From Flavobacteriaceae bacterium D16 (lineage in GTDB: Bacteria > Bacteroidota > Bacteroidia > Flavobacteriales > Flavobacteriaceae): a DNA stretch of 64,000 nt. The stretch is from NCBI GenBank assembly GCA_021295155.1, contig JAJTJC010000036.1:434001-498000 (forward strand), given 5' to 3'. Positions 1 to 64,000 of the stretch are shown piece after piece. Numbering within the stretch: position 1 is the stretch's first letter; each line of letters opens with the position of its first letter. Made by a program: the position numbers and the translations under genes. Under the pieces are notes generated by a model that worked only from the letters and a program-made list of their open reading frames with translations, had not been told where the DNA came from and made no database searches.

Positions 1-11
1 AGACTAAACTC

Positions 12-1679
12 CTAGTCCCGCTCCAGGTCGAATTGGGAATGCAGTTTCAGTTCTCTGGCTAAATCCTCCCGCCAGGCATCTATCTGCTTTTTGTTTAGGT
101 TGAAGTGCTTCTTAAAAAAATCCAATACAGGCTCCGTAAATTTCCGAACGCTTTCAATGTCAAAATACAACCTGCCCGTCCGGCGTATGAAAAAATCCAT
201 GGGGGTGAGGATACACTCGTAATCCAAACCGAATTGCAGCTCGGCTAAAATCATGCGTTCTTCGGAATCTGCTCCTTTGGTTTTTTGAAAATTATCGAGT
301 ATCCGTTCGGTTTGTTTTCCGTAATTGGTTACCAGATACCAGGCATCATAATGGGTGAAGCCGTCCTTTTCTATCCGTCCATAGACCTCTTTGATATACT
401 GCTTAACCTGTTTGAATTTCTTGAATTCACTTCCACAAAGCGGTATGGCTTCCGTCTTACAGTCAGGGATGTCTCTACCATAGTCTTCCTTGAACTTTTG
501 GGAAACCTGATTCACCACACGTTCAGCCATTTTACGATACCCTGTTAATTTTCCCCCGGCCATACTGATCAGTCCGGTTTCTGAAGTAAAGATTTCATCC
601 TTCCTGGACAGTTCGGAAGCAGATTTGCCCTCTTCGTGTATGAGGGGGCGAAGGCCTGCCCATGAGGATTGGATATCCTCCATCCCTAAATCAATACTGG
701 GGAACATATTATTAACTGCTGAAATCAGGTAAATAGCATCTGCAAGGTCTGTAGTAACCTGGTCTTTGTCTTGTAAATAACTCGTGTCTGTAGTCCCCAC
801 ATAGGTTACCTTTCCTCTGGGAATGGCAAAAATCATTCGTCCGTCAGGAACATCGAAGTATACAGACTGTTTTACCGGTAACTTTTCATGAGGAAAGACC
901 AGGTGTACCCCTTTGGTCAGGTGCAGTCGTTTTCCCATCAGGGAATTATTAACACTTCGCAATTTATCCACCCAGGGGCCGGCAGCACTTATTACGTATT
1001 TCGATCTGATAGTAAAGGTATCTCCAGAAACATGGTCCATAACCTCAACCCCAGCGACACGATCTTCTTTATAGCAAAAATCGTTAACCTCTACATAATT
1101 CAGAGCGGTAGCCCCATAGGTCAGGCTTGTCTTGATGTTTTCGAGTGTGAGGCGGGCATCATCTGTGCGGTATTCTGCATAATACCCTGCACCTTTAAGA
1201 ATCTTTTTAGGTAATAAAGGTTCCAGTTTCAGCGCTTCCTTTTTTTCAAGCATTTTGCGTTTGTCGTCCCCGCTTACCTGGGCGAGGATATCATATACCT
1301 TAAGGCCGATGGAGGTTAACCATTTGCCATAAGAACCGTTTTCAATCAGGGGGAGTAACATTTTTTCCGGTAACACCAGGTGTGGGGCTAGCTTGTGCAC
1401 AATGGCCCGTTCTGACCCTACTTCCTTAACCAGCCAAAAATCGAATTGCTTCAGATAGCGCAGGCCTCCGTGGATCAGTTTGGTGGATTTACTGCTTGTT
1501 CCCGAAGCAAAATCCCCTTTCTCTACCAGAGCAACTTTAAGCCCTCGTGAAGCCGCATCAAGAGCTATGCCTGCACCTGTAATTCCTCCTCCGATGACCA
1601 GTACATCGAATTGCTCTTTTGACAACTTTTGCTGAATTTCCTTACGATGTTTGTTCGAAAACCGAATATCTTCTTTCAT
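12..1679 (-). CDS. glpD: FAD-dependent glycerol-3-phosphate dehydrogenase
   Basis: Oxidises sn-glycerol 3-phosphate to dihydroxyacetone phosphate and passes electrons through FAD to the respiratory quinone pool at the inner membrane face. The 555-residue length is usual for the family. The N-terminus carries the FAD-binding Rossmann motif GGGITGAG followed by the family block TSSKSTKLIHGGLRYL, and the C-terminal third matches the GlpD cap domain. The ATG at 1679 follows a good upstream promoter (1743-1773). No glycerol kinase or facilitator lies in the window; if such genes exist nearby they would be to the left. The family is certain; the only near alternative is an anaerobic GlpA-type subunit, which the single-gene layout argues against. 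Confidence 0.95.
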   Translation of the reverse strand: MKEDIRFSNKHRKEIQQKLSKEQFDVLVIGGGITGAGIALDAASRGLKVALVEKGDFASGTSSKSTKLIHGGLRYLKQFDFWLVKEVGSERAIVHKLAPHLVLPEKMLLPLIENGSYGKWLTSIGLKVYDILAQVSGDDKRKMLEKKEALKLEPLLPKKILKGAGYYAEYRTDDARLTLENIKTSLTYGATALNYVEVNDFCYKEDRVAGVEVMDHVSGDTFTIRSKYVISAAGPWVDKLRSVNNSLMGKRLHLTKGVHLVFPHEKLPVKQSVYFDVPDGRMIFAIPRGKVTYVGTTDTSYLQDKDQVTTDLADAIYLISAVNNMFPSIDLGMEDIQSSWAGLRPLIHEEGKSASELSRKDEIFTSETGLISMAGGKLTGYRKMAERVVNQVSQKFKEDYGRDIPDCKTEAIPLCGSEFKKFKQVKQYIKEVYGRIEKDGFTHYDAWYLVTNYGKQTERILDNFQKTKGADSEERMILAELQFGLDYECILTPMDFFIRRTGRLYFDIESVRKFTEPVLDFFKKHFNLNKKQIDAWREDLARELKLHSQFDLERD

Positions 1680-1742
1680 AGTATCCCCTGTTAGAAGGGT
1701 TTTTTATTTGACCATCCAGACCTCAAAATAGAGGTATAAAAT

Positions 1743-1773
1743 CAAAAATAAGGTATTTAAATGCCGGGGGCAA
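1743..1773 (-). promoter_or_regulatory. Predicted glpD promoter (flavobacterial -33/-7 type)
   Basis: On the minus strand the sequence shows TTG, a 20-nt spacer and TATTTTTG, matching the flavobacterial consensus TTG-N17-23-TAnnTTTG. Transcription would start near 1739 and give a leader of about 60 nt before the glpD ATG. It is one of the three best promoter matches in the window. Confidence 0.6.
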
Positions 1774-1842
1774 TGCGCTGTTCTGATGATAACAAAATGA
1801 TAATAAAACCTTGGTTGAAGAGCATCTGGCCAGTAGGGCTTA

Positions 1843-2151
1843 TCAGGGCTTAAACTCATATTCGCGTTGTACCTCACATATACGCACCTTATACCATTGA
1901 TACCATTTTTTTATGCCCATTTCCTGGGCTACTTCATGCTCTAAATTCTTTTTCCAGTGGGCAATAGACTCGAGGCTATCCCAATAGCTGACTGAAATTC
2001 CCAGTTTTTCCCGAGCACTTTCAAACCCGAGGTAGCCAGGTTGATTTTTGGCGAGCCCCTCCATCTTGCTGGCCATATCCTCGTATCCGTGAGTATCTGG
2101 ATTAAGCCGACTACTAAATATTACAGCATAATAGGGTTTAGAAGCCTTCAT
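1843..2151 (-). CDS. Antibiotic biosynthesis monooxygenase (ABM) domain protein
   Basis: A 102-residue protein of the dimeric alpha/beta-barrel ABM type. The visible family pattern is a first beta strand YYAVIFSSRL, a central segment ending in QPGYLGFESAR, and the stretch SVSYWDSLESIAHWKKNLEH that is typical of small EthD/ABM proteins. The substrate cannot be told from sequence; such proteins range from quinol or heme oxygenases to non-catalytic members. Its ATG overlaps the stop codon of the upstream gene (ATGA, 2148-2151), so the two are translationally coupled. Confidence 0.8.
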   Translation of the reverse strand: MKASKPYYAVIFSSRLNPDTHGYEDMASKMEGLAKNQPGYLGFESAREKLGISVSYWDSLESIAHWKKNLEHEVAQEMGIKKWYQWYKVRICEVQREYEFKP

Positions 2152-2504
2152 TGAATAAACTCTTTCTCTATAAAGTAATCAACAATAGCTTCCTTCATCA
2201 GCACTGATTGTTCCCCTGATTTCAGCGGTGGTAAGGGTTCTTTTATAAGGTAGTGGGGCCAGCCCTCCTCATCAAAAAAATCAAACTCGTAGTAACCAAA
2301 GGGTTCCAACAATCTGCAAATAGCGATATGCATCAGGTTGATCTTTTCATCCTTTTTAAAGGATCGGTGAAATTGCCCCAGTTCCTGAACCCCAATGAGG
2401 TAAATTATGGCATCGAGTTCAAGGGGGTCCCCATCTGCGAACTTAGCCGATAGCTTTTCTACCAGAAGTTCCCATCGCTCTTTCAGAATTAAGTCCCTGG
2501 ACAT
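2148..2504 (-). CDS. Conserved hypothetical protein, 118 aa
   Basis: I do not recognise a named domain. The protein is soluble, acidic and mostly helical, with a central stretch reading LDAIIYLIGVQELG and a C-terminus ending in a helix that includes VLMKEAIVDYFIEKEFIQ. There is no signal peptide or membrane segment. It overlaps by 4 nt with the downstream ABM-domain gene, so the two are probably expressed together. Coding is supported by an open frame of full length, the coupled stop/start, and a composition like its neighbours. Confidence 0.7.
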   Translation of the reverse strand: MSRDLILKERWELLVEKLSAKFADGDPLELDAIIYLIGVQELGQFHRSFKKDEKINLMHIAICRLLEPFGYYEFDFFDEEGWPHYLIKEPLPPLKSGEQSVLMKEAIVDYFIEKEFIQ

Positions 2505-2603
2505 AAGAATGCGCTTTTAGTTCCTTTTTGGATAGCGATTAATAGTGAATTAAACCGTGGATAAGCCACTTGACCAAAGCCTCAAATGTACGAATCAATC
2601 CTT

Positions 2604-2611
2604 TATATTTG
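2604..2611 (+). promoter_or_regulatory. Predicted -7 box for the CvpA gene
   Basis: The sequence TATATTTG matches TAnnTTTG exactly. It lies inside the longer open frame that could start at 2570, which supports the later ATG at 2627 as the true start. A transcript would begin near 2615 with a leader of about 12 nt. No good TTG -33 box is seen at the right distance. Confidence 0.45.
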
Positions 2612-2626
2612 TATAAATACATCCAG

Positions 2627-3142
2627 ATGGGAATCTTAGATATAGTCCTGGGCTTACTGCTGGCCTACGGGTTCTACAGGGGTCTGAGAAACGGTCTTTT
2701 TATTGAAATAGCCTCGCTGGTAGCGTTGATCGCCGGGCTATACGGGGCCATTCATTTGTCTTATATCACCGGTGATTATCTGGAGCAGCGTGTAGAATGG
2801 GATGAGAACTATGTAAGCATCATCGCTTTTATCATCACCTTTTTTGCCATTGTTTTACTGATTCATCTTGCTGGTAAATTGATTACCAAAATAATTGAAC
2901 TTACTGTATTAGATCTCCTGAACAAGATTGTTGGCGGGATTTTTGGCGCTGTAAAAATCGCAGTAATTCTGGGGGCTATTCTTATCTTTTTCGAAAAAGC
3001 CAATGACTCCCTTAACCTTTATGAAAGAGAAACCCCCAAGGAATCCATTTTATACGAACCCGTTAAAAGTCTGGGGGCATTTGTTTTTGGTTGGTTTATC
3101 AATCGCTATTACGAGGATGAATCCGATCCGGAAGAAGGGTAA
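2627..3142 (+). CDS. cvpA: CvpA family membrane protein
   Basis: An inner membrane protein of the CvpA family, linked in Gammaproteobacteria to colicin V production and envelope homeostasis. Translated from 2627 it begins MGILDIVLGLLLAYGFYRGL, the family's usual start, and shows four hydrophobic segments at about residues 5-25, 28-45, 60-85 and 100-125. The C-terminus is acidic (ESDPEEG). An earlier in-frame ATG at 2570 exists, but it lies upstream of the TATATTTG box and adds a non-conserved N-terminus. It appears to be a single-gene unit. Confidence 0.85.
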   Translation: MGILDIVLGLLLAYGFYRGLRNGLFIEIASLVALIAGLYGAIHLSYITGDYLEQRVEWDENYVSIIAFIITFFAIVLLIHLAGKLITKIIELTVLDLLNKIVGGIFGAVKIAVILGAILIFFEKANDSLNLYERETPKESILYEPVKSLGAFVFGWFINRYYEDESDPEEG

Positions 3143-3341
3143 ATATTAATAAGAGCTGCAGGCCGGCTACAAGTGCTATCAGAATTTTCTGTATAATACT
3201 AAGAGGCAAGGTCATTCGTCGATAAATATAGCCGCTTAAAGGAAAGTTGTGTAACTTCCTCGACTTTTATTTACATTTCATCGCTTGGTTAATTTGTTAC
3301 CGCCCAGTAGCAAATTTATCCGGCACACGAGAGAACACTAT

Positions 3342-3818
3342 ATGAAAATGAAATTCAACGGGCTTTTGCTGGCATTTTTGCTATGCATCGGTGTATCCTG
3401 TACGGAAGAAACACAGGACCAATCGGTGTATGAGGTAAATCAAAATGCCGTTCAGGTTGAGGATGCCTTACTGCAGGTTGTTAATGAACATCGTACCTCT
3501 CTGGGTTTTAATGCCCTTGAGTTTAGTCCTGTGGCATACGAATATGCCAATGCTCATAACGACTACATGATTGCAAAAGGCGACTTAAGCCATGACCATT
3601 TCAGTTCAAGAGCCTCCAATATCGCCTCAGAGACCAATGCAGAATACGTTTCAGAAAACGTAGCCAAAGATTACCCCAGTGCCCAGGAAGCTTTTGAAGG
3701 CTGGCTCAATAGTCCTAACCATAGAAAAACTATGGAGGGCGAATTTACCCATACTGCCGTCAGTGTAAAAGTAGATGAGGCTGGTAATTATTTCTACACA
3801 CAGCTTTTCTTTCGCTAA
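3342..3818 (+). CDS. CAP (SCP/PR-1) domain lipoprotein
   Basis: A secreted CAP-superfamily protein. From the ATG at 3342 it opens with a lipoprotein signal (MKMKFNGLLLAFLLCIGVSC) in which Cys20 would be lipidated. A CAP domain follows: NEHRTSLGFNAL, ANAHNDYMIAKGDLSHDHF, ENVAKDYPSAQEAFEGWLNS and PNHRKTMEG hold the conserved His and Glu positions of the family. The longer frame from 3285 would bury the signal peptide behind 19 residues, so it was rejected. The molecular function of bacterial CAP proteins is largely unknown. A weak TTG-N22-TACATTTC promoter lies at 3247-3279. Confidence 0.85.
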   Translation: MKMKFNGLLLAFLLCIGVSCTEETQDQSVYEVNQNAVQVEDALLQVVNEHRTSLGFNALEFSPVAYEYANAHNDYMIAKGDLSHDHFSSRASNIASETNAEYVSENVAKDYPSAQEAFEGWLNSPNHRKTMEGEFTHTAVSVKVDEAGNYFYTQLFFR

Positions 3819-3913
3819 CTGACTTCCAAACTTTAGCTTTTTGTATTTTTAATTTCCGTAGGAGACACTCAATATGGTTTTGTCTTCTGGATTGCTAACG
3901 TTAAAAAAACACA

Positions 3914-4453
3914 ATGGCTATACTACCCCCTTTCAACTTGCTCAAATGGATTGAGGAGAACAGAAACTCACTGAAACCCCCAGTGGGAAATAAAAACCTG
4001 TATAAAGATGCAGGCGATTACATTGTAATGGTAGTTGCAGGACCCAATGCCCGCAAGGATTACCACTACAATGAAACCGAAGAACTGTTTTACCAACTGG
4101 AGGGGAACATTGAAGTTCATATACAAGAAGATGGAAAGAAAAAAACCTTTAAACTTGGGCCTGGTGATATGTACTTGCATCCTGCGGGAATCCCGCACTC
4201 TCCGGCGCGTAATAAGGACTCTATCGGATTGGTTGTGGAAAGGAAAAGGGATCATCTCGACCTTAAAGATGGCCTGATGTGGTACTGTGACAACTGCAAC
4301 CATAAACTTTATGAAGCCTATTTTAAACTACAGGATATTGAACAGGACTTCCTGGGGCATTTTGAAACTTTTTACGGATCTGAAGAGCTCAGGACCTGCG
4401 ACAATTGTGGGACTGTTATGGAAGCTGATGAACGGTTTTTAGCTAAAAAATGA
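3914..4453 (+). CDS. nbaC: 3-hydroxyanthranilate 3,4-dioxygenase
   Basis: Opens the ring of 3-hydroxyanthranilate to 2-amino-3-carboxymuconate semialdehyde, which cyclises to quinolinate (NAD synthesis) or enters tryptophan degradation. The 179-residue cupin carries the expected Fe(II) ligands His51, Glu57 and His95 and the substrate-binding Arg47 and Arg99, at the numbering known for the Cupriavidus enzyme. The C-terminal rubredoxin-like site with two CDNC motifs, typical of bacterial forms, is present. It is followed 7 nt later by a DUF1304 gene. Other kynurenine-pathway genes are not in the window. Confidence 0.95.
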   Translation: MAILPPFNLLKWIEENRNSLKPPVGNKNLYKDAGDYIVMVVAGPNARKDYHYNETEELFYQLEGNIEVHIQEDGKKKTFKLGPGDMYLHPAGIPHSPARNKDSIGLVVERKRDHLDLKDGLMWYCDNCNHKLYEAYFKLQDIEQDFLGHFETFYGSEELRTCDNCGTVMEADERFLAKK

Positions 4454-4460
4454 TAATAAC

Positions 4461-4823
4461 ATGCACCTTGCCGTCAAAGTTTTAACCATTGCCATTGCAT
4501 TAATGCACCTGTACTTTCTGTGGTTGGAAATGTTTGCCTGGACCAGCAGGGGAAGAAAGGTTTTCCAAAGCCTGCCTCAAGAGCTGTTTGAACCTACTAA
4601 AACCCTTGCTGCCAACCAGGGCCTTTACAATGGTTTCCTTGCCGCAGGATTAATCTGGAGTGTGCTTATAGAAGACGCTGAGTGGCAAAAAGCAGTTGCT
4701 TTGTTCTTCCTGGGTTGTGTGGCTATTGCCGGTATTTACGGAGGGTTTTCAGCGGATAAAAAAATATTCTTCATTCAGGGAATACCTGCTTTGGTCACCC
4801 TCGCACTAACCCTGCTGCTTTAG
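4461..4823 (+). CDS. DUF1304 family membrane protein
   Basis: A 120-residue protein with four predicted membrane spans and almost no soluble part, matching DUF1304. The family start is visible (LYFLWLEMFAW, followed by a conserved basic and aromatic patch). The function of the family is unknown. It begins 7 nt after the 3-hydroxyanthranilate dioxygenase gene and is probably cotranscribed with it. Confidence 0.8.
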   Translation: MHLAVKVLTIAIALMHLYFLWLEMFAWTSRGRKVFQSLPQELFEPTKTLAANQGLYNGFLAAGLIWSVLIEDAEWQKAVALFFLGCVAIAGIYGGFSADKKIFFIQGIPALVTLALTLLL

Positions 4824-4879
4824 TGTCAAAAGCCCAAAATATCTGTAATTATTCAGCAGGGGTTCAGCGCGATTATTCG

Positions 4880-4887
4880 TAGCTTTG
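4880..4887 (+). promoter_or_regulatory. Predicted -7 box for the aldehyde dehydrogenase gene
   Basis: TAGCTTTG is an exact TAnnTTTG match 33 nt before the ATG at 4921, giving a leader of about 30 nt. No TTG is visible at the right spacing. It suggests the dehydrogenase has its own promoter and is not only read through from the dioxygenase operon. Confidence 0.45.
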
Positions 4888-4920
4888 CAGCAGTAATTTA
4901 ATCACCAAAAATAACGAACC

Positions 4921-6474
4921 ATGTCTGAAATTGCACTGGATTTTGGAATACAGGAAGCCCTGGAAAAACTAGGTGTACAAGAATTCAATAAGGGAACCTC
5001 AACCGGCTCAGATAACTTTGGCTCAGGAGATACTATCAGTTCTTATTCTCCTGTTGATGCTGCCTTAATTGGTAAAGTTACAGGCACTTCAGAAACCGAT
5101 TACGAAAAGGTTATTTCAACTGCTGTTGAAGCATTTAAAACATGGCGAAAAGTTCCGGCACCTCAGCGCGGGGAAATCGTAAGACAATTTGGAGAGAAAC
5201 TCAGAGCGTTAAAAGAACCCTTGGGCAAACTGGTTTCCTATGAAATGGGAAAATCCTATCAGGAAGGTCTGGGAGAAGTTCAGGAAATGATCGACATCTG
5301 TGATTTTGCAGTGGGCCTTTCCCGACAGCTACACGGCCTTACCATGCATTCAGAAAGACCCTTGCACCGTATGTACGAACAGTACCATCCGCTGGGTATT
5401 GTAGGCATCATTTCGGCTTTCAATTTTCCGGTTGCCGTATGGTCATGGAATACAGCCCTGGCCTGGGTTTGTGGTGATGTTTGCGTCTGGAAGCCCTCTG
5501 AAAAAGCTCCTATATGCGGCATTGCCTGCCAGAACATTATTGCAGATGTACTAAGGGAAAACAAGCTTCCGGAAGGCATTTCCTGCCTGATAAACGGAGA
5601 TTACCGTGTCGGGGAGTTTATGACCAAAGACAAAAGGGTGCCCCTTGTTTCAGCCACAGGGTCTATAAGAATGGGAAAAATAGTAGCGCAGGCTGTCGCT
5701 GCGCGATTAGGTAAGTCCCTGCTTGAACTGGGCGGCAATAATGCCATCATTGTTACGCCTGAGGCCGACATCAAGATGACTATAATCGGAGCTGTTTTCG
5801 GCGCAGTGGGTACAGCAGGCCAAAGGTGTACTTCTACCAGGAGGCTAATTATACACGAAGACATTTATGATAAAATGAAGGATGCCCTGGTGGCTGCCTA
5901 CGGGCAGTTAAAAATCGGGAATCCTCTTGATGAGGAGAATCATGTTGGGCCCCTCATAGATAAAGATGCTGTTAAGCTTTACCTGAAAGCACTGGACAAA
6001 GCAGAAGAGGAAGGTGGAAAAATACTGGTTCCTGGAGGCGTACTTGACGGACCGGGGTACGAAAGTGGTTGCTATGTAAAGCCTGCCATAGTAGAAGCAG
6101 ATAATTCTTTTGAAATCGTGCAGGAAGAGACCTTTGCCCCAATACTGTATTTGCTGAAATACCGCGGGGAGGTAACTAATGCCATTGCCACGCAAAACGA
6201 TGTGGTTCAGGGTCTATCTTCAGCCATTATGACCAACAATCTCAGAGATGCCGAACAGTTCCTCTCCGCTGCTGGTAGCGACTGTGGTATTGCCAATGTC
6301 AATATTGGTACTTCTGGAGCAGAAATAGGAGGTGCATTTGGAGGTGAGAAAGAAACCGGCGGTGGTCGGGAATCAGGCTCTGATGCCTGGAAGATCTATA
6401 TGCGCCGGCAAACGAATACCATCAATTACAGCACAGAGCTACCCCTGGCACAGGGCATTAAATTTGATCTTTAA
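4921..6474 (+). CDS. Aldehyde dehydrogenase, ALDH7 (alpha-aminoadipic semialdehyde) type
   Basis: An NAD(P)-dependent aldehyde dehydrogenase of 517 residues. The catalytic Cys lies in GTAGQRCTSTRR and the general-base Glu in LLELGGNNAI. The cofactor region includes GIISAFNFPVAVWSWNTALA and the C-terminus has IGGAFGGEKETGGGRESGSD. These blocks are those of antiquitin/ALDH7, whose members oxidise alpha-aminoadipate semialdehyde (piperideine-6-carboxylate) in lysine breakdown. The neighbouring dioxygenase might suggest an aminomuconate semialdehyde dehydrogenase instead, but that enzyme belongs to a different family (ALDH8). The substrate assignment is inferred from family only. Confidence 0.88.
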   Translation: MSEIALDFGIQEALEKLGVQEFNKGTSTGSDNFGSGDTISSYSPVDAALIGKVTGTSETDYEKVISTAVEAFKTWRKVPAPQRGEIVRQFGEKLRALKEPLGKLVSYEMGKSYQEGLGEVQEMIDICDFAVGLSRQLHGLTMHSERPLHRMYEQYHPLGIVGIISAFNFPVAVWSWNTALAWVCGDVCVWKPSEKAPICGIACQNIIADVLRENKLPEGISCLINGDYRVGEFMTKDKRVPLVSATGSIRMGKIVAQAVAARLGKSLLELGGNNAIIVTPEADIKMTIIGAVFGAVGTAGQRCTSTRRLIIHEDIYDKMKDALVAAYGQLKIGNPLDEENHVGPLIDKDAVKLYLKALDKAEEEGGKILVPGGVLDGPGYESGCYVKPAIVEADNSFEIVQEETFAPILYLLKYRGEVTNAIATQNDVVQGLSSAIMTNNLRDAEQFLSAAGSDCGIANVNIGTSGAEIGGAFGGEKETGGGRESGSDAWKIYMRRQTNTINYSTELPLAQGIKFDL

Positions 6475-6679
6475 GTATTTTACGGTAGTACTGGCCATAA
6501 GTTTGAATACCACAGTTCCTCTTCCATTATTTAAATTCAAAATTTAATGGAACCATTTGGGTATGGGCTGAATCATTCCCTCAATAGACTTCAATTATCT
6601 CACAAAGTACGAGTTGAATAGAGTTACTGAATTTTGTTTAACTTGTAAGGTAGTACTAACCATATTAAGACATACAAAA

Positions 6680-7201
6680 ATGGATAATTCGAATCTCACA
6701 TTCTGGTTGTTATTACTAGCTGTTGGCATCGTAGCATTTCTTATTGGCTATTTCCTGAGGGGAAGTGGCAAAGACAGCAGCGAACAAAAGGAAGTGCCGG
6801 AATTAAAGGACAAAATACGGTCTCTGGAAGCAGAGCTTAGATCCTGTCAGCAAGCTCTCGACAAGTCAAAGTCTGCACAAAAAGGACAGGCGGACGATCA
6901 TGCCTTCGACTTCAAAACGGCCAAAAAGGTTTTTGGTAAAACTATTAAACAAGACGATCTTAAGGTCATTGAAGGAATAGGTCCAAAAATCGAAGGCCTT
7001 TTTCACAATTATGATATTAAAACCTGGGATGCCCTGGCGCACATTAGCGTAGCTAAATGTCAGGAGGTCCTTGAATCCGGAGGGGACCGATACAGGGTTC
7101 ATGACCCGTCATCCTGGCCCATGCAAGCCATGATGTGTTATGAAAACAAGTGGAAAGAGCTTCACCGCTGGCAAGTGGAACACAAGCACGGTAAACTCTG
7201 A
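6680..7201 (+). CDS. Membrane-anchored helix-hairpin-helix domain protein
   Basis: From the ATG at 6680 the protein (173 aa) has one N-terminal membrane anchor (NLTFWLLLLAVGIVAFLIGY), a coiled-coil-like charged segment (about residues 35-65), and a C-terminal helix-hairpin-helix/H3TH-like fold starting DDLKVIEGIGPKIEGLFHN and ending near NKWKELHRWQ. This architecture is seen in Bacteroidota proteins annotated as flap-endonuclease-like or DUF4332-like, but no nuclease residues can be assigned here. The upstream in-frame ATG at 6614 would put 22 extra residues before the anchor and is less likely. Function unknown. Confidence 0.7.
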   Translation: MDNSNLTFWLLLLAVGIVAFLIGYFLRGSGKDSSEQKEVPELKDKIRSLEAELRSCQQALDKSKSAQKGQADDHAFDFKTAKKVFGKTIKQDDLKVIEGIGPKIEGLFHNYDIKTWDALAHISVAKCQEVLESGGDRYRVHDPSSWPMQAMMCYENKWKELHRWQVEHKHGKL

Positions 7202-7220
7202 GGTATAGTAAGTTTAGTAG

Positions 7221-8216
7221 CTAAATCCTGCCGTTGACCTGTACCCAACTAAAACGGTACTGGTCATTGGGAATGCTCATTCGGTGAGCAATACGCTCCA
7301 AGCGATCCGGGAGTTTCATTAGATAATCCCTGGCCCGGTTTGCCTCATCGGAAAGACTTCTTAAACCGTCAATTTCCCAGGACGACAATAGTTTGCCCAG
7401 GATGTCAATATAATCTTCCGAAGTGTAAACCCCCAGGCGTTGTGCACAGACAGAAAAATTTTCAAAGGCAGCTCCAATGGTACCTCCGGATTCTCGGAGA
7501 AAATGTGCCGGCATCACTATTTTCTTCTTCATCATTTCAGCAAAGGCGAGTACCATACCATTAGGGTCATATTCCAGAATTGCCTTTACAAATTCCTTGT
7601 AAGCCAGGTGATGGCGCATCTCATCTCCGGCAATTATCTGGCACATTTTGGCTAAAAGGTTGTTCCCTTTTTTTCGGGCCATAACCCCTACCCGTTTATG
7701 GGAAATGTTAGTAGCCAATTCCTGAAAAGTGGTATAAACGAAATTTTTATAAGGATCACGATCGGTCCCAATATCAAAACCATCACTGATCAGATACTGA
7801 GTAGACACCTCAACTTCACGCATATTTACCCGCCCGGATAAATAGAGGTACTTATTGAGCACATCCCCGTGTCTGTTCTCCTCGGCTGTCCACGCCCTGA
7901 CCCAGTTAGACCATCCGTTATCCTTGCCTTCCTGCTGGTTGATCCCTTCTACATCCATCAGCCATGATTCATAGGTGGGCAGGGCTTCTTCTGTAATGGT
8001 ATCGGCTACCAGGGTAACCCAGAAATCGTATCCCAATTCCTTTGCTTCTTCCCTGATTTGGGTCAGATGTTCATAAAAATCATCAGACTGGGAGTCTGGT
8101 AAGAAATCTGAAGGCTGCCAGATATCATCAATAGGAATCAGGTAGGAATCCATATAGGAGGCGATCTTTGGCTCAATCGCTTGCATTACCTCCAGTCTTT
8201 TGTTCTTAATTATCAT
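7221..8216 (-). CDS. Acyl-ACP desaturase (FAB2/stearoyl-ACP delta-9 type)
   Basis: A soluble di-iron enzyme that introduces a cis double bond into acyl chains carried on ACP. Both iron-binding ExxH motifs are visible: Glu113-His116 in EENRHGD and Glu199-His202 in DEMRHH, with the first glutamate ligand near TEEALPTYES. The length of 331 aa is normal for bacterial FAB2-like proteins. It converges with the preceding gene, with 19 nt between the stops. ACP and FabF are encoded elsewhere in the window. The position specificity of the double bond cannot be read from sequence. Confidence 0.92.
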   Translation of the reverse strand: MIIKNKRLEVMQAIEPKIASYMDSYLIPIDDIWQPSDFLPDSQSDDFYEHLTQIREEAKELGYDFWVTLVADTITEEALPTYESWLMDVEGINQQEGKDNGWSNWVRAWTAEENRHGDVLNKYLYLSGRVNMREVEVSTQYLISDGFDIGTDRDPYKNFVYTTFQELATNISHKRVGVMARKKGNNLLAKMCQIIAGDEMRHHLAYKEFVKAILEYDPNGMVLAFAEMMKKKIVMPAHFLRESGGTIGAAFENFSVCAQRLGVYTSEDYIDILGKLLSSWEIDGLRSLSDEANRARDYLMKLPDRLERIAHRMSIPNDQYRFSWVQVNGRI

Positions 8217-8276
8217 AGCCGCTTTTTACAAAGAACGGCAAAAGATAGCCAGCAAATTCACAAAGCTTCCCAAAAT

Positions 8277-9002
8277 TTAGTTCCGCCCTTTTTCTTCAGG
8301 ATATAATGTGTAAACAGGATCACTCTGCCAAAAGCCTTTGCTATCTGCATCCAGAATAGACAGGGAACCCTTGAATGCAGCACCCGTATCAATATTCCAA
8401 ACATTGGCAGCACATTGCGGGGTGGACTTCCCTATTCTTGTTACCGGGGTGTGCCCAATATAGATCTCCTTGTAATTTTTTAAGCGCTGCGGATATTTAG
8501 GTGATTCCTGAGACAATTCGGGGTTTAGGGAAAGGGCCAATTCCCATAAAGTACGATCCCAATAAAAGGTTTTTGAAAAATACTCATGACCAACGCCTTT
8601 GAGATTGGTAAAGCCAGCATGCAGGTAAAGCCGCCCTTCCGAATCCAGGTAATAATCATCCAGTTGGTTATAAAACTGAAGGTGTATATCCCGTATGGAA
8701 TCCGGCACATCCTGGTAAGACTTCACTGTTGATTCGCCGCCACTGTCTAACCAGAGTTCATGGGCACGTCCTGTTTGCAACCAGTTTTGACATAATTCAT
8801 CGTGGTTGCCTTTCAATAAAACGCACTTATGAGTTACCTTAAGTTGTATAAGAAAGTTCACGGTTGCCACAGCGTCACTCCAGCCGTCGACATAGTCACC
8901 CAGAAAAATCAATAAGTCTTCGGTGGTCACAGCTGCTCGCTCCAAAACCTGCTCCAGGGCTTTCAGGCCTCCATGGATATCGCCGATTACCAAAGTTCTC
9001 AT
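8277..9002 (-). CDS. PPP-family metallophosphoesterase (Ser/Thr phosphatase-like)
   Basis: A calcineurin-like phosphoesterase with the full PPP signature: GDIHGG near the N-terminus, FLGDYVDGW, LKGNHDE, and downstream metal-binding His residues in YIGHTPV and LYLHAGF. The 241-residue size fits bacterial PrpA/ApaH-like enzymes. Substrates may be phosphoproteins or dinucleoside polyphosphates. The start codon overlaps the stop of the upstream zinc-ribbon gene by 4 nt (8999-9002), so it is coupled to that gene and probably to the SPFH gene before it. Confidence 0.9.
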   Translation of the reverse strand: MRTLVIGDIHGGLKALEQVLERAAVTTEDLLIFLGDYVDGWSDAVATVNFLIQLKVTHKCVLLKGNHDELCQNWLQTGRAHELWLDSGGESTVKSYQDVPDSIRDIHLQFYNQLDDYYLDSEGRLYLHAGFTNLKGVGHEYFSKTFYWDRTLWELALSLNPELSQESPKYPQRLKNYKEIYIGHTPVTRIGKSTPQCAANVWNIDTGAAFKGSLSILDADSKGFWQSDPVYTLYPEEKGRN

Positions 9003-10081
9003 TTTGCAAAAATGGTAATTATCCCCACAACAGCGATAACAAAAAGAACCAAAAAGAAGATTTTCCAGAATGAATACGGCCGGGTACCACTAATATTTGC
9101 CGTTTGCCCATTAATATAGAAAGCATATTCACGGCCTTTAAACCGATAGTTACTAATGTACACTGGAAGCAGTATATGCTTAAAAGTCTCTTCAGATAAT
9201 TTAATGTCGGCATGGTGTATCTGCTGGGTATCCCCTCCTATATCCCGACGTATCCAGCCATGGGCAATATCACGGGCTTTTTCAAAAGACCTGCGATGCC
9301 CTTCTTTAAGGGATAAGGTGTATTTCTCTGTGACAAAGCCGGAAAGGTATTTGGAATTGAATGGCAGTAACTCTTTGGTGTTCCATCGGGTTATCTTACC
9401 TGGAACTTCCTTGCTTTTTGTGCGCGATGCATTCACCAGAATATCGTCTATAAATCCCGAAACCTGACCTGATGCCGGTGTCCATCTGGTTTTACGAACC
9501 TGTCTCCGTTCTACCCCTTTCTTGGTTCTTACGGTACGGGTTTCATAATAATAATCTCCTCTTAGACCCTGATATTGGGCAAATAACTGAGCGTCAAAAG
9601 TCCAGTATGGGAGGTATAGGCCATGGAGAGCTTCCGGGTCAAGGGCCGCCTTTTTTAATTTATTGGGAGCGAACCACAATCGGGCTACCCATTTTTTAAA
9701 TATTGCCTGTGCCCGGTCCCGATCGAACTGAAAAGGGATTAAAGCTCCCGGGAGTATCCAGCCTTCCTGATTGGCATCCTCTCTGATCAGGGGCTCCCCG
9801 CAATAAACGCAATGCAGTGATTTGAAATTTTCCTCTACGTGCTGGTTAGCCCCGCAATTCTTGCAATGGAGCAGTTCTATTTTCTCTGTATGCGCATGTC
9901 CTCCAACAACCTCTAGATAATGGCGCAGTTCCAGTTCCTGAAAGCTACTTTTAGCCTGCTCTATAAATTCCTCATAACCACAGTATTCACAGACCACTTG
10001 TTGCGAACCTGGTTTATATCTTAATTCTGCGCCACAACTCGCGCAGGACTTTTTCTTTTCAGACTTATGAGTCTCCTCCAT
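8999..10081 (-). CDS. Membrane-tethered protein with two TFIIB-like zinc ribbons
   Basis: The 360-residue protein starts with two zinc ribbons, one with the pairs CASC and CEYC and one with CKNC and CVYC. A long basic central region of unknown fold follows (about residues 100-330), then a single C-terminal membrane span (FWKIFFLVLFVIAVVGIITI). This is the layout of Bacillus YdjG-like proteins, which are encoded with an SPFH protein and PspA. Here an SPFH gene lies 55 nt upstream, but no pspA is seen. A role in membrane or envelope-stress scaffolding is inference. Confidence 0.75.
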   Translation of the reverse strand: MEETHKSEKKKSCASCGAELRYKPGSQQVVCEYCGYEEFIEQAKSSFQELELRHYLEVVGGHAHTEKIELLHCKNCGANQHVEENFKSLHCVYCGEPLIREDANQEGWILPGALIPFQFDRDRAQAIFKKWVARLWFAPNKLKKAALDPEALHGLYLPYWTFDAQLFAQYQGLRGDYYYETRTVRTKKGVERRQVRKTRWTPASGQVSGFIDDILVNASRTKSKEVPGKITRWNTKELLPFNSKYLSGFVTEKYTLSLKEGHRRSFEKARDIAHGWIRRDIGGDTQQIHHADIKLSEETFKHILLPVYISNYRFKGREYAFYINGQTANISGTRPYSFWKIFFLVLFVIAVVGIITIFAK

Positions 10082-10136
10082 ATTTACTTTCCCTTACCCT
10101 GGGTGAATCTCCATTATGGATTTTTCAAAATCAGGC

Positions 10137-11270
10137 CTATGCTGTTGGAAGAGGAGGGGGTGTAGCGCCACCCAGAAAACCTTTGAGCTCCTCTATTTCC
10201 TGCAAGGGAGCCCAATTGGCCATGCCCGGTTTCCAAATGAGAGAATCCCGGTTTATGGTGCGGTTGGCAAATAACTCCTTAAGTCGGTCAAAAGATACCG
10301 GCCCCATGGTCTGTCCGTTAACGGCATAATGGTAAAGTATTTGTGCAGGCATTGGAGGTGGAGCAGGGGTCGCTGCCTGAGGGGTAACGGTCTGTGCAGT
10401 GGCTGGCTGCCCCATCAAAGATCCCATCTGCTGGGCTAAAATTAGTCCCATGCCCATTCCCATTCCAGCTCCGGCGGTGCCGCCTTCATTTCGGGCTGCA
10501 GCTTCCATCGCCTTGGCTGCCTTGAATTGGGATAACTTAGACATGTCGAGCTTATCCAAACGACTGTATTCAAAAATCTCTTTCTTCAGTTCTTCTGGCA
10601 TAGAAACATTTTCTATGTAAAACTTTTCCAATTCAATCCCGACACGCTGAAATTCAGGCTGCATTACCTCCTGGCAGGTTTCTGACAGCTCACTGGTATT
10701 TGCTGCATAAAGTTCAATGGGCAGATTGGCCTCTCCTACTGTGTCAGTAAATCGGGTAACGATGAGGCTTTTCAAGTGTTCATTAACCTCGTAATTGGTA
10801 AAATTCCCGTCTGTCCCTACAACATCAACTACAAACTTCCCGGGATCCCCAATTTTGAAACTATAGGTTCCAAAAGCTCTAATTTCAGTCAAGCCAAAAC
10901 GTTCATCACTCAACATCACCGGATTCTTAGTCCCCCATTTTTCATCTGGAAAGAGCCGGGTATTCACAAAATATACTTCCGCTTTAAATGGACTGTTAAA
11001 TCCGTATTTCCATCCTTTTAAGGTGGCCAGTATGGGCAGGTTCTTGGTTTCCAGGGTATAGGTCCCCGGTGTAAAAACATCTGCAAGCTGTCCTTCGCTG
11101 ACAAAAACTGCCGATTGCCCTTCGCGAACCACTAACTTGGCCGCGTTCTTAATTTCATTTTGATAGCGTTCAAAACGATGAACAATAGTGTCATTGGTAT
11201 CATCAAGCCATTCGACAATGTCGATAAATTCGTGACTCAACTTTTTCTTAATCTCATCAAAAAGCCCCAT
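10137..11270 (-). CDS. SPFH-domain protein with C-terminal GYF_2 domain (YdjI-like)
   Basis: The N-terminal two thirds (about residues 1-245) is an SPFH/band-7-like domain of the YdjI or 'virion core protein' family, with typical segments VREGQSAVFVSEG and GTYTLETKNLPIL. A Gly/Met/Ala-rich linker with a Pro/Ala tract joins it to a C-terminal GYF_2 (DUF4339) domain of about 50 residues, recognisable by GPVSFDRLKELFANRTI and LIWKPGMANWAPL. The latter fold usually binds short peptides. There is no clear membrane span, so association with membranes would be peripheral. It is the first gene of a three-gene minus-strand cluster with the zinc-ribbon protein and phosphatase. Confidence 0.82.
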   Translation of the reverse strand: MGLFDEIKKKLSHEFIDIVEWLDDTNDTIVHRFERYQNEIKNAAKLVVREGQSAVFVSEGQLADVFTPGTYTLETKNLPILATLKGWKYGFNSPFKAEVYFVNTRLFPDEKWGTKNPVMLSDERFGLTEIRAFGTYSFKIGDPGKFVVDVVGTDGNFTNYEVNEHLKSLIVTRFTDTVGEANLPIELYAANTSELSETCQEVMQPEFQRVGIELEKFYIENVSMPEELKKEIFEYSRLDKLDMSKLSQFKAAKAMEAAARNEGGTAGAGMGMGMGLILAQQMGSLMGQPATAQTVTPQAATPAPPPMPAQILYHYAVNGQTMGPVSFDRLKELFANRTINRDSLIWKPGMANWAPLQEIEELKGFLGGATPPPLPTA

Positions 11271-11425
11271 TTCTATATGTTATTTTATGAGCCAAAAAGG
11301 TAGTGATTTCTTCAAAAGGCCACAAGATAACCGAGCCCTAAAAAAGCAGATTCCAGACCTACAATTTCAATTAAAGTTGCCGTTGCTATTAAAACTGATT
11401 ATTTTCGGGTAGAGAAGCGAATATA

Positions 11426-12370
11426 ATGAAGAAGGTCTTTTGTGTTGGAGAACTCCTAATCGATTTTGTAGCCGAAAAACAGGGTAGTGACCTCTCCAAA
11501 GCCATTGAGTTTACCAAAAAGGCAGGGGGGGCACCGGCTAATGTTTCCTGTGCAATAGCGAAACTGGGAGGCCAGAGTGCTTTTGTGGGATGCGTGGGCC
11601 ACGATCCCTTTGGAAGGTTCCTGATAAACGTGCTAAAAGATAATGGCGTGGATTGTTCCCTGGTGCAAAGGTCGGATACCTTTACCACCCTGGCTTTTGT
11701 ATCACTTGCTGAAGATGGTGAACGCGATTTTGTGTTTAGCCGGGGTGCTGATATGGAACTGCAATACGATCCGGAAATAAAAAAGGAATTCAAAGGCAAT
11801 ATGATCCATTTTGGTGCTGCCACTGCCTTGCTGGGAGGGTTGTTAGAGAAGGCCTATGGACATTATTATTTTGATGCACTTACCCAGGATATATTCATCA
11901 GTTTTGACCCCAACTACCGGGGAGACCTATGGAAAAACAAGGCCGATAAATTTGTTAAAAAATGCTTGCCCTATATCGAAAAAGCACATCTCTGCAAATT
12001 CTCTCTGGAAGAAGCTCAGCTTATATCCGGAAAAAACAAACTGGAAAAGGCATGCGAGTTAATTCATGAAATGGGAGCGCGTATAATAGCAGTTACCCTG
12101 GGTTCTGAGGGCACTTTTATAAGCACTCCTGAAAAGACCGCAACAATCCCCAGTGTTCCCGTTACCCCAGTGGACACTACAGGAGCAGGAGATGCTTTTA
12201 TAGGTTGTTTATTGTATCAAATCTCTCAATTGGATAAGCCAACGGCCCTGGCAGAGGATTTTGATTCACTGAAAAAGATGATAGCCATGGCCAATAAGGC
12301 AGGTGCTATCACTACTACCAATTATGGGGCTATAGAATCACTGCCTGGATTAAACGCTTTAAATTCCTAA
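11426..12370 (+). CDS. Fructokinase, PfkB family
   Basis: A ribokinase/PfkB-family sugar kinase of 314 aa. The first family signature is visible as GGAPANVSCAIAKLGG and the second as DTTGAGDAFIGCLL, which includes the anion hole and the catalytic Asp. The TTGAGDAF form and overall length match bacterial fructokinases. The next gene, one nucleotide downstream, encodes an amylosucrase, whose free product is fructose. Kinase plus amylosucrase therefore makes a coherent cytosolic sucrose pathway, which raises confidence in fructose as the substrate. A sucrose importer is not present in the window. Confidence 0.88.
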   Translation: MKKVFCVGELLIDFVAEKQGSDLSKAIEFTKKAGGAPANVSCAIAKLGGQSAFVGCVGHDPFGRFLINVLKDNGVDCSLVQRSDTFTTLAFVSLAEDGERDFVFSRGADMELQYDPEIKKEFKGNMIHFGAATALLGGLLEKAYGHYYFDALTQDIFISFDPNYRGDLWKNKADKFVKKCLPYIEKAHLCKFSLEEAQLISGKNKLEKACELIHEMGARIIAVTLGSEGTFISTPEKTATIPSVPVTPVDTTGAGDAFIGCLLYQISQLDKPTALAEDFDSLKKMIAMANKAGAITTTNYGAIESLPGLNALNS

Positions 12371-12371
12371 T

Positions 12372-14315
12372 ATGAACCAGGCGGGACTTCACCGTTATTT
12401 GTCACAAGACCTTATCAGTTCAACTGATAAAGCCGATAAGAAGAACATGTTTCAGCAGCGGTTTACCGCGAACCTTACCTTGATCCAAGACTTGTTCTTT
12501 TCGCTTTATCCGGAATCAGAATACAAAAAAACCTTTGCCAAACTTATGGCCAAACTGCCGCTCTTATTTGATAAAAGGCCTGAGGTTTTACAAAATCAGG
12601 ATCTGGAAAAAATAAAGGACGGGAATTGGTACCTCTCTGAACAGATGGTGGGAATGCAACTTTATGTAGACCACTTTAACAAGGACCTTAAAGGCCTTAA
12701 GGATAAGCTTCCTTATTTACATGACCTGGGCATAAACTTCCTGCACCTTATGCCTGTAACCACTAGACCAGCCAAAGAAAATGATGGGGGTTATGCAGTA
12801 AATGGATATACCGATATTGATCCAAAATTTGGAACTAAAAAGGACCTCGCAGCCCTATCCAAAAAAATGAGGGAAGAAGGGATGTATCTTATGCTTGATT
12901 TTGTGGTGAACCACACTTCAGATGAATATCCCTGGGCGGTAAAGGCTCAAAAAGGCTCCAAAAAATATCAGCAATACTACTATACCTATCCAGATAGAAC
13001 CCTGCCCGACAAATTTGAATTATCCCTGCCTGAAGTTTTTCCTGAGACATCCCCTGGGAATTTCACTTACAATAAGGAGATGGGAAAATGGGTGATGACT
13101 GTTTTCAACAATTATCAGTGGGATTTGAATTACACCAACCCGGAAGTCTTCCTGGCTATGCTTGAAAACCTAGTACATCTGACCAACCTCGGGGTAGATA
13201 TAGTCAGGTTTGATGCCCTCGCTTTTTTGTGGAAAAAAATGGGTACTATTTCCCAGAACCTCCCGGAGGCCCACCGGTTGATATCCTTATTTCGAATGTG
13301 CCTTCAGGTAGTGGCACCAGGGGTAATCCTTCTGGCAGAGGCCATTGTACCGCCAGTGGAAATCATGAAATATTTTGGAAAAGGCATGTATCGCGGCAAT
13401 GAATGTGAGGTAGCTTACAACGCTACCTTTATGGCCTTGTTATGGAACAGTATTGCCACCAGAGAGACTGTCATGATGCAAAAAAGCATGGAAGCTCTTT
13501 TAGATAAACCCCAGGCCTGTACCTGGATCAACTATGTTCGCTGTCATGACGATATAGGCCTTGGATTTGACGACCGCTTTATTTATGAAATGGGATGGAC
13601 CCCTCAGCCCCACAGGCGTTTTCTTCTGGATTATTATTGTCAGAGACTGGATTGGTCTCCCTCAAAGGGTCAGATATTTATGCACAATCCGAAAACTGGT
13701 GACGGCCGGATTACAGGAAGTGCTGCTTCATTGTTGGGATTGGAAAAGGCTCTTGAAGATAACGATGTGGAAGCCATTAAGATCGCGGTATCCAAAATCA
13801 TCATGCTACATGGGCTTATTCTGGCATATGGTGGTATCCCAATGATATATGGCGGAGATGAACTGGGTGCTCTTAATGATTACAGCTATTTAAAAGAAGC
13901 CGGCAAAAAACAGGATAGTCGCTGGGTAAACCGTCCTAAGCACCGATGGACAAAGATTAACAAGGAACTGAGTGCAAAAGACGGACTCGTATCACGAATC
14001 TATAACCAACTCAGACATTTAATAGCCCTTAGAAAAGAATTCCCCTGCCTGGCAGATCACAATAACATAGATCTACTCGAATTGGGCAACCCGCATATTT
14101 TTGCATTTGAAAGACGCGGAATAGATTCCTGCGGAATCGTAGTCCTGGCGAATTTCCACGAAACCAAGCAGGCCGTAGACAGCACTTTTCTGAAAAACCT
14201 GGGATATTGTAAAAAAGGGTTGCTACAGGAGCTCATCACGGGCAAAAAAATAAAATTGAAAAGTGGATTATTGGAAGTCCAGCCCTATGAATTGCTCTGG
14301 TTTAAACAGTTCTAG
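12372..14315 (+). CDS. Amylosucrase (GH13 subfamily 4)
   Basis: Cleaves sucrose, transfers glucose to an alpha-1,4-glucan and releases fructose. The 647 residues match Neisseria amylosucrase in length and blocks. The catalytic triad is Asp281 (GVDIVRFD), Glu323 (LLAEAIVPP) and Asp393 (YVRCHDDIG). The NDGGYAV, TGDGRITGSAASL and QDSRWVNRP segments correspond to sucrose-pocket regions of the known enzyme. No signal peptide is visible, so it acts in the cytosol. The gene begins one base after the fructokinase stop. Sucrose hydrolase and trehalose synthase are related GH13 enzymes, but the pocket residues favour amylosucrase. Its stop overlaps that of the convergent gene at a CTAG. Confidence 0.92.
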   Translation: MNQAGLHRYLSQDLISSTDKADKKNMFQQRFTANLTLIQDLFFSLYPESEYKKTFAKLMAKLPLLFDKRPEVLQNQDLEKIKDGNWYLSEQMVGMQLYVDHFNKDLKGLKDKLPYLHDLGINFLHLMPVTTRPAKENDGGYAVNGYTDIDPKFGTKKDLAALSKKMREEGMYLMLDFVVNHTSDEYPWAVKAQKGSKKYQQYYYTYPDRTLPDKFELSLPEVFPETSPGNFTYNKEMGKWVMTVFNNYQWDLNYTNPEVFLAMLENLVHLTNLGVDIVRFDALAFLWKKMGTISQNLPEAHRLISLFRMCLQVVAPGVILLAEAIVPPVEIMKYFGKGMYRGNECEVAYNATFMALLWNSIATRETVMMQKSMEALLDKPQACTWINYVRCHDDIGLGFDDRFIYEMGWTPQPHRRFLLDYYCQRLDWSPSKGQIFMHNPKTGDGRITGSAASLLGLEKALEDNDVEAIKIAVSKIIMLHGLILAYGGIPMIYGGDELGALNDYSYLKEAGKKQDSRWVNRPKHRWTKINKELSAKDGLVSRIYNQLRHLIALRKEFPCLADHNNIDLLELGNPHIFAFERRGIDSCGIVVLANFHETKQAVDSTFLKNLGYCKKGLLQELITGKKIKLKSGLLEVQPYELLWFKQF

Positions 14316-15448
14316 CTATACTTAACTTTACGCAATACACGCATGGCCTCCTTCAGAGAAAGATAACTCTTCTGGTCATACTTTTTCAAAAAAGGCCGCA
14401 CATATTCCATCTGATCCTTAGCTTCTTCAAAACCATTCAAAAAACAAATAAGGTAAGTGCTCGGCATGTGCCGCAGATCTTGTAATTCTGCAGGTTTCAG
14501 GCGGGATCCACGTTCCAGTTTGTTTATTAAGGCGTTGTTTGCATTATAAATGTGGTACAGCGTTTTGCGGTCGTATTCAGGCGGACTGAAAATAAGCTCA
14601 CTATGAATTTGATAGGTTCCATTATCCTCAAACCCGATCCTTACCTTTTCCAATGGATAGTATTTCTGACTGCTTCCCAAACCGAGTTGAACATACTCCA
14701 CAATGCTAAAAGAGTGAGTATCGAATGAGATAGTTATTTCATCCAGGGCAGAATAGAACAGTTTTACCTGCTCATTGATCAATTCAATATCCACTCGGGA
14801 AAAATAGATGTTGTCTTTTACTTTTTTCTGGTTACCAGCCCAGCAAACCACAAACTGTTCTTTAAATACCTTGTAGTGACTGCTTAGATTACTGTGGCGA
14901 TTATTGATAAAGTCTATGACCCCATCCAGGGTAAGTTCAATATTATTGCGGGCATGCTGCTCTATGGTTGCCACGGTTTGGGAATTGATGTCCTTTAAAA
15001 ACACATCAAATGCCTTGGGCATACTGATACTGCCTTCTCTAAAGAATACAGCCCCTCCATAGTACTTCCAGATATTGCGTCTTAATGAACACACCTTACC
15101 GTTGGAGGTAATGGTAACAAGGCCCACCACCTTACCTTCCGGAAGCTGGGGAAAATGTACGTTTTCGTAGGAAATGAGGGGAGGATTATCCAGGTAGGCA
15201 TTTACAAGGTTCTGAATCTTACTGTCGTCAAAGAAGTCGACCCCGACAATTTTATTGTCTTCATCTTCTACTCCTACTACGATATAAGAATTATTTCGCG
15301 GGTTGCTGTTTGCCAGGGCACATACATGTTTGAGGAATTTGGCCTTACCCTCTTTATAGCCAATGTTGATAAAACGCTTTTTATCGTAAAAACTATTCTC
15401 GTCATTATGAGCGAGTAAGTTTTTGACGAGAAGGCGTTTGTTAATCAT
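14312..15448 (-). CDS. AlbA_2/Schlafen-like putative nucleic-acid-binding protein
   Basis: The N-terminal region (about residues 25-150) matches the AlbA_2 (formerly AAA_4, Schlafen-like) domain: YKEGKAKFLKHVCALANSNP, then YIVVGVEDEDNKIVGVDFFD, and a later segment GKVVGLVTIT. The remaining 220 residues are a conserved but unnamed region without membrane spans. Such proteins are usually annotated as ATP-binding or putative DNA-binding; the function is not established. The ATG overlaps the stop of the upstream SDR gene by 4 nt. The 3' end overlaps the amylosucrase stop by 4 nt in tail-to-tail orientation, leaving no room for an ordinary terminator on either strand. Confidence 0.78.
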   Translation of the reverse strand: MINKRLLVKNLLAHNDENSFYDKKRFINIGYKEGKAKFLKHVCALANSNPRNNSYIVVGVEDEDNKIVGVDFFDDSKIQNLVNAYLDNPPLISYENVHFPQLPEGKVVGLVTITSNGKVCSLRRNIWKYYGGAVFFREGSISMPKAFDVFLKDINSQTVATIEQHARNNIELTLDGVIDFINNRHSNLSSHYKVFKEQFVVCWAGNQKKVKDNIYFSRVDIELINEQVKLFYSALDEITISFDTHSFSIVEYVQLGLGSSQKYYPLEKVRIGFEDNGTYQIHSELIFSPPEYDRKTLYHIYNANNALINKLERGSRLKPAELQDLRHMPSTYLICFLNGFEEAKDQMEYVRPFLKKYDQKSYLSLKEAMRVLRKVKYS

Positions 15449-16203
15449 AATTCCTTCTTCACTATAGTGCTACTCGCCTGGGCAGTGGGCATGACCACCA
15501 GATCGGCAATATTGACATGATAGGGACGGGTAACTACAAAATGGATAATGTCAGCAATGTCTTCAGGTCTCAGGGGTTGGTATCCCTTGTAAACTGTTTC
15601 TGCGCGATCCACATCCCCTTTAAACCGGACCTGGCTGAACTCGGTTTCTACAAGTCCGGGATTAACAGCTCCCACACGAATACCATATTCGTTAAGGTCC
15701 AGTCGCATTCCCTGGTTTATGGCATCTACAGCATGTTTGCTGGCGCAGTAGACATTCCCTTTTGGGTATACTTCCTTTCCTGCGGTAGAGCCTATATTTA
15801 TTATGTGCCCGGACTTCCTGGAAACCATCTGAGGGAGCACTGCTTTTGAAACATACAGCAGCCCTTTTACATTGATATCAATCATCGCTTCCCAGTCGTC
15901 CACGCTACCGGTATCAATTGGGTCCAGGCCGTGTGCATTTCCCGCATTGTTGATAAGGATGTCTATGGAGTCAAAAGGCGCTATGAGGCTTGAAATAGTC
16001 TCCATTACTTTCTTTTTGTCACGAACATCGAAGTTCAGGGTACAAACTTCTGTTTGCTTTCCTAATTCATCTTTCAGCGCTTCCAGGCGTTCAAGCCTTC
16101 TTCCACAAAGGACCAGCCGGTAGCCTTCCTTTGCAAATAGCTTAGCTGTGGCAAGGCCTATTCCGCTAGTGGCTCCGGTTATCAATACTGTCTTTATATC
16201 CAT
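15445..16203 (-). CDS. SDR-family NADP-dependent oxidoreductase (YdfG-like)
   Basis: A classical short-chain dehydrogenase of 252 aa. The cofactor motif is TGATSGIG, the NNAG motif is present, and the catalytic Tyr-Lys pair lies in YCASKHAV. The C-terminal block LRPEDIADIIHFVVTRPYHV, with NIADLVVMPTAQAS, is typical of YdfG-type enzymes that oxidise serine or 3-hydroxy acids. It sits between the aldo/keto reductase gene (17 nt upstream) and the AlbA_2 gene (4 nt overlap), so the three form a minus-strand operon. Confidence 0.88.
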   Translation of the reverse strand: MDIKTVLITGATSGIGLATAKLFAKEGYRLVLCGRRLERLEALKDELGKQTEVCTLNFDVRDKKKVMETISSLIAPFDSIDILINNAGNAHGLDPIDTGSVDDWEAMIDINVKGLLYVSKAVLPQMVSRKSGHIINIGSTAGKEVYPKGNVYCASKHAVDAINQGMRLDLNEYGIRVGAVNPGLVETEFSQVRFKGDVDRAETVYKGYQPLRPEDIADIIHFVVTRPYHVNIADLVVMPTAQASSTIVKKEL

Positions 16204-16219
16204 TTTTCGAGCTATTAGG

Positions 16220-17095
16220 TTAAGGTACTTTATGCCCTTGAGAGGCTGTTAAAAGGGAAAACCAATCTTCTAGTTCCATATGCAGATCAACAGCCTGAAC
16301 GGATTCCTTTAGGCGGTCCGGATTGGTAGTCCCAACAACAGGATAGGTCTTTGCCGGATGCCTTAAAATCCAGGCCAGCAAGAGTTGGCTCGTTGACGCT
16401 TTATATTTCTTTTTCAAAGATTTAAGTACTTTTTTAATGCGTTTCCGCTGTTCATTTTTTTCACGGAAATAACTGCCAAGCGGGCTCCAGGACATGAGAA
16501 GGCGATCCTTGAGAAGTACATCATCCAGGGTCCCATCGAACATCACCGAGTGTGCTGTTAGAGAGAACTCTACCTGGTTGGCGCTCACAGGAATTTCCTT
16601 CTCAATCAAGGCAATTTGTGAGGGGGTAAAATTAGAAACCCCAAAGGACCTCACTTTTCCGGATTCCATCAATTCCCCTAGTGCTGCCGCAACTTCTTGT
16701 GGGTGCATGAGTGGGCTGGGCCGGTGCAGTAAAAAAAGGTCCAGATACTCTGTTTTCAATTCCTTTAGTGACCGTTCAGCAGACCAAATGATATAATCTT
16801 TCCCGTAGTTGTAGTGCTTAACCTTGTTGTCTCTGGACTCACAGACATACTGAATCCCACATTTGGTAATAAATTGTACCTGCTCCCTTTTAATATTACT
16901 TCCTGTGAATGCTTTTCCAAAAGCTCCTTCAATAGAATATCCGCCGTAAATATCTGCGTGGTCAAAAGTAGTAATTCCGAGCTCCAGGCACTGATGCATC
17001 AGGCCATCCATTTCCCTGGCGGATAGCTCTTTGCCCCATTTTCCCCAGTTCATGGTTCCGGAAATAATTCGAGAAAATTCGTTTCTGTTTTTCAT
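16220..17095 (-). CDS. Aldo/keto reductase (YdhF-like)
   Basis: An NADPH-dependent AKR of 291 aa with the catalytic tetrad visible: Asp and Tyr in FDHADIYGGYS, Lys in FITKCG and His in LFLLHRPSP. The C-terminal cofactor-binding part contains PVVGTTNPDRLKESVQAVDL. The sequence resembles Escherichia coli YdhF, for which no physiological substrate is firmly known. It is the first gene of a three-gene minus-strand operon with the SDR and the AlbA_2 protein, and is divergent from the Bat operon. Confidence 0.9.
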   Translation of the reverse strand: MKNRNEFSRIISGTMNWGKWGKELSAREMDGLMHQCLELGITTFDHADIYGGYSIEGAFGKAFTGSNIKREQVQFITKCGIQYVCESRDNKVKHYNYGKDYIIWSAERSLKELKTEYLDLFLLHRPSPLMHPQEVAAALGELMESGKVRSFGVSNFTPSQIALIEKEIPVSANQVEFSLTAHSVMFDGTLDDVLLKDRLLMSWSPLGSYFREKNEQRKRIKKVLKSLKKKYKASTSQLLLAWILRHPAKTYPVVGTTNPDRLKESVQAVDLHMELEDWFSLLTASQGHKVP

Positions 17096-17255
17096 ATGTT
17101 GGTTAAAATAAAAAATATATCCCTTAAATACTTCATAAAACTAAGCAGTTACGGGCATTTTTAACCAATCATTAACAGGCAAAACGTAAATAAATCTTCA
17201 ATTTGCGAATTACGAAAAAAGCAACCTTAGAATAAACCTTTACTAAGTAATCTAT

Positions 17256-18257
17256 ATGGAACAAAATACCGCATTGGATATTAGCGCAGTGAATGAAAAA
17301 ATAGCACAGGAGAGCGCCTTTATCGATCTGCTGATGCTGGAGATGAACAAAGCCATAATTGGGCAAAGACATATGGTTGAACGTTTGCTCATTGGTTTGC
17401 TGGGACAAGGTCATATTTTACTGGAAGGTGTTCCGGGATTAGCAAAAACCCTGGCCATTAATACCCTGGCCAACGCCGTGAAAGGAAGCTTCAGCAGAAT
17501 TCAGTTTACCCCAGATCTTTTACCTGCGGATGTTATTGGAACTTTGATTTATAATATCAAGGAAAATGATTTCTCCATCAAAAAAGGGCCCATTTTCGCT
17601 AACTTCGTTTTGGCTGACGAGATCAACCGGGCCCCTGCCAAAGTACAATCGGCTCTGTTGGAGGCCATGCAGGAACGCCAGGTAACCATAGGGGATGAGA
17701 CATTTCCCCTTGACAGGCCTTTTCTGGTTATGGCAACCCAAAACCCGGTAGAGCAAGAAGGTACCTATCCATTACCCGAAGCTCAGGTGGATCGATTTAT
17801 GCTTAAAACCGTAATCGATTATCCGAAAATGACCGAGGAACAGCTCATCATGAGGCAAAACCTGTCAGGTGGGCATGAAGCTATAAAGCCGGTGATCACC
17901 CTGAAACAGATCCTCAATGCTCAGGAAGCAGTCAGGGAGGTCTACATGGATGAGAAAATAGAAAAATATATTCTGGATCTGGTATTTGCCACCCGTTATC
18001 CGGAAAAATACGAATTGAAAAACCTGAAACCACTGATCAGTTTCGGTGCGTCTCCAAGGGGTAGTATTAATCTGGCCAATGCCGCCAAGTGCTACGCTTT
18101 CATAAAAAGGAGAGGATACGTAATACCGGAAGATGTTCGTGCCATAGTCCACGATGTGCTAAGACACAGAATTGGTATTACCTATGAAGCAGAGGCAGAA
18201 AATATTACTTCAGAGGAAATCATAAATCGTATTGTAAACGAAGTTGAGGTGCCCTAA
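17256..18257 (+). CDS. MoxR-family AAA+ ATPase of the aerotolerance operon
   Basis: A 333-residue MoxR AAA+ ATPase. Walker A is GVPGLAKT, Walker B is FVLADEINRAP, and the sensor segment ATQNPVEQEGTYPLPEAQVDRF (given here by its ends) sits at about residues 155-180. MoxR proteins act as chaperone-like partners of von Willebrand A proteins, and three such proteins follow in the same operon. It is the first gene of the Bat cluster. A possible promoter, TCAATTTG, lies about 50 nt upstream with one mismatch from consensus. Confidence 0.93.
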   Translation: MEQNTALDISAVNEKIAQESAFIDLLMLEMNKAIIGQRHMVERLLIGLLGQGHILLEGVPGLAKTLAINTLANAVKGSFSRIQFTPDLLPADVIGTLIYNIKENDFSIKKGPIFANFVLADEINRAPAKVQSALLEAMQERQVTIGDETFPLDRPFLVMATQNPVEQEGTYPLPEAQVDRFMLKTVIDYPKMTEEQLIMRQNLSGGHEAIKPVITLKQILNAQEAVREVYMDEKIEKYILDLVFATRYPEKYELKNLKPLISFGASPRGSINLANAAKCYAFIKRRGYVIPEDVRAIVHDVLRHRIGITYEAEAENITSEEIINRIVNEVEVP

Positions 18258-18267
18258 ACGGCTACGC

Positions 18268-18300
18268 AGCCCTATTATTCCAGGGCTATTATTCCCCTGG
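18268..18300 (+). promoter_or_regulatory. Two mutually exclusive hairpins between moxR and the DUF58 gene
   Basis: In the 98-nt gap AGCCCT (18268-18273) can pair with AGGGCT (18282-18287), and CCAGGG (18280-18285) can instead pair with CCCTGG (18295-18300). The two stems share the AGGG bases and cannot form together. No run of T follows, so this is not an ordinary terminator. It may set the ratio of MoxR to downstream products or be an RNA-processing site; this is inference. Confidence 0.4.
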
Positions 18301-18355
18301 TTACAGGACTGCAATCCAAAACCAAATACCACAGTCGAATATCCGATAAGGCGTC

Positions 18356-19222
18356 ATGGACACTAAGGAGCTGTTAAAGAAAGTACGGAAGATCGAGATT
18401 AAGACTAGGCGCTTATCCGATCATATTTTTGGAGGTGAATATCATTCTACCTTCAAAGGGCGGGGTATGACTTTCAGTGAAGTACGGCAGTACCAGTTTG
18501 GTGACGATGTTAGAACCATCGACTGGAATGTTACTGCCCGGTATAACGAACCTTATGTAAAGGTCTTTGAGGAAGAACGGGAGTTAACTATGATGCTCCT
18601 TGTAGACATAAGTGGTTCCGAGCTTTTTGGTACCGTCAACCAATTTAAAAAAGGTATCATCACCGAAATTAGTGCTACCCTGGCTTTTTCGGCTTTACAG
18701 AATAACGACAAGGTTGGCCTTATCCTGTTTTCTGATGAAGTGGAGTTGTTTATCCCTCCGAAGAAAGGGAAAAGCCATGTGTTGAGAATAATCCGGGAGC
18801 TTATCGAATTTAAACCCAAAAGCCGTAAAACCAATGTCGGTGAGGCACTCAAATATTTTACCAGTGTCATCAAGAAAAAAGCGATTGTATTTGTCTTATC
18901 TGATTTTATTTGTGACAACTACGAACGCACCCTAAAAGTTACTGGGAACAAACACGATGTTACCGGAATACGGGTTTTTGATTACAGCGAAGAACACATT
19001 CCAAACCTGGGTCTTGTTCAAATGGAAGATGCGGAAACGGGAACTGTTGGGCTGGTCAATACTCAGTCCAGGAAAGTTCGCAAGGCATATGAATCATATC
19101 ACCGTGACCGTGCAGATTACTTTAACAATGCTTTTACCAAATCAGGCTGTGGTGCGCTCAGCTGTAGGGTTGATGAAAGCTATGTGAAGAAGCTATTGGG
19201 TTATTTTAAAAGAAGGACATAA
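18356..19222 (+). CDS. DUF58 family protein of the aerotolerance operon
   Basis: A 288-residue DUF58 protein with the family segment FGDDVRTIDWNVTARYNEPY and a von Willebrand A-like core holding the DxSxS metal site in LLVDISGSEL. In operons of this type it is always next to moxR, and the pair is thought to act together on envelope or metal-cofactor targets. There is no signal peptide or membrane span, so it is cytoplasmic. Its start at 18356 leaves 98 nt after moxR, the longest gap in the operon. Confidence 0.9.
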   Translation: MDTKELLKKVRKIEIKTRRLSDHIFGGEYHSTFKGRGMTFSEVRQYQFGDDVRTIDWNVTARYNEPYVKVFEEERELTMMLLVDISGSELFGTVNQFKKGIITEISATLAFSALQNNDKVGLILFSDEVELFIPPKKGKSHVLRIIRELIEFKPKSRKTNVGEALKYFTSVIKKKAIVFVLSDFICDNYERTLKVTGNKHDVTGIRVFDYSEEHIPNLGLVQMEDAETGTVGLVNTQSRKVRKAYESYHRDRADYFNNAFTKSGCGALSCRVDESYVKKLLGYFKRRT

Positions 19223-19229
19223 CGCATTG

Positions 19230-20888
19230 ATGAAGCAAATGTATCCCTCATATCGTCCAATCAATTTTGCCTTCAAATCATGGGGGCTGTTCTTGCTTGC
19301 CTGGAGTTTTTGTTTAATAGGTTATGGTCAATCGACTCCCAGTATTAAGACAGAGGCAGATACCACCCAAATTCGGATTGGAGAACAGATTAACCTTAAA
19401 ATAACCGTGGAAGCCGATTCTGCCGCTCAGGTAATTTTTCCTGAGGGACAAACTTTTTCTCCCCTGGAAACAGTCGAAGCATATAAGACCGATACCAATA
19501 GGGTCGAGGACCGAATGATTCTGCAAAAGATATATGCGCTTACCCAATTCGATTCCGGACAGTATGTGGTTCCAATCCAACGTATCGAAATTGACGGTGC
19601 CGGTTATTTTACAGATTCTCTTTTGGTGGCAGTGGCAACGGTGCCGGTGGATACCACTACACAAAAGATGTACGACATCAAACCGCTGATCCAGGTAGAC
19701 AAAAATAACGCCAGACTTTGGATTACATTGCTTATTGTAGCTATTGCCCTGGGTCTTATTGGCTGGCTGATTTATCGTTTATTTTTCAAGAAGAAACCCC
19801 TTACCGAAGAGGAAAAGCAAGCTATTCTACCGCCATATGACCGTGCGCTGATGGAGTTGAAACGGTTAGAAAATTCGAGGTACCTCATACAGGATGAGTA
19901 TAAAAAATACTATTCCGAACTTACGGCTATAGTACGAGCATACCTGGAAGAGGAAGTAAATATAAGTGCACTGGAAAGTACCACGCAGCAGTTAATTGAA
20001 AAACTTGAACTTTTAAAAGATGCCGGGGAACTTAACCTTGAAGAAGACACAATTGTACAGTTCAATAAGATCCTGAAAACGGCAGACCTGGTGAAGTTTG
20101 CCAAATCAAAACCCCCAACAAATGTTGCCGAAAACGATCGGGTTGTGCTGGAACAGATTGTTACCAAAACACACGAAGCCATTCCGGAACCCGATGAGGA
20201 AGAACTTATGAAACGGGAAGAGTTCCTGCTGGAACTGGCCCGTGAAAAGCGCAAGAAAAGGCGTGTGCAATATGGGGTTGCAGCTATGATATTGGTGCTG
20301 TTATCCCTTGGTTCATTGGCAATTTATATGGGTCCGCAAATCTTTTGGGATACGGTCTCCGGAAAACCTACCAAAAAGCTACTTGAAAAAGAATGGGTTT
20401 CCAGCACCTATGGTATCCCCCCTATTAGTCTGGAGTCCCCTGAGGTACTCCTACGGGAAAACAGGGAACTATCTGCTGAAGAAAAGGAAAACATCAAGGA
20501 ACAATACATCTTTGAATACAGCAATCCAGATGCCCTTTTTAAAATAGGTACAACTTCAACTTTGTTAGCCAAGGCTGAAGAACCTGATTTTGAAAAAACG
20601 CTGGAAAAAATCTTAAAAGATCTGGGGGAAGCCGGAGCGAGAAATTTGATAACCAAAAAAGAAGAGTTTACTACGCGCACGGGAGTTAAAGGAGTCAAGG
20701 TTTATGGAAGAGGAAGTTTCTCACTGCCAGATTCAGATAGTTCAGAAAGGGGTCAATACGCCATTTTCCTGTTTGGTGGTAATGGTTTCCAACAGATAAT
20801 TGTACTTACATGGCCGGATGAAGACCCTTATGCAGAAGAAATCATCGAAAGAATACAGAATTCATTAGAAGTTAAAACCGAAGCTTAA
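19230..20888 (+). CDS. Membrane-anchored periplasmic protein of the aerotolerance operon (BatD-like)
   Basis: A protein of about 552 aa with an N-terminal signal peptide (LFLLAWSFCLIGYGQ), a beta-rich periplasmic domain beginning with ADTTQIRIGEQINLKITV, a membrane span near residue 170 (WITLLIVAIALGLIGWLIY), a cytoplasmic helical segment, a second membrane span near residue 355, and a C-terminal alpha/beta domain of about 160 residues. The first domain resembles the immunoglobulin-like BatD repeats, but the rest is not named. The gene is found between the DUF58 and batA genes in Flavobacteria. I chose the ATG at 19230 over the adjacent TTG at 19227. The stop abuts the batA start. Confidence 0.75.
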   Translation: MKQMYPSYRPINFAFKSWGLFLLAWSFCLIGYGQSTPSIKTEADTTQIRIGEQINLKITVEADSAAQVIFPEGQTFSPLETVEAYKTDTNRVEDRMILQKIYALTQFDSGQYVVPIQRIEIDGAGYFTDSLLVAVATVPVDTTTQKMYDIKPLIQVDKNNARLWITLLIVAIALGLIGWLIYRLFFKKKPLTEEEKQAILPPYDRALMELKRLENSRYLIQDEYKKYYSELTAIVRAYLEEEVNISALESTTQQLIEKLELLKDAGELNLEEDTIVQFNKILKTADLVKFAKSKPPTNVAENDRVVLEQIVTKTHEAIPEPDEEELMKREEFLLELAREKRKKRRVQYGVAAMILVLLSLGSLAIYMGPQIFWDTVSGKPTKKLLEKEWVSSTYGIPPISLESPEVLLRENRELSAEEKENIKEQYIFEYSNPDALFKIGTTSTLLAKAEEPDFEKTLEKILKDLGEAGARNLITKKEEFTTRTGVKGVKVYGRGSFSLPDSDSSERGQYAIFLFGGNGFQQIIVLTWPDEDPYAEEIIERIQNSLEVKTEA

Positions 20889-21887
20889 GTGTTTGAAAAT
20901 ATAGAATTTGCCAATCCTCAATTCTTCTGGCTTCTGCTAATGTTGCCGGCAGCTTTGCTTTGGTATTTCCTGAAACGCAAACAGGAAGTGGCTTCATTAA
21001 AAATTTCAAGCACCAAGGGCTTTGATGTGCACAGTCTATTGCCCAAACTGAAACCATTGCTTTTTATTCTCAGGCTTTTAGCACTATCAGGGATCATCAT
21101 TGCTATGGCCAGGCCACAGACAGAACAAATATCGAGCCGAACCAAGACCACCAAAGGGATTGATATTGTAATGGCTATTGATGTTTCTTCAAGTATGCTG
21201 GCTCGCGATCTGAAACCTAACAGGCTTTCAGCGCTTAAGGAGGTTGCTGCAGACTTTATAGATCAGCGACCCAATGACCGCATTGGATTGGTTGTTTATG
21301 CCGGGGAAAGCTATACCAAAACACCAATTACGAGTGACAAGACCATTGTCCTGAATGCCCTTAAGGATATAACGTATGGAGAACTCACAGATGGTACGGC
21401 TATTGGAATGGGCCTGGCCACTTCAGTTAACCGATTAAAGGAAAGTAAATCCATAAGCAAGGTGATCATCTTGCTTACAGATGGGGTCAACAATTCAGGA
21501 TTTATAGAGCCCCAAACTGCAGCGGACCTGGCCATTGAATTTGATATAAAAACCTATACCATAGGACTGGGGACCAATGGAAACGCCCTTTCTCCTATAG
21601 CATACAATGAGGATGGCTCTTTTCGTTATGGGATGAGACAAGTTGAAATTGACGAAGAATTACTCCAGGATATCGCAAATACAACAGGAGGAAAATATTT
21701 CAGGGCCACAAATAACGAAAAGTTGGAGGCTATTTACGAAGAGATAAATAAACTGGAAAAAACAGAAATAGAAGAATTCAAATATTACAAGTACGAGGAA
21801 AAGTTTCGGCCGTGGGTCCTGCTTGCGGGAGCCCTGCTATTATTAGAATGGCTATTGCGAATTACCGTATTCAGGAGCTTTATTTAA
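20889..21887 (+). CDS. batA: BatA, von Willebrand factor A domain membrane protein
   Basis: A 332-residue inner membrane protein with two N-terminal spans, a vWA domain with an intact MIDAS motif in AIDVSSSMLARD, and a C-terminal membrane span. The MIDAS site binds divalent metal and, in the family, mediates protein contacts with partners such as BatB. It starts with GTG immediately after the preceding TAA, with no spacer, so translation is probably coupled. The gene was named in Bacteroides fragilis for a role in tolerance to oxygen. Confidence 0.92.
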   Translation: MFENIEFANPQFFWLLLMLPAALLWYFLKRKQEVASLKISSTKGFDVHSLLPKLKPLLFILRLLALSGIIIAMARPQTEQISSRTKTTKGIDIVMAIDVSSSMLARDLKPNRLSALKEVAADFIDQRPNDRIGLVVYAGESYTKTPITSDKTIVLNALKDITYGELTDGTAIGMGLATSVNRLKESKSISKVIILLTDGVNNSGFIEPQTAADLAIEFDIKTYTIGLGTNGNALSPIAYNEDGSFRYGMRQVEIDEELLQDIANTTGGKYFRATNNEKLEAIYEEINKLEKTEIEEFKYYKYEEKFRPWVLLAGALLLLEWLLRITVFRSFI

Positions 21888-21893
21888 CAACAT

Positions 21894-22940
21894 ATGGTAC
21901 AAATTGACGACCAGACTTATTTTTATTTATTTTTCATCATCCCGGTGGTGATCGTCCTTTTTGTGGCCTATCAGATCTGGAGGAGAAAAACAAGAAAACG
22001 TTTTGCAAATCCGCTTTTACTGAGCAGACTAACCCCTGAAAGATCTAAGTATAAATCGGTTTTAAAACTTATCTTCTTCCTGACTGGTTTGACATTTCTG
22101 ATTCTGGGTCTGGCCAATCCAAAGATAGGAACCAAATTAGAGACCGTTAAACGTGAGGGGGTTGATATTGTATTTGCTATTGACGTTTCCAAAAGTATGC
22201 TTGCTGAGGACATTGCCCCGAATCGTCTTGAAAAAGCAAAACGTGTGGTTTCGGAAATCATTAATCAACTTGCCAGTGACCGGATTGGTATAATTGCCTA
22301 TGCCGGACAGGCCTATCCTCAGTTACCGATAACGACGGACTATGGGGCTGCCAAGATGTTCCTGCAGAGTATGAACACAGACATGCTTTCTTCTCAGGGA
22401 ACCGCTATTAATGAGGCAATTGAACTGGCCGCCACTTACTATAATGATGAGGCTCAGACGAACAGGGTATTGTTTATCATATCCGATGGAGAAGATCATT
22501 CTGGTGGAGCTACGGCAGATGCCGTAGAATTGGCCGTAGAAGAAGGAATTAAGGTCTATACCATAGGTGTCGGCACAATTAAAGGAGGTACCATCCCCAT
22601 TAAGCGCAATGGTGTGATAGAACGCTATAAAAAGGATAATGAGGGAGAGGTTGTGATTACCCGGCTAAATGAGGAAATACTGGCGGACATCGCCGATGAA
22701 GGAAATGGGAAATTTATCAACGGGGCCAATACCGAGGATGCCGTTTCTGCAATTAAGGAAGAATTATTGGAAATGGATAAGAAGGAGTTTGAAGCCAAAC
22801 AATTTGCTGAGTTTCAGGACCAGTTTCAATGGTTTTTGGCTATAGGCCTGTTATTTCTATTTTTGGATGTATTTCTACTCGACAGAAAGACGGAGTGGTT
22901 GAAAAAGCTCAATCTATTTAATGAATGGGAAAATGAATAA
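21894..22940 (+). CDS. batB: BatB, von Willebrand factor A domain membrane protein
   Basis: A paralogue of BatA (348 aa) with the same layout: two N-terminal membrane segments, a vWA domain with MIDAS motif AIDVSKSMLAED, and a C-terminal span near residue 310. It lies 6 nt after batA and overlaps batC by 8 nt. In the Bat model BatA and BatB form a membrane complex with the TPR proteins BatC and BatE. Compared with BatA it carries an extra loop (GVIERYKKDNEGEV) after the MIDAS half. Confidence 0.92.
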   Translation: MVQIDDQTYFYLFFIIPVVIVLFVAYQIWRRKTRKRFANPLLLSRLTPERSKYKSVLKLIFFLTGLTFLILGLANPKIGTKLETVKREGVDIVFAIDVSKSMLAEDIAPNRLEKAKRVVSEIINQLASDRIGIIAYAGQAYPQLPITTDYGAAKMFLQSMNTDMLSSQGTAINEAIELAATYYNDEAQTNRVLFIISDGEDHSGGATADAVELAVEEGIKVYTIGVGTIKGGTIPIKRNGVIERYKKDNEGEVVITRLNEEILADIADEGNGKFINGANTEDAVSAIKEELLEMDKKEFEAKQFAEFQDQFQWFLAIGLLFLFLDVFLLDRKTEWLKKLNLFNEWENE

Positions 22941-23772
22941 ACTCAAGTACACCATATCATTTATTGTAATTGTTAGCTGCTGTCTTATCGCAAAGGCACA
23001 GGAAACAGCTGAGGATCCTGAACAGGAGAAGGCCCTGCAGCGTTCTACTAACCTTACCTGGGAAGCCAACAAGGAACTGTCTGAAAACAACTTTGTAGGT
23101 GCGGAAGCAGATTACAGGAAAGCTATTTCCAAAAGCACTGAGAATATAGCTGCACCTTACAACCTGGGTAGTGCCTACTACAATAGGGAGAGTTTTAGCG
23201 AAGCTTTCGGTCGATTCAAACAAGCCGGGGAACTGGCCACAGAAAAGACGGACAAGCATAAGGCGTTTCACAATTTGGGAAATGTCTTTATGAAGAACAA
23301 AGAGTATCAGAAAGCAGTTGAAGCCTACAAAGAAGCTTTGCGCAACAACCCGAGTGATGAGGAAACTCGCTATAACCTGGCCCTGGCAAAGGAAATGCTG
23401 AAAAAAGATCAACAAAATCAGCAAAATCAAGATGACCAGGAAGATCAGGATCAAAAAGATCAGAAAGATCAAAACCAGGATCAGCAGGATAACAAAGGAC
23501 AACAGGAACAGGATCAGAATCAGGATCAACAGCAAGGTGATCAGGAAAAAGAAGAAAACAAAGAGGGTGAAGGAGAAGAAAAGCAAGAACAGGACAAACA
23601 ACCTCAAGAAAATGATGGTGAGCAGAAAAAGCAACCTAAGCCTAGTCAATTATCTCCGCAACAAATAAAAAACCTGCTGGAAGCCATGCAGAATGAAGAA
23701 AAGAAAGTACAGGAGAAAATGGATGCCAAAAAGGTAAAAGGAGCAAAAATTAAAAACGTAAAAGACTGGTGA
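22933..23772 (+). CDS. batC: BatC, periplasmic TPR protein with Gln/Asp/Glu/Lys-rich tail
   Basis: From the ATG at 22933 the protein has a signal peptide (MNKLKYTISFIVIVSCCLIA), about three TPR units (residues 45-155), and a strongly biased tail of about 75 residues made of Gln, Asp, Glu and Lys before a short conserved C-terminus (SQLSPQQIKNLLEAMQNEEK). The tail is probably disordered and is encoded by near-repetitive CAR/GAT codons at 23408-23640. The alternative ATG at 22921 adds four residues ahead of the signal. batD begins inside the stop codon (GTGA). Confidence 0.88.
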   Translation: MNKLKYTISFIVIVSCCLIAKAQETAEDPEQEKALQRSTNLTWEANKELSENNFVGAEADYRKAISKSTENIAAPYNLGSAYYNRESFSEAFGRFKQAGELATEKTDKHKAFHNLGNVFMKNKEYQKAVEAYKEALRNNPSDEETRYNLALAKEMLKKDQQNQQNQDDQEDQDQKDQKDQNQDQQDNKGQQEQDQNQDQQQGDQEKEENKEGEGEEKQEQDKQPQENDGEQKKQPKPSQLSPQQIKNLLEAMQNEEKKVQEKMDAKKVKGAKIKNVKDW

Positions 23773-25559
23773 TAAGTAAGGGGTTTACATACTTGTTTTG
23801 TTTGTTTGCCCTGCTGCTGCTTCCCCCTGTCCAGGCACAGCAAGAGGAAGAAGTACTCTTTGAAGTTAAGCTGAGTAAAAACACCCTTGGGATTAACGAG
23901 CGCCTTTCGGTTGAATTCAGCATGAACCGGGATGGCGATAATTTTCAACCTCCAGATTTTGAAGGATTTAGGGTGGTAATGGGGCCTACCCAATCCATCA
24001 GTTCGATGTGGGTTAATGGAGTTCGATCCTTTTCCAAATCCTATACATATATCCTTGCTCCCATGGCAAAGGGAACCTTTACCATCAAACAGTCTACCAT
24101 TGTAATAGACGGCGAAACCTATAAGTCGCTGTCAAAAAAAGTTACGGTTACGGCGGCTGTGGACAGACCGAATGATGACCAATCAGTAGACAATATAGCC
24201 AGTCAAAACCTCCATCTGATTGCCGAAGTCTCTAAAACTGACCCCTATCTAAATGAGCCCGTCAGTGTAGTTTACAAACTTTATGTGAGCCCATCTATTA
24301 ATGTTTCGGACTTCAGACCCTTGGATAATCCCAAATACAATAATTTCTGGAGTCAGGATCTGCCCCTTACCCGATACACTGTTGAAAACACCACATACGA
24401 AGGCAAACCCTATCGCTATGTAATTCTCAAGCGTGTAGTGCTCTATCCACAAAAAAGCGGAAAGCTGGAAATAGAACCTCTGGCATTAGACGTTACCCTG
24501 GATGTCCCTACTGACAAACGGGATTTCTTTGGAAGACGCACCTATAAACAAACCAACATGACCGTAAGTGCGGGAAAGCGCACCATCAATGTAAAGGCAC
24601 TTCCTATGGCAGGGCGTCCAGAATCATTTAACGGGGCCGTTGGAAATTTCGAGTTTTCCGTAAATACCTCAAAGAAGGTATTGAATGCATCGGAATCCCT
24701 GCAGGCAAAAGTATCTGTTGAGGGGAAGGGGAACCTGAAGCTTTTTCAACTTCCTGAACCCAGTTTACCCAGTGCTCTGGAGGTTTATGAACCAGAGTTT
24801 GATGAGAAAATAAGGACTACCCTGACAGGGATGCAGGGTGAGGTGAGTAATTCCTACACCATAGTACCAGCATACCGGGGAAAATATCCAATCCCAGAGA
24901 TATCTTTTACTTATTTCGATCCGGATTTGGAAAAATATGTAACCTTGAACTCGGGGGAAATCACCATCAGCGTAATGGAAGGTCCTCAACGTGAGCGCAC
25001 TTCAAAAGACACACCTTCTGCCAGCCGTAAGCCAGTAATCGTTGATGCAGGAAGCCAATTCAACTTTATCAAGCTAAAGCCAAATCTTCAGGAAAAGGGA
25101 TATAAATTCTTCTTTGGTTCCATTGGCTTTTATCTTTGGTTGCTCTCTCCTGTCTTATTAATTCCCATAGCCGTTCTGTTTGGAAAAAAACGAGAAGCCT
25201 TAGCCAGAGATATTGAGGGCACCAAGGTAAAAAAGGCCAACAGGCTGGCCAGAAAGTACCTGTCTACAGCTAAAAAAGCATTAGGAAATAAAGAAGCCTT
25301 TTATGTTGCCATGGAAAAGGCCCTCCATAATTATCTGAAAGCAAAACTTAAGATTGAAACCTCAGAATTCGCCAAAGAAAAGATCGAGTCGCTTTTGAAG
25401 CAAAGAGGGTCAGATTCAGAAACAGTTGATGGGTTTATAAAGCTGATAAAAAATTGTGAAATGGCCAGGTATAGCCCTTTTTCTGATGTGCAAATGCAAC
25501 AGGATTACGAGAATGCCAGTGTAGTAATCTCTTCATTGGATAAACAGCTAAGATCATGA
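23769..25559 (+). CDS. batD: BatD, oxygen-tolerance membrane protein
   Basis: A 596-residue BatD protein with an N-terminal signal peptide ending near PPVQAQ, repeated immunoglobulin-like periplasmic domains (for example KLSKNTLGINERLSVEFSM and VSKTDPYLNEPVSVVYKLYV), one membrane span near residue 455 (FYLWLLSPVLLIPIAVLF), and a cytoplasmic helical C-terminus. The start is a GTG at 23769 that overlaps the batC stop by 4 nt. Its own stop overlaps the batE start by 4 nt. BatD is the usual large periplasmic partner in aerotolerance operons. Confidence 0.9.
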   Translation: MISKGFTYLFCLFALLLLPPVQAQQEEEVLFEVKLSKNTLGINERLSVEFSMNRDGDNFQPPDFEGFRVVMGPTQSISSMWVNGVRSFSKSYTYILAPMAKGTFTIKQSTIVIDGETYKSLSKKVTVTAAVDRPNDDQSVDNIASQNLHLIAEVSKTDPYLNEPVSVVYKLYVSPSINVSDFRPLDNPKYNNFWSQDLPLTRYTVENTTYEGKPYRYVILKRVVLYPQKSGKLEIEPLALDVTLDVPTDKRDFFGRRTYKQTNMTVSAGKRTINVKALPMAGRPESFNGAVGNFEFSVNTSKKVLNASESLQAKVSVEGKGNLKLFQLPEPSLPSALEVYEPEFDEKIRTTLTGMQGEVSNSYTIVPAYRGKYPIPEISFTYFDPDLEKYVTLNSGEITISVMEGPQRERTSKDTPSASRKPVIVDAGSQFNFIKLKPNLQEKGYKFFFGSIGFYLWLLSPVLLIPIAVLFGKKREALARDIEGTKVKKANRLARKYLSTAKKALGNKEAFYVAMEKALHNYLKAKLKIETSEFAKEKIESLLKQRGSDSETVDGFIKLIKNCEMARYSPFSDVQMQQDYENASVVISSLDKQLRS

Positions 25560-26314
25560 AGAAACACCTGTTTTTACTGTTTATGCTTCTGTTTGCATCC
25601 GTATATCCTCAGTCAGAAATACGCTTCGACAGTGCAACGGTTGCCTATAACAATGGGAATTACGACAAAGCCATTGCTTATTATTTGGATATCCTTGAAG
25701 ATGGTAAACACTCGGCCGCCCTATACTACAACCTGGGAAACAGTTATTATAAATTAAACCAAATTGCCCCGAGTATTTACTATTACGAAAAGGCCCTTTT
25801 GCTTTCTCCTAATGATCCTGAAATCCAGAACAATCTGGTATATGCCCAGAATATGACCCTGGACGCTATAAGCCCCCTGCCGGAAACTACCATTTCGCGC
25901 TTTTATAAACAGCTTACAGGAATCCTCAGTTTTGACGGGTGGTCCTATCTGGCTATAGGATTCGTCCTGGTTTTTGTACTATCCTATATACTCTTCTATT
26001 ACCTAAGATCTTCTACGCACAAACGAATCGCGTTTGTCAGTAGTTTGGTTGCTATTGCCTTAACCTTGATTTGTGTTGTGGTTGCATTTTTCCGCTACCA
26101 GGACTTTATAGAAGACCAACCCGCCATTATTTTTGATCAGGAGGTTAATATTAAAGTAGAACCTAACGACAGGAGTGAAATTGCTTTTACCCTTCATGAA
26201 GGCACGAAAGTTAATGTCCTTGAAGAATTCGATAGCTGGAAAAAGATTGAACTTTCCGATGGACAAACCGGCTGGTTGCTTTCTGAATCGCTCAAGGTTT
26301 TAAAGGATTTTTAA
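25556..26314 (+). CDS. batE: BatE, TPR protein with SH3-like domain
   Basis: A 252-residue protein with a signal peptide (KKHLFLLFMLLFASVYPQ), two to three TPR units (about residues 25-100), two membrane spans (around residues 130-180), and a C-terminal bacterial SH3-like domain with VEPNDRSEIAFTLHEGTKVN and DGQTGWLLSES. It overlaps batD by 4 nt (ATGA) and is the last gene of the cluster. A new promoter for the following gene lies 31 nt after its stop. Confidence 0.9.
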   Translation: MKKHLFLLFMLLFASVYPQSEIRFDSATVAYNNGNYDKAIAYYLDILEDGKHSAALYYNLGNSYYKLNQIAPSIYYYEKALLLSPNDPEIQNNLVYAQNMTLDAISPLPETTISRFYKQLTGILSFDGWSYLAIGFVLVFVLSYILFYYLRSSTHKRIAFVSSLVAIALTLICVVVAFFRYQDFIEDQPAIIFDQEVNIKVEPNDRSEIAFTLHEGTKVNVLEEFDSWKKIELSDGQTGWLLSESLKVLKDF

Positions 26315-26344
26315 TTTTTTAACAGCCGGTTTCCCTTATTCTTT

Positions 26345-26352
26345 TATATTTG
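26345..26352 (+). promoter_or_regulatory. Predicted -7 box for the small membrane protein/SulP/CA unit
   Basis: TATATTTG matches TAnnTTTG exactly and lies 17 nt before the ATG at 26369. It separates the transporter and carbonic anhydrase unit from the Bat operon. No -33 TTG is seen at the expected distance. Confidence 0.45.
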
Positions 26353-26368
26353 TTTGTAACGGTTTGGA

Positions 26369-26668
26369 ATGTACAGGGCTAAAATTATACATACGCTACT
26401 ACTGATATGGCTATTTGCCATTATTGCTCCTCCTGTGATCACACTGGTCAATGAGGAGGAACGAGTGTACATTTCCATTAATCAAAATGAGGAAGAACAG
26501 GAACAGGGCAAGAAAGATACCAGTGAAGAAAAAATCGTGCAGGAAACCCTGGAATACGGTAGTCTTTTAGCATTCAGTGCTACCAGCAAATTCAAATCGC
26601 ATAACGTCAACCAGACTCCGGCCTTTTTCCTTGAAATTCCCCTACCTCCTCCCGAATACAAGGTGTAA
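26369..26668 (+). CDS. Small hypothetical protein with one N-terminal membrane segment
   Basis: A 99-residue protein with an N-terminal hydrophobic stretch (HTLLLIWLFAIIAPPVITLV), then a short strongly acidic and polar region (NEEEQEQGKKDTSEEK) and a C-terminus ending in IPLPPPEYKV. I do not recognise a family. It has its own -7 box and precedes the SulP gene by 75 nt, so it may be cotranscribed with the anion transporter and carbonic anhydrase. The open frame, signal-like start and promoter support it as real; the function is unknown. Confidence 0.6.
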   Translation: MYRAKIIHTLLLIWLFAIIAPPVITLVNEEERVYISINQNEEEQEQGKKDTSEEKIVQETLEYGSLLAFSATSKFKSHNVNQTPAFFLEIPLPPPEYKV

Positions 26669-26743
26669 CACACTTATTTAACACTCACATTAACCAATAA
26701 TTAATCTGCCTTGATTTCAATTGAGGTATAACACCATTGTATT

Positions 26744-28321
26744 ATGTTCAAGTATTTAAAAAATGACCTTCCTGCAAGCGTAGTGGTCTTCTTTGTAGCG
26801 CTCCCCTTATGTCTCGGGATTGCGCTTGCAAGTGGCGCCCCTTTATTTTCAGGATTGATAGCCGGTATAGTTGGAGGTGTATTTGTAGGATCCCTAAGTG
26901 GTTCGCATATAGGAGTAAGCGGCCCTGCTGCCGGACTTGCGGCCATAGTTCTTACTGCTATTGGCACCTTGGGTAGTTTTGAAAATTTCCTCCTTGCAGT
27001 TGTGCTGGGTGGTGTTATTCAGCTTTTATTTGGCGTTCTGAAAGCGGGGGTAATCGGATATTATTTTCCTTCTTCCGTAATCAAGGGGATGCTCACTGGA
27101 ATCGGAATAATTATCATTCTTAAACAGATCCCGCATTTTTTCGGATATGACGCCACACCTGAAGGAGATTTTTCCTTTATCCAGGATGGGGGTAATACCT
27201 TCACCGAAATTTTCCAAACGTTTAAGTATATCAGTCCGGGCGCTACCCTTATAGCTGTAATTGGACTTGGTATTCTGATTTTATGGGATCGGGTGCTCAC
27301 GCAAAAAGCGAAAATATTTAAACTCGTCCAGGGCCCGCTTGTAGCCGTAGTTGTTGGAATCCTCTTTTTTGTATTTACCCAAAACAACGACTTTTGGAGA
27401 ATTTCTTCAGATCACCTGGTTAGTGTGCCGGTGCCCGAAGATATAGACTCTTTCCTGGGACAATTTAGTTTCCCCAATTTTGGTGCTATTCTCAATACAG
27501 AAGTTTGGATTACAGCCTTTACCATTGCTTTGGTGGCGAGTTTGGAAACGCTGCTCTGTGTTGAAGCTACGGACAAATTAGACCCGGAAAAAAGGGTTAC
27601 ACCAACTAACCGTGAACTGTTAGCGCAGGGAACAGGAAATATCCTTTCAGGAATGATCGGAGGATTGCCCATTACCCAGGTTATCGTAAGGAGTTCGGCA
27701 AATATACAATCCGGAGGACGGACCAAGCTATCGGCTATTATACATGGCTTTTTCCTTCTTATTTCAGTATTGATTATCCCAAGGTTACTCAACATGATTC
27801 CTCTTTCCGTTTTAGCGGCTGTATTATTCATAGTGGGCTACAAGCTAGCTAAACCCACCCTTTTTAAACAGATGTATGCATTGGGATGGAAACAATTTGT
27901 TCCTTTTACAGTAACTGTACTGGGAATTATATTCACCGATTTACTCGTAGGTATCGGCTTGGGATTGGGCGTGGGTATCGTAGTTATCTTATTTAAAAGT
28001 TACCAGAACTCTCATTTCCTTCATATTGAAGATAGAAGTAATGGGCGCCATAAGTTGAAAATGACTCTTGCAGAGGAGGTTACTTTTTTCAACAAGGGAG
28101 CTATTCTGAAAGAGTTAGATGCTATCCCGGAAAATTCATACCTTAAGTTAGATGTTAGAAATACCCGTTATCTGGATAACGACATCATTGAAATACTGGA
28201 GGATTTCTCAGAAAAGGCTAAAACCAGGCACATAGATATTGTTTTAGTCTCCGAAAGAGGGGAAGTGGAAAATCCGGATAGCTACATTGAATTTTTCAAA
28301 CTTTGGCCTAAATCGGCATAA
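26744..28321 (+). CDS. SulP-family anion transporter with short STAS domain
   Basis: A 525-residue membrane transporter. The family start is visible as LPASVVVFFVALPLCLGIAL, followed by SGSHIGVSGPAAGLAAIV and the GGLPITQVIVRSSANIQSGG motif; about 12 spans end near residue 420. The C-terminal STAS domain is present but short (LKLDVRNTRYLDNDIIEIL). A beta-carbonic anhydrase gene follows 18 nt later. SulP members next to or fused with carbonic anhydrases are thought to move bicarbonate; that substrate is inference here, and sulfate cannot be excluded. Confidence 0.88.
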   Translation: MFKYLKNDLPASVVVFFVALPLCLGIALASGAPLFSGLIAGIVGGVFVGSLSGSHIGVSGPAAGLAAIVLTAIGTLGSFENFLLAVVLGGVIQLLFGVLKAGVIGYYFPSSVIKGMLTGIGIIIILKQIPHFFGYDATPEGDFSFIQDGGNTFTEIFQTFKYISPGATLIAVIGLGILILWDRVLTQKAKIFKLVQGPLVAVVVGILFFVFTQNNDFWRISSDHLVSVPVPEDIDSFLGQFSFPNFGAILNTEVWITAFTIALVASLETLLCVEATDKLDPEKRVTPTNRELLAQGTGNILSGMIGGLPITQVIVRSSANIQSGGRTKLSAIIHGFFLLISVLIIPRLLNMIPLSVLAAVLFIVGYKLAKPTLFKQMYALGWKQFVPFTVTVLGIIFTDLLVGIGLGLGVGIVVILFKSYQNSHFLHIEDRSNGRHKLKMTLAEEVTFFNKGAILKELDAIPENSYLKLDVRNTRYLDNDIIEILEDFSEKAKTRHIDIVLVSERGEVENPDSYIEFFKLWPKSA

Positions 28322-28339
28322 CCATATAAAATAAGCAAA

Positions 28340-28972
28340 ATGATAAATGCACATACCAAAGAATCTCAATCCCTAATCAGTCCTGAGGGTGCTGTAACCC
28401 TCCTGAAGGAAGGAAATGCGAGATTTCGGAAAAATAATAAAGCTGATCGGGACCTTATGGTTCAGGTAGCGCAGACCACCGGCGGGCAGTACCCATTTGC
28501 CACCATCCTTAGCTGTATCGATTCACGTGTTTCTTCAGAGCTGATTTTTGATCAGGGTATTGGTGATATTTTTAGTGCACGTGTTGCGGGTAACATAGTT
28601 AACGAAGACCTGTTGGGGAGTATGGAATTTGCATGCAAGCTCGCTGGCACCAGGGTAATTGTAGTACTGGGACATACCAGTTGCGGAGCTGTAAAAGGCG
28701 CCTGTGATGACGCCAAATTGGGGAATCTCACCGCACTGGTAAGTAAGATCAAACCCGCGGTAACGGCTGTGACGCAGCCCGAAGACCCTAAATTGCGTAA
28801 TTCCAAAAACCTCGAGTTTGTAGATCGGGTAGCAGAAATGAATGTAAACCTTACCCTTGAAGATATTCGAAAGAAAAGTCCCGTCCTCAAAGAAATGGAA
28901 GACAATGGGGAAATCCAGATCCGGGGCGCCATGTACGATATCAACACAGGAGAAGTTACTTTTATGGATTAA
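28340..28972 (+). CDS. Beta-class carbonic anhydrase
   Basis: Interconverts CO2 and bicarbonate. The 210-residue protein has zinc ligands Cys59, His112 and Cys115 and the active-site dyad Asp61-Arg63, in the blocks SCIDSRVSSE and GHTSCGAVKGAC. There is no signal peptide, so it is cytosolic. It is the last gene of the small protein/SulP/CA unit and is followed by a clear terminator at 28998-29028, so the second SulP gene is a separate unit. Confidence 0.94.
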   Translation: MINAHTKESQSLISPEGAVTLLKEGNARFRKNNKADRDLMVQVAQTTGGQYPFATILSCIDSRVSSELIFDQGIGDIFSARVAGNIVNEDLLGSMEFACKLAGTRVIVVLGHTSCGAVKGACDDAKLGNLTALVSKIKPAVTAVTQPEDPKLRNSKNLEFVDRVAEMNVNLTLEDIRKKSPVLKEMEDNGEIQIRGAMYDINTGEVTFMD

Positions 28973-28997
28973 AAATTATGGTGCTAAAAATTTGAAT

Positions 28998-29028
28998 GCC
29001 TCTGAATTGAAAATCAGGGGCTTTTTTT
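28998..29028 (+). terminator. Rho-independent terminator after the carbonic anhydrase gene
   Basis: GCCTCTGA (28998-29005) pairs with TCAGGGGC (29014-29021) across an 8-nt loop with one G-U pair, followed by seven T. It sits 26 nt after the carbonic anhydrase stop. Confidence 0.8.
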
Positions 29029-29079
29029 CATTTAAATGCTGTAATTTGCTTACGATATCATAACAACCTAACTATAACT

Positions 29080-30939
29080 TTGGGAAAACTGTTTACACAT
29101 ATTCGGGGTGACTTATTGGGTGGTATTACTGCTGGTGTTGTAGCCCTTCCACTGGCACTGGCATTCGGCGTATCTTCAGGTCTTGGTCCAAGTGCGGGGC
29201 TTTATGGGGCCATCTTCATCAGTTTTTTTGCTGCATTATTTGGAGGTACTAACACACAGATATCCGGGCCAACCGCCCCGATGACTGCCGTGAGTATGGT
29301 GGTTATTGCCGGGATAATTGGAATTTATGACGGAAGTGTGGAAAAAGCGCTGCCTGCCATTCTATCTGTATTCCTAATGGCCGGACTGTTCCAGATCGGG
29401 CTGGGCCTCCTGGGTATTGGCCGCTATATCCGCTACATCCCCTATCCGGTAGTATCAGGTTTTATGACGGCAATCGGGCTTATTATAATAATCACCCAGA
29501 TTATGCCTGCCATTGGTTATTATCCCAGGGAAGATCAATCCTATGTGGAGCCTTTCAAACCCCTTGCAGAAGAACTGATTCTGGAAAACATCCTCAGGGA
29601 AGAAGCAGGGGAAGGCATCCTGGTTTTAGAGGATTTTGAGGAGACCATTGCACGTGCAGAAAAAATCAGTGATCAAACAATCGCAGAAGATGCTCGGACA
29701 TTAGCGGCCAAGGAGGCTTCTGGTGTCATAGGGGCCCTAAAGGTATTGCCCAGGGGATTGAAAAATATTAACTGGTTAGAAGTCATCCTTACCCTGGTCA
29801 CGGTTATTATTATTTATGGCTTTAGGCGTATTACCAAGGTTGTGCCCAGTACCCTGGTGGCATTGGTTGTTGTATCCGGCGTTGCCTTTGGTTTCAACCT
29901 GGATTACAGGACCATAGAACAAATCCCCGAAGGTTTTCCGGTTCCGAATCTTGAATTATTTACCGAGTTCAAATTCAGTGTAATCAGCCCCTATATCTTT
30001 ACCGCACTTACACTGGCGCTCTTAGGAGCTATAGATTCCCTGCTTACTTCTGTAGTAGCCGACAACATGACCAAAACCAAACACAAGCCAAATAAAGAAC
30101 TGGTAGGTCAGGGAATAGGCAACACTATTGCAGCTATTTTTGGGGGACTACCGGGAGCAGGAGCCACTATCAGAACTGTGGTTAACATAAATTCCGGAGG
30201 TAAAACCCGCATTTCGGGAATGATCTCAAGTATTTTACTTTTAATGATACTGCTGGCCATGGGGCCTGTTGCCTCTAAGATTCCGGCAGCTGTACTCGCA
30301 GGTATCCTGATCACCGTGGGAATTAGTGTAATGGATTATAAAGGTCTTCGGGCAATTCCGAGCCTTCCCAAGGATATTACATTGGGCCCATTGAAATTGA
30401 GCTCTGAGGTAATTATAATGCTCATGGTGCTGGCCCTTTCCACTTTCTGGAATCTGGTTTATGCAGTAGGGATAGGTCTCGTAATTGCTTCTTTGATGTT
30501 TATGAAGAGAATAGGTGACCTTACGGCCAAAAGGTCGGATGTTAAGTCGCTCTCCAGGGAAGTTGCCTGGGCTGATGAAAAAAATTTTCCTGCATCCCTT
30601 AAAGAAGAAGTATTCATTAAGCACATTAAGGGTCCTTTATTTTTTGGTACGACCAGCGATTTCCTGGCACTTACAGAGCAAATCCCGGACAATGCCAAAA
30701 CCGTAATTATTCGATTGGGGCGCACACAGTATATGGATCAATCCGGGCTATATGCCATGGAAGAGATGTTACAGGAAATGCGTAAGAGAGAGGTCCAGGT
30801 CTTATTTGTAAATGTTCTGGATCAACCACGATATATGATGGAGCGGATTGATATTATTCCGGATCTGGTGCCTAATGAGCACATTTTTAAGACCTTTAAA
30901 TCTTGTGTCTTATGGATCAAAGAACAGAATTCCCACTAA
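29080..30939 (+). CDS. SulP-family anion transporter with STAS domain (second copy)
   Basis: A 619-residue SulP transporter with the family start IRGDLLGGITAGVVALPLAL, GGTNTQISGPTAPMTAVSMV and GGLPGAGATIRTVVNINSGG, and a full C-terminal STAS domain (VIIRLGRTQYMDQSGLYAME). No ATG is available upstream; the start is the TTG at 29080, giving MGKLFTHIRGDL, which fits the family. It carries an acidic, Glu-rich insertion of about 85 residues near positions 148-232 between membrane spans, absent from the first SulP protein. It is separated from the carbonic anhydrase by a terminator. Confidence 0.87.
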   Translation: MGKLFTHIRGDLLGGITAGVVALPLALAFGVSSGLGPSAGLYGAIFISFFAALFGGTNTQISGPTAPMTAVSMVVIAGIIGIYDGSVEKALPAILSVFLMAGLFQIGLGLLGIGRYIRYIPYPVVSGFMTAIGLIIIITQIMPAIGYYPREDQSYVEPFKPLAEELILENILREEAGEGILVLEDFEETIARAEKISDQTIAEDARTLAAKEASGVIGALKVLPRGLKNINWLEVILTLVTVIIIYGFRRITKVVPSTLVALVVVSGVAFGFNLDYRTIEQIPEGFPVPNLELFTEFKFSVISPYIFTALTLALLGAIDSLLTSVVADNMTKTKHKPNKELVGQGIGNTIAAIFGGLPGAGATIRTVVNINSGGKTRISGMISSILLLMILLAMGPVASKIPAAVLAGILITVGISVMDYKGLRAIPSLPKDITLGPLKLSSEVIIMLMVLALSTFWNLVYAVGIGLVIASLMFMKRIGDLTAKRSDVKSLSREVAWADEKNFPASLKEEVFIKHIKGPLFFGTTSDFLALTEQIPDNAKTVIIRLGRTQYMDQSGLYAMEEMLQEMRKREVQVLFVNVLDQPRYMMERIDIIPDLVPNEHIFKTFKSCVLWIKEQNSH

Positions 30940-31002
30940 TGATCACCTGATTATAATTATGTACTTATTACTGCGGTAACCTGACTAATTTAAGAATTGT
31001 AT

Positions 31003-31010
31003 TACCTTTG
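31003..31010 (+). promoter_or_regulatory. Predicted -7 box for pheS
   Basis: TACCTTTG matches TAnnTTTG exactly, 45 nt before the chosen pheS start. A TTG at 30997 is too close to serve as a -33 element. Confidence 0.4.
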
Positions 31011-31055
31011 TCCCTGTTTTAAGATCGCTGAAAAGCCCTGATCATGGAGCATAAC

Positions 31056-32075
31056 ATGATAGATGAACTCAAAGAACATATTGCCGAAGTAGAACGCTTT
31101 TCTGCGGACAACCTGGAAGCTGTGGAATCTTTTCGGATCAAGTATCTGGGCAAGAAAGGAGTGCTGAATGAATATTTTGCTGCTTTTAAGACCATTCCTA
31201 ATGATCAGAAAAAGGAATTCGGGAAAACCATCAACTTACTGAAGTCCAAGGCAACTGATCGTGTTACTTCATTGAAAAACAGCCTGGATAGTCAGCAGAG
31301 TGTTGGCCAGAAGTACGGTGACCTTACACGGCCTGGGGAGAGCATGCCTTTAGGTTCACGGCATCCTATTTCCATTGTAAAGAATCAGATCATTGATATC
31401 TTCTCCCGAATCGGGTTTAATGTTTCTGAAGGTCCTGAGATTGAAGATGACTGGCATAATTTTACGGCGCTCAACCTGCCGGAACACCACCCTGCCCGTG
31501 ATATGCAGGATACTTTCTTCATTCAAACCAACCCGGATATTCTTTTGAGGACCCATACGTCCTCAGTTCAGGTGCGTTACATGGAAAAACACAAGCCGCC
31601 TATTCGTACCATATCCCCCGGGCGGGTATATCGCAATGAAGCGATTTCTGCGCGTTCACATTGTTTTTTTCATCAGGTCGAAGGCCTTTACATAGACAGG
31701 AATGTTTCCTTTGCCGATTTGAAACAAACCCTGCAATACTTTACCCAGGAACTTTTTGGCAAGTCGAAGATTCGCTTACGCCCTTCCTATTTCCCATTCA
31801 CGGAACCCAGTGCTGAAGTTGATGTATATTGGGGCTTAGAGACTGAAACGGATTACAGGATGACAAAGGGAACTGGCTGGCTGGAAATTATGGGTTGCGG
31901 CATGGTAGATCCCAACGTGTTGGATAATTGTGGAATAGATTCTAAAGAGTTTTCCGGATTCGCCTTTGGTATGGGAATTGACCGGATTGCCCTATTGCTC
32001 CACCAAATTTCAGATATCAGACTACTTAGTGAAAACGATATTCGATTTCTTGAGCAATTCAAGAGTGCCCTGTAA
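31056..32075 (+). CDS. pheS: Phenylalanyl-tRNA synthetase alpha subunit
   Basis: Charges tRNA-Phe as part of the alpha2-beta2 synthetase. The 339-residue product from 31056 begins MIDELKEHIAEVE, like other PheS proteins; the ATG at 31044 would add four residues. The N-terminal coiled coil is followed by the class II catalytic core: motif 2 region SPGRVYRNEAISARSHCFFH, the segment FPFTEPSAEVDVYW, and motif 3 FAFGMGIDRIALLLH. pheT is not adjacent, so the subunits are unlinked in this organism as in many Bacteroidota. Confidence 0.96.
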   Translation: MIDELKEHIAEVERFSADNLEAVESFRIKYLGKKGVLNEYFAAFKTIPNDQKKEFGKTINLLKSKATDRVTSLKNSLDSQQSVGQKYGDLTRPGESMPLGSRHPISIVKNQIIDIFSRIGFNVSEGPEIEDDWHNFTALNLPEHHPARDMQDTFFIQTNPDILLRTHTSSVQVRYMEKHKPPIRTISPGRVYRNEAISARSHCFFHQVEGLYIDRNVSFADLKQTLQYFTQELFGKSKIRLRPSYFPFTEPSAEVDVYWGLETETDYRMTKGTGWLEIMGCGMVDPNVLDNCGIDSKEFSGFAFGMGIDRIALLLHQISDIRLLSENDIRFLEQFKSAL

Positions 32076-32118
32076 TCAGCGCTTTACTCCTTTTTAAAAA
32101 TGGAAGTTAATGGAAAAC

Positions 32119-32586
32119 TTACCATTGGTTGTATGTATTTATGCTTAATTGTGCATTGTAATATTTGGGGTCTCCGGTAACTTCCTTTCCCAGCCATGTG
32201 GGTTTTTCAAATGGCTCATCAGGCTCTTCCAGCTCCACTTCAGCAACAATCAAACCGGCATTAGCCCCTTCAAATACATCTACTTCAAAAACATGTTTGC
32301 CGTACGGAATTCGATATCTTGTTTTAGCAATTATTGTCCCTTTACAAAGATCCAGTAACTGCCGGGCTTCATGTTCCGTAATATCGCGTTCCCATTCGAA
32401 CCTGCTGATCCCTGCCTGGTCTGATATTCCTTTTACTGTGATTTTTCCGGAACTGTTTTGTAGTCGCACCCGCACAGTTCTTTCCGGATCGGTACTCAAA
32501 AAGCCTTGTCTTATATGCAATTCCGCCTTAGCCTCAGCTTTGAATTTGTCAGAATTTACCAAAAACTTTCGCTCTACTTCTCTCAT
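32119..32586 (-). CDS. CYTH-domain protein (triphosphatase/adenylate cyclase class IV fold)
   Basis: A 155-residue CYTH protein. The N-terminal ExExK signature appears as EVERKF right after the chosen ATG at 32586 (MREVERKFLV), and paired basic/acidic tunnel residues follow in TVRVRLQ, KITVKG, TRYRIPY and VAEVELEEPDEPF. Members of this fold hydrolyse inorganic or nucleoside triphosphates. Three earlier in-frame residues from other start codons are possible up to 32616 but add a non-conserved N-terminus. It is divergent from dinB, with 57 nt between start codons. Confidence 0.88.
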   Translation of the reverse strand: MREVERKFLVNSDKFKAEAKAELHIRQGFLSTDPERTVRVRLQNSSGKITVKGISDQAGISRFEWERDITEHEARQLLDLCKGTIIAKTRYRIPYGKHVFEVDVFEGANAGLIVAEVELEEPDEPFEKPTWLGKEVTGDPKYYNAQLSINTYNQW

Positions 32587-32607
32587 ATCGATGTCCCCCC
32601 TGAATGG

Positions 32608-32640
32608 TTGCATCATTAACGAAGATAAGCTTTAAATTTG
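32608..32640 (+). promoter_or_regulatory. Predicted dinB promoter, possibly giving a leaderless mRNA
   Basis: TTG at 32608-32610, a 22-nt spacer and TAAATTTG at 32633-32640 match the flavobacterial consensus. With the box centred at about -7, transcription would start at about 32644, the A of the dinB ATG. No untranslated leader is then left. Confidence 0.55.
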
Positions 32641-32643
32641 TTT

Positions 32644-33741
32644 ATGGCCGCTCCCCCTCCCATACGCAAAATCATCCACGTAGACATGGATGCCTTTTAT
32701 GCCTCCGTAGAGCAACTGGACAATCCAGCACTTAATGGAAAGCCCATAGCTGTTGGCGGAGGGGAAACACGAGGTGTTGTTTCTGCTGCCAGTTATGAAG
32801 CACGTAAATATGGCGTGAAAAGCGCACTTAGTGGTTATCTTGCCAAACAACGTTGCCCGGACCTCATCTTTGTCAAACCACGCTTCGATCGCTACAGAGA
32901 AATCTCCCGGGCCGTCAGACAAATCTTTCTTGATTATACCGATCTTGTAGAGCCGCTATCCCTGGATGAAGCTTATCTTGACGTTACCGAAAACAAGTTG
33001 GGTAATCCTTCCGCAACGCTGATCGCGAAGGAAATAAGGTCCCGTATTTTCAAGGAGCTGGGACTCACAGCCTCCGCAGGAATATCCATCAACAAATTCA
33101 TCGCCAAGGTGGCCAGTGATATCAATAAACCCAACGGACAGAAAACCGTCGGTCCTGAAGCGGTATTGTCTTTTCTTCAAAAACTCGAGATTCGCAAGTT
33201 CTATGGTGTTGGTAAGGTTACGGCCGAAAAAATGTACCAACTTGGTATTTTTACCGGACAAGATCTGAAAAAACATTCACTGGAATTCCTGGAATCTCAT
33301 TTTGGTAAAAGTGGCTTACACTATTATCAGGTAGTGCGTGGCATACATCTCTCTCCGGTAAAATCAGATAGAAACCCTAAAAGTATTGGGGCAGAAAGAA
33401 CCTTTTCAGAGAACCTGAGTAGTGAAATTTTCATGCTGGAGCGTTTGGATCGCATTGCTAATGAGCTAGATAAACGGCTTTCCAAAAAGAAACTGGCAGG
33501 TAAAACAATCACCTTAAAGATCAAATACAGTGATTTCAATTTACAAACCCGGAGTAAAACCCTTCAGGAATACATTTCCAGCCATGGAGATATCCTAGAG
33601 GAAGCCAGGTCCTTGTTGTATCAGGAAAAACTATATAACTCAGTGCGATTATTGGGTATTTCGCTTTCTAATTTGAATACAGGACAAGAGTTAGAAAAAG
33701 AGGAGGAAAGCGTTTCGGTTCAACTCAAATTTGAATTCTGA
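32644..33741 (+). CDS. dinB: DNA polymerase IV (Y family)
   Basis: An error-prone translesion polymerase (365 aa). Catalytic carboxylates lie in HVDMDAFYASVE and LSLDEAYLDV, and the C-terminal little-finger domain is present to LKFEF, although no clear clamp-binding motif is visible at the extreme end. I chose the ATG at 32644 over the TTG at 32638 because the TTG is part of the -7 box. The first catalytic Asp precedes an internal Met, which rules out a later start. No lexA-type operator is evident. Confidence 0.94.
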   Translation: MAAPPPIRKIIHVDMDAFYASVEQLDNPALNGKPIAVGGGETRGVVSAASYEARKYGVKSALSGYLAKQRCPDLIFVKPRFDRYREISRAVRQIFLDYTDLVEPLSLDEAYLDVTENKLGNPSATLIAKEIRSRIFKELGLTASAGISINKFIAKVASDINKPNGQKTVGPEAVLSFLQKLEIRKFYGVGKVTAEKMYQLGIFTGQDLKKHSLEFLESHFGKSGLHYYQVVRGIHLSPVKSDRNPKSIGAERTFSENLSSEIFMLERLDRIANELDKRLSKKKLAGKTITLKIKYSDFNLQTRSKTLQEYISSHGDILEEARSLLYQEKLYNSVRLLGISLSNLNTGQELEKEEESVSVQLKFEF

Positions 33742-33866
33742 TACAGGCTTGTTTTTGATCATTTTCTATCGGAAATCCCCGTCACACCAAGCTCCTATTT
33801 AGGTGAGTATGCTCATCACTTATGCATAGAATTTCCTTATTTCATCATATTTTCTGTTTATTGTTT

Positions 33867-33884
33867 GCCCTTTATTAAAAGGGC
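33867..33884. other. Short perfect hairpin in the dinB-PAS intergenic region
   Basis: The 320-nt gap between dinB and the PAS gene (33742-34061) holds no gene. GCCCTTT and AAAGGGC (7 bp) flank the loop ATTA at 33867-33884. The following bases, TTAGTAGC, are not a T-run, so it is a weak terminator at best. It may be a protein site or an mRNA end structure for dinB. Confidence 0.35.
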
Positions 33885-33985
33885 TTAGTAGCATTCTTTT
33901 AAACAAAACTGTTAATCTTTTGCAGATATTTTATCAGCTCTGAGGGATTTGCTAGTATTGACGAAAAATTGTTATGAAATTGAAA

Positions 33986-34015
33986 GTTTTTTGTATCAAT
34001 TCTGTTACAAAAAAC
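33986..34015. promoter_or_regulatory. Perfect 10-bp inverted repeat upstream of the PAS gene
   Basis: GTTTTTTGTA (33986-33995) and TACAAAAAAC (34006-34015) are exact reverse complements separated by 10 nt. The repeat lies 46 nt before the PAS start and is AT-rich, more like an operator than a terminator. The binding factor is unknown. Confidence 0.4.
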
Positions 34016-34061
34016 GGACTGGACAAAAGATTTAAAACTAAACTTCCAAAGCGTTTATTCT

Positions 34062-34583
34062 ATGCAGGAAATCAAAAATTTTGATAAAGCAGCTGAGAAA
34101 TATTACACCAAACTAAAGTTTAATTCACTTCCACTTTTATCCTGGGATATTTTTGGGCAGCATTATCAGAAAATTAGTGCGTTTTTTAATGACCTGGCGG
34201 ATTTCAGTGTTATTGCTAAACACAGTAACTGGAAAACCCATTCTGAAATTAAGAAAGCCTTGTTGGAAAAAGATCAAATTGTAATAGTAACCGATCCGGA
34301 GTTAAATATCGTTAAAGCGTCCCACAACATCTTTCACATGAACGGATATTCACAGGAAGAGATTATTGGGCAAAAACCAAAGATATTTCAGGGCCCGGAT
34401 ACCTGTAAGCAAACTACACAGTACATTTCGAAAGCGATACAGCAGCAGAAATCATTTGAAACTACAGTTTTAAACTATCGTAAGGACGGCAGTGCATACA
34501 AATGCTGGATCAAAGGAGAGCCTGTTTTTAACAAAAAGGGCAAGGTGGTACACTTTATCGCGTACGAAAAGGAGGTTGCCTAG
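34062..34583 (+). CDS. Stand-alone PAS-domain protein
   Basis: A 173-residue protein: about 65 N-terminal residues of unknown helical fold, then one PAS domain with KDQIVIVTDPELNIVKASHN, MNGYSQEEIIGQKPKIFQG and a PAC tail YRKDGSAYKCWIKGEPVFNK. The motif GQKPKIFQGPDT occupies the place of the flavin-binding GxNCRFLQ of LOV domains, but the photoactive Cys is replaced by Pro, so a blue-light photocycle is unlikely. No output domain is present, and it does not lie in an operon. It may be a sensory adaptor. Confidence 0.8.
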   Translation: MQEIKNFDKAAEKYYTKLKFNSLPLLSWDIFGQHYQKISAFFNDLADFSVIAKHSNWKTHSEIKKALLEKDQIVIVTDPELNIVKASHNIFHMNGYSQEEIIGQKPKIFQGPDTCKQTTQYISKAIQQQKSFETTVLNYRKDGSAYKCWIKGEPVFNKKGKVVHFIAYEKEVA

Positions 34584-34612
34584 AAGTGTTTAGGTTTTCT
34601 GAATTTTACTTC

Positions 34613-36055
34613 TTAAAAACTACAGGTTTCTATCTCAGTTACTCTTAAGGTGTTAACCATTCCTTTGGCCTTTATGGGCATGGCCGCAAGGCTTATCAGC
34701 ATATCCCCTACATCTAGGAAACCCTTCTTGCAGGCAATCATGTTAACGTCTTCAATGGTTTCGTCAGTAGACACAAAGCGGTCGTAATAGAAAGCTTTAA
34801 CTCCCCAAAGCAGATTCAATTGAGTAAGAATACGTTGATTGGAAGTAAAAACAAGAATATGTGCGCTGGGACGCCAGGCAGAGATCTGAAAAGCGGTGTA
34901 ACCACTATTGGTAAGGGTTGATATGGCTTTTGCCTGTATCTCATTGGCCATTAGTGAGGCATGATAACATACCGATTTGGTAATATAACGTTTGGTTCTG
35001 ATGTGCGGAGGCTCCTGAGGAACCTTTATCAAATCTGAGCTTTCCACACTTTTCAGGATACTGGTCATTTTTTCGATCACCTGTACGGGATAATTACCAA
35101 CTGAAGTCTCGCCCGAAAGCATTACCGCATCTGCTCCATCCATAACTGAATTGGCAACATCGTTTACTTCGGCCCGGGTTGGGGTTAAACTGGTAATCAT
35201 GGTTTCCATCATCTGGGTAGCGATGATCACCGGAATACGCGCCTTTTTTGCCCGCAACACCAGCTTCTTCTGTATAAGCGGCACTTCCTGTGCTGGTATT
35301 TCCACTCCCAGGTCTCCACGTGCTACCATCAGTCCATCGCAATAGGAAACGATCTTATCTATATTCTGAACTGCTTCAGGCTTCTCAATCTTGGCGACTA
35401 TCGGGATCTTATGTTCCGAATTGTCCCTTATCAGGTTTTGCAAATCAATAAGGTCCTGACTGTATCTTACAAAGGACAGGGCTATCCAATCTACTTCTTC
35501 ACCAATGGCAAAAATGGCATCTTTTACATCTTTTTCTGTGAGGGCAGGTAATGAAATATTGGTGTTTGGAAGGTTTACTCCCTTTTTGGATTTAAGCGGG
35601 CCTCCCTGGATTACCCTTGTTTTTACTTTCTGTTTATGGTCTGTTTCCAGTATTTCAAAAATCAGTTTTCCATCATCCAGCAAAATACGTTCTCCAGGAT
35701 TTACATCTCTTGGAAAGTTTTTGTAGTTCATATACACCCTTTCCGCATCTCCTTCGAACGGCTCTCCGGTTTCGAATACAATCTCATCACCAGGGGAAAC
35801 AACCACTTCACCGGCCATAACCCCTACCCTGAGTTTGGGGCCCTGAAGGTCTGCCAGGATTGCTGTGAATATTCCCAGCTCTTCATTCAACTCCCTGATT
35901 ATAGTAATTCGCTCCCTGACATCTTCATAATCAGCATGAGAGAAATTTATCCTGAAAACATCCACCCCGGCTTTTATCATATCCCTGATTACGTCCTTGC
36001 TGCTTGTTGCCGGACCTAAGGTGGCTACTATTTTTGTTTTTTTCGTATTTGGCAT
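34613..36055 (-). CDS. pyk: Pyruvate kinase
   Basis: Converts phosphoenolpyruvate and ADP to pyruvate and ATP, the last step of glycolysis. The 480-residue protein has the N-terminal signature KIVATLGPATSS and FRINFSHADY, metal and substrate residues in VDWIALSFVR, KIEKPEAVQNID and MVARGDLGVEIP, and IPVIIATQMMETM. The C-terminal domain is complete. The gene lies 3 nt after the IPExxxVDY gene stop, an arrangement common in Flavobacteria. Confidence 0.96.
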   Translation of the reverse strand: MPNTKKTKIVATLGPATSSKDVIRDMIKAGVDVFRINFSHADYEDVRERITIIRELNEELGIFTAILADLQGPKLRVGVMAGEVVVSPGDEIVFETGEPFEGDAERVYMNYKNFPRDVNPGERILLDDGKLIFEILETDHKQKVKTRVIQGGPLKSKKGVNLPNTNISLPALTEKDVKDAIFAIGEEVDWIALSFVRYSQDLIDLQNLIRDNSEHKIPIVAKIEKPEAVQNIDKIVSYCDGLMVARGDLGVEIPAQEVPLIQKKLVLRAKKARIPVIIATQMMETMITSLTPTRAEVNDVANSVMDGADAVMLSGETSVGNYPVQVIEKMTSILKSVESSDLIKVPQEPPHIRTKRYITKSVCYHASLMANEIQAKAISTLTNSGYTAFQISAWRPSAHILVFTSNQRILTQLNLLWGVKAFYYDRFVSTDETIEDVNMIACKKGFLDVGDMLISLAAMPIKAKGMVNTLRVTEIETCSF

Positions 36056-36058
36056 GTC

Positions 36059-36520
36059 CTAAAAAATTAGGTTTTCTTTTGACTTGAGAATTTCGGTGTC
36101 AATTTCATAAACGGTGATTACATGTGGTATAGCAAGAATTGCATTGTTTAACTTCCCACTTTGTACCTGCATTCCCTGTTCCGCCCGCAATATATAGTCT
36201 GCATCTTTAAATTCCGGTATTAGATAATGACGATTAACAGCTTGCTCATCCGGGAATAGATTCCCAAGATTATGGCTTTCCCTGGTGATACTGGTATTAC
36301 ATAAGAGATGCCAGCTTAGATCCTGCAGCTCATCTTTCCATTCAAAACAAGGAAATGATACAAGTTTGTTTAAATCATAGTCTGATACGGAACGTCTCAA
36401 CTTTAATTTTAATGCTTTGTTAAGAGCAAAAGCCATGGCATAGTCTTCCGCATTGCTGTGAATGGCAAATAGGCGAAACTGGTCATCGCTGTAATCCTCT
36501 AAAATCCGGTGTGTAATCAT
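36059..36520 (-). CDS. IPExxxVDY family protein
   Basis: A 153-residue protein of a Bacteroidota-specific family named from its motif; here the motif reads IPEFKDADY in the second half. The start MITHRILEDYSDDQFRLFAIHS and the short basic helix KALKLKLRR are also typical. There is no signal or membrane span. The function is unknown, but it is conserved between rnc and pyk in this phylum, as here, and would be cotranscribed with pyk (3-nt gap). Confidence 0.88.
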   Translation of the reverse strand: MITHRILEDYSDDQFRLFAIHSNAEDYAMAFALNKALKLKLRRSVSDYDLNKLVSFPCFEWKDELQDLSWHLLCNTSITRESHNLGNLFPDEQAVNRHYLIPEFKDADYILRAEQGMQVQSGKLNNAILAIPHVITVYEIDTEILKSKENLIF

Positions 36521-36633
36521 GGCCAGATTATGGGGCTAAAGATAGGACTATTAAGCAAATGCGCCTAAAGCGTGAACACAGAATAGTCCTGAAACCTTTT
36601 TCGCAAACGATTTCGTTGGTTATACGATAAACT

Positions 36634-37371
36634 TCAACTCTTGGATATACGGTCCTGAAGCGCAAAAAAAGCTCTTTTTGATGCTTTCTCTTCTGCTTTC
36701 TTCTTCGAGGTGGCCCTTGCCTTGGCCATAACTTTTCCGTTAATGAAGAGTTTTACGGCAAAATGCTTTACCGGATCATTTCCCGTATCTTCATATACTT
36801 CATAGTCAAAAGAATACTTCTGTTTTTGACACCATTCAATTACGAGGCTTTTGTAGCTAATCACCTTTCCTTCCAGCTGTTCTATATCTACGTAAGGGGC
36901 AATTACTCGTTCCTGAATGAATTTCTCGCAATAAGGGTATCCTCTGTCCAGGTAAATTGCCCCCACCAAGGCTTCAAAAACATTTCCGTGAATGTTATCC
37001 CCAAAATGCGCCTTGGGAATCTTAGTCTCCACATGTTCAATAAGATCGAGATCCTTACCCAACTCGTTAAGATGTTTACGGCTGACAATTTTAGATCTCA
37101 TTTTAGTCAGGTAGCCCTCATCCCCTGCAGGAACTTGCGTATATAGGTATTTGGATATAATAGTCCCGAGCATAGCATCTCCAAGGAATTCAAGTCTTTC
37201 GTAATTAAGCGGATTCCCTTTCTTGTCGCGTTTATTTGCCGACCTGTGTAGAAAAGCTTTCTTATAGATCCCGAGCTTACGAGGTTTAAATCCCAGGATT
37301 TTCGTCATTGCCAAAAAAAAATCCCCATCCTCTTTAGAATGGGAATTAAAAATTTTAGTGGCAATATTCAT
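36634..37371 (-). CDS. rnc: Ribonuclease III
   Basis: Cleaves double-stranded RNA in rRNA maturation and RNA turnover. The 245-residue protein has the catalytic signature ERLEFLGDAMLG at about residues 59-70, further acidic residues in GNVFEALVGAIYLDRG, and a C-terminal double-stranded RNA-binding domain (YKSLVIEWCQKQKYSFDYEV to KKKAEEKASKRAFFAL). The gene begins 9 nt after fabF ends and is part of the acpP-fabF-rnc minus-strand cluster. Confidence 0.95.
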   Translation of the reverse strand: MNIATKIFNSHSKEDGDFFLAMTKILGFKPRKLGIYKKAFLHRSANKRDKKGNPLNYERLEFLGDAMLGTIISKYLYTQVPAGDEGYLTKMRSKIVSRKHLNELGKDLDLIEHVETKIPKAHFGDNIHGNVFEALVGAIYLDRGYPYCEKFIQERVIAPYVDIEQLEGKVISYKSLVIEWCQKQKYSFDYEVYEDTGNDPVKHFAVKLFINGKVMAKARATSKKKAEEKASKRAFFALQDRISKS

Positions 37372-37380
37372 TATGTATTA

Positions 37381-38631
37381 TTAGCTTATTTTCCTAAATA
37401 TTACACAAGCATTATGCCCTCCAAAACCAAAGGTGTTACTCATCGCCACATTTACCTCACGGGCCTGGGCTTTGTTGAGCGTCAGATTTAATTTAGGGTC
37501 AATAGTTTCATCAACCGTAGTGTGGTTAATAGTAGGAGGCACCAGGTTATTCTCCATAGCCATAATTGAAGCTATGGCCTCAATGGCCCCGGCAGCCCCG
37601 AGAAGGTGCCCGGTCATTGACTTGGTGGAATTAATGTTGATATTGTGGGCGTGCTCCCCAAAAACCTGGGATATAGCCTTAAGTTCGGCAGTATCTCCCA
37701 GAGGTGTAGCTGTTCCATGGGTATTGATGGCATCTACATCTTCAGGTTTCAGGCCAGCATCTTTGAGACAATTTTCCATAACACGGACTACTCCGATTCC
37801 GTCAGGGTGGGGTGCCGTCATATGATAGGCATCACTGGACAAACCACCACCGGCAACTTCGGCGTAAATTTTGGCTCCTCGCGCTTTGGCGTGTTCGTAT
37901 TCTTCAAGGATCAGGGCTCCAGCACCTTCTCCGAGTACAAAACCATCACGAGTGGCATCAAAAGGCCTTGAAGCTGTTTCCGGACTATCATTTCGGGTAG
38001 ATAGCGCGTGCATGGCATTAAACCCTCCCATTCCGGCCATAGTCACAGCAGCTTCACTTCCTCCCGTTACTACCACATCACAATACCCCATTCGGATATA
38101 ATTGAGCGCATCAAATATCGCATTGGCTGAAGAAGCACAGGCAGAAACCGTTGTATAATTAGGCCCCATGAAACCATGATGAATAGAAATATTGCCCGGG
38201 GCAATATCCGCAATCATTTTGGGAATAAAAAAGGGGTTGAACCTTGGTGTACCATCACCCCGAGCAAACCCCATTACTTCGTTTTGAAATGTCTCAAGAC
38301 CCCCTATTCCGGCTCCCCAGATAACACCGACACGAAACTTATCGATCTTATCCATATCCAAGCCCGAATCAGCAATTGCTTCATTAGAGGATACCAATGC
38401 ATATTGAGCAAAACGGTCCAGTTTCCTGGCCTCCTTGCGATCAAAAAAAGTAAGAGGATCGTAACCCTTTAATTCACAGGCGAACTTCGTCTTAAACTTC
38501 TCTGTATCAAAATAGGTTATTGGAGCCGAACCACTTTTACCTGTTCGTAGCCCTTCCCAGTATTCATCCTTGGTATTTCCTATAGGTGTTAGGGCTCCAA
38601 GTCCGGTAACCACAACTCGCTTTAATTGCAT
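37381..38631 (-). CDS. fabF: 3-oxoacyl-ACP synthase II
   Basis: Condenses malonyl-ACP with acyl-ACP in fatty acid elongation. The 416-residue protein carries the Cys-His-His active site: Cys165 (VSACASSANA), His305 (NTHGTATPLGD) and His342 (SMTGHLLGAAG), close to the E. coli numbering. acpP lies 107 nt upstream on the same strand, with a strong hairpin and T-run between them, so fabF is probably transcribed by read-through from acpP or from a promoter not seen. rnc follows 9 nt later. Confidence 0.96.
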   Translation of the reverse strand: MQLKRVVVTGLGALTPIGNTKDEYWEGLRTGKSGSAPITYFDTEKFKTKFACELKGYDPLTFFDRKEARKLDRFAQYALVSSNEAIADSGLDMDKIDKFRVGVIWGAGIGGLETFQNEVMGFARGDGTPRFNPFFIPKMIADIAPGNISIHHGFMGPNYTTVSACASSANAIFDALNYIRMGYCDVVVTGGSEAAVTMAGMGGFNAMHALSTRNDSPETASRPFDATRDGFVLGEGAGALILEEYEHAKARGAKIYAEVAGGGLSSDAYHMTAPHPDGIGVVRVMENCLKDAGLKPEDVDAINTHGTATPLGDTAELKAISQVFGEHAHNININSTKSMTGHLLGAAGAIEAIASIMAMENNLVPPTINHTTVDETIDPKLNLTLNKAQAREVNVAMSNTFGFGGHNACVIFRKIS

Positions 38632-38669
38632 GCAAACAAATTTTATATTGTTTAACCTATGTGAAAATT

Positions 38670-38713
38670 AAAAAAAATTATCCATGCAGAACGTTTACTA
38701 CATGGATAATTTT
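38670..38713 (-). terminator. Terminator/attenuator between acpP and fabF
   Basis: A perfect 13-bp inverted repeat (38674-38686 with 38701-38713; AAAATTATCCATG and its complement) around a 14-nt loop is followed on the minus strand by a run of eight T ending at 38670. It sits 26 nt after the acpP stop and would end most acpP transcripts before fabF. Confidence 0.75.
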
Positions 38714-38738
38714 GATTCTATATGATTAGAGAGGGTTC

Positions 38739-38972
38739 TTATTTGGCCTCTTCTATGTAACTGATGGCTTGTCCTACGGTGGCAATGTTTTCAGCTTGAT
38801 CATCAGGGATTTGAATATCAAATTCCTTTTCGAATTCCATGATCAGCTCAACAGTATCCAGTGAATCTGCCCCTAGGTCGTTTGTAAAGCTAGCTTCGGC
38901 TACTACTTCATTTTCATCAACGCCTAACTTATCTACGATGATAGCTTTAACTCTTGATGCGATGTCTGACAT
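38739..38972 (-). CDS. acpP: Acyl carrier protein
   Basis: A 77-residue acidic ACP. Ser37 in [10 protein letters not shown] is the 4'-phosphopantetheine attachment site. It carries acyl chains for FabF (next gene), for the desaturase encoded elsewhere in the window, and for lipid A synthesis. A -7 box lies 32 nt upstream, and a terminator-like hairpin follows, which suits the high level of ACP compared with FabF. Confidence 0.97.
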
Positions 38973-39003
38973 AATTATATTGGTTTTAAATTTAAATTGT
39001 TGG

Positions 39004-39011
39004 CAAAAATA
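39004..39011 (-). promoter_or_regulatory. Predicted acpP -7 box
   Basis: On the minus strand TATTTTTG matches TAnnTTTG exactly, giving a leader of about 28 nt before the acpP ATG. No TTG is found at the -33 spacing. The remainder of the 198-nt acpP-purN divergent gap shows only AT-rich sequence and a partial box (TATTTTTA) facing purN. Confidence 0.45.
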
Positions 39012-39170
39012 AAAAACTTTGGATTAATACCGCCTTTTGTCGATAAAATGTATGGTAAGATAATAAATTAATATACAGGAGTAGTATTTTTACGGGGTAA
39101 ATCGAGCCTGGGAATCGGGTTTATTACTGACCTAAAAGTAACCCGTCCAGAACCATACGCCAAACCCCTT

Positions 39171-39740
39171 ATGAAACGAATTGTTCTGTTTGCATCCGGT
39201 TCAGGTACTAACGCTGAAAACATCATTCGATATTTTCAGAATAAAGGTAGCGCACAGGTTTCTGCCGTATTTACCAACAAGCGCGATGCAGCGGTAATTG
39301 ATCGTTGTAATAGGTTAAAAACCCCTGTCCTTTATTTTAATCGCACTGCATTTCAGCAAGAAGAGTTCCTGCTGAATATCCTACAGTCTGTAAATCCTGA
39401 CCTCATAGTGCTTGCCGGTTTTCTCTGGAGAATTCCTCCGGCATTAGTTTCAGCCTATCCGGATAAAATCATCAACATTCACCCTGCCTTATTACCAAAG
39501 TATGGGGGAAAGGGTATGTATGGTAAAAAAGTTCATGAGGCCGTTCTGGACAACAAAGAACTAGAGACAGGAATTACTATCCACTATGTTAACGAGGTCT
39601 ATGATGATGGTGCCATCATCTTTCAGGAATCTACTGCCATAGGTCCCGCTGATAGCCTGGAAACTATAATGGCCAAAGTCCATGATCTCGAATACCGCTA
39701 TTTTCCCCAAGTAATTGAAAATCTGTTATTCCCTTCTTAA
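39171..39740 (+). CDS. purN: Phosphoribosylglycinamide formyltransferase
   Basis: Transfers a formyl group from 10-formyltetrahydrofolate to GAR in purine synthesis. The 189-residue protein shows the substrate loop ASGSGTNAENII, the catalytic Asn and His in INIHPALLPKYGG, and the catalytic Asp in EVYDDGAIIF. The RNase H1 gene starts directly after its stop codon. It is divergent from acpP. Confidence 0.95.
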   Translation: MKRIVLFASGSGTNAENIIRYFQNKGSAQVSAVFTNKRDAAVIDRCNRLKTPVLYFNRTAFQQEEFLLNILQSVNPDLIVLAGFLWRIPPALVSAYPDKIINIHPALLPKYGGKGMYGKKVHEAVLDNKELETGITIHYVNEVYDDGAIIFQESTAIGPADSLETIMAKVHDLEYRYFPQVIENLLFPS

Positions 39741-40370
39741 ATGGCAAAACGGAATAAGTATTATGTGGTTTGGAAGGGTAAACGTCCGGGTATTTACAAC
39801 AGCTGGTCAGAATGCCAGGCAGAGATTGAAGGATTCAAAGGTGCTCAGTATAAAGGATTTGTTACTCTTGCAGAAGCCAAGGAAGCCTTTGATAGCAATT
39901 ATGCAGCCTATAAGGGTAAGAAAAAACCCGGTTATACCCATGCTGAATTATTAAAGATTGGTGACCCCAACTACCATTCTATTAGTGTTGATGCCGCATC
40001 CAGCGGAAACCCAGGCATTATGGAATACCGGGGAGTAGACACCAAATCAGGTAAGGAATTATTTAAACAGGGGCCTTTTCAGCAAGGCACCAACAACGTG
40101 GGGGAGTTCCTCGCCATAGTACACGGGTTGGCCTATTTGAAAAAAAGAAACAGCAATAGGGTGCTTTATTCAGATTCCAGAACGGCAATGAGTTGGGTCA
40201 GGAAGAAAAAGTGCAACACCAAACTTGTTGAAACCCAAAAGAACCAAAAGGTTTTTGAATTGATTGAACGCGCCGAATCCTGGTTGAAGTCCAATTCTTA
40301 CAACACCCCGCTGGTAAAATGGGAAACCAAAGCCTGGGGGGAAATCCCTGCTGATTTTGGCAGAAAGTAA
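39741..40370 (+). CDS. rnhA: Ribonuclease H1 with N-terminal viroplasmin (RHBD) domain
   Basis: Degrades RNA in RNA-DNA hybrids. Residues 1-50 form the hybrid-binding viroplasmin-like domain (KYYVVWKGKRPGIYNSWSEC), and the RNase H fold follows with acidic catalytic positions in SVDAASSGNPG, NNVGEFLAI and LYSDSRTAMSW. The fourth carboxylate near the C-terminus is probably the Asp of IPADFGR. The length of 209 aa is normal for this Bacteroidota form. The ATG immediately follows the purN TAA. Confidence 0.93.
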   Translation: MAKRNKYYVVWKGKRPGIYNSWSECQAEIEGFKGAQYKGFVTLAEAKEAFDSNYAAYKGKKKPGYTHAELLKIGDPNYHSISVDAASSGNPGIMEYRGVDTKSGKELFKQGPFQQGTNNVGEFLAIVHGLAYLKKRNSNRVLYSDSRTAMSWVRKKKCNTKLVETQKNQKVFELIERAESWLKSNSYNTPLVKWETKAWGEIPADFGRK

Positions 40371-40419
40371 GCATGCTTTACAAATTGAACATTTGTGAAA
40401 ATTTGGAATTTCAAAAGCG

Positions 40420-40427
40420 TATATTTG
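40420..40427 (+). promoter_or_regulatory. Predicted -7 box for the PfkB kinase gene
   Basis: TATATTTG matches TAnnTTTG exactly, 20 nt before the ATG at 40447. Two TTG triplets upstream are spaced 14 and 24 nt from it, just outside the usual range. Confidence 0.45.
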
Positions 40428-40446
40428 CAGCAAATTTCTGTCCCCT

Positions 40447-41373
40447 ATGGGTAAACTTCTCGTTGTTGGCACTGTAGCATTTGACGCAATCGAAACCCCT
40501 TTTGGCAAAACTGATAAGATTTTGGGAGGAGCCGCCACTTTTATCGGCCTTGCCGCTGCTCAATTTGATGTACAAACGGCTTTGGTATCTGTGGTAGGAG
40601 AAGATTTTCCTCAGGAATATCTTGATATATTTACAGATCTAAAGATGGATGTCAGTGCTGTTGAACAGGTTAAGGGAGGCAAAACGTTCTTTTGGAAGGG
40701 CAAATACCACAATGATCTCAACAGTCGGGATACCTTGTCAACCGAATTGAATGTGCTGGCCGATTTTAACCCGGTTGTTCCCGAAACCTTCAGGAATGCC
40801 AATGTGGTTATGCTCGGTAACCTGCATCCAAACATACAGTTAAGTGTACTTGATCAAATGACTTCAAGGCCTCAGCTAGTGGTGCTGGATACCATGAATT
40901 ACTGGATGGATAATAGCTGGGATGAATTATTACAAGTAATAAAGCGCATTGATGTTATCACCATCAATGATGAAGAAGCGAGACAATTATCCGGAGAATA
41001 TTCCCTGGTTAGGGCAGCAGCGAGGATTCACGAGATGGGGCCAAAATATGTGGTTATCAAAAAAGGGGAGCATGGTGCACTACTTTTCAATCATGATAAT
41101 GTTTTCTTTGCCCCGGCCTTACCCCTTGAAGAAGTATTTGATCCCACAGGAGCCGGAGACACCTTTGCAGGTGGCTTTGTAGGGTATTTGGCGGAAACCA
41201 GGAACACCTCCTTTAACAGCCTGAGGAATGCGGTTATTCACGGTTCTAATCTGGCGTCATTCTGTGTTGAGAAATTTGGAACAGAACGCATGCTGAGGCT
41301 AACCAAGAAAGAGGTTGAACAGCGACTGAAGCAATTTAAAGAACTAACACAATTTGATATCGAGTTATTATAA
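40447..41373 (+). CDS. PfkB-family carbohydrate kinase
   Basis: A 308-residue ribokinase-family kinase. The catalytic signature is DPTGAGDTFAGGFVGYLAET near residues 237-256, and the N-terminal Gly-rich segment is LGGAATFIGLAAAQF. It differs from the fructokinase at 11.4 kb by lacking the first PfkB signature in its usual form. Members of this group near purine genes have been annotated as adenosine/inosine or unspecified sugar kinases; the substrate cannot be assigned here. It has its own -7 box and a terminator overlapping its stop codon. Confidence 0.82.
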   Translation: MGKLLVVGTVAFDAIETPFGKTDKILGGAATFIGLAAAQFDVQTALVSVVGEDFPQEYLDIFTDLKMDVSAVEQVKGGKTFFWKGKYHNDLNSRDTLSTELNVLADFNPVVPETFRNANVVMLGNLHPNIQLSVLDQMTSRPQLVVLDTMNYWMDNSWDELLQVIKRIDVITINDEEARQLSGEYSLVRAAARIHEMGPKYVVIKKGEHGALLFNHDNVFFAPALPLEEVFDPTGAGDTFAGGFVGYLAETRNTSFNSLRNAVIHGSNLASFCVEKFGTERMLRLTKKEVEQRLKQFKELTQFDIELL

Positions 41374-41399
41374 TGCCCTGACCTAAACGGGCATTTTTT
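41372..41399 (+). terminator. Rho-independent terminator overlapping the PfkB kinase stop codon
   Basis: AATGCCC (41372-41378) pairs with GGGCATT (41389-41395) across a 10-nt loop, followed by a T-run to 41399. The left arm includes two bases of the TAA stop. Confidence 0.72.
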
Positions 41400-41411
41400 A
41401 GTTTTATCTCT

Positions 41412-43310
41412 ATGAGCGATTCCATTAAACACGAATGCGGAATTTCACTGATAAGGTTGCTCAAACCCCTTGAATACTACAAGGAAAAGTACGGTTCCAT
41501 CTTCTATGGTGTCAATAAAATGTACCTGATGATGGAGAAACAGCACAATCGTGGACAGGATGGTGCGGGTTTCGCCAGCCTTAAACTCGATATGTCTCCG
41601 GGAGAGCGATACATGAGCAGAGTAAGGTCTGCACAACCCCAACCCATTCTGGATATTTTCGACCAGATAAACAATAGGATAAACACTGTATTGAGTGATT
41701 ATCCTGAGATCGTAGACGATGTTGCTGCTCAGAAAAAGAAAATCCCCTATGTTGGGGAGGTCCTTCTCGGACATGTGCGCTATGGTACTTTTGGTAAGAA
41801 TAGTATAGAAAGTGTTCACCCTTTCCTTCGCCAGAATAACTGGATGCATCGTAACCTCATCGTTGCAGGGAATTTCAACATGACCAACGTCAGTGAACTT
41901 TTCGACAACCTCGTGCAGCTTGGTCAGCATCCCAAAGAAATGGCAGATACGGTTACCGTAATGGAAAAGATCGGGCATTTTCTTGATGATGCAGTAGCCA
42001 AATTGTACAAACAAATTAAAAAACAGGGATACAACAAACTTGAGGCTTCTGCCCTTATTGCTGAACGTCTGCAGGTTGCCAAGATTCTAAGGAAGGCTTC
42101 GAAAAACTGGGATGGTGGTTACGCCATGGCTGGAATGTTGGGACATGGTGATGCCTTTGTTTTAAGAGATCCGTCTGGAATTAGGCCAGCATACTATTAC
42201 CAAAATGACGAGGTTGTGGTGGTGGCCTCGGAAAGACCTGCCATCCAGACTGTTTTTAATACCACTTATGATGAGGTATCTGAATTACCTCCGGGTAATG
42301 CACTGATCATCAAAAAAGCCGGGCAAGTTTCAGTTAATGAAATCCTTCCTCCTCTGGAACGCAAAGCATGTTCTTTTGAACGAATTTACTTTTCAAGAGG
42401 AAATGATAAGGAGATCTATGAGGAGCGAAAAGCACTTGGGAAGTTGATTTTTCCCAAAGTACTGAAAGCTGTTGAGGAAGACCTTAGAAATACTGTTTTC
42501 TCCTACATACCCAATACGGCCGAAACCTCATTCCTCGGTATGATTAAAGAGGCCCAGGGCTACCTGAATAATAAGAAGCAGGAACAAATCCTTGCACTAG
42601 GTTCAGAATTAAGTCCGGACACACTACGGAATATCCTCAGGGTACGGCCCAGAATTGAAAAAGTGGCGATTAAAGATGCCAAACTCAGGACATTCATTAC
42701 TCAGGACAGCAGCAGAGACGATCTGGTTGCACATGTTTATGATATATCCTATGGGTCTGTAAATCCTCAGGATAACCTGGTTATTATCGACGACAGTATT
42801 GTACGCGGGACTACGTTAAAAAAGAGTATCCTGGGTATTCTGGATCGGCTGGAACCTAAAAGAATCGTTGTAGTATCTTCGGCTCCGCAGATTCGATATC
42901 CCGATTGCTATGGCATAGACATGGCGAAGCTGGAGGACTTTATCGCATTTCGAGCAGCACTTGCACTTCACGAAGATCGGAGCTCACTGGAGATTGTGGA
43001 GGAAGTCTATCAAAAATGTAAGCAAGGCGTTGAAAACAATTCCAGTGAAGTCCAGAATCATGTGAAGGAGTTTTATGCACCTTTTACGGCCGAGGAAATC
43101 TCGCTGAAAATCGGACAACTTTTAAGTCCGGATACTATCAAGGCTGAAGTTCAGATCATATATCAAACCATAGAAAGTCTTCATCAGGCCTGTCCTGGAA
43201 ACCTGGGTGATTGGTATTTCACAGGAAACTATCCTACGCCTGGTGGTAATCGGGTTGTCAATCGCGCATTTATAAATTTCTTCGAGGGTAAGAACCAACG
43301 CGCTTACTGA
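41412..43310 (+). CDS. purF: Amidophosphoribosyltransferase-like protein (extended PurF form)
   Basis: A class II glutamine amidotransferase fused to a phosphoribosyltransferase. Cys9 in KHECGISLI would become the N-terminal nucleophile, and the PRPP-binding motif is VIIDDSIVRGTTL. At 632 residues it is about 125 longer than the E. coli enzyme, with extra segments near residues 60-110 and at the C-terminus. The flexible PRTase loop is also divergent (FITQDSSRDDLVAHVYDISY instead of the usual basic motif). It could be the main PurF or a paralogue; the extended form is known from Bacteroidota. The next feature downstream is the small RNA cluster. Confidence 0.85.
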   Translation: MSDSIKHECGISLIRLLKPLEYYKEKYGSIFYGVNKMYLMMEKQHNRGQDGAGFASLKLDMSPGERYMSRVRSAQPQPILDIFDQINNRINTVLSDYPEIVDDVAAQKKKIPYVGEVLLGHVRYGTFGKNSIESVHPFLRQNNWMHRNLIVAGNFNMTNVSELFDNLVQLGQHPKEMADTVTVMEKIGHFLDDAVAKLYKQIKKQGYNKLEASALIAERLQVAKILRKASKNWDGGYAMAGMLGHGDAFVLRDPSGIRPAYYYQNDEVVVVASERPAIQTVFNTTYDEVSELPPGNALIIKKAGQVSVNEILPPLERKACSFERIYFSRGNDKEIYEERKALGKLIFPKVLKAVEEDLRNTVFSYIPNTAETSFLGMIKEAQGYLNNKKQEQILALGSELSPDTLRNILRVRPRIEKVAIKDAKLRTFITQDSSRDDLVAHVYDISYGSVNPQDNLVIIDDSIVRGTTLKKSILGILDRLEPKRIVVVSSAPQIRYPDCYGIDMAKLEDFIAFRAALALHEDRSSLEIVEEVYQKCKQGVENNSSEVQNHVKEFYAPFTAEEISLKIGQLLSPDTIKAEVQIIYQTIESLHQACPGNLGDWYFTGNYPTPGGNRVVNRAFINFFEGKNQRAY

Positions 43311-43413
43311 TAAAAAATTCGATCAAATACACAAAACTGTGCATTTCATCGATAAAATAGTCCTTTTGTCGGATTAATGGTTTCCCGGGAATAAACCCAT
43401 TTACTTTTAAACT

Positions 43414-43487
43414 TGCCATAGCATAAGTAGGTTAAGTTCATGGTAAGATTTGGGGCAAAAAAGGTGGAGACTTCTCCACCTTTTTTA
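43414..43487 (+). ncRNA. Tandem small RNA candidate, copy 1
   Basis: The 39-nt core at 43416-43454 begins CCATAGCATAAGTAGG and ends GGTAAGATTTGGG. An intrinsic terminator follows: GGTGGAG (43463-43469) and CTCCACC (43474-43480) around ACTT, extended by A-tract/T-tract pairs. The predicted transcript is about 73 nt. A weak -7-like TACTTTTA lies 6 nt before the core. It shares 39 of 39 core bases with copy 2. The function is unknown; the core is free of a conserved reading frame. Confidence 0.72.
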
Positions 43488-43672
43488 TTTTCAGTTACTA
43501 CAAAAGCCCTTTATCAGTCTGCATTTAGATCATCTGCCTTTTAACGCTCATCACGGGGTATATTAATGTACGACTATTCCTCAATCTTTATAAGGGTTCC
43601 TTGCAGTAATGGTAGTTCATCCAATTAAAGCGGAGTTTGTCCAAAACCTTTTACGTGGGCAGATTGTTCCTT

Positions 43673-43680
43673 TATTTTTG
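43673..43680 (+). promoter_or_regulatory. Predicted -7 box of small RNA copy 2
   Basis: TATTTTTG matches TAnnTTTG exactly and ends 5 nt before the conserved core, placing the start of transcription at about 43684. The same offset is seen for weaker boxes at copy 1 (TACTTTTA) and copy 3 (TAATTTAG). Confidence 0.5.
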
Positions 43681-43683
43681 AAG

Positions 43684-43756
43684 AACCATAGCATAAGTAG
43701 GTTAAGTTCATGGTAAGATTTGGGGAAAAAAGGCGGGATAACTCTCGCCTTTTTTA
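43684..43756 (+). ncRNA. Tandem small RNA candidate, copy 2
   Basis: The core at 43686-43724 is identical to copy 1. The terminator stem differs in sequence but keeps pairing: GGCGGGA (43732-43738) with TCTCGCC (43743-43749) around TAAC, including one G-U pair, then T6. The predicted transcript is about 72 nt. It has the best promoter of the three copies. The flanking spacer has no clear similarity to those of the other copies, which argues against a recent plain duplication. Confidence 0.75.
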
Positions 43757-43889
43757 TTTCTGACAATCAATTCTTTAGCAGTCATAGTCCCAGAAAAAGC
43801 ACCTCACATCCTCATCATCATCTTGTAGGAATTGGATTAAAAAAGCCTGATTTTTTTTGTTATTTCACACAATACCAGTAATTTAGTAT

Positions 43890-43964
43890 TGCCATAGCAT
43901 AAGTAGGTTAAGTTTATGGTAAGATTTGGGACGAAAAGGGTAGAGACTTCTCTACCCTTTTCTA
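43890..43964 (+). ncRNA. Tandem small RNA candidate, copy 3
   Basis: The core at 43892-43930 differs from the others at one base (C to T before ATGG), which extends a possible CCATA/TATGG pairing by one pair. The terminator stem is GGGTAGAG (43938-43945) with CTCTACCC (43950-43957) around ACTT. A promoter-like TTG (43857-43859), a 19-nt spacer and TAATTTAG (43879-43886) lie upstream. The sod terminator begins 3 nt downstream. Confidence 0.74.
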
Positions 43965-43966
43965 TT

Positions 43967-44000
43967 AAAAAAGCGCGACCTGAATAGATCGCGCTTTTTT
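43967..44000. terminator. Bidirectional terminator between small RNA copy 3 and sod
   Basis: AAAAAAGCGCGA and TCGCGCTTTTTT are perfect complements around a 10-nt loop, giving a T-run on both strands. It lies 20 nt after the sod stop on the minus strand and backs up the copy 3 terminator on the plus strand. Confidence 0.85.
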
Positions 44001-44019
44001 AATTTATTTGAGAAAACTA

Positions 44020-44628
44020 CTATTTATTGGCTGCGAAGTTCTCTGCTACTTTATTCCAGTTAATCACACTATAAAATTCTTTGATATAATCTGGACGCCT
44101 GTTTTGATAATGCAAATAATAAGCGTGTTCCCAGACGTCAATCCCCAGAATGGGATATCCTCCACAACCTACGCCTGGCATTAAGGGGTTATCCTGGTTA
44201 GGGGTAGAACATATATCCAGTTTGCCCCCTGGATGCACACAAAGCCATGCCCAGCCCGAACCAAATCTAGTCCCGGCGGCACTACTGAATTGCTCCTTAA
44301 AATTATCGAATGAACCGAAAGATTCATTAATTGCTGCTGCAAGATCGCCTTCAGGATTTCCTCCTCCATCAGGAGACATGATTTCCCAGAACAATACATG
44401 GTTGTAATAACCCCCGCCATTGTTCCTTAGCGCTTTGTTGTCCATATCCATATTCTTAAGGATTTCCTCTATGGACTGACTGGCAAGATCGGATCCATCT
44501 ATAGCAGCATTCAATTTTGTAGTATACCCATTGTGGTGCTTGGTATGGTGGATCTCCATAGTCCGGGCATCAATATGCGGTTCTAAAGCGTCATATGCAT
44601 AGGGTAAATTAGGTAATTGAAAAGCCAT
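44020..44628 (-). CDS. Superoxide dismutase (Fe/Mn family, Mn-like)
   Basis: Disproportionates superoxide. From the ATG at 44628 ([20 protein letters not shown]) the protein has 202 residues with metal ligands His27, His77, Asp164 and His168 ([23 protein letters not shown]). Gln145 in [10 protein letters not shown] is in the position typical of Mn enzymes, so Mn-dependent or cambialistic activity is likely; the metal cannot be proved from sequence. The ATG at 44652 would add eight non-conserved residues. There is no signal peptide, so it is cytosolic. Confidence 0.93.
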
Positions 44629-44663
44629 TTTATCGCGTTTTATAGTTAACAATTTAATTGTCT

Positions 44664-44671
44664 CAAATTTA
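44664..44671 (-). promoter_or_regulatory. Predicted sod -7 box
   Basis: On the minus strand TAAATTTG matches TAnnTTTG exactly, with a transcription start near 44660 and a 32-nt leader before the ATG at 44628. Confidence 0.45.
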
Positions 44672-44746
44672 CACTATTACACATGATATTCCTATAAGAA
44701 ATTGTTAAGAACCCAGTAAGAATCCTTACTTTGTAAGCAAAAAGGA

Positions 44747-47700
44747 GTGCAAGAATCAGCATTCAAAATTTACAACGCCTCAGCTGGCTCTGGTAAAACC
44801 TTCACGCTGGTTAAGGAATACCTCAAAATCGTACTGGCACCTGGCAATAGCCCAGGTTTCAGACAGATCCTTGCGATAACTTTTACCAATAAGGCTGTTA
44901 ACGAGATGAAACAGCGAATTCTCAAAAGCCTTTATCTATTTGCAACAACTCCCTCAGAAACTAACGATAATCCATTGTTCTTATCTTTATGCAAGGAGCT
45001 TTCCTGCAGCCCCGAAATCCTGCAAGAACAGGCGCAAAAGGCATTGCCCTATGTCCTTCACAACTACGCTTTCTTTGATGTTTCTACCATAGATAAGTTT
45101 ACCCACCGATTAATTCGCACTTTTAGCAGGGATCTGAAACTTCCCTATCAGTTTGAGGTTGTCCTGGATCAGAAAGAATTAATGCAGGAGGTCGTAGGCA
45201 GACTTCTGAGCAAGGCTGGAAGGGATCCTGAACTTACAAAAGCCCTGATCGCCTTTTCACTGGAGAAAATTGATGCAGATAAAAGCTGGGATATCGGATA
45301 CGATTTAAATGAAACCGGTCAGCTGTTGTTTGATGAGAATCAGCATAAACATCTTGACATGCTTGGGAACAGGTCTGGCAAGGAATTCCTTGAGTTGAAA
45401 TCACAGCTAAAACAGCAGGTTTTGGCATCCGAATCAAAAATTAAAGAAGCAGCCATTAAAGCTTTAGAGCTTATAAACGCCCATGGGCTGGAAACCACAG
45501 ATTTCAAATCCGGGTATTTCCCAAAATTCCTGCATCAAGTTATTAATGATCAGCGGTCTCTGAATTTTGATGCCGGATGGAAAGTGAAATTTGGGGAGGA
45601 ACCCCTTTACAGTCAGAAAGTAGACCAGAAAACCAAGGAAATTCTGGACATTTTACTTCCCCAATTTGCTGACCTGTTTACGGAGATTCGAAAAGATTTC
45701 TTTTGGGCTGCCTTTTATAGAAATGCATATGGGAACCTGGTACCCCTGGCTATCCTAAACGCGCTAAATACAGAGCTGGAACAGCTAAAAAAAGAGCGGC
45801 AATTGCTTCCTATTTCTACCTTTAACCAACTTATAGCTGAAGAAATCAAGGATCAACCTGCACCTTACATATATGAACGTCTGGGAGAGAAGTATCGCCA
45901 TTATTTCATTGACGAATTCCAGGATACTTCAGAATTGCAATGGAACAACCTGGTTCCTTTAATAAGCAATGCACTGGAAGGTCAGGATGAGTCCGGGCGT
46001 AAAGGCTCACTCTTTTTAGTTGGCGACGCCAAGCAGGCTATTTACAGGTGGAGAGGTGGAAAAGCCGAACAATTTCTGAATCTTTTAAACCTTACAGACT
46101 CCGTTTTTACCATCTCCCCGGAAATCAGAAACTTGCCCCGAAATTACCGCAGCCATGAACGAATAGTAGAATTTAACAACCACTTTTTTAAAGTAACAAG
46201 CCCGGTGCTCAGCAGTCCAGAATACCAGCATTTGTTCAATGGAGGGGGTGGTCAGCAAGCGAACGCGCGCAAGGATGGGCAGGTTATCCTGGAATTTATA
46301 GACAAAACCACAGGAGAGGCGGACCTTGCCTATGGTTCGCGGATTGTAGAATATGTTGAAACCGTATTGGCTAAAGGGTATGAATATCAGGATATATGCA
46401 TTCTCACCCGCAAAATCAAACAGGGCGTCAAGGTAGCTGAATACCTTATGGGTTTAGGGATCCCTGTTATTTCATCTGAAACTTTGCTACTAAGTTCATC
46501 TCCTGAGGTTCGCTTTTGTGTTGCGCTTCTGGAATTTGCTCTCAATCCCCAAGAGTCCCATCCCCGCTATGAAATTATACAATATCTGAGCCTGAACACA
46601 GCTAAAGTCAAATGGTCTTTGGTTGACGATTTGGAGGGGTTCAGCAAACATCTTGCTGATGAATTCGGGATTGACTGGAAACAGTTTAAGGCCATGCATG
46701 CCTTTGATGCACTGGAATACTCCATCTGCTGTTTTAATCTTAACCCAGATTCTAATGCGTACTTGAGTTTCTTACTTGACGAGGCCCTGCAGGTATCTTT
46801 AAAAGAGAGTCCTGATTTAGCCACTTTCCTCTCCCATTGGAACAAACGGAAAGAAAAGTTGAGCATTGTTGCGCCGGAAGGTCTAAACGCTATTAGCATA
46901 ATGACCATCCATAAGGCCAAGGGTCTGGAATTTCCCATTGTTATTTTTCCTTATGCAAACACTGCCATCTACGAGGACAAAAACCCAAAGCTCTGGGCAG
47001 ATGTACCGGAAGATTCCTATTGTGGATTTGAATCCCTTTTATTGAACAAGAAAAAAGAAATGCTGCAATATCCCGGAAGTATTCCCGACTTGTTTTCCAA
47101 CGAACAGTCGAAATTGGAATTGGACGCATTCAACCTCTTGTATGTAGCACTTACGCGGAGCATTGCAGCCCTTTATATCATTAGCGAGTTTACCCCCGGA
47201 AAGGAAAATTCAAAAATTAATTATTATTCGGATCTGTTTATTCAATACCTGCGTGAAACAGGGCGCTGGGATAATCAACTTAGTCGGTATGTTATTGGGA
47301 AACTTCCTGATCCTGCCCAAAAGTTAGATGATGACAAAAAAGCCAAGCAGCTAAAATCCACTTATATCTATTCTCGAAAACAAATACTTGAAAAGGATTT
47401 AGTCCCTTTCAGAAAGCTAAGCTGGGATGCTGATAAGGAGAAAGCTATGGCCTGGGGTACTCTTTTTCACAATTTTATGGCTCAAATTGATTCCCAGGCA
47501 GATATTGTGAATGCTGTAGAATTGTTTGCGAGCAAACATTCAATAAAGGAAGATCAACTCAATATTCTAAAACTTAAAGTGCAGGCTCTGGTATCCCACC
47601 CAAAACTGAAGTTGTTTTTCAGTCAAGAAAAGGAAGTCAAAAATGAAGCAGAAATAATAACTGAAAATGGCCTAATTTTGCGTCCGGACCGATTGGTGTT

Positions 47701-47866
47701 CCAGGGAAATGAAGTTGCCATCCTGGATTACAAAACCGGAAAGCCCGGTGAAAAGGACAAAAAGCAAGTGCGCTTATATGGAAAAGCCCTACGGGAAATG
47801 GGCTTTGAAGTAACTCATGAGGTCATTATCTATATTGACGAAGAAATAGCACCCATATTCATTTAA
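44747..47866 (+). CDS. AddA/RecB-like helicase-nuclease
   Basis: A UvrD-family helicase of 1039 residues with Walker [17 protein letters not shown] at the N-terminus, Walker B-like [27 protein letters not shown], and [19 protein letters not shown] with VALTRS in the second RecA core. The C-terminus carries a PD-(D/E)xK nuclease with the motif LRPDRLVF plus [10 protein letters not shown]. This is the layout of AddA/RecB, which resects double-strand ends for recombination. The start is a GTG at 44747. An AddB-like nuclease lies 2.7 kb downstream, separated by kbl and ompA. Confidence 0.9.
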
Positions 47867-47870
47867 TATC

Positions 47871-49064
47871 ATGTACGGAAAATTAAAAGAACACCTGCAA
47901 AAAGAACTAATAGACATTAAAGAAGCGGGATTATTTAAAGAAGAAAGGATAATTACATCCCCTCAAGGTGCCGTTATTACCCTTAATACTGGAAAGGAAG
48001 TAATCAACTTCTGCTCCAACAACTACCTCGGATTATCCTCACACCCTGAAGTGATACAGGCGGCTAAGGATACCCTAGAAAGTCATGGGTTCGGAATGTC
48101 ATCCGTTCGATTTATTTGCGGCACCCAGGACATTCATAAAAAACTTGAAGAAAATATCGCTAATTATTACGGCACGGAAGACACCATATTGTATGCTGCT
48201 GCATTTGATGCCAATGGGGGTGTTTTTGAACCGCTCTTTACGGCAGAAGACGCCATAATTTCTGATTCCCTTAACCACGCCTCCATCATAGACGGGGTGC
48301 GTTTATGTAAAGCAAAGCGCTACCGCTATCAGAACAATGATATGGCCGATCTGGAAAAACAACTTATCCAGGCTAATACTGACGGAAGCAGATTTAAGAT
48401 CATTGTTACAGATGGCGTCTTTTCAATGGATGGCCTGGTGGCCCCTTTAGACCATATATGTGATCTCGCTGAGAAATATGATGCGCTGGTAATGATTGAT
48501 GAATGTCATGCCGCCGGGTTTATAGGAGAAACTGGTCGTGGTACACTTGAAGAGAAAGGCGTAATGGGACGGATCGATATTATCACCGGCACCCTTGGGA
48601 AAGCCCTGGGGGGTGCAATGGGGGGATATACAACGGGAAAGAAGGAGATTATTGAAATACTCAGACAGCGCTCCCGACCTTATCTGTTTTCGAATTCCCT
48701 GGCCCCAACAATAGTTGGAGCTTCCATTAAGGTTTTTGAAATGCTCGATAAGGATACTAGCCTCAGGGATAAACTGGATGACAATACAAGGTATTTCAAG
48801 AAAGGTATGTTAGAAGCCGGTTTTGATATCATTGAAGGAGATTCAGCAATAGTCCCCGTAATGCTTTATGATGCAAAACTATCCCAGCAAATGGCCAATA
48901 TGCTATTGGAAAAGGGCATTTATGTTATCGGATTTTTCTATCCCGTAGTGCCAAAAGGGAAGGCCCGTATCAGGGTTCAGCTGTCTGCTGCTCATGAAAA
49001 GGAACATTTAGATCATGCAATCCTGGCATTTAAAGAAGTAGGACAAGAGCTGGGAATCGTTTAA
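47871..49064 (+). CDS. kbl: Glycine C-acetyltransferase (2-amino-3-ketobutyrate CoA ligase)
   Basis: A PLP enzyme of threonine breakdown that makes glycine and acetyl-CoA from 2-amino-3-ketobutyrate. At 397 residues it is the expected length. Key blocks are [32 protein letters not shown] and the PLP-lysine segment [19 protein letters not shown]. The sequence is closer to Kbl than to 8-amino-7-oxononanoate synthase or serine palmitoyltransferase. Threonine dehydrogenase is not adjacent. It starts 4 nt after the AddA-like gene. Confidence 0.93.
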
Positions 49065-49113
49065 CTGTCGGTTTTTCCCCATGAAATGCATTAAAAAAAA
49101 TTGGAAATTGATT

Positions 49114-49143
49114 TTGTTAATATTTCTTAACAACTTACATTTG
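49114..49143 (+). promoter_or_regulatory. Predicted ompA promoter
   Basis: TTG (49114-49116), a 19-nt spacer and TACATTTG (49136-49143) match the flavobacterial consensus fully. Transcription would start near 49147, about 32 nt before the ATG at 49179. A strong promoter fits an abundant outer membrane protein. Confidence 0.65.
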
Positions 49144-49178
49144 CAGCTAATAAACACTTTAAACTTAAAATTTTGAAC

Positions 49179-50537
49179 ATGAAACAGCTTAGCAGAATAT
49201 TGGTTGTTGGCCTCCTGGTAATAGGATTTAACACCATTAAAGCGCAGGATGCAAACAATCCATGGCAAGTTAGCTTCGGTGTAAATGCTATTGACGTTTA
49301 CCCTACTAATGACCAAGACGCCGCTTACCCAGTAGGAGGTCTATTCGATGAGTATTTCAATGCTAATGATCATTGGAATATCCTTCCTTCTATTTCATAT
49401 GTTTCCGTATCTAAATATGTAGGTGATGGATTCGCAGTCGGAGTTAGAGGTTCCCTTAACCGCATTAGCAAATTAGGTGACCTTAGAGTTGACGATCTTT
49501 CGCACTACGCAGTAGATGGAACAATCAAGTACAACATCCTTAGAGACACTAAACTTGATCCTTTCGTTGAATTCGGTGGAGGTTACACCTGGGTTGACGA
49601 TATAGGAGCAGGTACTGTAAATGGTGGTATTGGAGCAAACTACTGGTTTAATGATAATATTGGATTAACCATACAAACTCAATACAAGCACGCATTTGAA
49701 GATTACGGAGTAAAGCATTTCCAACATCTTGCCGGTGTTTCTATCCGCTTCGGTGGAACTGATACTGACGGAGATGGTATCTACGACAAAGACGATGCTT
49801 GTCCAGAGGTTGCTGGTCTTGAAGCTTTCAACGGATGTCCTGATTCTGATGGAGATGGTATCGAAGATGGAAAAGACAGCTGTCCTAACGAAGCTGGTTC
49901 CAAAGAAATGAACGGATGTCCTGATTCCGATGGAGATGGTATCGCTGACAAAGACGATGCTTGTCCAAACGAAGCTGGTATAGCTGCCCTTGGAGGTTGT
50001 CCTGATGCTGATGGTGACGGTATTGCTGACAAAGACGATGCTTGTCCAAACGAAGCCGGACCTGCTGAAAATAAAGGATGCCCATGGCCTGATTCTGATA
50101 ATGACGGTGTTCTTGACAAAGATGATATTTGTCCAGACGTTCCTGGAACTGTGGCCAACAATGGTTGTCCTGAAGTAACAGAAGCTGTTCAGAAAACACT
50201 TCTGGATTACGCTAAGACTATTCTCTTCGATACCGGTAAAGCCAGTATCAAGACTGAGTCAGAAGAAGTTCTACAAAACATTATTGCAATCTTGAAAGAA
50301 TACAAGAATGCTAAGTTTACAATAGATGGTCACACAGACAGCGTAGGTAGCGCTAAACTCAATCAAAAACTATCTGAAGAAAGAGCTTACTCTGTGATGA
50401 ATTACCTGATTGAAAACGGAGTTGCTTCCAGCAGATTGACTGCTACCGGTTACGGTGAGGAAAGGCCAATAGCCTCTAACAATACTCGTCAAGGTAGAAG
50501 AACTAACCGTAGGGTTGAAATCAATCTAATCAAGTAA
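49179..50537 (+). CDS. OmpA-family outer membrane protein with TSP type-3 repeats
   Basis: Secreted outer membrane protein of 452 aa. Signal peptide to about KAQDANNPW, then an eight-strand beta-barrel-like domain (to about residue 190), five calcium-binding thrombospondin type-3 repeats (49761-50171), and a C-terminal OmpA peptidoglycan-binding domain ([44 protein letters not shown]). The Asp and Arg that contact diaminopimelate are present in these blocks. The TTG at 49173 was rejected in favour of the ATG. A strong promoter precedes it and a strong terminator follows. Confidence 0.93.
49761..50171 (+). repeat. Five tandem thrombospondin type-3 repeats in the OmpA protein
   Basis: Five units of 27, 27, 27, 29 and 27 residues, each beginning D-x-D-x-D-G and ending with a GCP motif, encoded in an array of about 81-nt period. 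Neighbouring units share long near-identical DNA blocks, such as GACAAAGACGATGCTTGTCC. Asp-rich positions bind calcium in known TSP3 units. Confidence 0.9.
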
Positions 50538-50564
50538 GAGAATTTACCAACCTCATTATAATAA

Positions 50565-50593
50565 AGGCCCTGCATTAATGCAGGGCTTTTTTT
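50565..50593 (+). terminator. Rho-independent terminator after ompA
   Basis: A perfect 8-bp stem, GCCCTGCA (50567-50574) with TGCAGGGC (50579-50586) around TTAA, followed by seven T. The T-run meets the -7 box of the next gene. Confidence 0.88.
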
Positions 50594-50600
50594 ATTTTTG
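50593..50600 (+). promoter_or_regulatory. Predicted -7 box for the AddB-like gene
   Basis: TATTTTTG matches TAnnTTTG exactly, beginning in the last T of the ompA terminator and ending 4 nt before the ATG at 50604. Transcription would start at about the ATG. There is no TTG at the -33 spacing, so the box could be fortuitous. Confidence 0.35.
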
Positions 50601-50603
50601 ATT

Positions 50604-53351
50604 ATGCACAGTTTCCTACAGGAAGTAGCTCAATCGGTTTGTTCAGAGAACCGGGATATTGATAACTACATATTTGTATTACCCAGTAAACGGGCCGGGA
50701 ATTTTTTAAAATCTGCCCTGGCCAGGGAAATGGGTAAAACCATTTTTGCACCACAGGTATTAAGTGTAGAAGAGTTCATTCAATTAATAGCAGGACAGGA
50801 AAGTACTACGAGAATAAACTTGCTATTTACCCTTTATGAAGCCTATCTGGAGGTTATCCCTGAAGAACCTGAGAGTTATGAGTCTTTTGTGACCTGGGGA
50901 AATACCCTGTTACAGGATATCATGGAAATAGACCGATATCTAATACCCCCAGAAAAAGTTTTCTCCTACCTTTCTGCCATACAGGAAATGAATCATTGGG
51001 CCGTTGCACCGGATAGAACTGAACAAATTAGTGGATACCTGAAATTCTGGGAATTACTTCATCCCATTTACACGCGGTTTAATTCTAAATTGATGGAAAA
51101 GGGCGAAGGCCATCAGGGTCTTGTATATAAACTGGCAACAAAACAATTAGACACCTATCTAAAAGTAACAGAAGGAAAAAGGCACATTTTTGCAGGTTTT
51201 AATGCGCTCAACCAGGCCGAAAGTCATATCATACAAACAATTCTGGAGGAAACTAATTCAGATATTTACTGGGATACGGATCCCTACTTCCTGAATGACC
51301 CTATTCACGATGCCGGTTATTTTATGCGCAAGTATTTTTCGAACTGGTCCTTCTATAAAAACCATTCTCCAAAAGGACCGAAATCAAATATTCTCAAAAA
51401 TAAAAAGATCAGCATTGTAGGCATCCCCAAACAAGTAACACAAGCCAAATATGTGGGCTCACTACTGGAAGAAATGCAGCAATCTGGTTCAGATGAACTG
51501 AATAGCACTGCAGTCATCCTTGGCGATGAAAGCTTGTTAAATCCTGTGTTACACGCACTTCCAACGGGTATGGGTCAGGTTAATATAACCATGGGTTTCC
51601 CATTAAGTCAGACCGTAGCAGCCACCCTCATTTTGCAATGGCTCGATTTGTTTATTAACGAGGACCCACAGGGATGGTATCATAAACCCTTTCTGGATTT
51701 CCTTACACATCCGGCCATACAGGGGCTCTTGTCTAGAAAGGATACTAATATTGCGCTATCCCTGAGGGAGAAACTGGTGAACAGTAATAGTATATATATC
51801 ACCTATAATACCTTGCAGAAATATTTACCTCAGGATGATATTATCTCAACAGTCCTTTTTGTCCATAAAAAGGAACCTTCGAAATTTATTGAAGATGCCC
51901 TGCTGCTTCTGGCGGAACTTCACAATATAGATACGGAAGGGATGAGCTCGATTTCCATTCAGGCTTACGTCTTAATGGAAAAAGTTCTACAGGAATTAAA
52001 AGAAGCTTGTCAGGATTTTCCCTATGTAAAAGACTTGAAGTCTATGAAGGGCCTGCTTCTGGAGGTAATGTCAACAAAGTCCCTGGATTTTATTGGAGAG
52101 CCCACATCCGGGCTTCAAATCATGGGTATGCTGGAAGGTCGTAACCTGGACTTCAATACGGTGATCATCACCTCGGTAAATGAGGGTATCCTTCCCGCAG
52201 GAAAAACAGTAAATTCCTTTATTCCATTTGATGTAAAGCGGGAATTGGGCTTGCCCACATACAAAGAAAAAGATGCGGTTTATACCTACCATTTCTATAG
52301 GTTACTTCAACGTGCCAGTAACATTGTCATCTGTTACAATACCGAGCCCGATGTGCTTGAAGGAGGTGAAAAGAGCCGCCTCATCCATCAATTGACCACA
52401 GATCCCAACCTGGCTCCATTCATTACAGAAATTATTGCGGCACCTAAAGTGCCCCTGAAAACAACACAACCCTTAAGCATTCCTAAAGATGATTTTATAC
52501 AGGGAAAGATCTTCGAACTAGCTGAAAGGGGATTTTCCCCAACGGCTTTATCAGATTATATCCGTGATCCGATGACTTTTTTTAAAAGGCATATCCTGAG
52601 GGTTGATGATCCTGAAGAGGTTGAAGAAACATTGGAGGCACGAACCTTTGGTATAATTGTGCATGAAAGTCTGGAGGCACTCTACAAACCCTTTATTGGA
52701 TCTGTTTTATCAGCAGAAGCTTTAAAAAAACAGCGCGGAAAAGTGAAGCCATTGGTGCGAACACTTATGGCCAAACACTATCCAGATCAACATAATGTTC
52801 AGGGAAAAAACCTCATTGCTTTCGAAGTAATCGTCAAATATATTGACCGCTTCTTCGCCCGCGAAATCGAGGAAACCAAAGAACACGAGATCCGCATTAT
52901 TGCCCTGGAATCCAAAATGAAATGCCCCTATTCCATTCCTGCGATTAAAGAAGATATTTACCTTAAAGGTACAGTAGACCGGATTGATCAATACGACGGA
53001 AACATTCGCATATTGGATTATAAAACAGGAACCGTTAAGGGCTCGGAAGTTGAGGTAGTGGATTGGGAATCCCTGATACATGAAAAAAGTCAAGGCAAAG
53101 CATTTCAACTGCTTTGCTATGCCTTACTATATGGCAGGGAGCATCCTTTTGAAAGTATTCAGGCTGGCATCATATCCATGAAAAACGTCAAGCAAGGAGC
53201 TATAACCTTTGCAAAAAAAGATAGCAGCAGGAGCAGAAACAAAGATTCGCAGATTACCCCACAGGTGATCGATGCCTTTGAAGAACAATTGAATATACTA
53301 ATAACCGAAATCTGCAATCCAAAATTGCCTTTTCAGGAACAAAAAGTCTAA
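50604..53351 (+). CDS. AddB-like PD-(D/E)xK nuclease
   Basis: A 915-residue protein with an inactivated helicase-like N-terminus (IFVLPSKRAGNFLKSALARE in place of a Walker A) and a C-terminal PD-(D/E)xK nuclease: YLKGTVDRIDQYDGNIRILDYKTGTV. It resembles AddB, the second subunit of the AddAB double-strand break resection complex, and would partner the AddA-like protein at 44747. The four-Cys iron-sulfur ligands typical of Bacillus AddB are not evident. The TTG at 50598 was rejected because it belongs to the -7 box. It converges with an SDR gene (2-nt gap). Confidence 0.82.
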   Translation: MHSFLQEVAQSVCSENRDIDNYIFVLPSKRAGNFLKSALAREMGKTIFAPQVLSVEEFIQLIAGQESTTRINLLFTLYEAYLEVIPEEPESYESFVTWGNTLLQDIMEIDRYLIPPEKVFSYLSAIQEMNHWAVAPDRTEQISGYLKFWELLHPIYTRFNSKLMEKGEGHQGLVYKLATKQLDTYLKVTEGKRHIFAGFNALNQAESHIIQTILEETNSDIYWDTDPYFLNDPIHDAGYFMRKYFSNWSFYKNHSPKGPKSNILKNKKISIVGIPKQVTQAKYVGSLLEEMQQSGSDELNSTAVILGDESLLNPVLHALPTGMGQVNITMGFPLSQTVAATLILQWLDLFINEDPQGWYHKPFLDFLTHPAIQGLLSRKDTNIALSLREKLVNSNSIYITYNTLQKYLPQDDIISTVLFVHKKEPSKFIEDALLLLAELHNIDTEGMSSISIQAYVLMEKVLQELKEACQDFPYVKDLKSMKGLLLEVMSTKSLDFIGEPTSGLQIMGMLEGRNLDFNTVIITSVNEGILPAGKTVNSFIPFDVKRELGLPTYKEKDAVYTYHFYRLLQRASNIVICYNTEPDVLEGGEKSRLIHQLTTDPNLAPFITEIIAAPKVPLKTTQPLSIPKDDFIQGKIFELAERGFSPTALSDYIRDPMTFFKRHILRVDDPEEVEETLEARTFGIIVHESLEALYKPFIGSVLSAEALKKQRGKVKPLVRTLMAKHYPDQHNVQGKNLIAFEVIVKYIDRFFAREIEETKEHEIRIIALESKMKCPYSIPAIKEDIYLKGTVDRIDQYDGNIRILDYKTGTVKGSEVEVVDWESLIHEKSQGKAFQLLCYALLYGREHPFESIQAGIISMKNVKQGAITFAKKDSSRSRNKDSQITPQVIDAFEEQLNILITEICNPKLPFQEQKV

Positions 53352-53353
53352 CC

Positions 53354-54067
53354 CTATTTCTTGTCAGGGCGGGTAGGACGCACCTCAACCTTACTGGGCA
53401 ATGTCCTGGCGGGCATTTTGAGTAAGTCAACCACCAACTCACCAAGATCTTCCGGTTGAATTTTCCACGCATCCTTTGTGCCTGGTTGGTTATCGTTAAA
53501 ATAAGTGGCCACGGATCCTGGCATTATCGTAGTAACCTTAATATCATAAGGTCGCAGATCCAGCATGGCTGCCTGGGTAAACCCTACAACACCAAACTTC
53601 GAGGCATTATATCCGGAACCTTTGGCAAAAAAATTGGTTCCGGCCAGACTGGCTATGGTAAAATAATAGCCCCTTGAAGCCTTTAGCGCTTCCACGGCAG
53701 CTTTTAAAGTATAGAAAACACCACTGAGGTTAACATCCATCATTTCTTTCCAGGATTCAACGGATAATTCATCAATAGCTGCAAAATGACCAACTCCTGC
53801 ATTGGCTACAACCACATCCAACGATCCCCATCGGTCCAGAATTTGCTGAACAGCATTCTTTTCCTGATCGGGATCCGAGACCTGGGAAACAATAGGCAAG
53901 ACGCTATCTGCATGCCCCAATTGTTTAGCTGCCTCAGATACCCCCTCCTGAGTTCGCCCACTAATAGCAACACGCATTCCCTGCTCCAAAAGCTTTAGGG
54001 CTATTCCGAAGCCAATACCTTTGGTTCCTCCTGTTATATAGGCCACTTTATTCTGAAGATGTTCCAT
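53354..54067 (-). CDS. SDR-family oxidoreductase
   Basis: A classical short-chain dehydrogenase of 237 aa. Cofactor motif TGGTKGIGFG, NAG in VANAGVG, and the catalytic Tyr-Lys in YNASKFGVVGF. The profile resembles FabG-like reductases, but the gene is alone and shows no link to fatty acid genes, so the substrate is unknown. It converges with the AddB-like gene and leaves only 2 nt between stops. It is separated from tRNA-Ala by 81 nt. Confidence 0.88.
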   Translation of the reverse strand: MEHLQNKVAYITGGTKGIGFGIALKLLEQGMRVAISGRTQEGVSEAAKQLGHADSVLPIVSQVSDPDQEKNAVQQILDRWGSLDVVVANAGVGHFAAIDELSVESWKEMMDVNLSGVFYTLKAAVEALKASRGYYFTIASLAGTNFFAKGSGYNASKFGVVGFTQAAMLDLRPYDIKVTTIMPGSVATYFNDNQPGTKDAWKIQPEDLGELVVDLLKMPARTLPSKVEVRPTRPDKK

Positions 54068-54148
54068 AGAGATATCGAAGTTTTGAGGTTTCCTGTAAAG
54101 ATAGGAACTCCAAACAGATCGTACTTTATAATTGCAGGCATATGAATT

Positions 54149-54174
54149 AAAAAAGCCACCTGATGGTGGCTTTT
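54149..54174 (-). terminator. Terminator of the tRNA-Ala gene
   Basis: On the minus strand GCCACC (complement of 54165-54170) pairs with GGTGGC (complement of 54155-54160) around a 4-nt loop, followed by six T. It lies 26 nt after the tRNA end. Confidence 0.78.
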
Positions 54175-54199
54175 AACGCTACATATAGCTTAGTAAACT

Positions 54200-54276
<77 letters not shown>

Positions 54277-54344
54277 GTTTAATGGATGGCAAAGAAAATA
54301 CTTTTTACCCAAGTATCAAAATTACAGGCTTGCAACTTGGAAGT

Positions 54345-55142
54345 CTAGTCTTTCTTAACGCTAAGCACTAATACCGGTATGCGTGCCGAAAATTCAGCCT
54401 TTGGGATAGTACTCTTCTCCCATAGACTACTAAAAACCCCCCTTTTTCTTCTGAAAACGCAAAGCAAATCCGGTTGTTTGGCTTGTATGTGTTCAATAAT
54501 TCCCAAATAGGTAGTGGCATTCTCAGACAATGTAAGTTTGGCACTTAAATCCATTAATGATGTATTAATCTTAAGGTCCTCCTGGGTATAGCCCGGAGTT
54601 TTTACCATTAGCAGGCTAACTTTGGACTTGAATTTCTGCTTAATAGCGCTAAGGGGATCCAGTATTTTTTTATCCTTCAGAATCCCGGATTTGAATGCCG
54701 TGAGAATATTCTTGAAGGGCTTAAAAGTGGTCCCTTTGGGAACAATCAGCGTAGGAATGTCGGTGCGTTTTACAATTCTACCAGAACAATGCCCCAGATA
54801 TAGTTCCTCTTTTATATCATTACTTCTTGGTGCAATAATTATCAGATCAATGCCGAACTCTTTGTATACATCCCGGAGACCGTCAATCAAATCGCCGTTA
54901 TATGTCGCAATCTTAATGTCGATCCCTTTGGCATCAACCTGACCAATAATCTCCTTTAAGCGCTCCTGACTTTTTTGCGCAACCTTTTCTGAAATATTGA
55001 CCAGTTTCCCCGCACCGGCGGTTACGTTAAACACCTCCATGGCATATACCTGAGAGCCAAATTCTAAAGCAAAATCAACAGCGTACTGCAAGGTTTCGTG
55101 GGCGTTGGGAGAAGTGCCCACAGGTACCAGAATATTATTCAT
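54345..55142 (-). CDS. Universal stress protein, two-domain
   Basis: A 265-residue UspA-family protein. The first domain starts NNILVPVGTSPNAHETLQYA and ends with a nucleotide-binding-like segment (GHCSGRIVKRTDIPTLIVP). The second (about residues 150-265) begins FKNILTAFKSG and ends with VLSVKKD but lacks the full ATP motif. Tandem Usp domains are common in Flavobacteria. There is no signal or membrane span. It is divergent from the GNAT gene, with 49 nt between the starts. Confidence 0.88.
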   Translation of the reverse strand: MNNILVPVGTSPNAHETLQYAVDFALEFGSQVYAMEVFNVTAGAGKLVNISEKVAQKSQERLKEIIGQVDAKGIDIKIATYNGDLIDGLRDVYKEFGIDLIIIAPRSNDIKEELYLGHCSGRIVKRTDIPTLIVPKGTTFKPFKNILTAFKSGILKDKKILDPLSAIKQKFKSKVSLLMVKTPGYTQEDLKINTSLMDLSAKLTLSENATTYLGIIEHIQAKQPDLLCVFRRKRGVFSSLWEKSTIPKAEFSARIPVLVLSVKKD

Positions 55143-55191
55143 AGGGTTAGGAATTAATACTATAAATTTACGGTTTATCTACTATCTATAG

Positions 55192-55692
55192 ATGATTAGG
55201 AAGGCAAAGTTATCGGAAATAGCCGAAATTCATGAACTTACGCAGGCTTGTGGTAAAGAAATGGCCAACAGAGGCATCTTCCAATGGAATGAATCCTACC
55301 CTTCCAAATCCGTGCTTAAAACAGATATTCTGCGCGGAGAACTTTACTTGCTGGAAAATCCGAATGACCTTCTTGGTATCATTGCTCTTACCACCCTGGT
55401 GGATCCAGAATACGAGGATGTAGTTTGGCTTACCCCAAATCAAAATAATCTGTATGTGCACCGGCTGGCTGTGGCTCCCCCATATCAGGGCAAAGGATAT
55501 GCACAGAATCTTATGTCCTTTGGGGAAGCATTTGCCCGCAAAGGTAATTATACATCCATACGGCTGGATACCTTCAGTCAGAACCCAAGAAACCAGAAGT
55601 TCTATGAGCAAAGAGGGTACACCCGATTAGGTAATGTCTATTTCCCAAACCAAAGTGATTATCCATTTTACTGTTATGAACTAGTTCTCTGA
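55192..55692 (+). CDS. GNAT-family N-acetyltransferase
   Basis: A 166-residue acetyltransferase. The acetyl-CoA site is the motif VHRLAVAPPYQGKGYAQNLM (motif A), followed by RLDTFSQNPRNQKFYEQRGY (motif B). The substrate is unknown. It lies 3 nt before the MATE gene and probably opens the GNAT-MATE-hydratase unit. Confidence 0.9.
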   Translation: MIRKAKLSEIAEIHELTQACGKEMANRGIFQWNESYPSKSVLKTDILRGELYLLENPNDLLGIIALTTLVDPEYEDVVWLTPNQNNLYVHRLAVAPPYQGKGYAQNLMSFGEAFARKGNYTSIRLDTFSQNPRNQKFYEQRGYTRLGNVYFPNQSDYPFYCYELVL

Positions 55693-55695
55693 TCT

Positions 55696-57039
55696 ATGGA
55701 AATAATGAGAACTGCCATTAGTTTCAAAACCATTAACCGCCTGGCGGTGCCGGCGACCATTGCTGGAATTGCGGAACCCGTCCTTTCTATTACAGATACC
55801 GCCATTGTGGGTAATATTCCCGAATATGGGTTAGAATCGTTGGCAGCAGTAGGTATCGTTGGCTCTTTTCTTTCCATGCTGATCTGGATTCTTGGACAAA
55901 CCCGAAGCGCTATTTCTGCAATTGTTTCCCAATATCTAGGGGCTGGAAGAATAAAAGAAGTAAGTTCTCTTCCTGCACAGGCAATATATTTCAATGTGGT
56001 CCTAAGCCTGATTATTCTTCTGTCTACATATTTTGTGGCAGAAGGTATTTTTAAGCTATTTAATGCACAGGGGCGGATTTTGTCATTCTGCGTTTCCTAT
56101 TACCGTATCCGCGTCTGGGGATTTCCACTAACCCTGTTTGTTTTTGCTGTCATGGGTATATTCAGGGGATTGCAGAACACGTATTGGCCAATGCTTATTG
56201 CTTTGGTAGGTGCCGGGCTGAACATACTTCTGGATTTTCTCTTGGTATACGGTATTCCAAACATCCTGGAGCCGATGTATCTGGAAGGTGCTGCCTGGGC
56301 AAGCCTTATTGCCCAGGCGGTAATGGCCATAATGGCATTTATCCTCTTAGCGAGGAAAACGGAAATATCCCTGAAGATCAGATTTCCCTTTAATGTAGAA
56401 TTCAAACGGTTGGTTGGTATGACCTTTAATCTCTTTGTACGTACGGTAGCCTTGAATCTGACCTTGATTCTTGCGGTGCGTGAAGCCACGACTTTAGGAG
56501 ACAGATTTATAGGTGCTCACACCATTGCCATCAATCTCTGGCTGTTTGCGGCCTTCTTTATAGATGGATATGGGGCGGCCGGAAATATTATGGGGGGACG
56601 TCTTTTGGGCGCTAAAGATTATGACGGGCTTTGGAGGCTTATGAAAAAAATATGTCTGTACGGCGTTTTGGTCAGTTTGGTCTTACTGGTATCGGGATTT
56701 ATCTTCTACAAACCCATTGGAGACTTATTTTCCAATGACCACATTGTTTTGGAGACCTTTTATTCGATCTTTTATTTGGTAATTATAGCCTTACCCTTAA
56801 ATGCTGTAGCCTTTGTCCTGGACGGCCTTTTTAAGGGACTGGGGGAAATGCGGTTCCTGAGAAATGTCTTGATACTCGCAACAGGGTTGGGCTTTATCCC
56901 CGCACTATTTATTGGTAAATACCTGAACTGGGGCTTGTATGGAGTTTGGATAGCAATTACTATCTGGATGCTGATACGGGGCCTGGCTTTAGTGTGGAAG
57001 TTCAACCAAAAATTTCGTCCCTTATTACAAAAGGGCTAA
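55696..57039 (+). CDS. MATE-family efflux transporter
   Basis: A 447-residue multidrug and toxin extrusion protein with about 12 membrane spans. The family pattern is visible: LAVPATIAGIAEPVLSITDT near the start, GMTFNLFVRTVALN in the middle and GAKDYDGLWRLMKKICLYG after the midpoint. The ATG at 55705 is an alternative start three codons later. Substrates are unknown; the fold uses sodium or proton gradients. It begins 3 nt after the GNAT gene. Confidence 0.9.
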   Translation: MEIMRTAISFKTINRLAVPATIAGIAEPVLSITDTAIVGNIPEYGLESLAAVGIVGSFLSMLIWILGQTRSAISAIVSQYLGAGRIKEVSSLPAQAIYFNVVLSLIILLSTYFVAEGIFKLFNAQGRILSFCVSYYRIRVWGFPLTLFVFAVMGIFRGLQNTYWPMLIALVGAGLNILLDFLLVYGIPNILEPMYLEGAAWASLIAQAVMAIMAFILLARKTEISLKIRFPFNVEFKRLVGMTFNLFVRTVALNLTLILAVREATTLGDRFIGAHTIAINLWLFAAFFIDGYGAAGNIMGGRLLGAKDYDGLWRLMKKICLYGVLVSLVLLVSGFIFYKPIGDLFSNDHIVLETFYSIFYLVIIALPLNAVAFVLDGLFKGLGEMRFLRNVLILATGLGFIPALFIGKYLNWGLYGVWIAITIWMLIRGLALVWKFNQKFRPLLQKG

Positions 57040-57057
57040 TTTTAAAAAAAGTCTAGT

Positions 57058-57831
57058 ATGGGAACAACAAGACCCAATGGGAGTCTATTTACCAAAATCG
57101 AAGGGGCTGTTGCTCATTTAGAGTTCGGCCATCCGGCAAGTAATTCCTTTGTGATGGAATTATTAGACAGGCTTGCGTCCGAAATCCGGACACTTTCGGA
57201 AAACAAGGAAATAAAATTAATTGTTTTGAAATCTGAAGGGGACCGTGCCTTTTGTGCAGGTGCTTCTTTTGACGAATTGGTTCAGATTTCCTCTTTGGAA
57301 GAAGGAAAGCAATTTTTTGGTGGCTTTGCCAAGGTAATCAACGCCATGAGATGTTCCAGCATACCTATAGTGGGAAGGGTACAGGGAAAAGCAGTAGGTG
57401 GGGGCGTTGGGCTTATTGCCTCCTGTGATTATGTGCTGGCTACTGAACAGGCCTCTGTACGACTTTCGGAGATTAGTATTGGAATAGCCCCGTTGGTAAT
57501 CGCCCCAGCCTTAGAGCGGAAAATAGGGAAAGCGGCACTTGCGGAACTGGCCTTTTCACCAACGGAATGGAAGAATGCCTACTGGGCCAGGGATAAAGGT
57601 TTATATGCTAAGGTTTATGATAACATAAAGGAGCTGGATAAAGAGTTGGATTTCTTTGTTTCCCAACTGGCCAAATATGAGCGCGAAGCACTGAAAGCTA
57701 TGACCAAAGTCCTATGGGAAGGAACAGAACACTGGGATACCCTGCTTGAAACACGAGCAGAAATGTCCGGAAAGTTGGGACTCTCTCCGGAGGCTAAAAG
57801 TATTCTGGATCGCATTAAGAAGAAGACTTGA
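57058..57831 (+). CDS. Enoyl-CoA hydratase/isomerase family protein
   Basis: A 257-residue crotonase-fold protein. The oxyanion-hole segments are FCAGASFDELVQ and GKAVGGGVGLIASCDYVLAT, with SEISIGIAP. The catalytic glutamates of mitochondrial-type hydratase are not both obvious, so it may be a hydratase, isomerase or a thioesterase-like member. It lies 18 nt after the MATE gene and 64 nt before queD, which has its own -7 box. Confidence 0.85.
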   Translation: MGTTRPNGSLFTKIEGAVAHLEFGHPASNSFVMELLDRLASEIRTLSENKEIKLIVLKSEGDRAFCAGASFDELVQISSLEEGKQFFGGFAKVINAMRCSSIPIVGRVQGKAVGGGVGLIASCDYVLATEQASVRLSEISIGIAPLVIAPALERKIGKAALAELAFSPTEWKNAYWARDKGLYAKVYDNIKELDKELDFFVSQLAKYEREALKAMTKVLWEGTEHWDTLLETRAEMSGKLGLSPEAKSILDRIKKKT

Positions 57832-57863
57832 GGAAGAAAATGATGCCGCTGATAAGATTGTAT

Positions 57864-57871
57864 TACTTTTG
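57864..57871 (+). promoter_or_regulatory. Predicted -7 box for queD
   Basis: TACTTTTG matches TAnnTTTG exactly, giving a leader of about 21 nt before the ATG at 57896. No -33 TTG is seen. Confidence 0.42.
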
Positions 57872-57895
57872 TGACCTTTCAAGCAGACAATTGAG

Positions 57896-58348
57896 ATGAA
57901 TAAGATTCGAATTACCAAAGAATTTACTTTCGAGACCGGACACGCCCTTTATGGCTATGACGGGAAATGCAGAAATGTTCACGGTCATAGTTACCATCTT
58001 TCGGTAACGGTTATAGGCGTTCCTATAACCCAGGTTCCCGATGTGAAATTGGGTATGGTTATGGATTTTGGCGACCTCAAGAAAATCGTTAAAGAAGAGG
58101 TGGTCGATCCTTTTGACCATGCTACTGTTTTTAATAAGAATACCCCCCATGTTGAATTGGCGGGGGAACTGGAATCCCGGGGGCATAAAATCATTCTGGC
58201 CAATTACCAGCCTACCAGTGAAAATATGGTCATCGATTTTGCGCAACGCATCAAGAGCAGGCTACCTGAATCGATCAGCTTGCATTCCCTGAAATTAAGA
58301 GAAACAGGCACTGCTTTTGCAGAATGGTACGCCAGTGACAACTCTTAG
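57896..58348 (+). CDS. queD: 6-carboxy-5,6,7,8-tetrahydropterin synthase/PTPS family
   Basis: A 150-residue PTPS-fold enzyme. Zinc ligands His16, His29 and His31 (ETGHALYG and VHGHSYH) and the catalytic Cys25 (GKCRNVHGH) are present, and the second-half segment PTSENMVIDFAQRI is typical. In bacteria this enzyme makes the queuosine/preQ0 precursor; a 6-pyruvoyl-tetrahydropterin role is possible. The other que genes are not in the window. Confidence 0.9.
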   Translation: MNKIRITKEFTFETGHALYGYDGKCRNVHGHSYHLSVTVIGVPITQVPDVKLGMVMDFGDLKKIVKEEVVDPFDHATVFNKNTPHVELAGELESRGHKIILANYQPTSENMVIDFAQRIKSRLPESISLHSLKLRETGTAFAEWYASDNS

Positions 58349-58357
58349 CCCTTTGAT

Positions 58358-58365
58358 TATCTTTG
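58358..58365 (+). promoter_or_regulatory. Predicted -7 box for lpxH
   Basis: TATCTTTG matches TAnnTTTG exactly, 8 nt before the ATG at 58373, so a transcript from it would have a leader of only about 4 nt. No TTG at the -33 distance is seen. Confidence 0.4.
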
Positions 58366-58372
58366 TTGAGGT

Positions 58373-59161
58373 ATGAATCAAATCGATATTCCTGCAGGAA
58401 AGAAAGTATACTTTGCCAGTGACAACCACCTGGGAGCTCCCAATCGTGCGTTGAGCATGGAGCGTGAAAAGAAGTTTGTTTCCTGGCTGGATACCATCAA
58501 ACACGATGCGGAAGTAATTTTCCTGTTGGGTGATCTTTTTGATTTCTGGTTCGAATACAAAACCGTAGTGCCCAAAGGCTTTACCAGGACACTGGGAAAA
58601 CTTGCGGAGCTATCTGATTCCGGAATCAAGGTATATTACTTTGTTGGTAATCACGACTTGTGGATGAAGGGATACTTTGAAGAAGAACTGCAAATTGAAG
58701 TATTTCACGGACCACGTGACTTCCTGATTCAGAATAAGCTTTTCCTTATTGGCCATGGAGACGGTCTTGGCCCGGGGGATAAGGGTTTTAAACGCATGAA
58801 AAAAGTATTCACCAATCCAATTGCACAATGGGTTTTTAAATGGATCCATCCCGACTGGGGTGTCCGCGTAGCCCAATATTTTTCGGTGAAGAACAAGCTT
58901 ATTTCTGGAAAGGAGGACATGAAATTCCTGGGTGAAGACAAGGAGTGGTTGGTGCAGTATGCAAAACGAAAATTAGAGGATAGAAAATATGACTATTTTG
59001 TTTTCGGACACAGGCACTTACCCTTGGATATTGAACTTGATGGCAAGGCTCAATATGTGAACCTTGGAGATTGGATCACTTATTATACCTATGCCGAATT
59101 CAATGGTGATACACTGGATTTGAAATGCTATAAGTCCGGTAAGCTCAGCGAATATCCCTGA
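58373..59161 (+). CDS. lpxH: UDP-2,3-diacylglucosamine hydrolase
   Basis: Removes UMP from UDP-2,3-diacylglucosamine to make lipid X in lipid A synthesis. The metallophosphoesterase motifs are all visible: ASDNHLGAP, LGDLFDFWFEY, VGNHDLWM, GHGDGLGPGD and FGHRHLP. The length of 262 aa fits LpxH. The last 17 nt overlap the 3' end of recJ, which runs the other way. It is probably preceded by its own -7 box 8 nt before the ATG. Confidence 0.93.
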   Translation: MNQIDIPAGKKVYFASDNHLGAPNRALSMEREKKFVSWLDTIKHDAEVIFLLGDLFDFWFEYKTVVPKGFTRTLGKLAELSDSGIKVYYFVGNHDLWMKGYFEEELQIEVFHGPRDFLIQNKLFLIGHGDGLGPGDKGFKRMKKVFTNPIAQWVFKWIHPDWGVRVAQYFSVKNKLISGKEDMKFLGEDKEWLVQYAKRKLEDRKYDYFVFGHRHLPLDIELDGKAQYVNLGDWITYYTYAEFNGDTLDLKCYKSGKLSEYP

Positions 59162-60833
59162 GTTTTAATTGAATACTCACCTTGCCGTTCCAGACATTCT
59201 CTTCCACAGAAAAAACAGCGCTGAAGGATTGATTTCCTGAAACCTGAGGCAACTTGTCTCCGAGGTTAAAGCCAATAGCTCCAATAGGGAGTGATCCTTC
59301 CTGGGAAATGGAAAGGCGGAGATGTTTCCCATCTTCTCCTACTCTTTTGGCAAAGCCAACATCTCTCAAGTTCTCTGCCATAAACAATGGGGTCATATTT
59401 CCCGGCCCAAAGGGGCCAAATTGTTTAATTATCCTGAGGAATTTGGGATTGATTTCCTCTAATCTGATGGCGGCATCAATGGCTATTTCGGGCGTTAATA
59501 GATGTGGATCAATCGAGTCTGCCACTACCTGTTCGAATTGTGCTTTAAAATGCTCGTATTTGTCTTCCTTCAGGGTTAAACCTGCAGCATATTTGTGCCC
59601 GCCGAATTGTTCCAGGGTGTCGGAACATTGAGATAAGGCCTGATACACATCAAACCCCTTTACAGAACGAGCTGAGGCGGCAAGTTTTCCATTGCTTTTG
59701 GTGAAAACCAGGGTGGGCCGATAAAAAGTCTCTATAAGCCTCGAGGCCACTATACCTATTACTCCCTTATGCCAGGTATCCTTATATACTACAGAAGTAT
59801 ATCGGTCTTCCTCACTCAAATCACTAATCTGGGCCAAAGCTTCTTCGGTAATCTGCCTGTCAAGTCCTTTTCGCTCCTGATTGAAAGATTCAATTTCCAT
59901 AGCATATTCCCGGGCCTTCTGAAGGCTCTTCTCAGCAAGCAGGCGAACCGAATAATTGCCATGGTGCATCCTGCCAGCGGCATTAATCCTCGGAGCAATA
60001 ATGAATACAACATCCGTTACCCCAATACTATCCTTCTTAGTCTGTTCAATTAAGGCCCTTATTCCCGGCCTGGGGTTACTATTTAAAGCCTCCATTCCCA
60101 AGGCCATCAGAGCCCGGTTTTCGCCTGTCATAGGAACAATGTCCGCTGCAATGGCCACGGCAACCAGGTCCAGGAAAGAATTCATATCCATGTCCTCCGG
60201 ACCAAATTGTTCCTGTACTGCCTGAATCAACTTAAATCCAATTCCACAACCACAGAGTTCCTTATAGGGATAGGTACAATCCGATCTTTTCGGGTCCAGC
60301 ACGGCAACAGCATCAGGAATTGAATCTCCTGGAGTATGATGATCGCAAATGATAAAATCAATTCCCTTTTCCGTGGCATAGCTCACTTTTTCAAGGGCTT
60401 TTATCCCACAATCCAATGCGACAATTAAACTAATATCATTATCCGATGCATAATCTATCCCCTGGTAAGAAATACCATAACCTTCCTGGTAGCGGTCAGG
60501 GATATAGGTAGTTACATGCGGGTACCAATCCCTTAAATAGTTGTAAACCAAAGCAACTGATGTAGTCCCATCAACATCGTAGTCTCCGTATATCAGTATC
60601 TTTTCGTTAGCCAGAATGGCCTTCTCGATTCGGGATACAGCCCGATCCATATCTTTCATACTGAACGGATCATGCAAATCTTTCCATTCAGGACGGAAGA
60701 ATAACCGGGCCTCTTCATAGGTCACAATACCGCGCTGTACTAACAAAAATGCCACCCGGGCATCAACGCCCAGTTCCCTGGCCAGGGATTGGACCTGGGA
60801 GGATTCAGGTTTGGGTTTTAATATCCAGCGCAT
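59145..60833 (-). CDS. recJ: Single-stranded-DNA-specific exonuclease RecJ
   Basis: A 5'-3' exonuclease used in mismatch repair and recombination. The 562-residue protein has DHH-family motifs: IYGDYDVDGTTSVALVY, VALDCGI and ICDHHTPGDS, followed by the DHHA1 domain with the segment FGGHKYAAGLTL and an OB-like C-terminus. It overlaps lpxH by 17 nt tail-to-tail. It joins the AddAB-like proteins and DinB as the fourth DNA-repair protein in the window. Confidence 0.95.
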   Translation of the reverse strand: MRWILKPKPESSQVQSLARELGVDARVAFLLVQRGIVTYEEARLFFRPEWKDLHDPFSMKDMDRAVSRIEKAILANEKILIYGDYDVDGTTSVALVYNYLRDWYPHVTTYIPDRYQEGYGISYQGIDYASDNDISLIVALDCGIKALEKVSYATEKGIDFIICDHHTPGDSIPDAVAVLDPKRSDCTYPYKELCGCGIGFKLIQAVQEQFGPEDMDMNSFLDLVAVAIAADIVPMTGENRALMALGMEALNSNPRPGIRALIEQTKKDSIGVTDVVFIIAPRINAAGRMHHGNYSVRLLAEKSLQKAREYAMEIESFNQERKGLDRQITEEALAQISDLSEEDRYTSVVYKDTWHKGVIGIVASRLIETFYRPTLVFTKSNGKLAASARSVKGFDVYQALSQCSDTLEQFGGHKYAAGLTLKEDKYEHFKAQFEQVVADSIDPHLLTPEIAIDAAIRLEEINPKFLRIIKQFGPFGPGNMTPLFMAENLRDVGFAKRVGEDGKHLRLSISQEGSLPIGAIGFNLGDKLPQVSGNQSFSAVFSVEENVWNGKVSIQLKLRDIR

Positions 60834-60890
60834 TAGTTTATAATTGCTGAAAAGTTAAGGGGTCTATCTGCAATGCTCGAGCAGTTTAAG

Positions 60891-60922
60891 AAAAAGGCCT
60901 CAATTAAGGTTGACTGCCTTTT
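60891..60922 (-). terminator. Possible terminator of the OsmC gene
   Basis: AAAAGGC (60892-60898) and GCCTTTT (60916-60922) pair around a 17-nt loop, and the minus strand continues with T. The right arm overlaps the stop codon of the OsmC gene. The stem is short and the loop long, so this is a modest candidate. Confidence 0.4.
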
Positions 60923-61349
60923 ATTCGTGATGGAAAACGGTCTTAATTTTAACATCCGCAAATCTCCTGAACATTTCCATTACTCCGCAGTACTTTTCTA
61001 CGGAAAGATCTACAGCCCGTTGAAGTTTTTTCTCTTCCAGATTATCCCCATAAAAGTGGTATTCCAGCGTTACACGATCGTAATATTTGGGATGCTCATC
61101 CGTAAGGTTAGCAATAACTTCTATGGTAAAATCCTTTACTTTCAATTTCATTTTCCCAATCAACATGGCTACATCAAGGCCAGAACAACCGGCCAGGCCA
61201 GACAACATCAAGGCCTTGGGCTTAAATCCCTTGCCTTCACCGCCATCTTCGGGCCCGGCATCAATTGTCATATTCATGCCTGAAGGATTGTTGCTTTCAA
61301 AGGCCATTTTACCCAGCCATTTAGTTGTTATATGATTTGCTGTACTCAT
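60921..61349 (-). CDS. OsmC-family protein (peroxide-reducing type)
   Basis: A 142-residue OsmC-family protein with the two redox Cys positions in LAGCSGLDVAML and EKYCGVMEMFRR. Members reduce organic hydroperoxides or act in stress responses; a thiol-only group of unknown role also exists. I chose the ATG at 61349 (MSTANHITTKW); the longer frame from 61445 overlaps the coding region of the divergent gene. It shares a 50-nt divergent gap with the AhpD-like gene. Confidence 0.9.
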   Translation of the reverse strand: MSTANHITTKWLGKMAFESNNPSGMNMTIDAGPEDGGEGKGFKPKALMLSGLAGCSGLDVAMLIGKMKLKVKDFTIEVIANLTDEHPKYYDRVTLEYHFYGDNLEEKKLQRAVDLSVEKYCGVMEMFRRFADVKIKTVFHHE

Positions 61350-61399
61350 ATTTTTTTGTTTATTGTAATTCCAGTAAAAATACACTAAATAACAGGAAG

Positions 61400-61990
61400 A
61401 TGCCATTAGTAAAACCGCTTGATCCCAGCCATGACCAGGAAACAAAAGAACTGGCTGAATTTTTTAATGAAACCCTTGGGTTTTGCCCAAATTCGGTGCT
61501 TACCATGCAACACCGCCCCGCTATTTCCAAGGCATTTATCAACCTCAATAAGGCGGTAATGGCCAATGAAGGTCGCGTTAGTTCGGCCCTGAAAAGGATG
61601 ATCGCCTGGGTTAGCAGTAATACAACAGGTTGCAGGTATTGCCAGGCGCACGCAATCCGGGCTGCTGAACGTTATGGTGCAGAACAGGAGCAACTTGATA
61701 ATATATGGGAATATCGCACACATCCCGCCTTTTCAGAAGCCGAACGTGCGGCGCTTGATTTTGCCCTGGTAGCATCCCAGGTCCCAAATAATGTTGGGGA
61801 AGAAATAAAAAAGCGGCTTTATCAATACTGGGATGAAGGAGAGATCGTGGAAATGCTGGGAGTGATATCCCTATTTGGCTACCTAAACCGTTGGAACGAC
61901 TCCATGGGGACCAGCATTGAAGATGGGGCTGTTGAAAGCGGAGAGCAATACCTTGGAAAACATGGCTGGGTAAAGGGAAAGCACGGCTGA
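61400..61990 (+). CDS. Carboxymuconolactone decarboxylase-family (AhpD-like) peroxidase-related protein
   Basis: A 196-residue protein with the AhpD-type active site CRYCQAHAIRAAERYG, whose CxxC pair and nearby His are the redox center. Residues 1-90 form the leading helices and 140-196 the C-terminal part. The ATG at 61400 begins MPLVKPLDPSHDQE; the longer frame from 61325 overlaps the divergent OsmC gene. It probably works with a peroxiredoxin or as an alkylhydroperoxidase-like enzyme; the reaction is inferred. Confidence 0.88.
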   Translation: MPLVKPLDPSHDQETKELAEFFNETLGFCPNSVLTMQHRPAISKAFINLNKAVMANEGRVSSALKRMIAWVSSNTTGCRYCQAHAIRAAERYGAEQEQLDNIWEYRTHPAFSEAERAALDFALVASQVPNNVGEEIKKRLYQYWDEGEIVEMLGVISLFGYLNRWNDSMGTSIEDGAVESGEQYLGKHGWVKGKHG

Positions 61991-62002
61991 TTCTGAACTA
62001 AC

Positions 62003-62686
62003 TTATTGGCGATTCCTACGGCTTTTTCCTTCTAAAACCAGCACCAGTTCCCCTTTTATTGGATGGTTTTCAAAATGGGTGATTACTTCTGTTAGCGTTC
62101 CGCGTATGGTCTCCTCAAACTTCTTGCTCAGCTCCCTGGAAACCGAAATATTACGATTTTCACCACAATATTCCATCAGCTGTGTCAAGGTCTTGACCAG
62201 TCTGTGTGGAGATTCATATAATACCATGGTGCGTTCTTCTTCTGCCAGATGCAATAATCTTGTTTGCCTTCCCTTTTTCGGGGGCAAAAATCCTTCAAAT
62301 GCAAAACGGTCACAAGGCAGACCACTTACCACAAGTGCAGGAACAAATGCCGTTGGTCCCGGCAGGCAATTAACCTCTACCCCGGCACTAATACAGGCCC
62401 TGGTCAACAGAAATCCCGGATCAGAAATCCCGGGTGTCCCCGCGTCTGAAATAAGGGCCATTGAAGCTCCTTGTTTCAATTTTTCAATGAGCATTGGAAC
62501 CTGTTTATGCTCATTGTGCATATGGTGGCTTTTAACAGGCGTTTCTATGCCAAAATGTTGCAAGAGTTTCCCGCTGGTGCGCGTATCCTCAGCCAGTATC
62601 AGATCTACTTCTTTGAGAACCCGCAATGCCCTATGTGTTATGTCTTCCAGGTTCCCTATTGGTGTGGGGACGATATAAAGCAACAT
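62003..62686 (-). CDS. rsmI: 16S rRNA (cytidine1402-2'-O)-methyltransferase
   Basis: Methylates the 2'-O of C1402 in 16S rRNA. The 227-residue protein begins LYIVPTPIGNLEDITHRAL, with ILAEDTRTSGKLLQHF, ISDAGTPGISDPGFLL and LPGPTAFVPALVVSGLPCD. These are the tetrapyrrole-methylase-fold blocks of RsmI. It converges with the AhpD-like gene, with 12 nt between the stops. Confidence 0.95.
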   Translation of the reverse strand: MLLYIVPTPIGNLEDITHRALRVLKEVDLILAEDTRTSGKLLQHFGIETPVKSHHMHNEHKQVPMLIEKLKQGASMALISDAGTPGISDPGFLLTRACISAGVEVNCLPGPTAFVPALVVSGLPCDRFAFEGFLPPKKGRQTRLLHLAEEERTMVLYESPHRLVKTLTQLMEYCGENRNISVSRELSKKFEETIRGTLTEVITHFENHPIKGELVLVLEGKSRRNRQ

Positions 62687-62711
62687 TATTTAATTAAAAT
62701 ATTAGCAAAAT

Positions 62712-62744
62712 AAAAAGCCGAAAGTTAGCTTAGGAACTTTCGGC
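62712..62744 (-). terminator. Terminator after the unknown gene at 62770
   Basis: A perfect 10-bp stem, GCCGAAAGTT (62717-62726) with AACTTTCGGC (62735-62744), around an 8-nt loop, followed on the minus strand by a T-run. It lies 25 nt after the stop of the 226-aa gene and separates it from rsmI. Confidence 0.85.
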
Positions 62745-62769
62745 ATTATCATCTTTCTATAAGGTACGA

Positions 62770-63450
62770 TTAAGCGAAACGTCTTTCAATAATTGCCATA
62801 AAGCGATTTTCATAAGCTTCTTTACCATTCCAGTTATCGTATTCAGGCTTGATCATATTTTCAATAAACGCACGAGAACGTTCTTCCGAGTCAATGGTAT
62901 TCAACTGTGAAATTACACGGTTAAAATCTTCCGTGCTTTCTCGGAACAAGTGTTTAACAAAGGCAAGGCGATCATTAAGGTCTACTTTGATTTCCCGGGC
63001 AACCCATTTGTCATTTACCGATTTAACAGGCGCCTGGTCATTACCCTCAGCGGGGTCCAGTATTTCCTTTTCCTGTTTCACCATCTCATTTTTGGCAACA
63101 AATTCCCGAAAAACCTGTTCAACCTCAGCAGCCGAAGGCATTTCAGATACCATATGCTTGATGGTGTCAATACCGGGAGTGATTATGTCCTCATCATGAG
63201 GGTTATTTTCCGGAACGGAGCGGTTTTCAGTCATAACGGCATTGGCCAATGTCTCAAACTTTGATGCAAAAACATTTTTAGAAACATCAATCTGTATATC
63301 GTCCAGTTTCTCCTCTATAAATCTTAAAACAGCCAGCTTTTCATAAAGGTTTTTGGCATTTTCATAAAGCTGAGATATGTCCTTGTCCTCCTGAGAAGTC
63401 AGGATTTCTGTTGCCATTTTTACTAATTCTTCTTTTAATTTCCTCTTCAT
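62770..63450 (-). CDS. Conserved hypothetical protein, 226 aa
   Basis: I do not recognise a named domain. The protein is charged, soluble and mostly helical. It has a coiled-coil-like N-terminal half (LYENAKNLYEKLAVLRFIEE), a flexible acidic middle (about residues 75-140), and a conserved C-terminal half with NDRLAFVKHLFRESTEDFNR and SRAFIENMIKPEYDNWNGKE. The ATG at 63417 is an alternative start (MATEILTSQEDKDI). It is divergent from thymidine kinase, and a strong terminator separates it from rsmI. Its function is unknown. Confidence 0.75.
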   Translation of the reverse strand: MKRKLKEELVKMATEILTSQEDKDISQLYENAKNLYEKLAVLRFIEEKLDDIQIDVSKNVFASKFETLANAVMTENRSVPENNPHDEDIITPGIDTIKHMVSEMPSAAEVEQVFREFVAKNEMVKQEKEILDPAEGNDQAPVKSVNDKWVAREIKVDLNDRLAFVKHLFRESTEDFNRVISQLNTIDSEERSRAFIENMIKPEYDNWNGKEAYENRFMAIIERRFA

Positions 63451-63554
63451 CTTTTTAACCCTAAGGCACAGGTTTAGGTCTTTCTTTTTTAATACTTTTA
63501 TACTTTCCCTTTAAGTAGAACGCCAGGCAAACTACTTTCGTCTAAAATTACAAA

Positions 63555-64000
63555 ATGTTTCTCGAAAACACTGTTAATCACAAAGAACAATTCGGATGGA
63601 TCGAGGTAATCTGCGGCTCCATGTTTTCGGGTAAAACAGAAGAATTGATACGTAGGTTGAAACGGGCTCAGTTTGCCAAACAAAAAGTGGAGATATTCAA
63701 ACCCATCATCGATACCCGGTACCATGAAGAAAAAGTAGTCTCTCATGATGAGAATGAGATTCGTTCCACGCCGGTTCCTGCAGCAGCCAATATCCGGCTT
63801 CTGGCCGATGACTGTGATGTGGTAGGGATTGATGAAGCCCAATTTTTTGACGATGAGATCATTACGGTATGCAATGACTTGGCCAATATGGGTATTCGTG
63901 TAGTAGTGGCCGGACTGGATATGGACTTCAAGGGAAACCCATTCGGACCCATGCCAGCCCTCATGGCCACCGCCGAATACGTCACCAAGGTTCATGCTAT
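63555..64000 (+). CDS. tdk: Thymidine kinase, partial (cut by window end)
   Basis: The first 148 codons of thymidine kinase, which phosphorylates thymidine in the salvage pathway. The P-loop [15 protein letters not shown] lies at about residues 22-36, and [10 protein letters not shown] with [15 protein letters not shown] follows. The frame is open to the last base of the window; the zinc-binding Cys motifs and the stop would lie beyond it. The ATG at 63555 is the first start after the divergent gap. An imperfect -7 box (TACTTTCG) lies about 20 nt upstream. Confidence 0.93.

Follow-up and report, generated by a model that had tools for sequence, protein, structure and literature searches.

The stretch of DNA analysed here, called the window (64,000 nucleotides; G000:C11:434001-498000 of a 3.22 Mb genome), contains an array of three sibling genes that, in our reading, specify trans-acting small RNAs (sRNAs) repressing the translation of exported proteins by occlusion of the start codon. 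We infer that the RNAs are transcribed and act as repressors, and give this reading a probability of about 0.78. Each copy shows its own promoter and intrinsic terminator and no conserved reading frame, and complementarity to the mRNA starts of two protein families exceeds that of shuffled controls. The original prediction of a family of small trans-acting RNAs is supported by the conservation of core, hairpin and terminator, by the fixed place of the array and by the two paired target families.

Sequence comparison places the three cores, of 39 nt each, at 43416-43454, 43686-43724 and 43892-43930. Copy 1 has the same core as copy 2, and copy 3 departs from it by a single change, C to T, which confirms the one differing base with which the array had been described. 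The own genome has three matches at E <= 0.001, all within the array. The array is flanked by two genes:

41412..43310, plus strand: PurF-like amidophosphoribosyltransferase, which usually flanks the array on the left; its best NCBIfam match is purF (TIGR01134)
44020..44652, minus strand: superoxide dismutase (Fe/Mn), sodA, the usual convergent right neighbour

The PurF-like protein scores 125 bits against TIGR01134, and because this is far under the equivalog cut-off of 350 its exact role may depart from that of classical PurF. An inverted repeat with U-runs on either side is situated 3' of copy 3 (43966-44003) and is probably the terminator of the convergent sodA. The only Rfam match over the gathering score in the window is a tRNA gene (54203-54276, minus strand).

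Each unit is built of a -7 box, a 5' hairpin, an unpaired stretch GAUUUGGG(G) and a terminator, and the predicted sRNAs are about 73-75 nt long. The RNA elements are as follows, the hairpins and terminators being obtained by folding:

43414..43445, plus strand: 5' hairpin of copy 1, apical loop GUAGG at 43427-43431
43685..43714, plus strand: 5' hairpin of copy 2
43890..43921, plus strand: 5' hairpin of copy 3 (TTTATGG variant)
43423..43432, plus strand: putative seed A of copy 1, AUAAGUAGGU (hairpin loop and flank), with its complement ACCTACTT in target start regions
43447..43455, plus strand: putative seed B of copy 1, GAUUUGGGG, unpaired on folding, with its complement CCCAAATC in target start regions
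43717..43725, plus strand: putative seed B of copy 2, unpaired on folding, with its complement in target starts
43923..43930, plus strand: putative seed B of copy 3, GAUUUGGG, followed by ACG in place of G
43457..43486, plus strand: intrinsic terminator of copy 1
43726..43755, plus strand: intrinsic terminator of copy 2
43933..43962, plus strand: intrinsic terminator of copy 3

Folded alone, the 5' hairpins reach -6.2 to -7.3 kcal/mol, and all three present GUAGG as the apical loop. The terminator stems differ in sequence among the copies and keep their pairing, as had been claimed for the array, and across all loci examined 365 of the 366 distinct copies fold a terminator hairpin; their distinct stems number 137, and a U-run was scored in 351 copies. 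There are 72 variants of the 5' hairpin, which differ in the stem, and nearly all of them fold with the GUAGG region in the loop; the search behind this count itself demanded GTAGGT, and the copies for it and for a 120-row alignment were chosen by patterns that include the loop. When stretches were selected by the tail only, GTAGG was found within the preceding 30 nt in 323 of 334. Ten of the other 11 lie outside arrays and are apparent chance matches, while the last (L233) is a real, divergent copy (29.8 bits) without the GUAGG loop. RNAalifold found no base pair with two-sided change in the 120-row alignment, so its consistent folding and the divergent variants are the main evidence for the hairpin.

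Upstream of the cores, the following candidate promoter elements are read:

43365..43373, plus strand: upstream box of copy 1, TTTGTCGGA, 37 nt before the TA of the -7 box; putative activator site
43402..43409, plus strand: -7 box of copy 1, TACTTTTA (consensus TAnnTTTG)
43636..43646, plus strand: upstream box of copy 2, TTTGTCCAAAA, 37 nt before the TA of the -7 box
43673..43680, plus strand: -7 box of copy 2, TATTTTTG (consensus TAnnTTTG)
43857..43886, plus strand: promoter of copy 3, with TTG at 43857-43859, spacer TTATTTCACACAATACCAG at 43860-43878 and -7 box TAATTTAG at 43879-43886, unlike those of copies 1 and 2

The -7 consensus TAnnTTTG is described in PMC9723704. The -7-like boxes stand 5-6 nt 5' of the core in the three copies, in agreement with the original prediction, and in 236 of 307 aligned promoters of the copy 1/2 type, 5 nt separate a TAnnTTTG-like box from the core. 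The spacers between the copies had been called unrelated; this fails for copies 1 and 2, which have TTTGTC(G/C)(G/A)A in common 37 nt before the -7 TA. The region upstream of copy 3 is different, and it is conserved among last copies. The TTTGTC(G/C)(G/A)A box recurs in Flavobacteriaceae, and a consensus TTnRTCnAAAa recurs at the same 37-nt distance from the -7 box among these 307 promoters, which exclude those of the last-copy type. A regular expression for the upstream box matched in the first 18 nt of 159 of these 307 promoters and in 1.3% of random 14-nt windows, a comparison of unequal window lengths. Copies of the last type, represented by 47 distinct upstream regions (GGGACG/GGGATG variant), carry CTTTgTTATTTCnCACAATACCAGTAATTTAG in place of the TTTGTC-type box. 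In many arrays (43857-43886 here; L005-L050) the last copy also has a strongly kept spacer between -33 and -7, TTATTTCnCACAATACCAG; this spacer has the appearance of an operator. The difference in promoter type between copies 1 and 2, with the TTTGTC box, and copy 3, without it, suggests two regulatory inputs to one output.

The RNA is widespread in the family. A 74-nt query gave BLAST matches in 162 of 199 sampled Flavobacteriaceae genomes (161 of 198 by genus), and together with the three matches in the own genome this search of genome and relatives, which the original prediction had proposed, shows that the core does not recur by chance. A covariance model of 120 copies found matches in 32 of 246 order-level genomes, all of the same family, in a run with stricter filters and with 40 genomes of the own family among the rows listed; it found matches in 6 of 295 class-level genomes, again in the own family alone and under stricter filters. 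Among 80 named loci retained by PurF similarity, which are largely from Flavobacteriaceae (Eudoraea, Zobellia, Maribacter, Flavobacterium), copies follow purF in 66: one copy in 21, two in 21, three in 13, four in 9 and five in 2. The usual place of the array is about 100 bp after purF, and where SodA was found (65 named loci) the copies lie between purF and the convergent sodA in 60. The 14 named loci without copies by the array test include Psychroflexus, Myroides, Capnocytophaga, Polaribacter and one short contig (L178). That contig holds a divergent candidate of low score (22.4 bits, E 0.024); judged by eye, one U-A stem pair is replaced there by C-G (CCAC/GTGG). Core copies were also observed away from the purF-sodA array, at G120:C3:381179-381243 and in L042 (G094:C4), which is without purF or sodA, and part of the sRNA core lies outside the purF-sodA array on the minus strand of L162 near 2423. 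In Allomuricauda zhangzhouensis (L174:6029-8597), about 2.5 kb, apparently an insertion, separates array copies 1 and 2.

Candidate targets were sought by pairing the core with predicted start regions of the own genome, 377 in number; they come from 464 kb, made up of the window and 20 further stretches of 20 kb each. The energies are from duplexfold, which disregards the folding of either strand. The best score, -30.0 kcal/mol, fell on the start of a 109-aa protein with a signal-like N-terminus and a T9SS sorting domain. Over all 377 starts the pairing was not clearly better than with 60 mononucleotide-shuffled cores, and the -30.0 hit therefore needed independent proof. The exported starts of the own genome showed no excess pairing as a group (a difference reached by 16 of 100 shuffles); the top eight of them stand out (2 of 100 shuffles), with a mean that includes the -30 hit.

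Homologs of the 109-aa protein from Flavobacteriaceae form target family 1, with 21 start regions kept from 30 loci. Most of these 21 starts repeat the site GATCCCAAATCAAT..ATG..CTACTT in full or in large part. Their mean energy is -30.6 kcal/mol, against -19.3 kcal/mol for 200 dinucleotide-shuffled cores (sd 1.18, lowest -23.6), none of which was as low; in another window around the starts, the values are -30.6 and -18.9 kcal/mol (sd 1.3), with 0 of 120 dinucleotide shuffles as low. Taken singly, 13 of the 21 sites beat all 200 shuffles, and the weaker ones include L285 (reached by 34 of 200 shuffles), L270 and L288 (11 each) and L279 (9). The exact complement of seed B, CCCAAATC, is present in 16 of the 21 starts and the loop complement ACCTACTT in 4. 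Five small T9SS-tail homologs without the site (L289, L290, L292, L293, L296) give -12.4 to -17.5; L291, L294, L295 and L297 were not counted, their matches being apparent sorting domains within longer proteins. In the own genome two small T9SS-tail proteins stand in tandem (L124:8092-8891, C11:288092-288891), and the sRNA site is on the downstream one. The starts of the upstream tandem paralogs at the same loci (n=20) have no pairing signal (z +0.5).

A pattern uniting the seed B complement with the start codon, CCCAAATC-N-ATG-N-TACTT, was searched over 299 Flavobacteriaceae genomes and returned mostly the sRNA genes themselves, read backwards. All 52 non-self matches among those listed were counted, including 20 that had first been chosen visually for their ATGA-like starts. 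A fixed rule places 20 of the 52 at gene starts (L370 being omitted as a duplicate of L410), and most of the remaining non-self matches lie inside genes. An exported-type N-terminus was called heuristically for 15 of the 20 proteins; L368, L408 and L409 are members of target family 1 and hence not independent of it. The starts at L358, L359, L364 and L373 were assigned by eye and stand outside the 20 because the rule excluded them. The looser pattern TCCCAAATC-N-ATG, without the TACTT part, was dropped as too unspecific.

The starts at L359 and L373 belong to one family (target family 2), a 252-aa exported-type protein with no Pfam match over the cut-off and with homologs in 62 of 199 genomes. 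The 30 best loci average -23.8 kcal/mol against -17.4 kcal/mol (sd 1.22; 0 of 120 shuffles as low), and 20 diverged starts, which we selected from 33 further listed matches, average -22.7 against -17.2 (0 of 150 shuffles as low). The loop complement ACCTACTT occurs in 12 of the 30 starts, by eye often just past the -7 box, and CCCAAATC in 3 of 30. Exact seed complements are rare in the diverged members (CCCAAATC in 3 of 20, ACCTACTT in 0 of 20). At L445 the 5' region mirrors nearly the whole core (-40.9). The family 2 ortholog of the own genome does not pair (-11.8), and one of the same genus gives -17.6. Neither target family occurs as widely as the sRNA does, and the analysis yielded no target common to all Flavobacteriaceae. 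As for other starts, those of purF (z -1.1, n=40) and of sodA (14 of 80 shuffles as low, n=38) were rejected as targets, and SusC as a general target, an idea taken from the FopS model, gave a weak result (32 starts, -14.9 against -13.8, sd 0.68; 7 of 150 shuffles as low).

These observations fit a mechanism in which each of the three sRNA genes would use its own promoter and terminator, and each RNA would offer two seeds: AUAAGUAGGU in the apical loop and, after the hairpin, the unpaired GAUUUGGG(G). On certain mRNAs that encode exported proteins, both seeds are predicted to pair with the short 5' UTR, the start codon and the codons that follow it; the pairing would block ribosome entry, and translation would be repressed. 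That the ribosome is kept off is suggested by the position of the sites, which cover 5' UTR, start and first codons, and by the promoter-like box close upstream. The original prediction had taken the core as the seed, and its segment AAGTAGGTTAAG indeed overlaps the loop seed, but the second seed, GATTTGGG(G), is equally important. To our knowledge, trans-acting sRNAs are poorly known in Bacteroidota, and most of the work concerns Bacteroides. The RNA of the array recurs in the majority of genera sampled from a large bacterial family, and it has a near-invariant core, a fixed place and named candidate targets. It makes testable whether bacteria without Shine-Dalgarno sequences (PMC9723704) control secreted proteins by start-codon occlusion, and also which protein, if any, replaces Hfq or RbpB.

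Several other explanations of the array have to be weighed against this one. Instead of sRNA genes, the copies could be DNA repeats, or signals for 3' processing that serve the purF-like gene, as their usual place shortly after purF might suggest; we regard this as very improbable, given that a promoter-like box and a terminator accompany nearly every copy, even at distances above 2 kb from purF, and that some copies lie elsewhere (on G120:C3, and in L042 without either neighbour). A core recurring in relatives as duplicated DNA without terminators, the outcome that had been named as speaking against sRNA genes, is contradicted by the terminators that fold in 365 of the 366 copies. Still less credible is a short peptide encoded by the core: an ATG is present in all three copies (ATG GTA AGA TTT GGG..., MVRFG), and the coding reading was rejected because an indel between genera (GGTAAGATTT versus GGTAGATTT) shifts the frame while the RNA sequence is otherwise unchanged; the codons past the core also diverge. 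The RNAs might instead act mainly as a protein sponge or effector, with the GUAGG-loop hairpin binding an RNA-binding protein and the tandem copies setting the dose, as CsrB/RsmZ RNAs act on CsrA. A core more constant than pairing with drifting targets would require, a loop kept while the stem varies and tandem copies with separate promoters would all suit such a role, which we nevertheless consider improbable, since the pairing of loop and tail with two target families far exceeds that of shuffled cores and of matched controls, and the loop complement recurs in target starts. Repression by pairing at start codons is the reading that we retain.

A further rival concerns descent. The array could be a genuine, if remote, branch of the FopS/GibS family of Bacteroides, its R1 seed having shifted in part into the hairpin, and the stretch UUCAUGGUA..AGAUUU in common with the FopS consensus is in its favour, as are similar size, copy number, terminator and start-codon targeting (PMC11697453). 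The FopS model RF04319, however, needs 56 bits to reach its gathering score and gives at best 20.2 bits, for copy 1, with 16.9 for copy 2 and 16.3 for copy 3; the alignment, which runs through UUCAUGGUA..AGAUUU, is equalled by 49 of 5000 shuffled cores and involves bases partly paired in the 5' hairpin. Across 296 genomes of the phylum RF04319 gave three matches, none in Flavobacteriaceae, with filters that lose some weak matches. The protein partner of FopS is RbpB, of RRM_1 type, and a search of the own genome at E <= 0.001 gave no RRM_1 protein, with Bacteroides ihuae positive as the control; the SusC starts are weak, as given above. On balance we find a common branch unlikely. A FopS-like RNA of 43.9 bits, under the cut-off, was observed in L056 (G290, another family of the same order), and since it lies outside Bacteroides it may widen the FopS range. 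The sole GibS match listed (43964-44050, minus strand) lies outside the three RNAs. The most far-reaching version of our reading, that of a master post-transcriptional brake on the secretome of Flavobacteriaceae, a single near-invariant RNA directed at start codons from a fixed tandem array with its two types of promoter, with a wider regulon of many exported and T9SS proteins, an ancestor in common with FopS/GibS and an ancient origin of start-codon-pairing sibling sRNAs as a trait of the phylum, is in our view rather unlikely.

In Rfam release 15, no family was over the threshold on the three RNAs, whether by gathering score or on extending to E 10. Hits to STnc40, sraA and Thr_leader were rejected; they look like terminator matches and several occur on both strands. 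A match to the Flavo-1 motif, entertained in the original prediction, was not borne out: Flavo-1 is absent from all three Rfam scans, including the two in which matches as weak as E 10 were listed. The Flavo-1 motif is widespread in Flavobacteriaceae, a trait that the array RNA has in common with it. The transcriptome of F. psychrophilum lists sRNAs Rfp1-89 (PMC9723704), and RNA-seq of F. columnare gave unnamed candidate sRNAs (PMC5395568); one of these may be the array RNA. In openly available articles, taken without their supplements, no description of a purF-sodA sRNA or of its core was recognised. Because no Rfam family is over threshold, FopS is far below its cut-off and no description was recognised, we rate the array RNA as a new sRNA family that would work like FopS.

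Among known systems, the Rfp sRNAs resemble the array RNA in being flavobacterial, in some being kept outside the species and in being thought to pair; Rfp18 differs in that its third stem-loop is described as the pairing region and metalloproteases as its targets. GibS (RF04182, Bacteroides) carries the R1 seed and pairs at translation starts, and its model is longer, at 142 positions. In Bacteroides thetaiotaomicron FopS pairs at the start of susC and keeps the ribosome off (PMC11697453). FopS and the array both have RNAs of about 65-75 nt, several siblings, a canonical promoter, a terminator and the stretch UUCAUGGUA..AGAUUU, as well as seed pairing, predicted here, near the start codons of genes for exported or outer-membrane proteins. 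The FopS-type trait of multicopy siblings of similar size with a terminator is present in the array, with 1-5 copies in 66 of the 80 named loci. In contrast to FopS, which occurs at many loci, the array is tandem and mostly fixed between purF and sodA; it offers two candidate seeds, one of them in a hairpin loop; and for its predicted targets it has a small T9SS protein and an exported-type protein of 252 aa, with SusC paired weakly.
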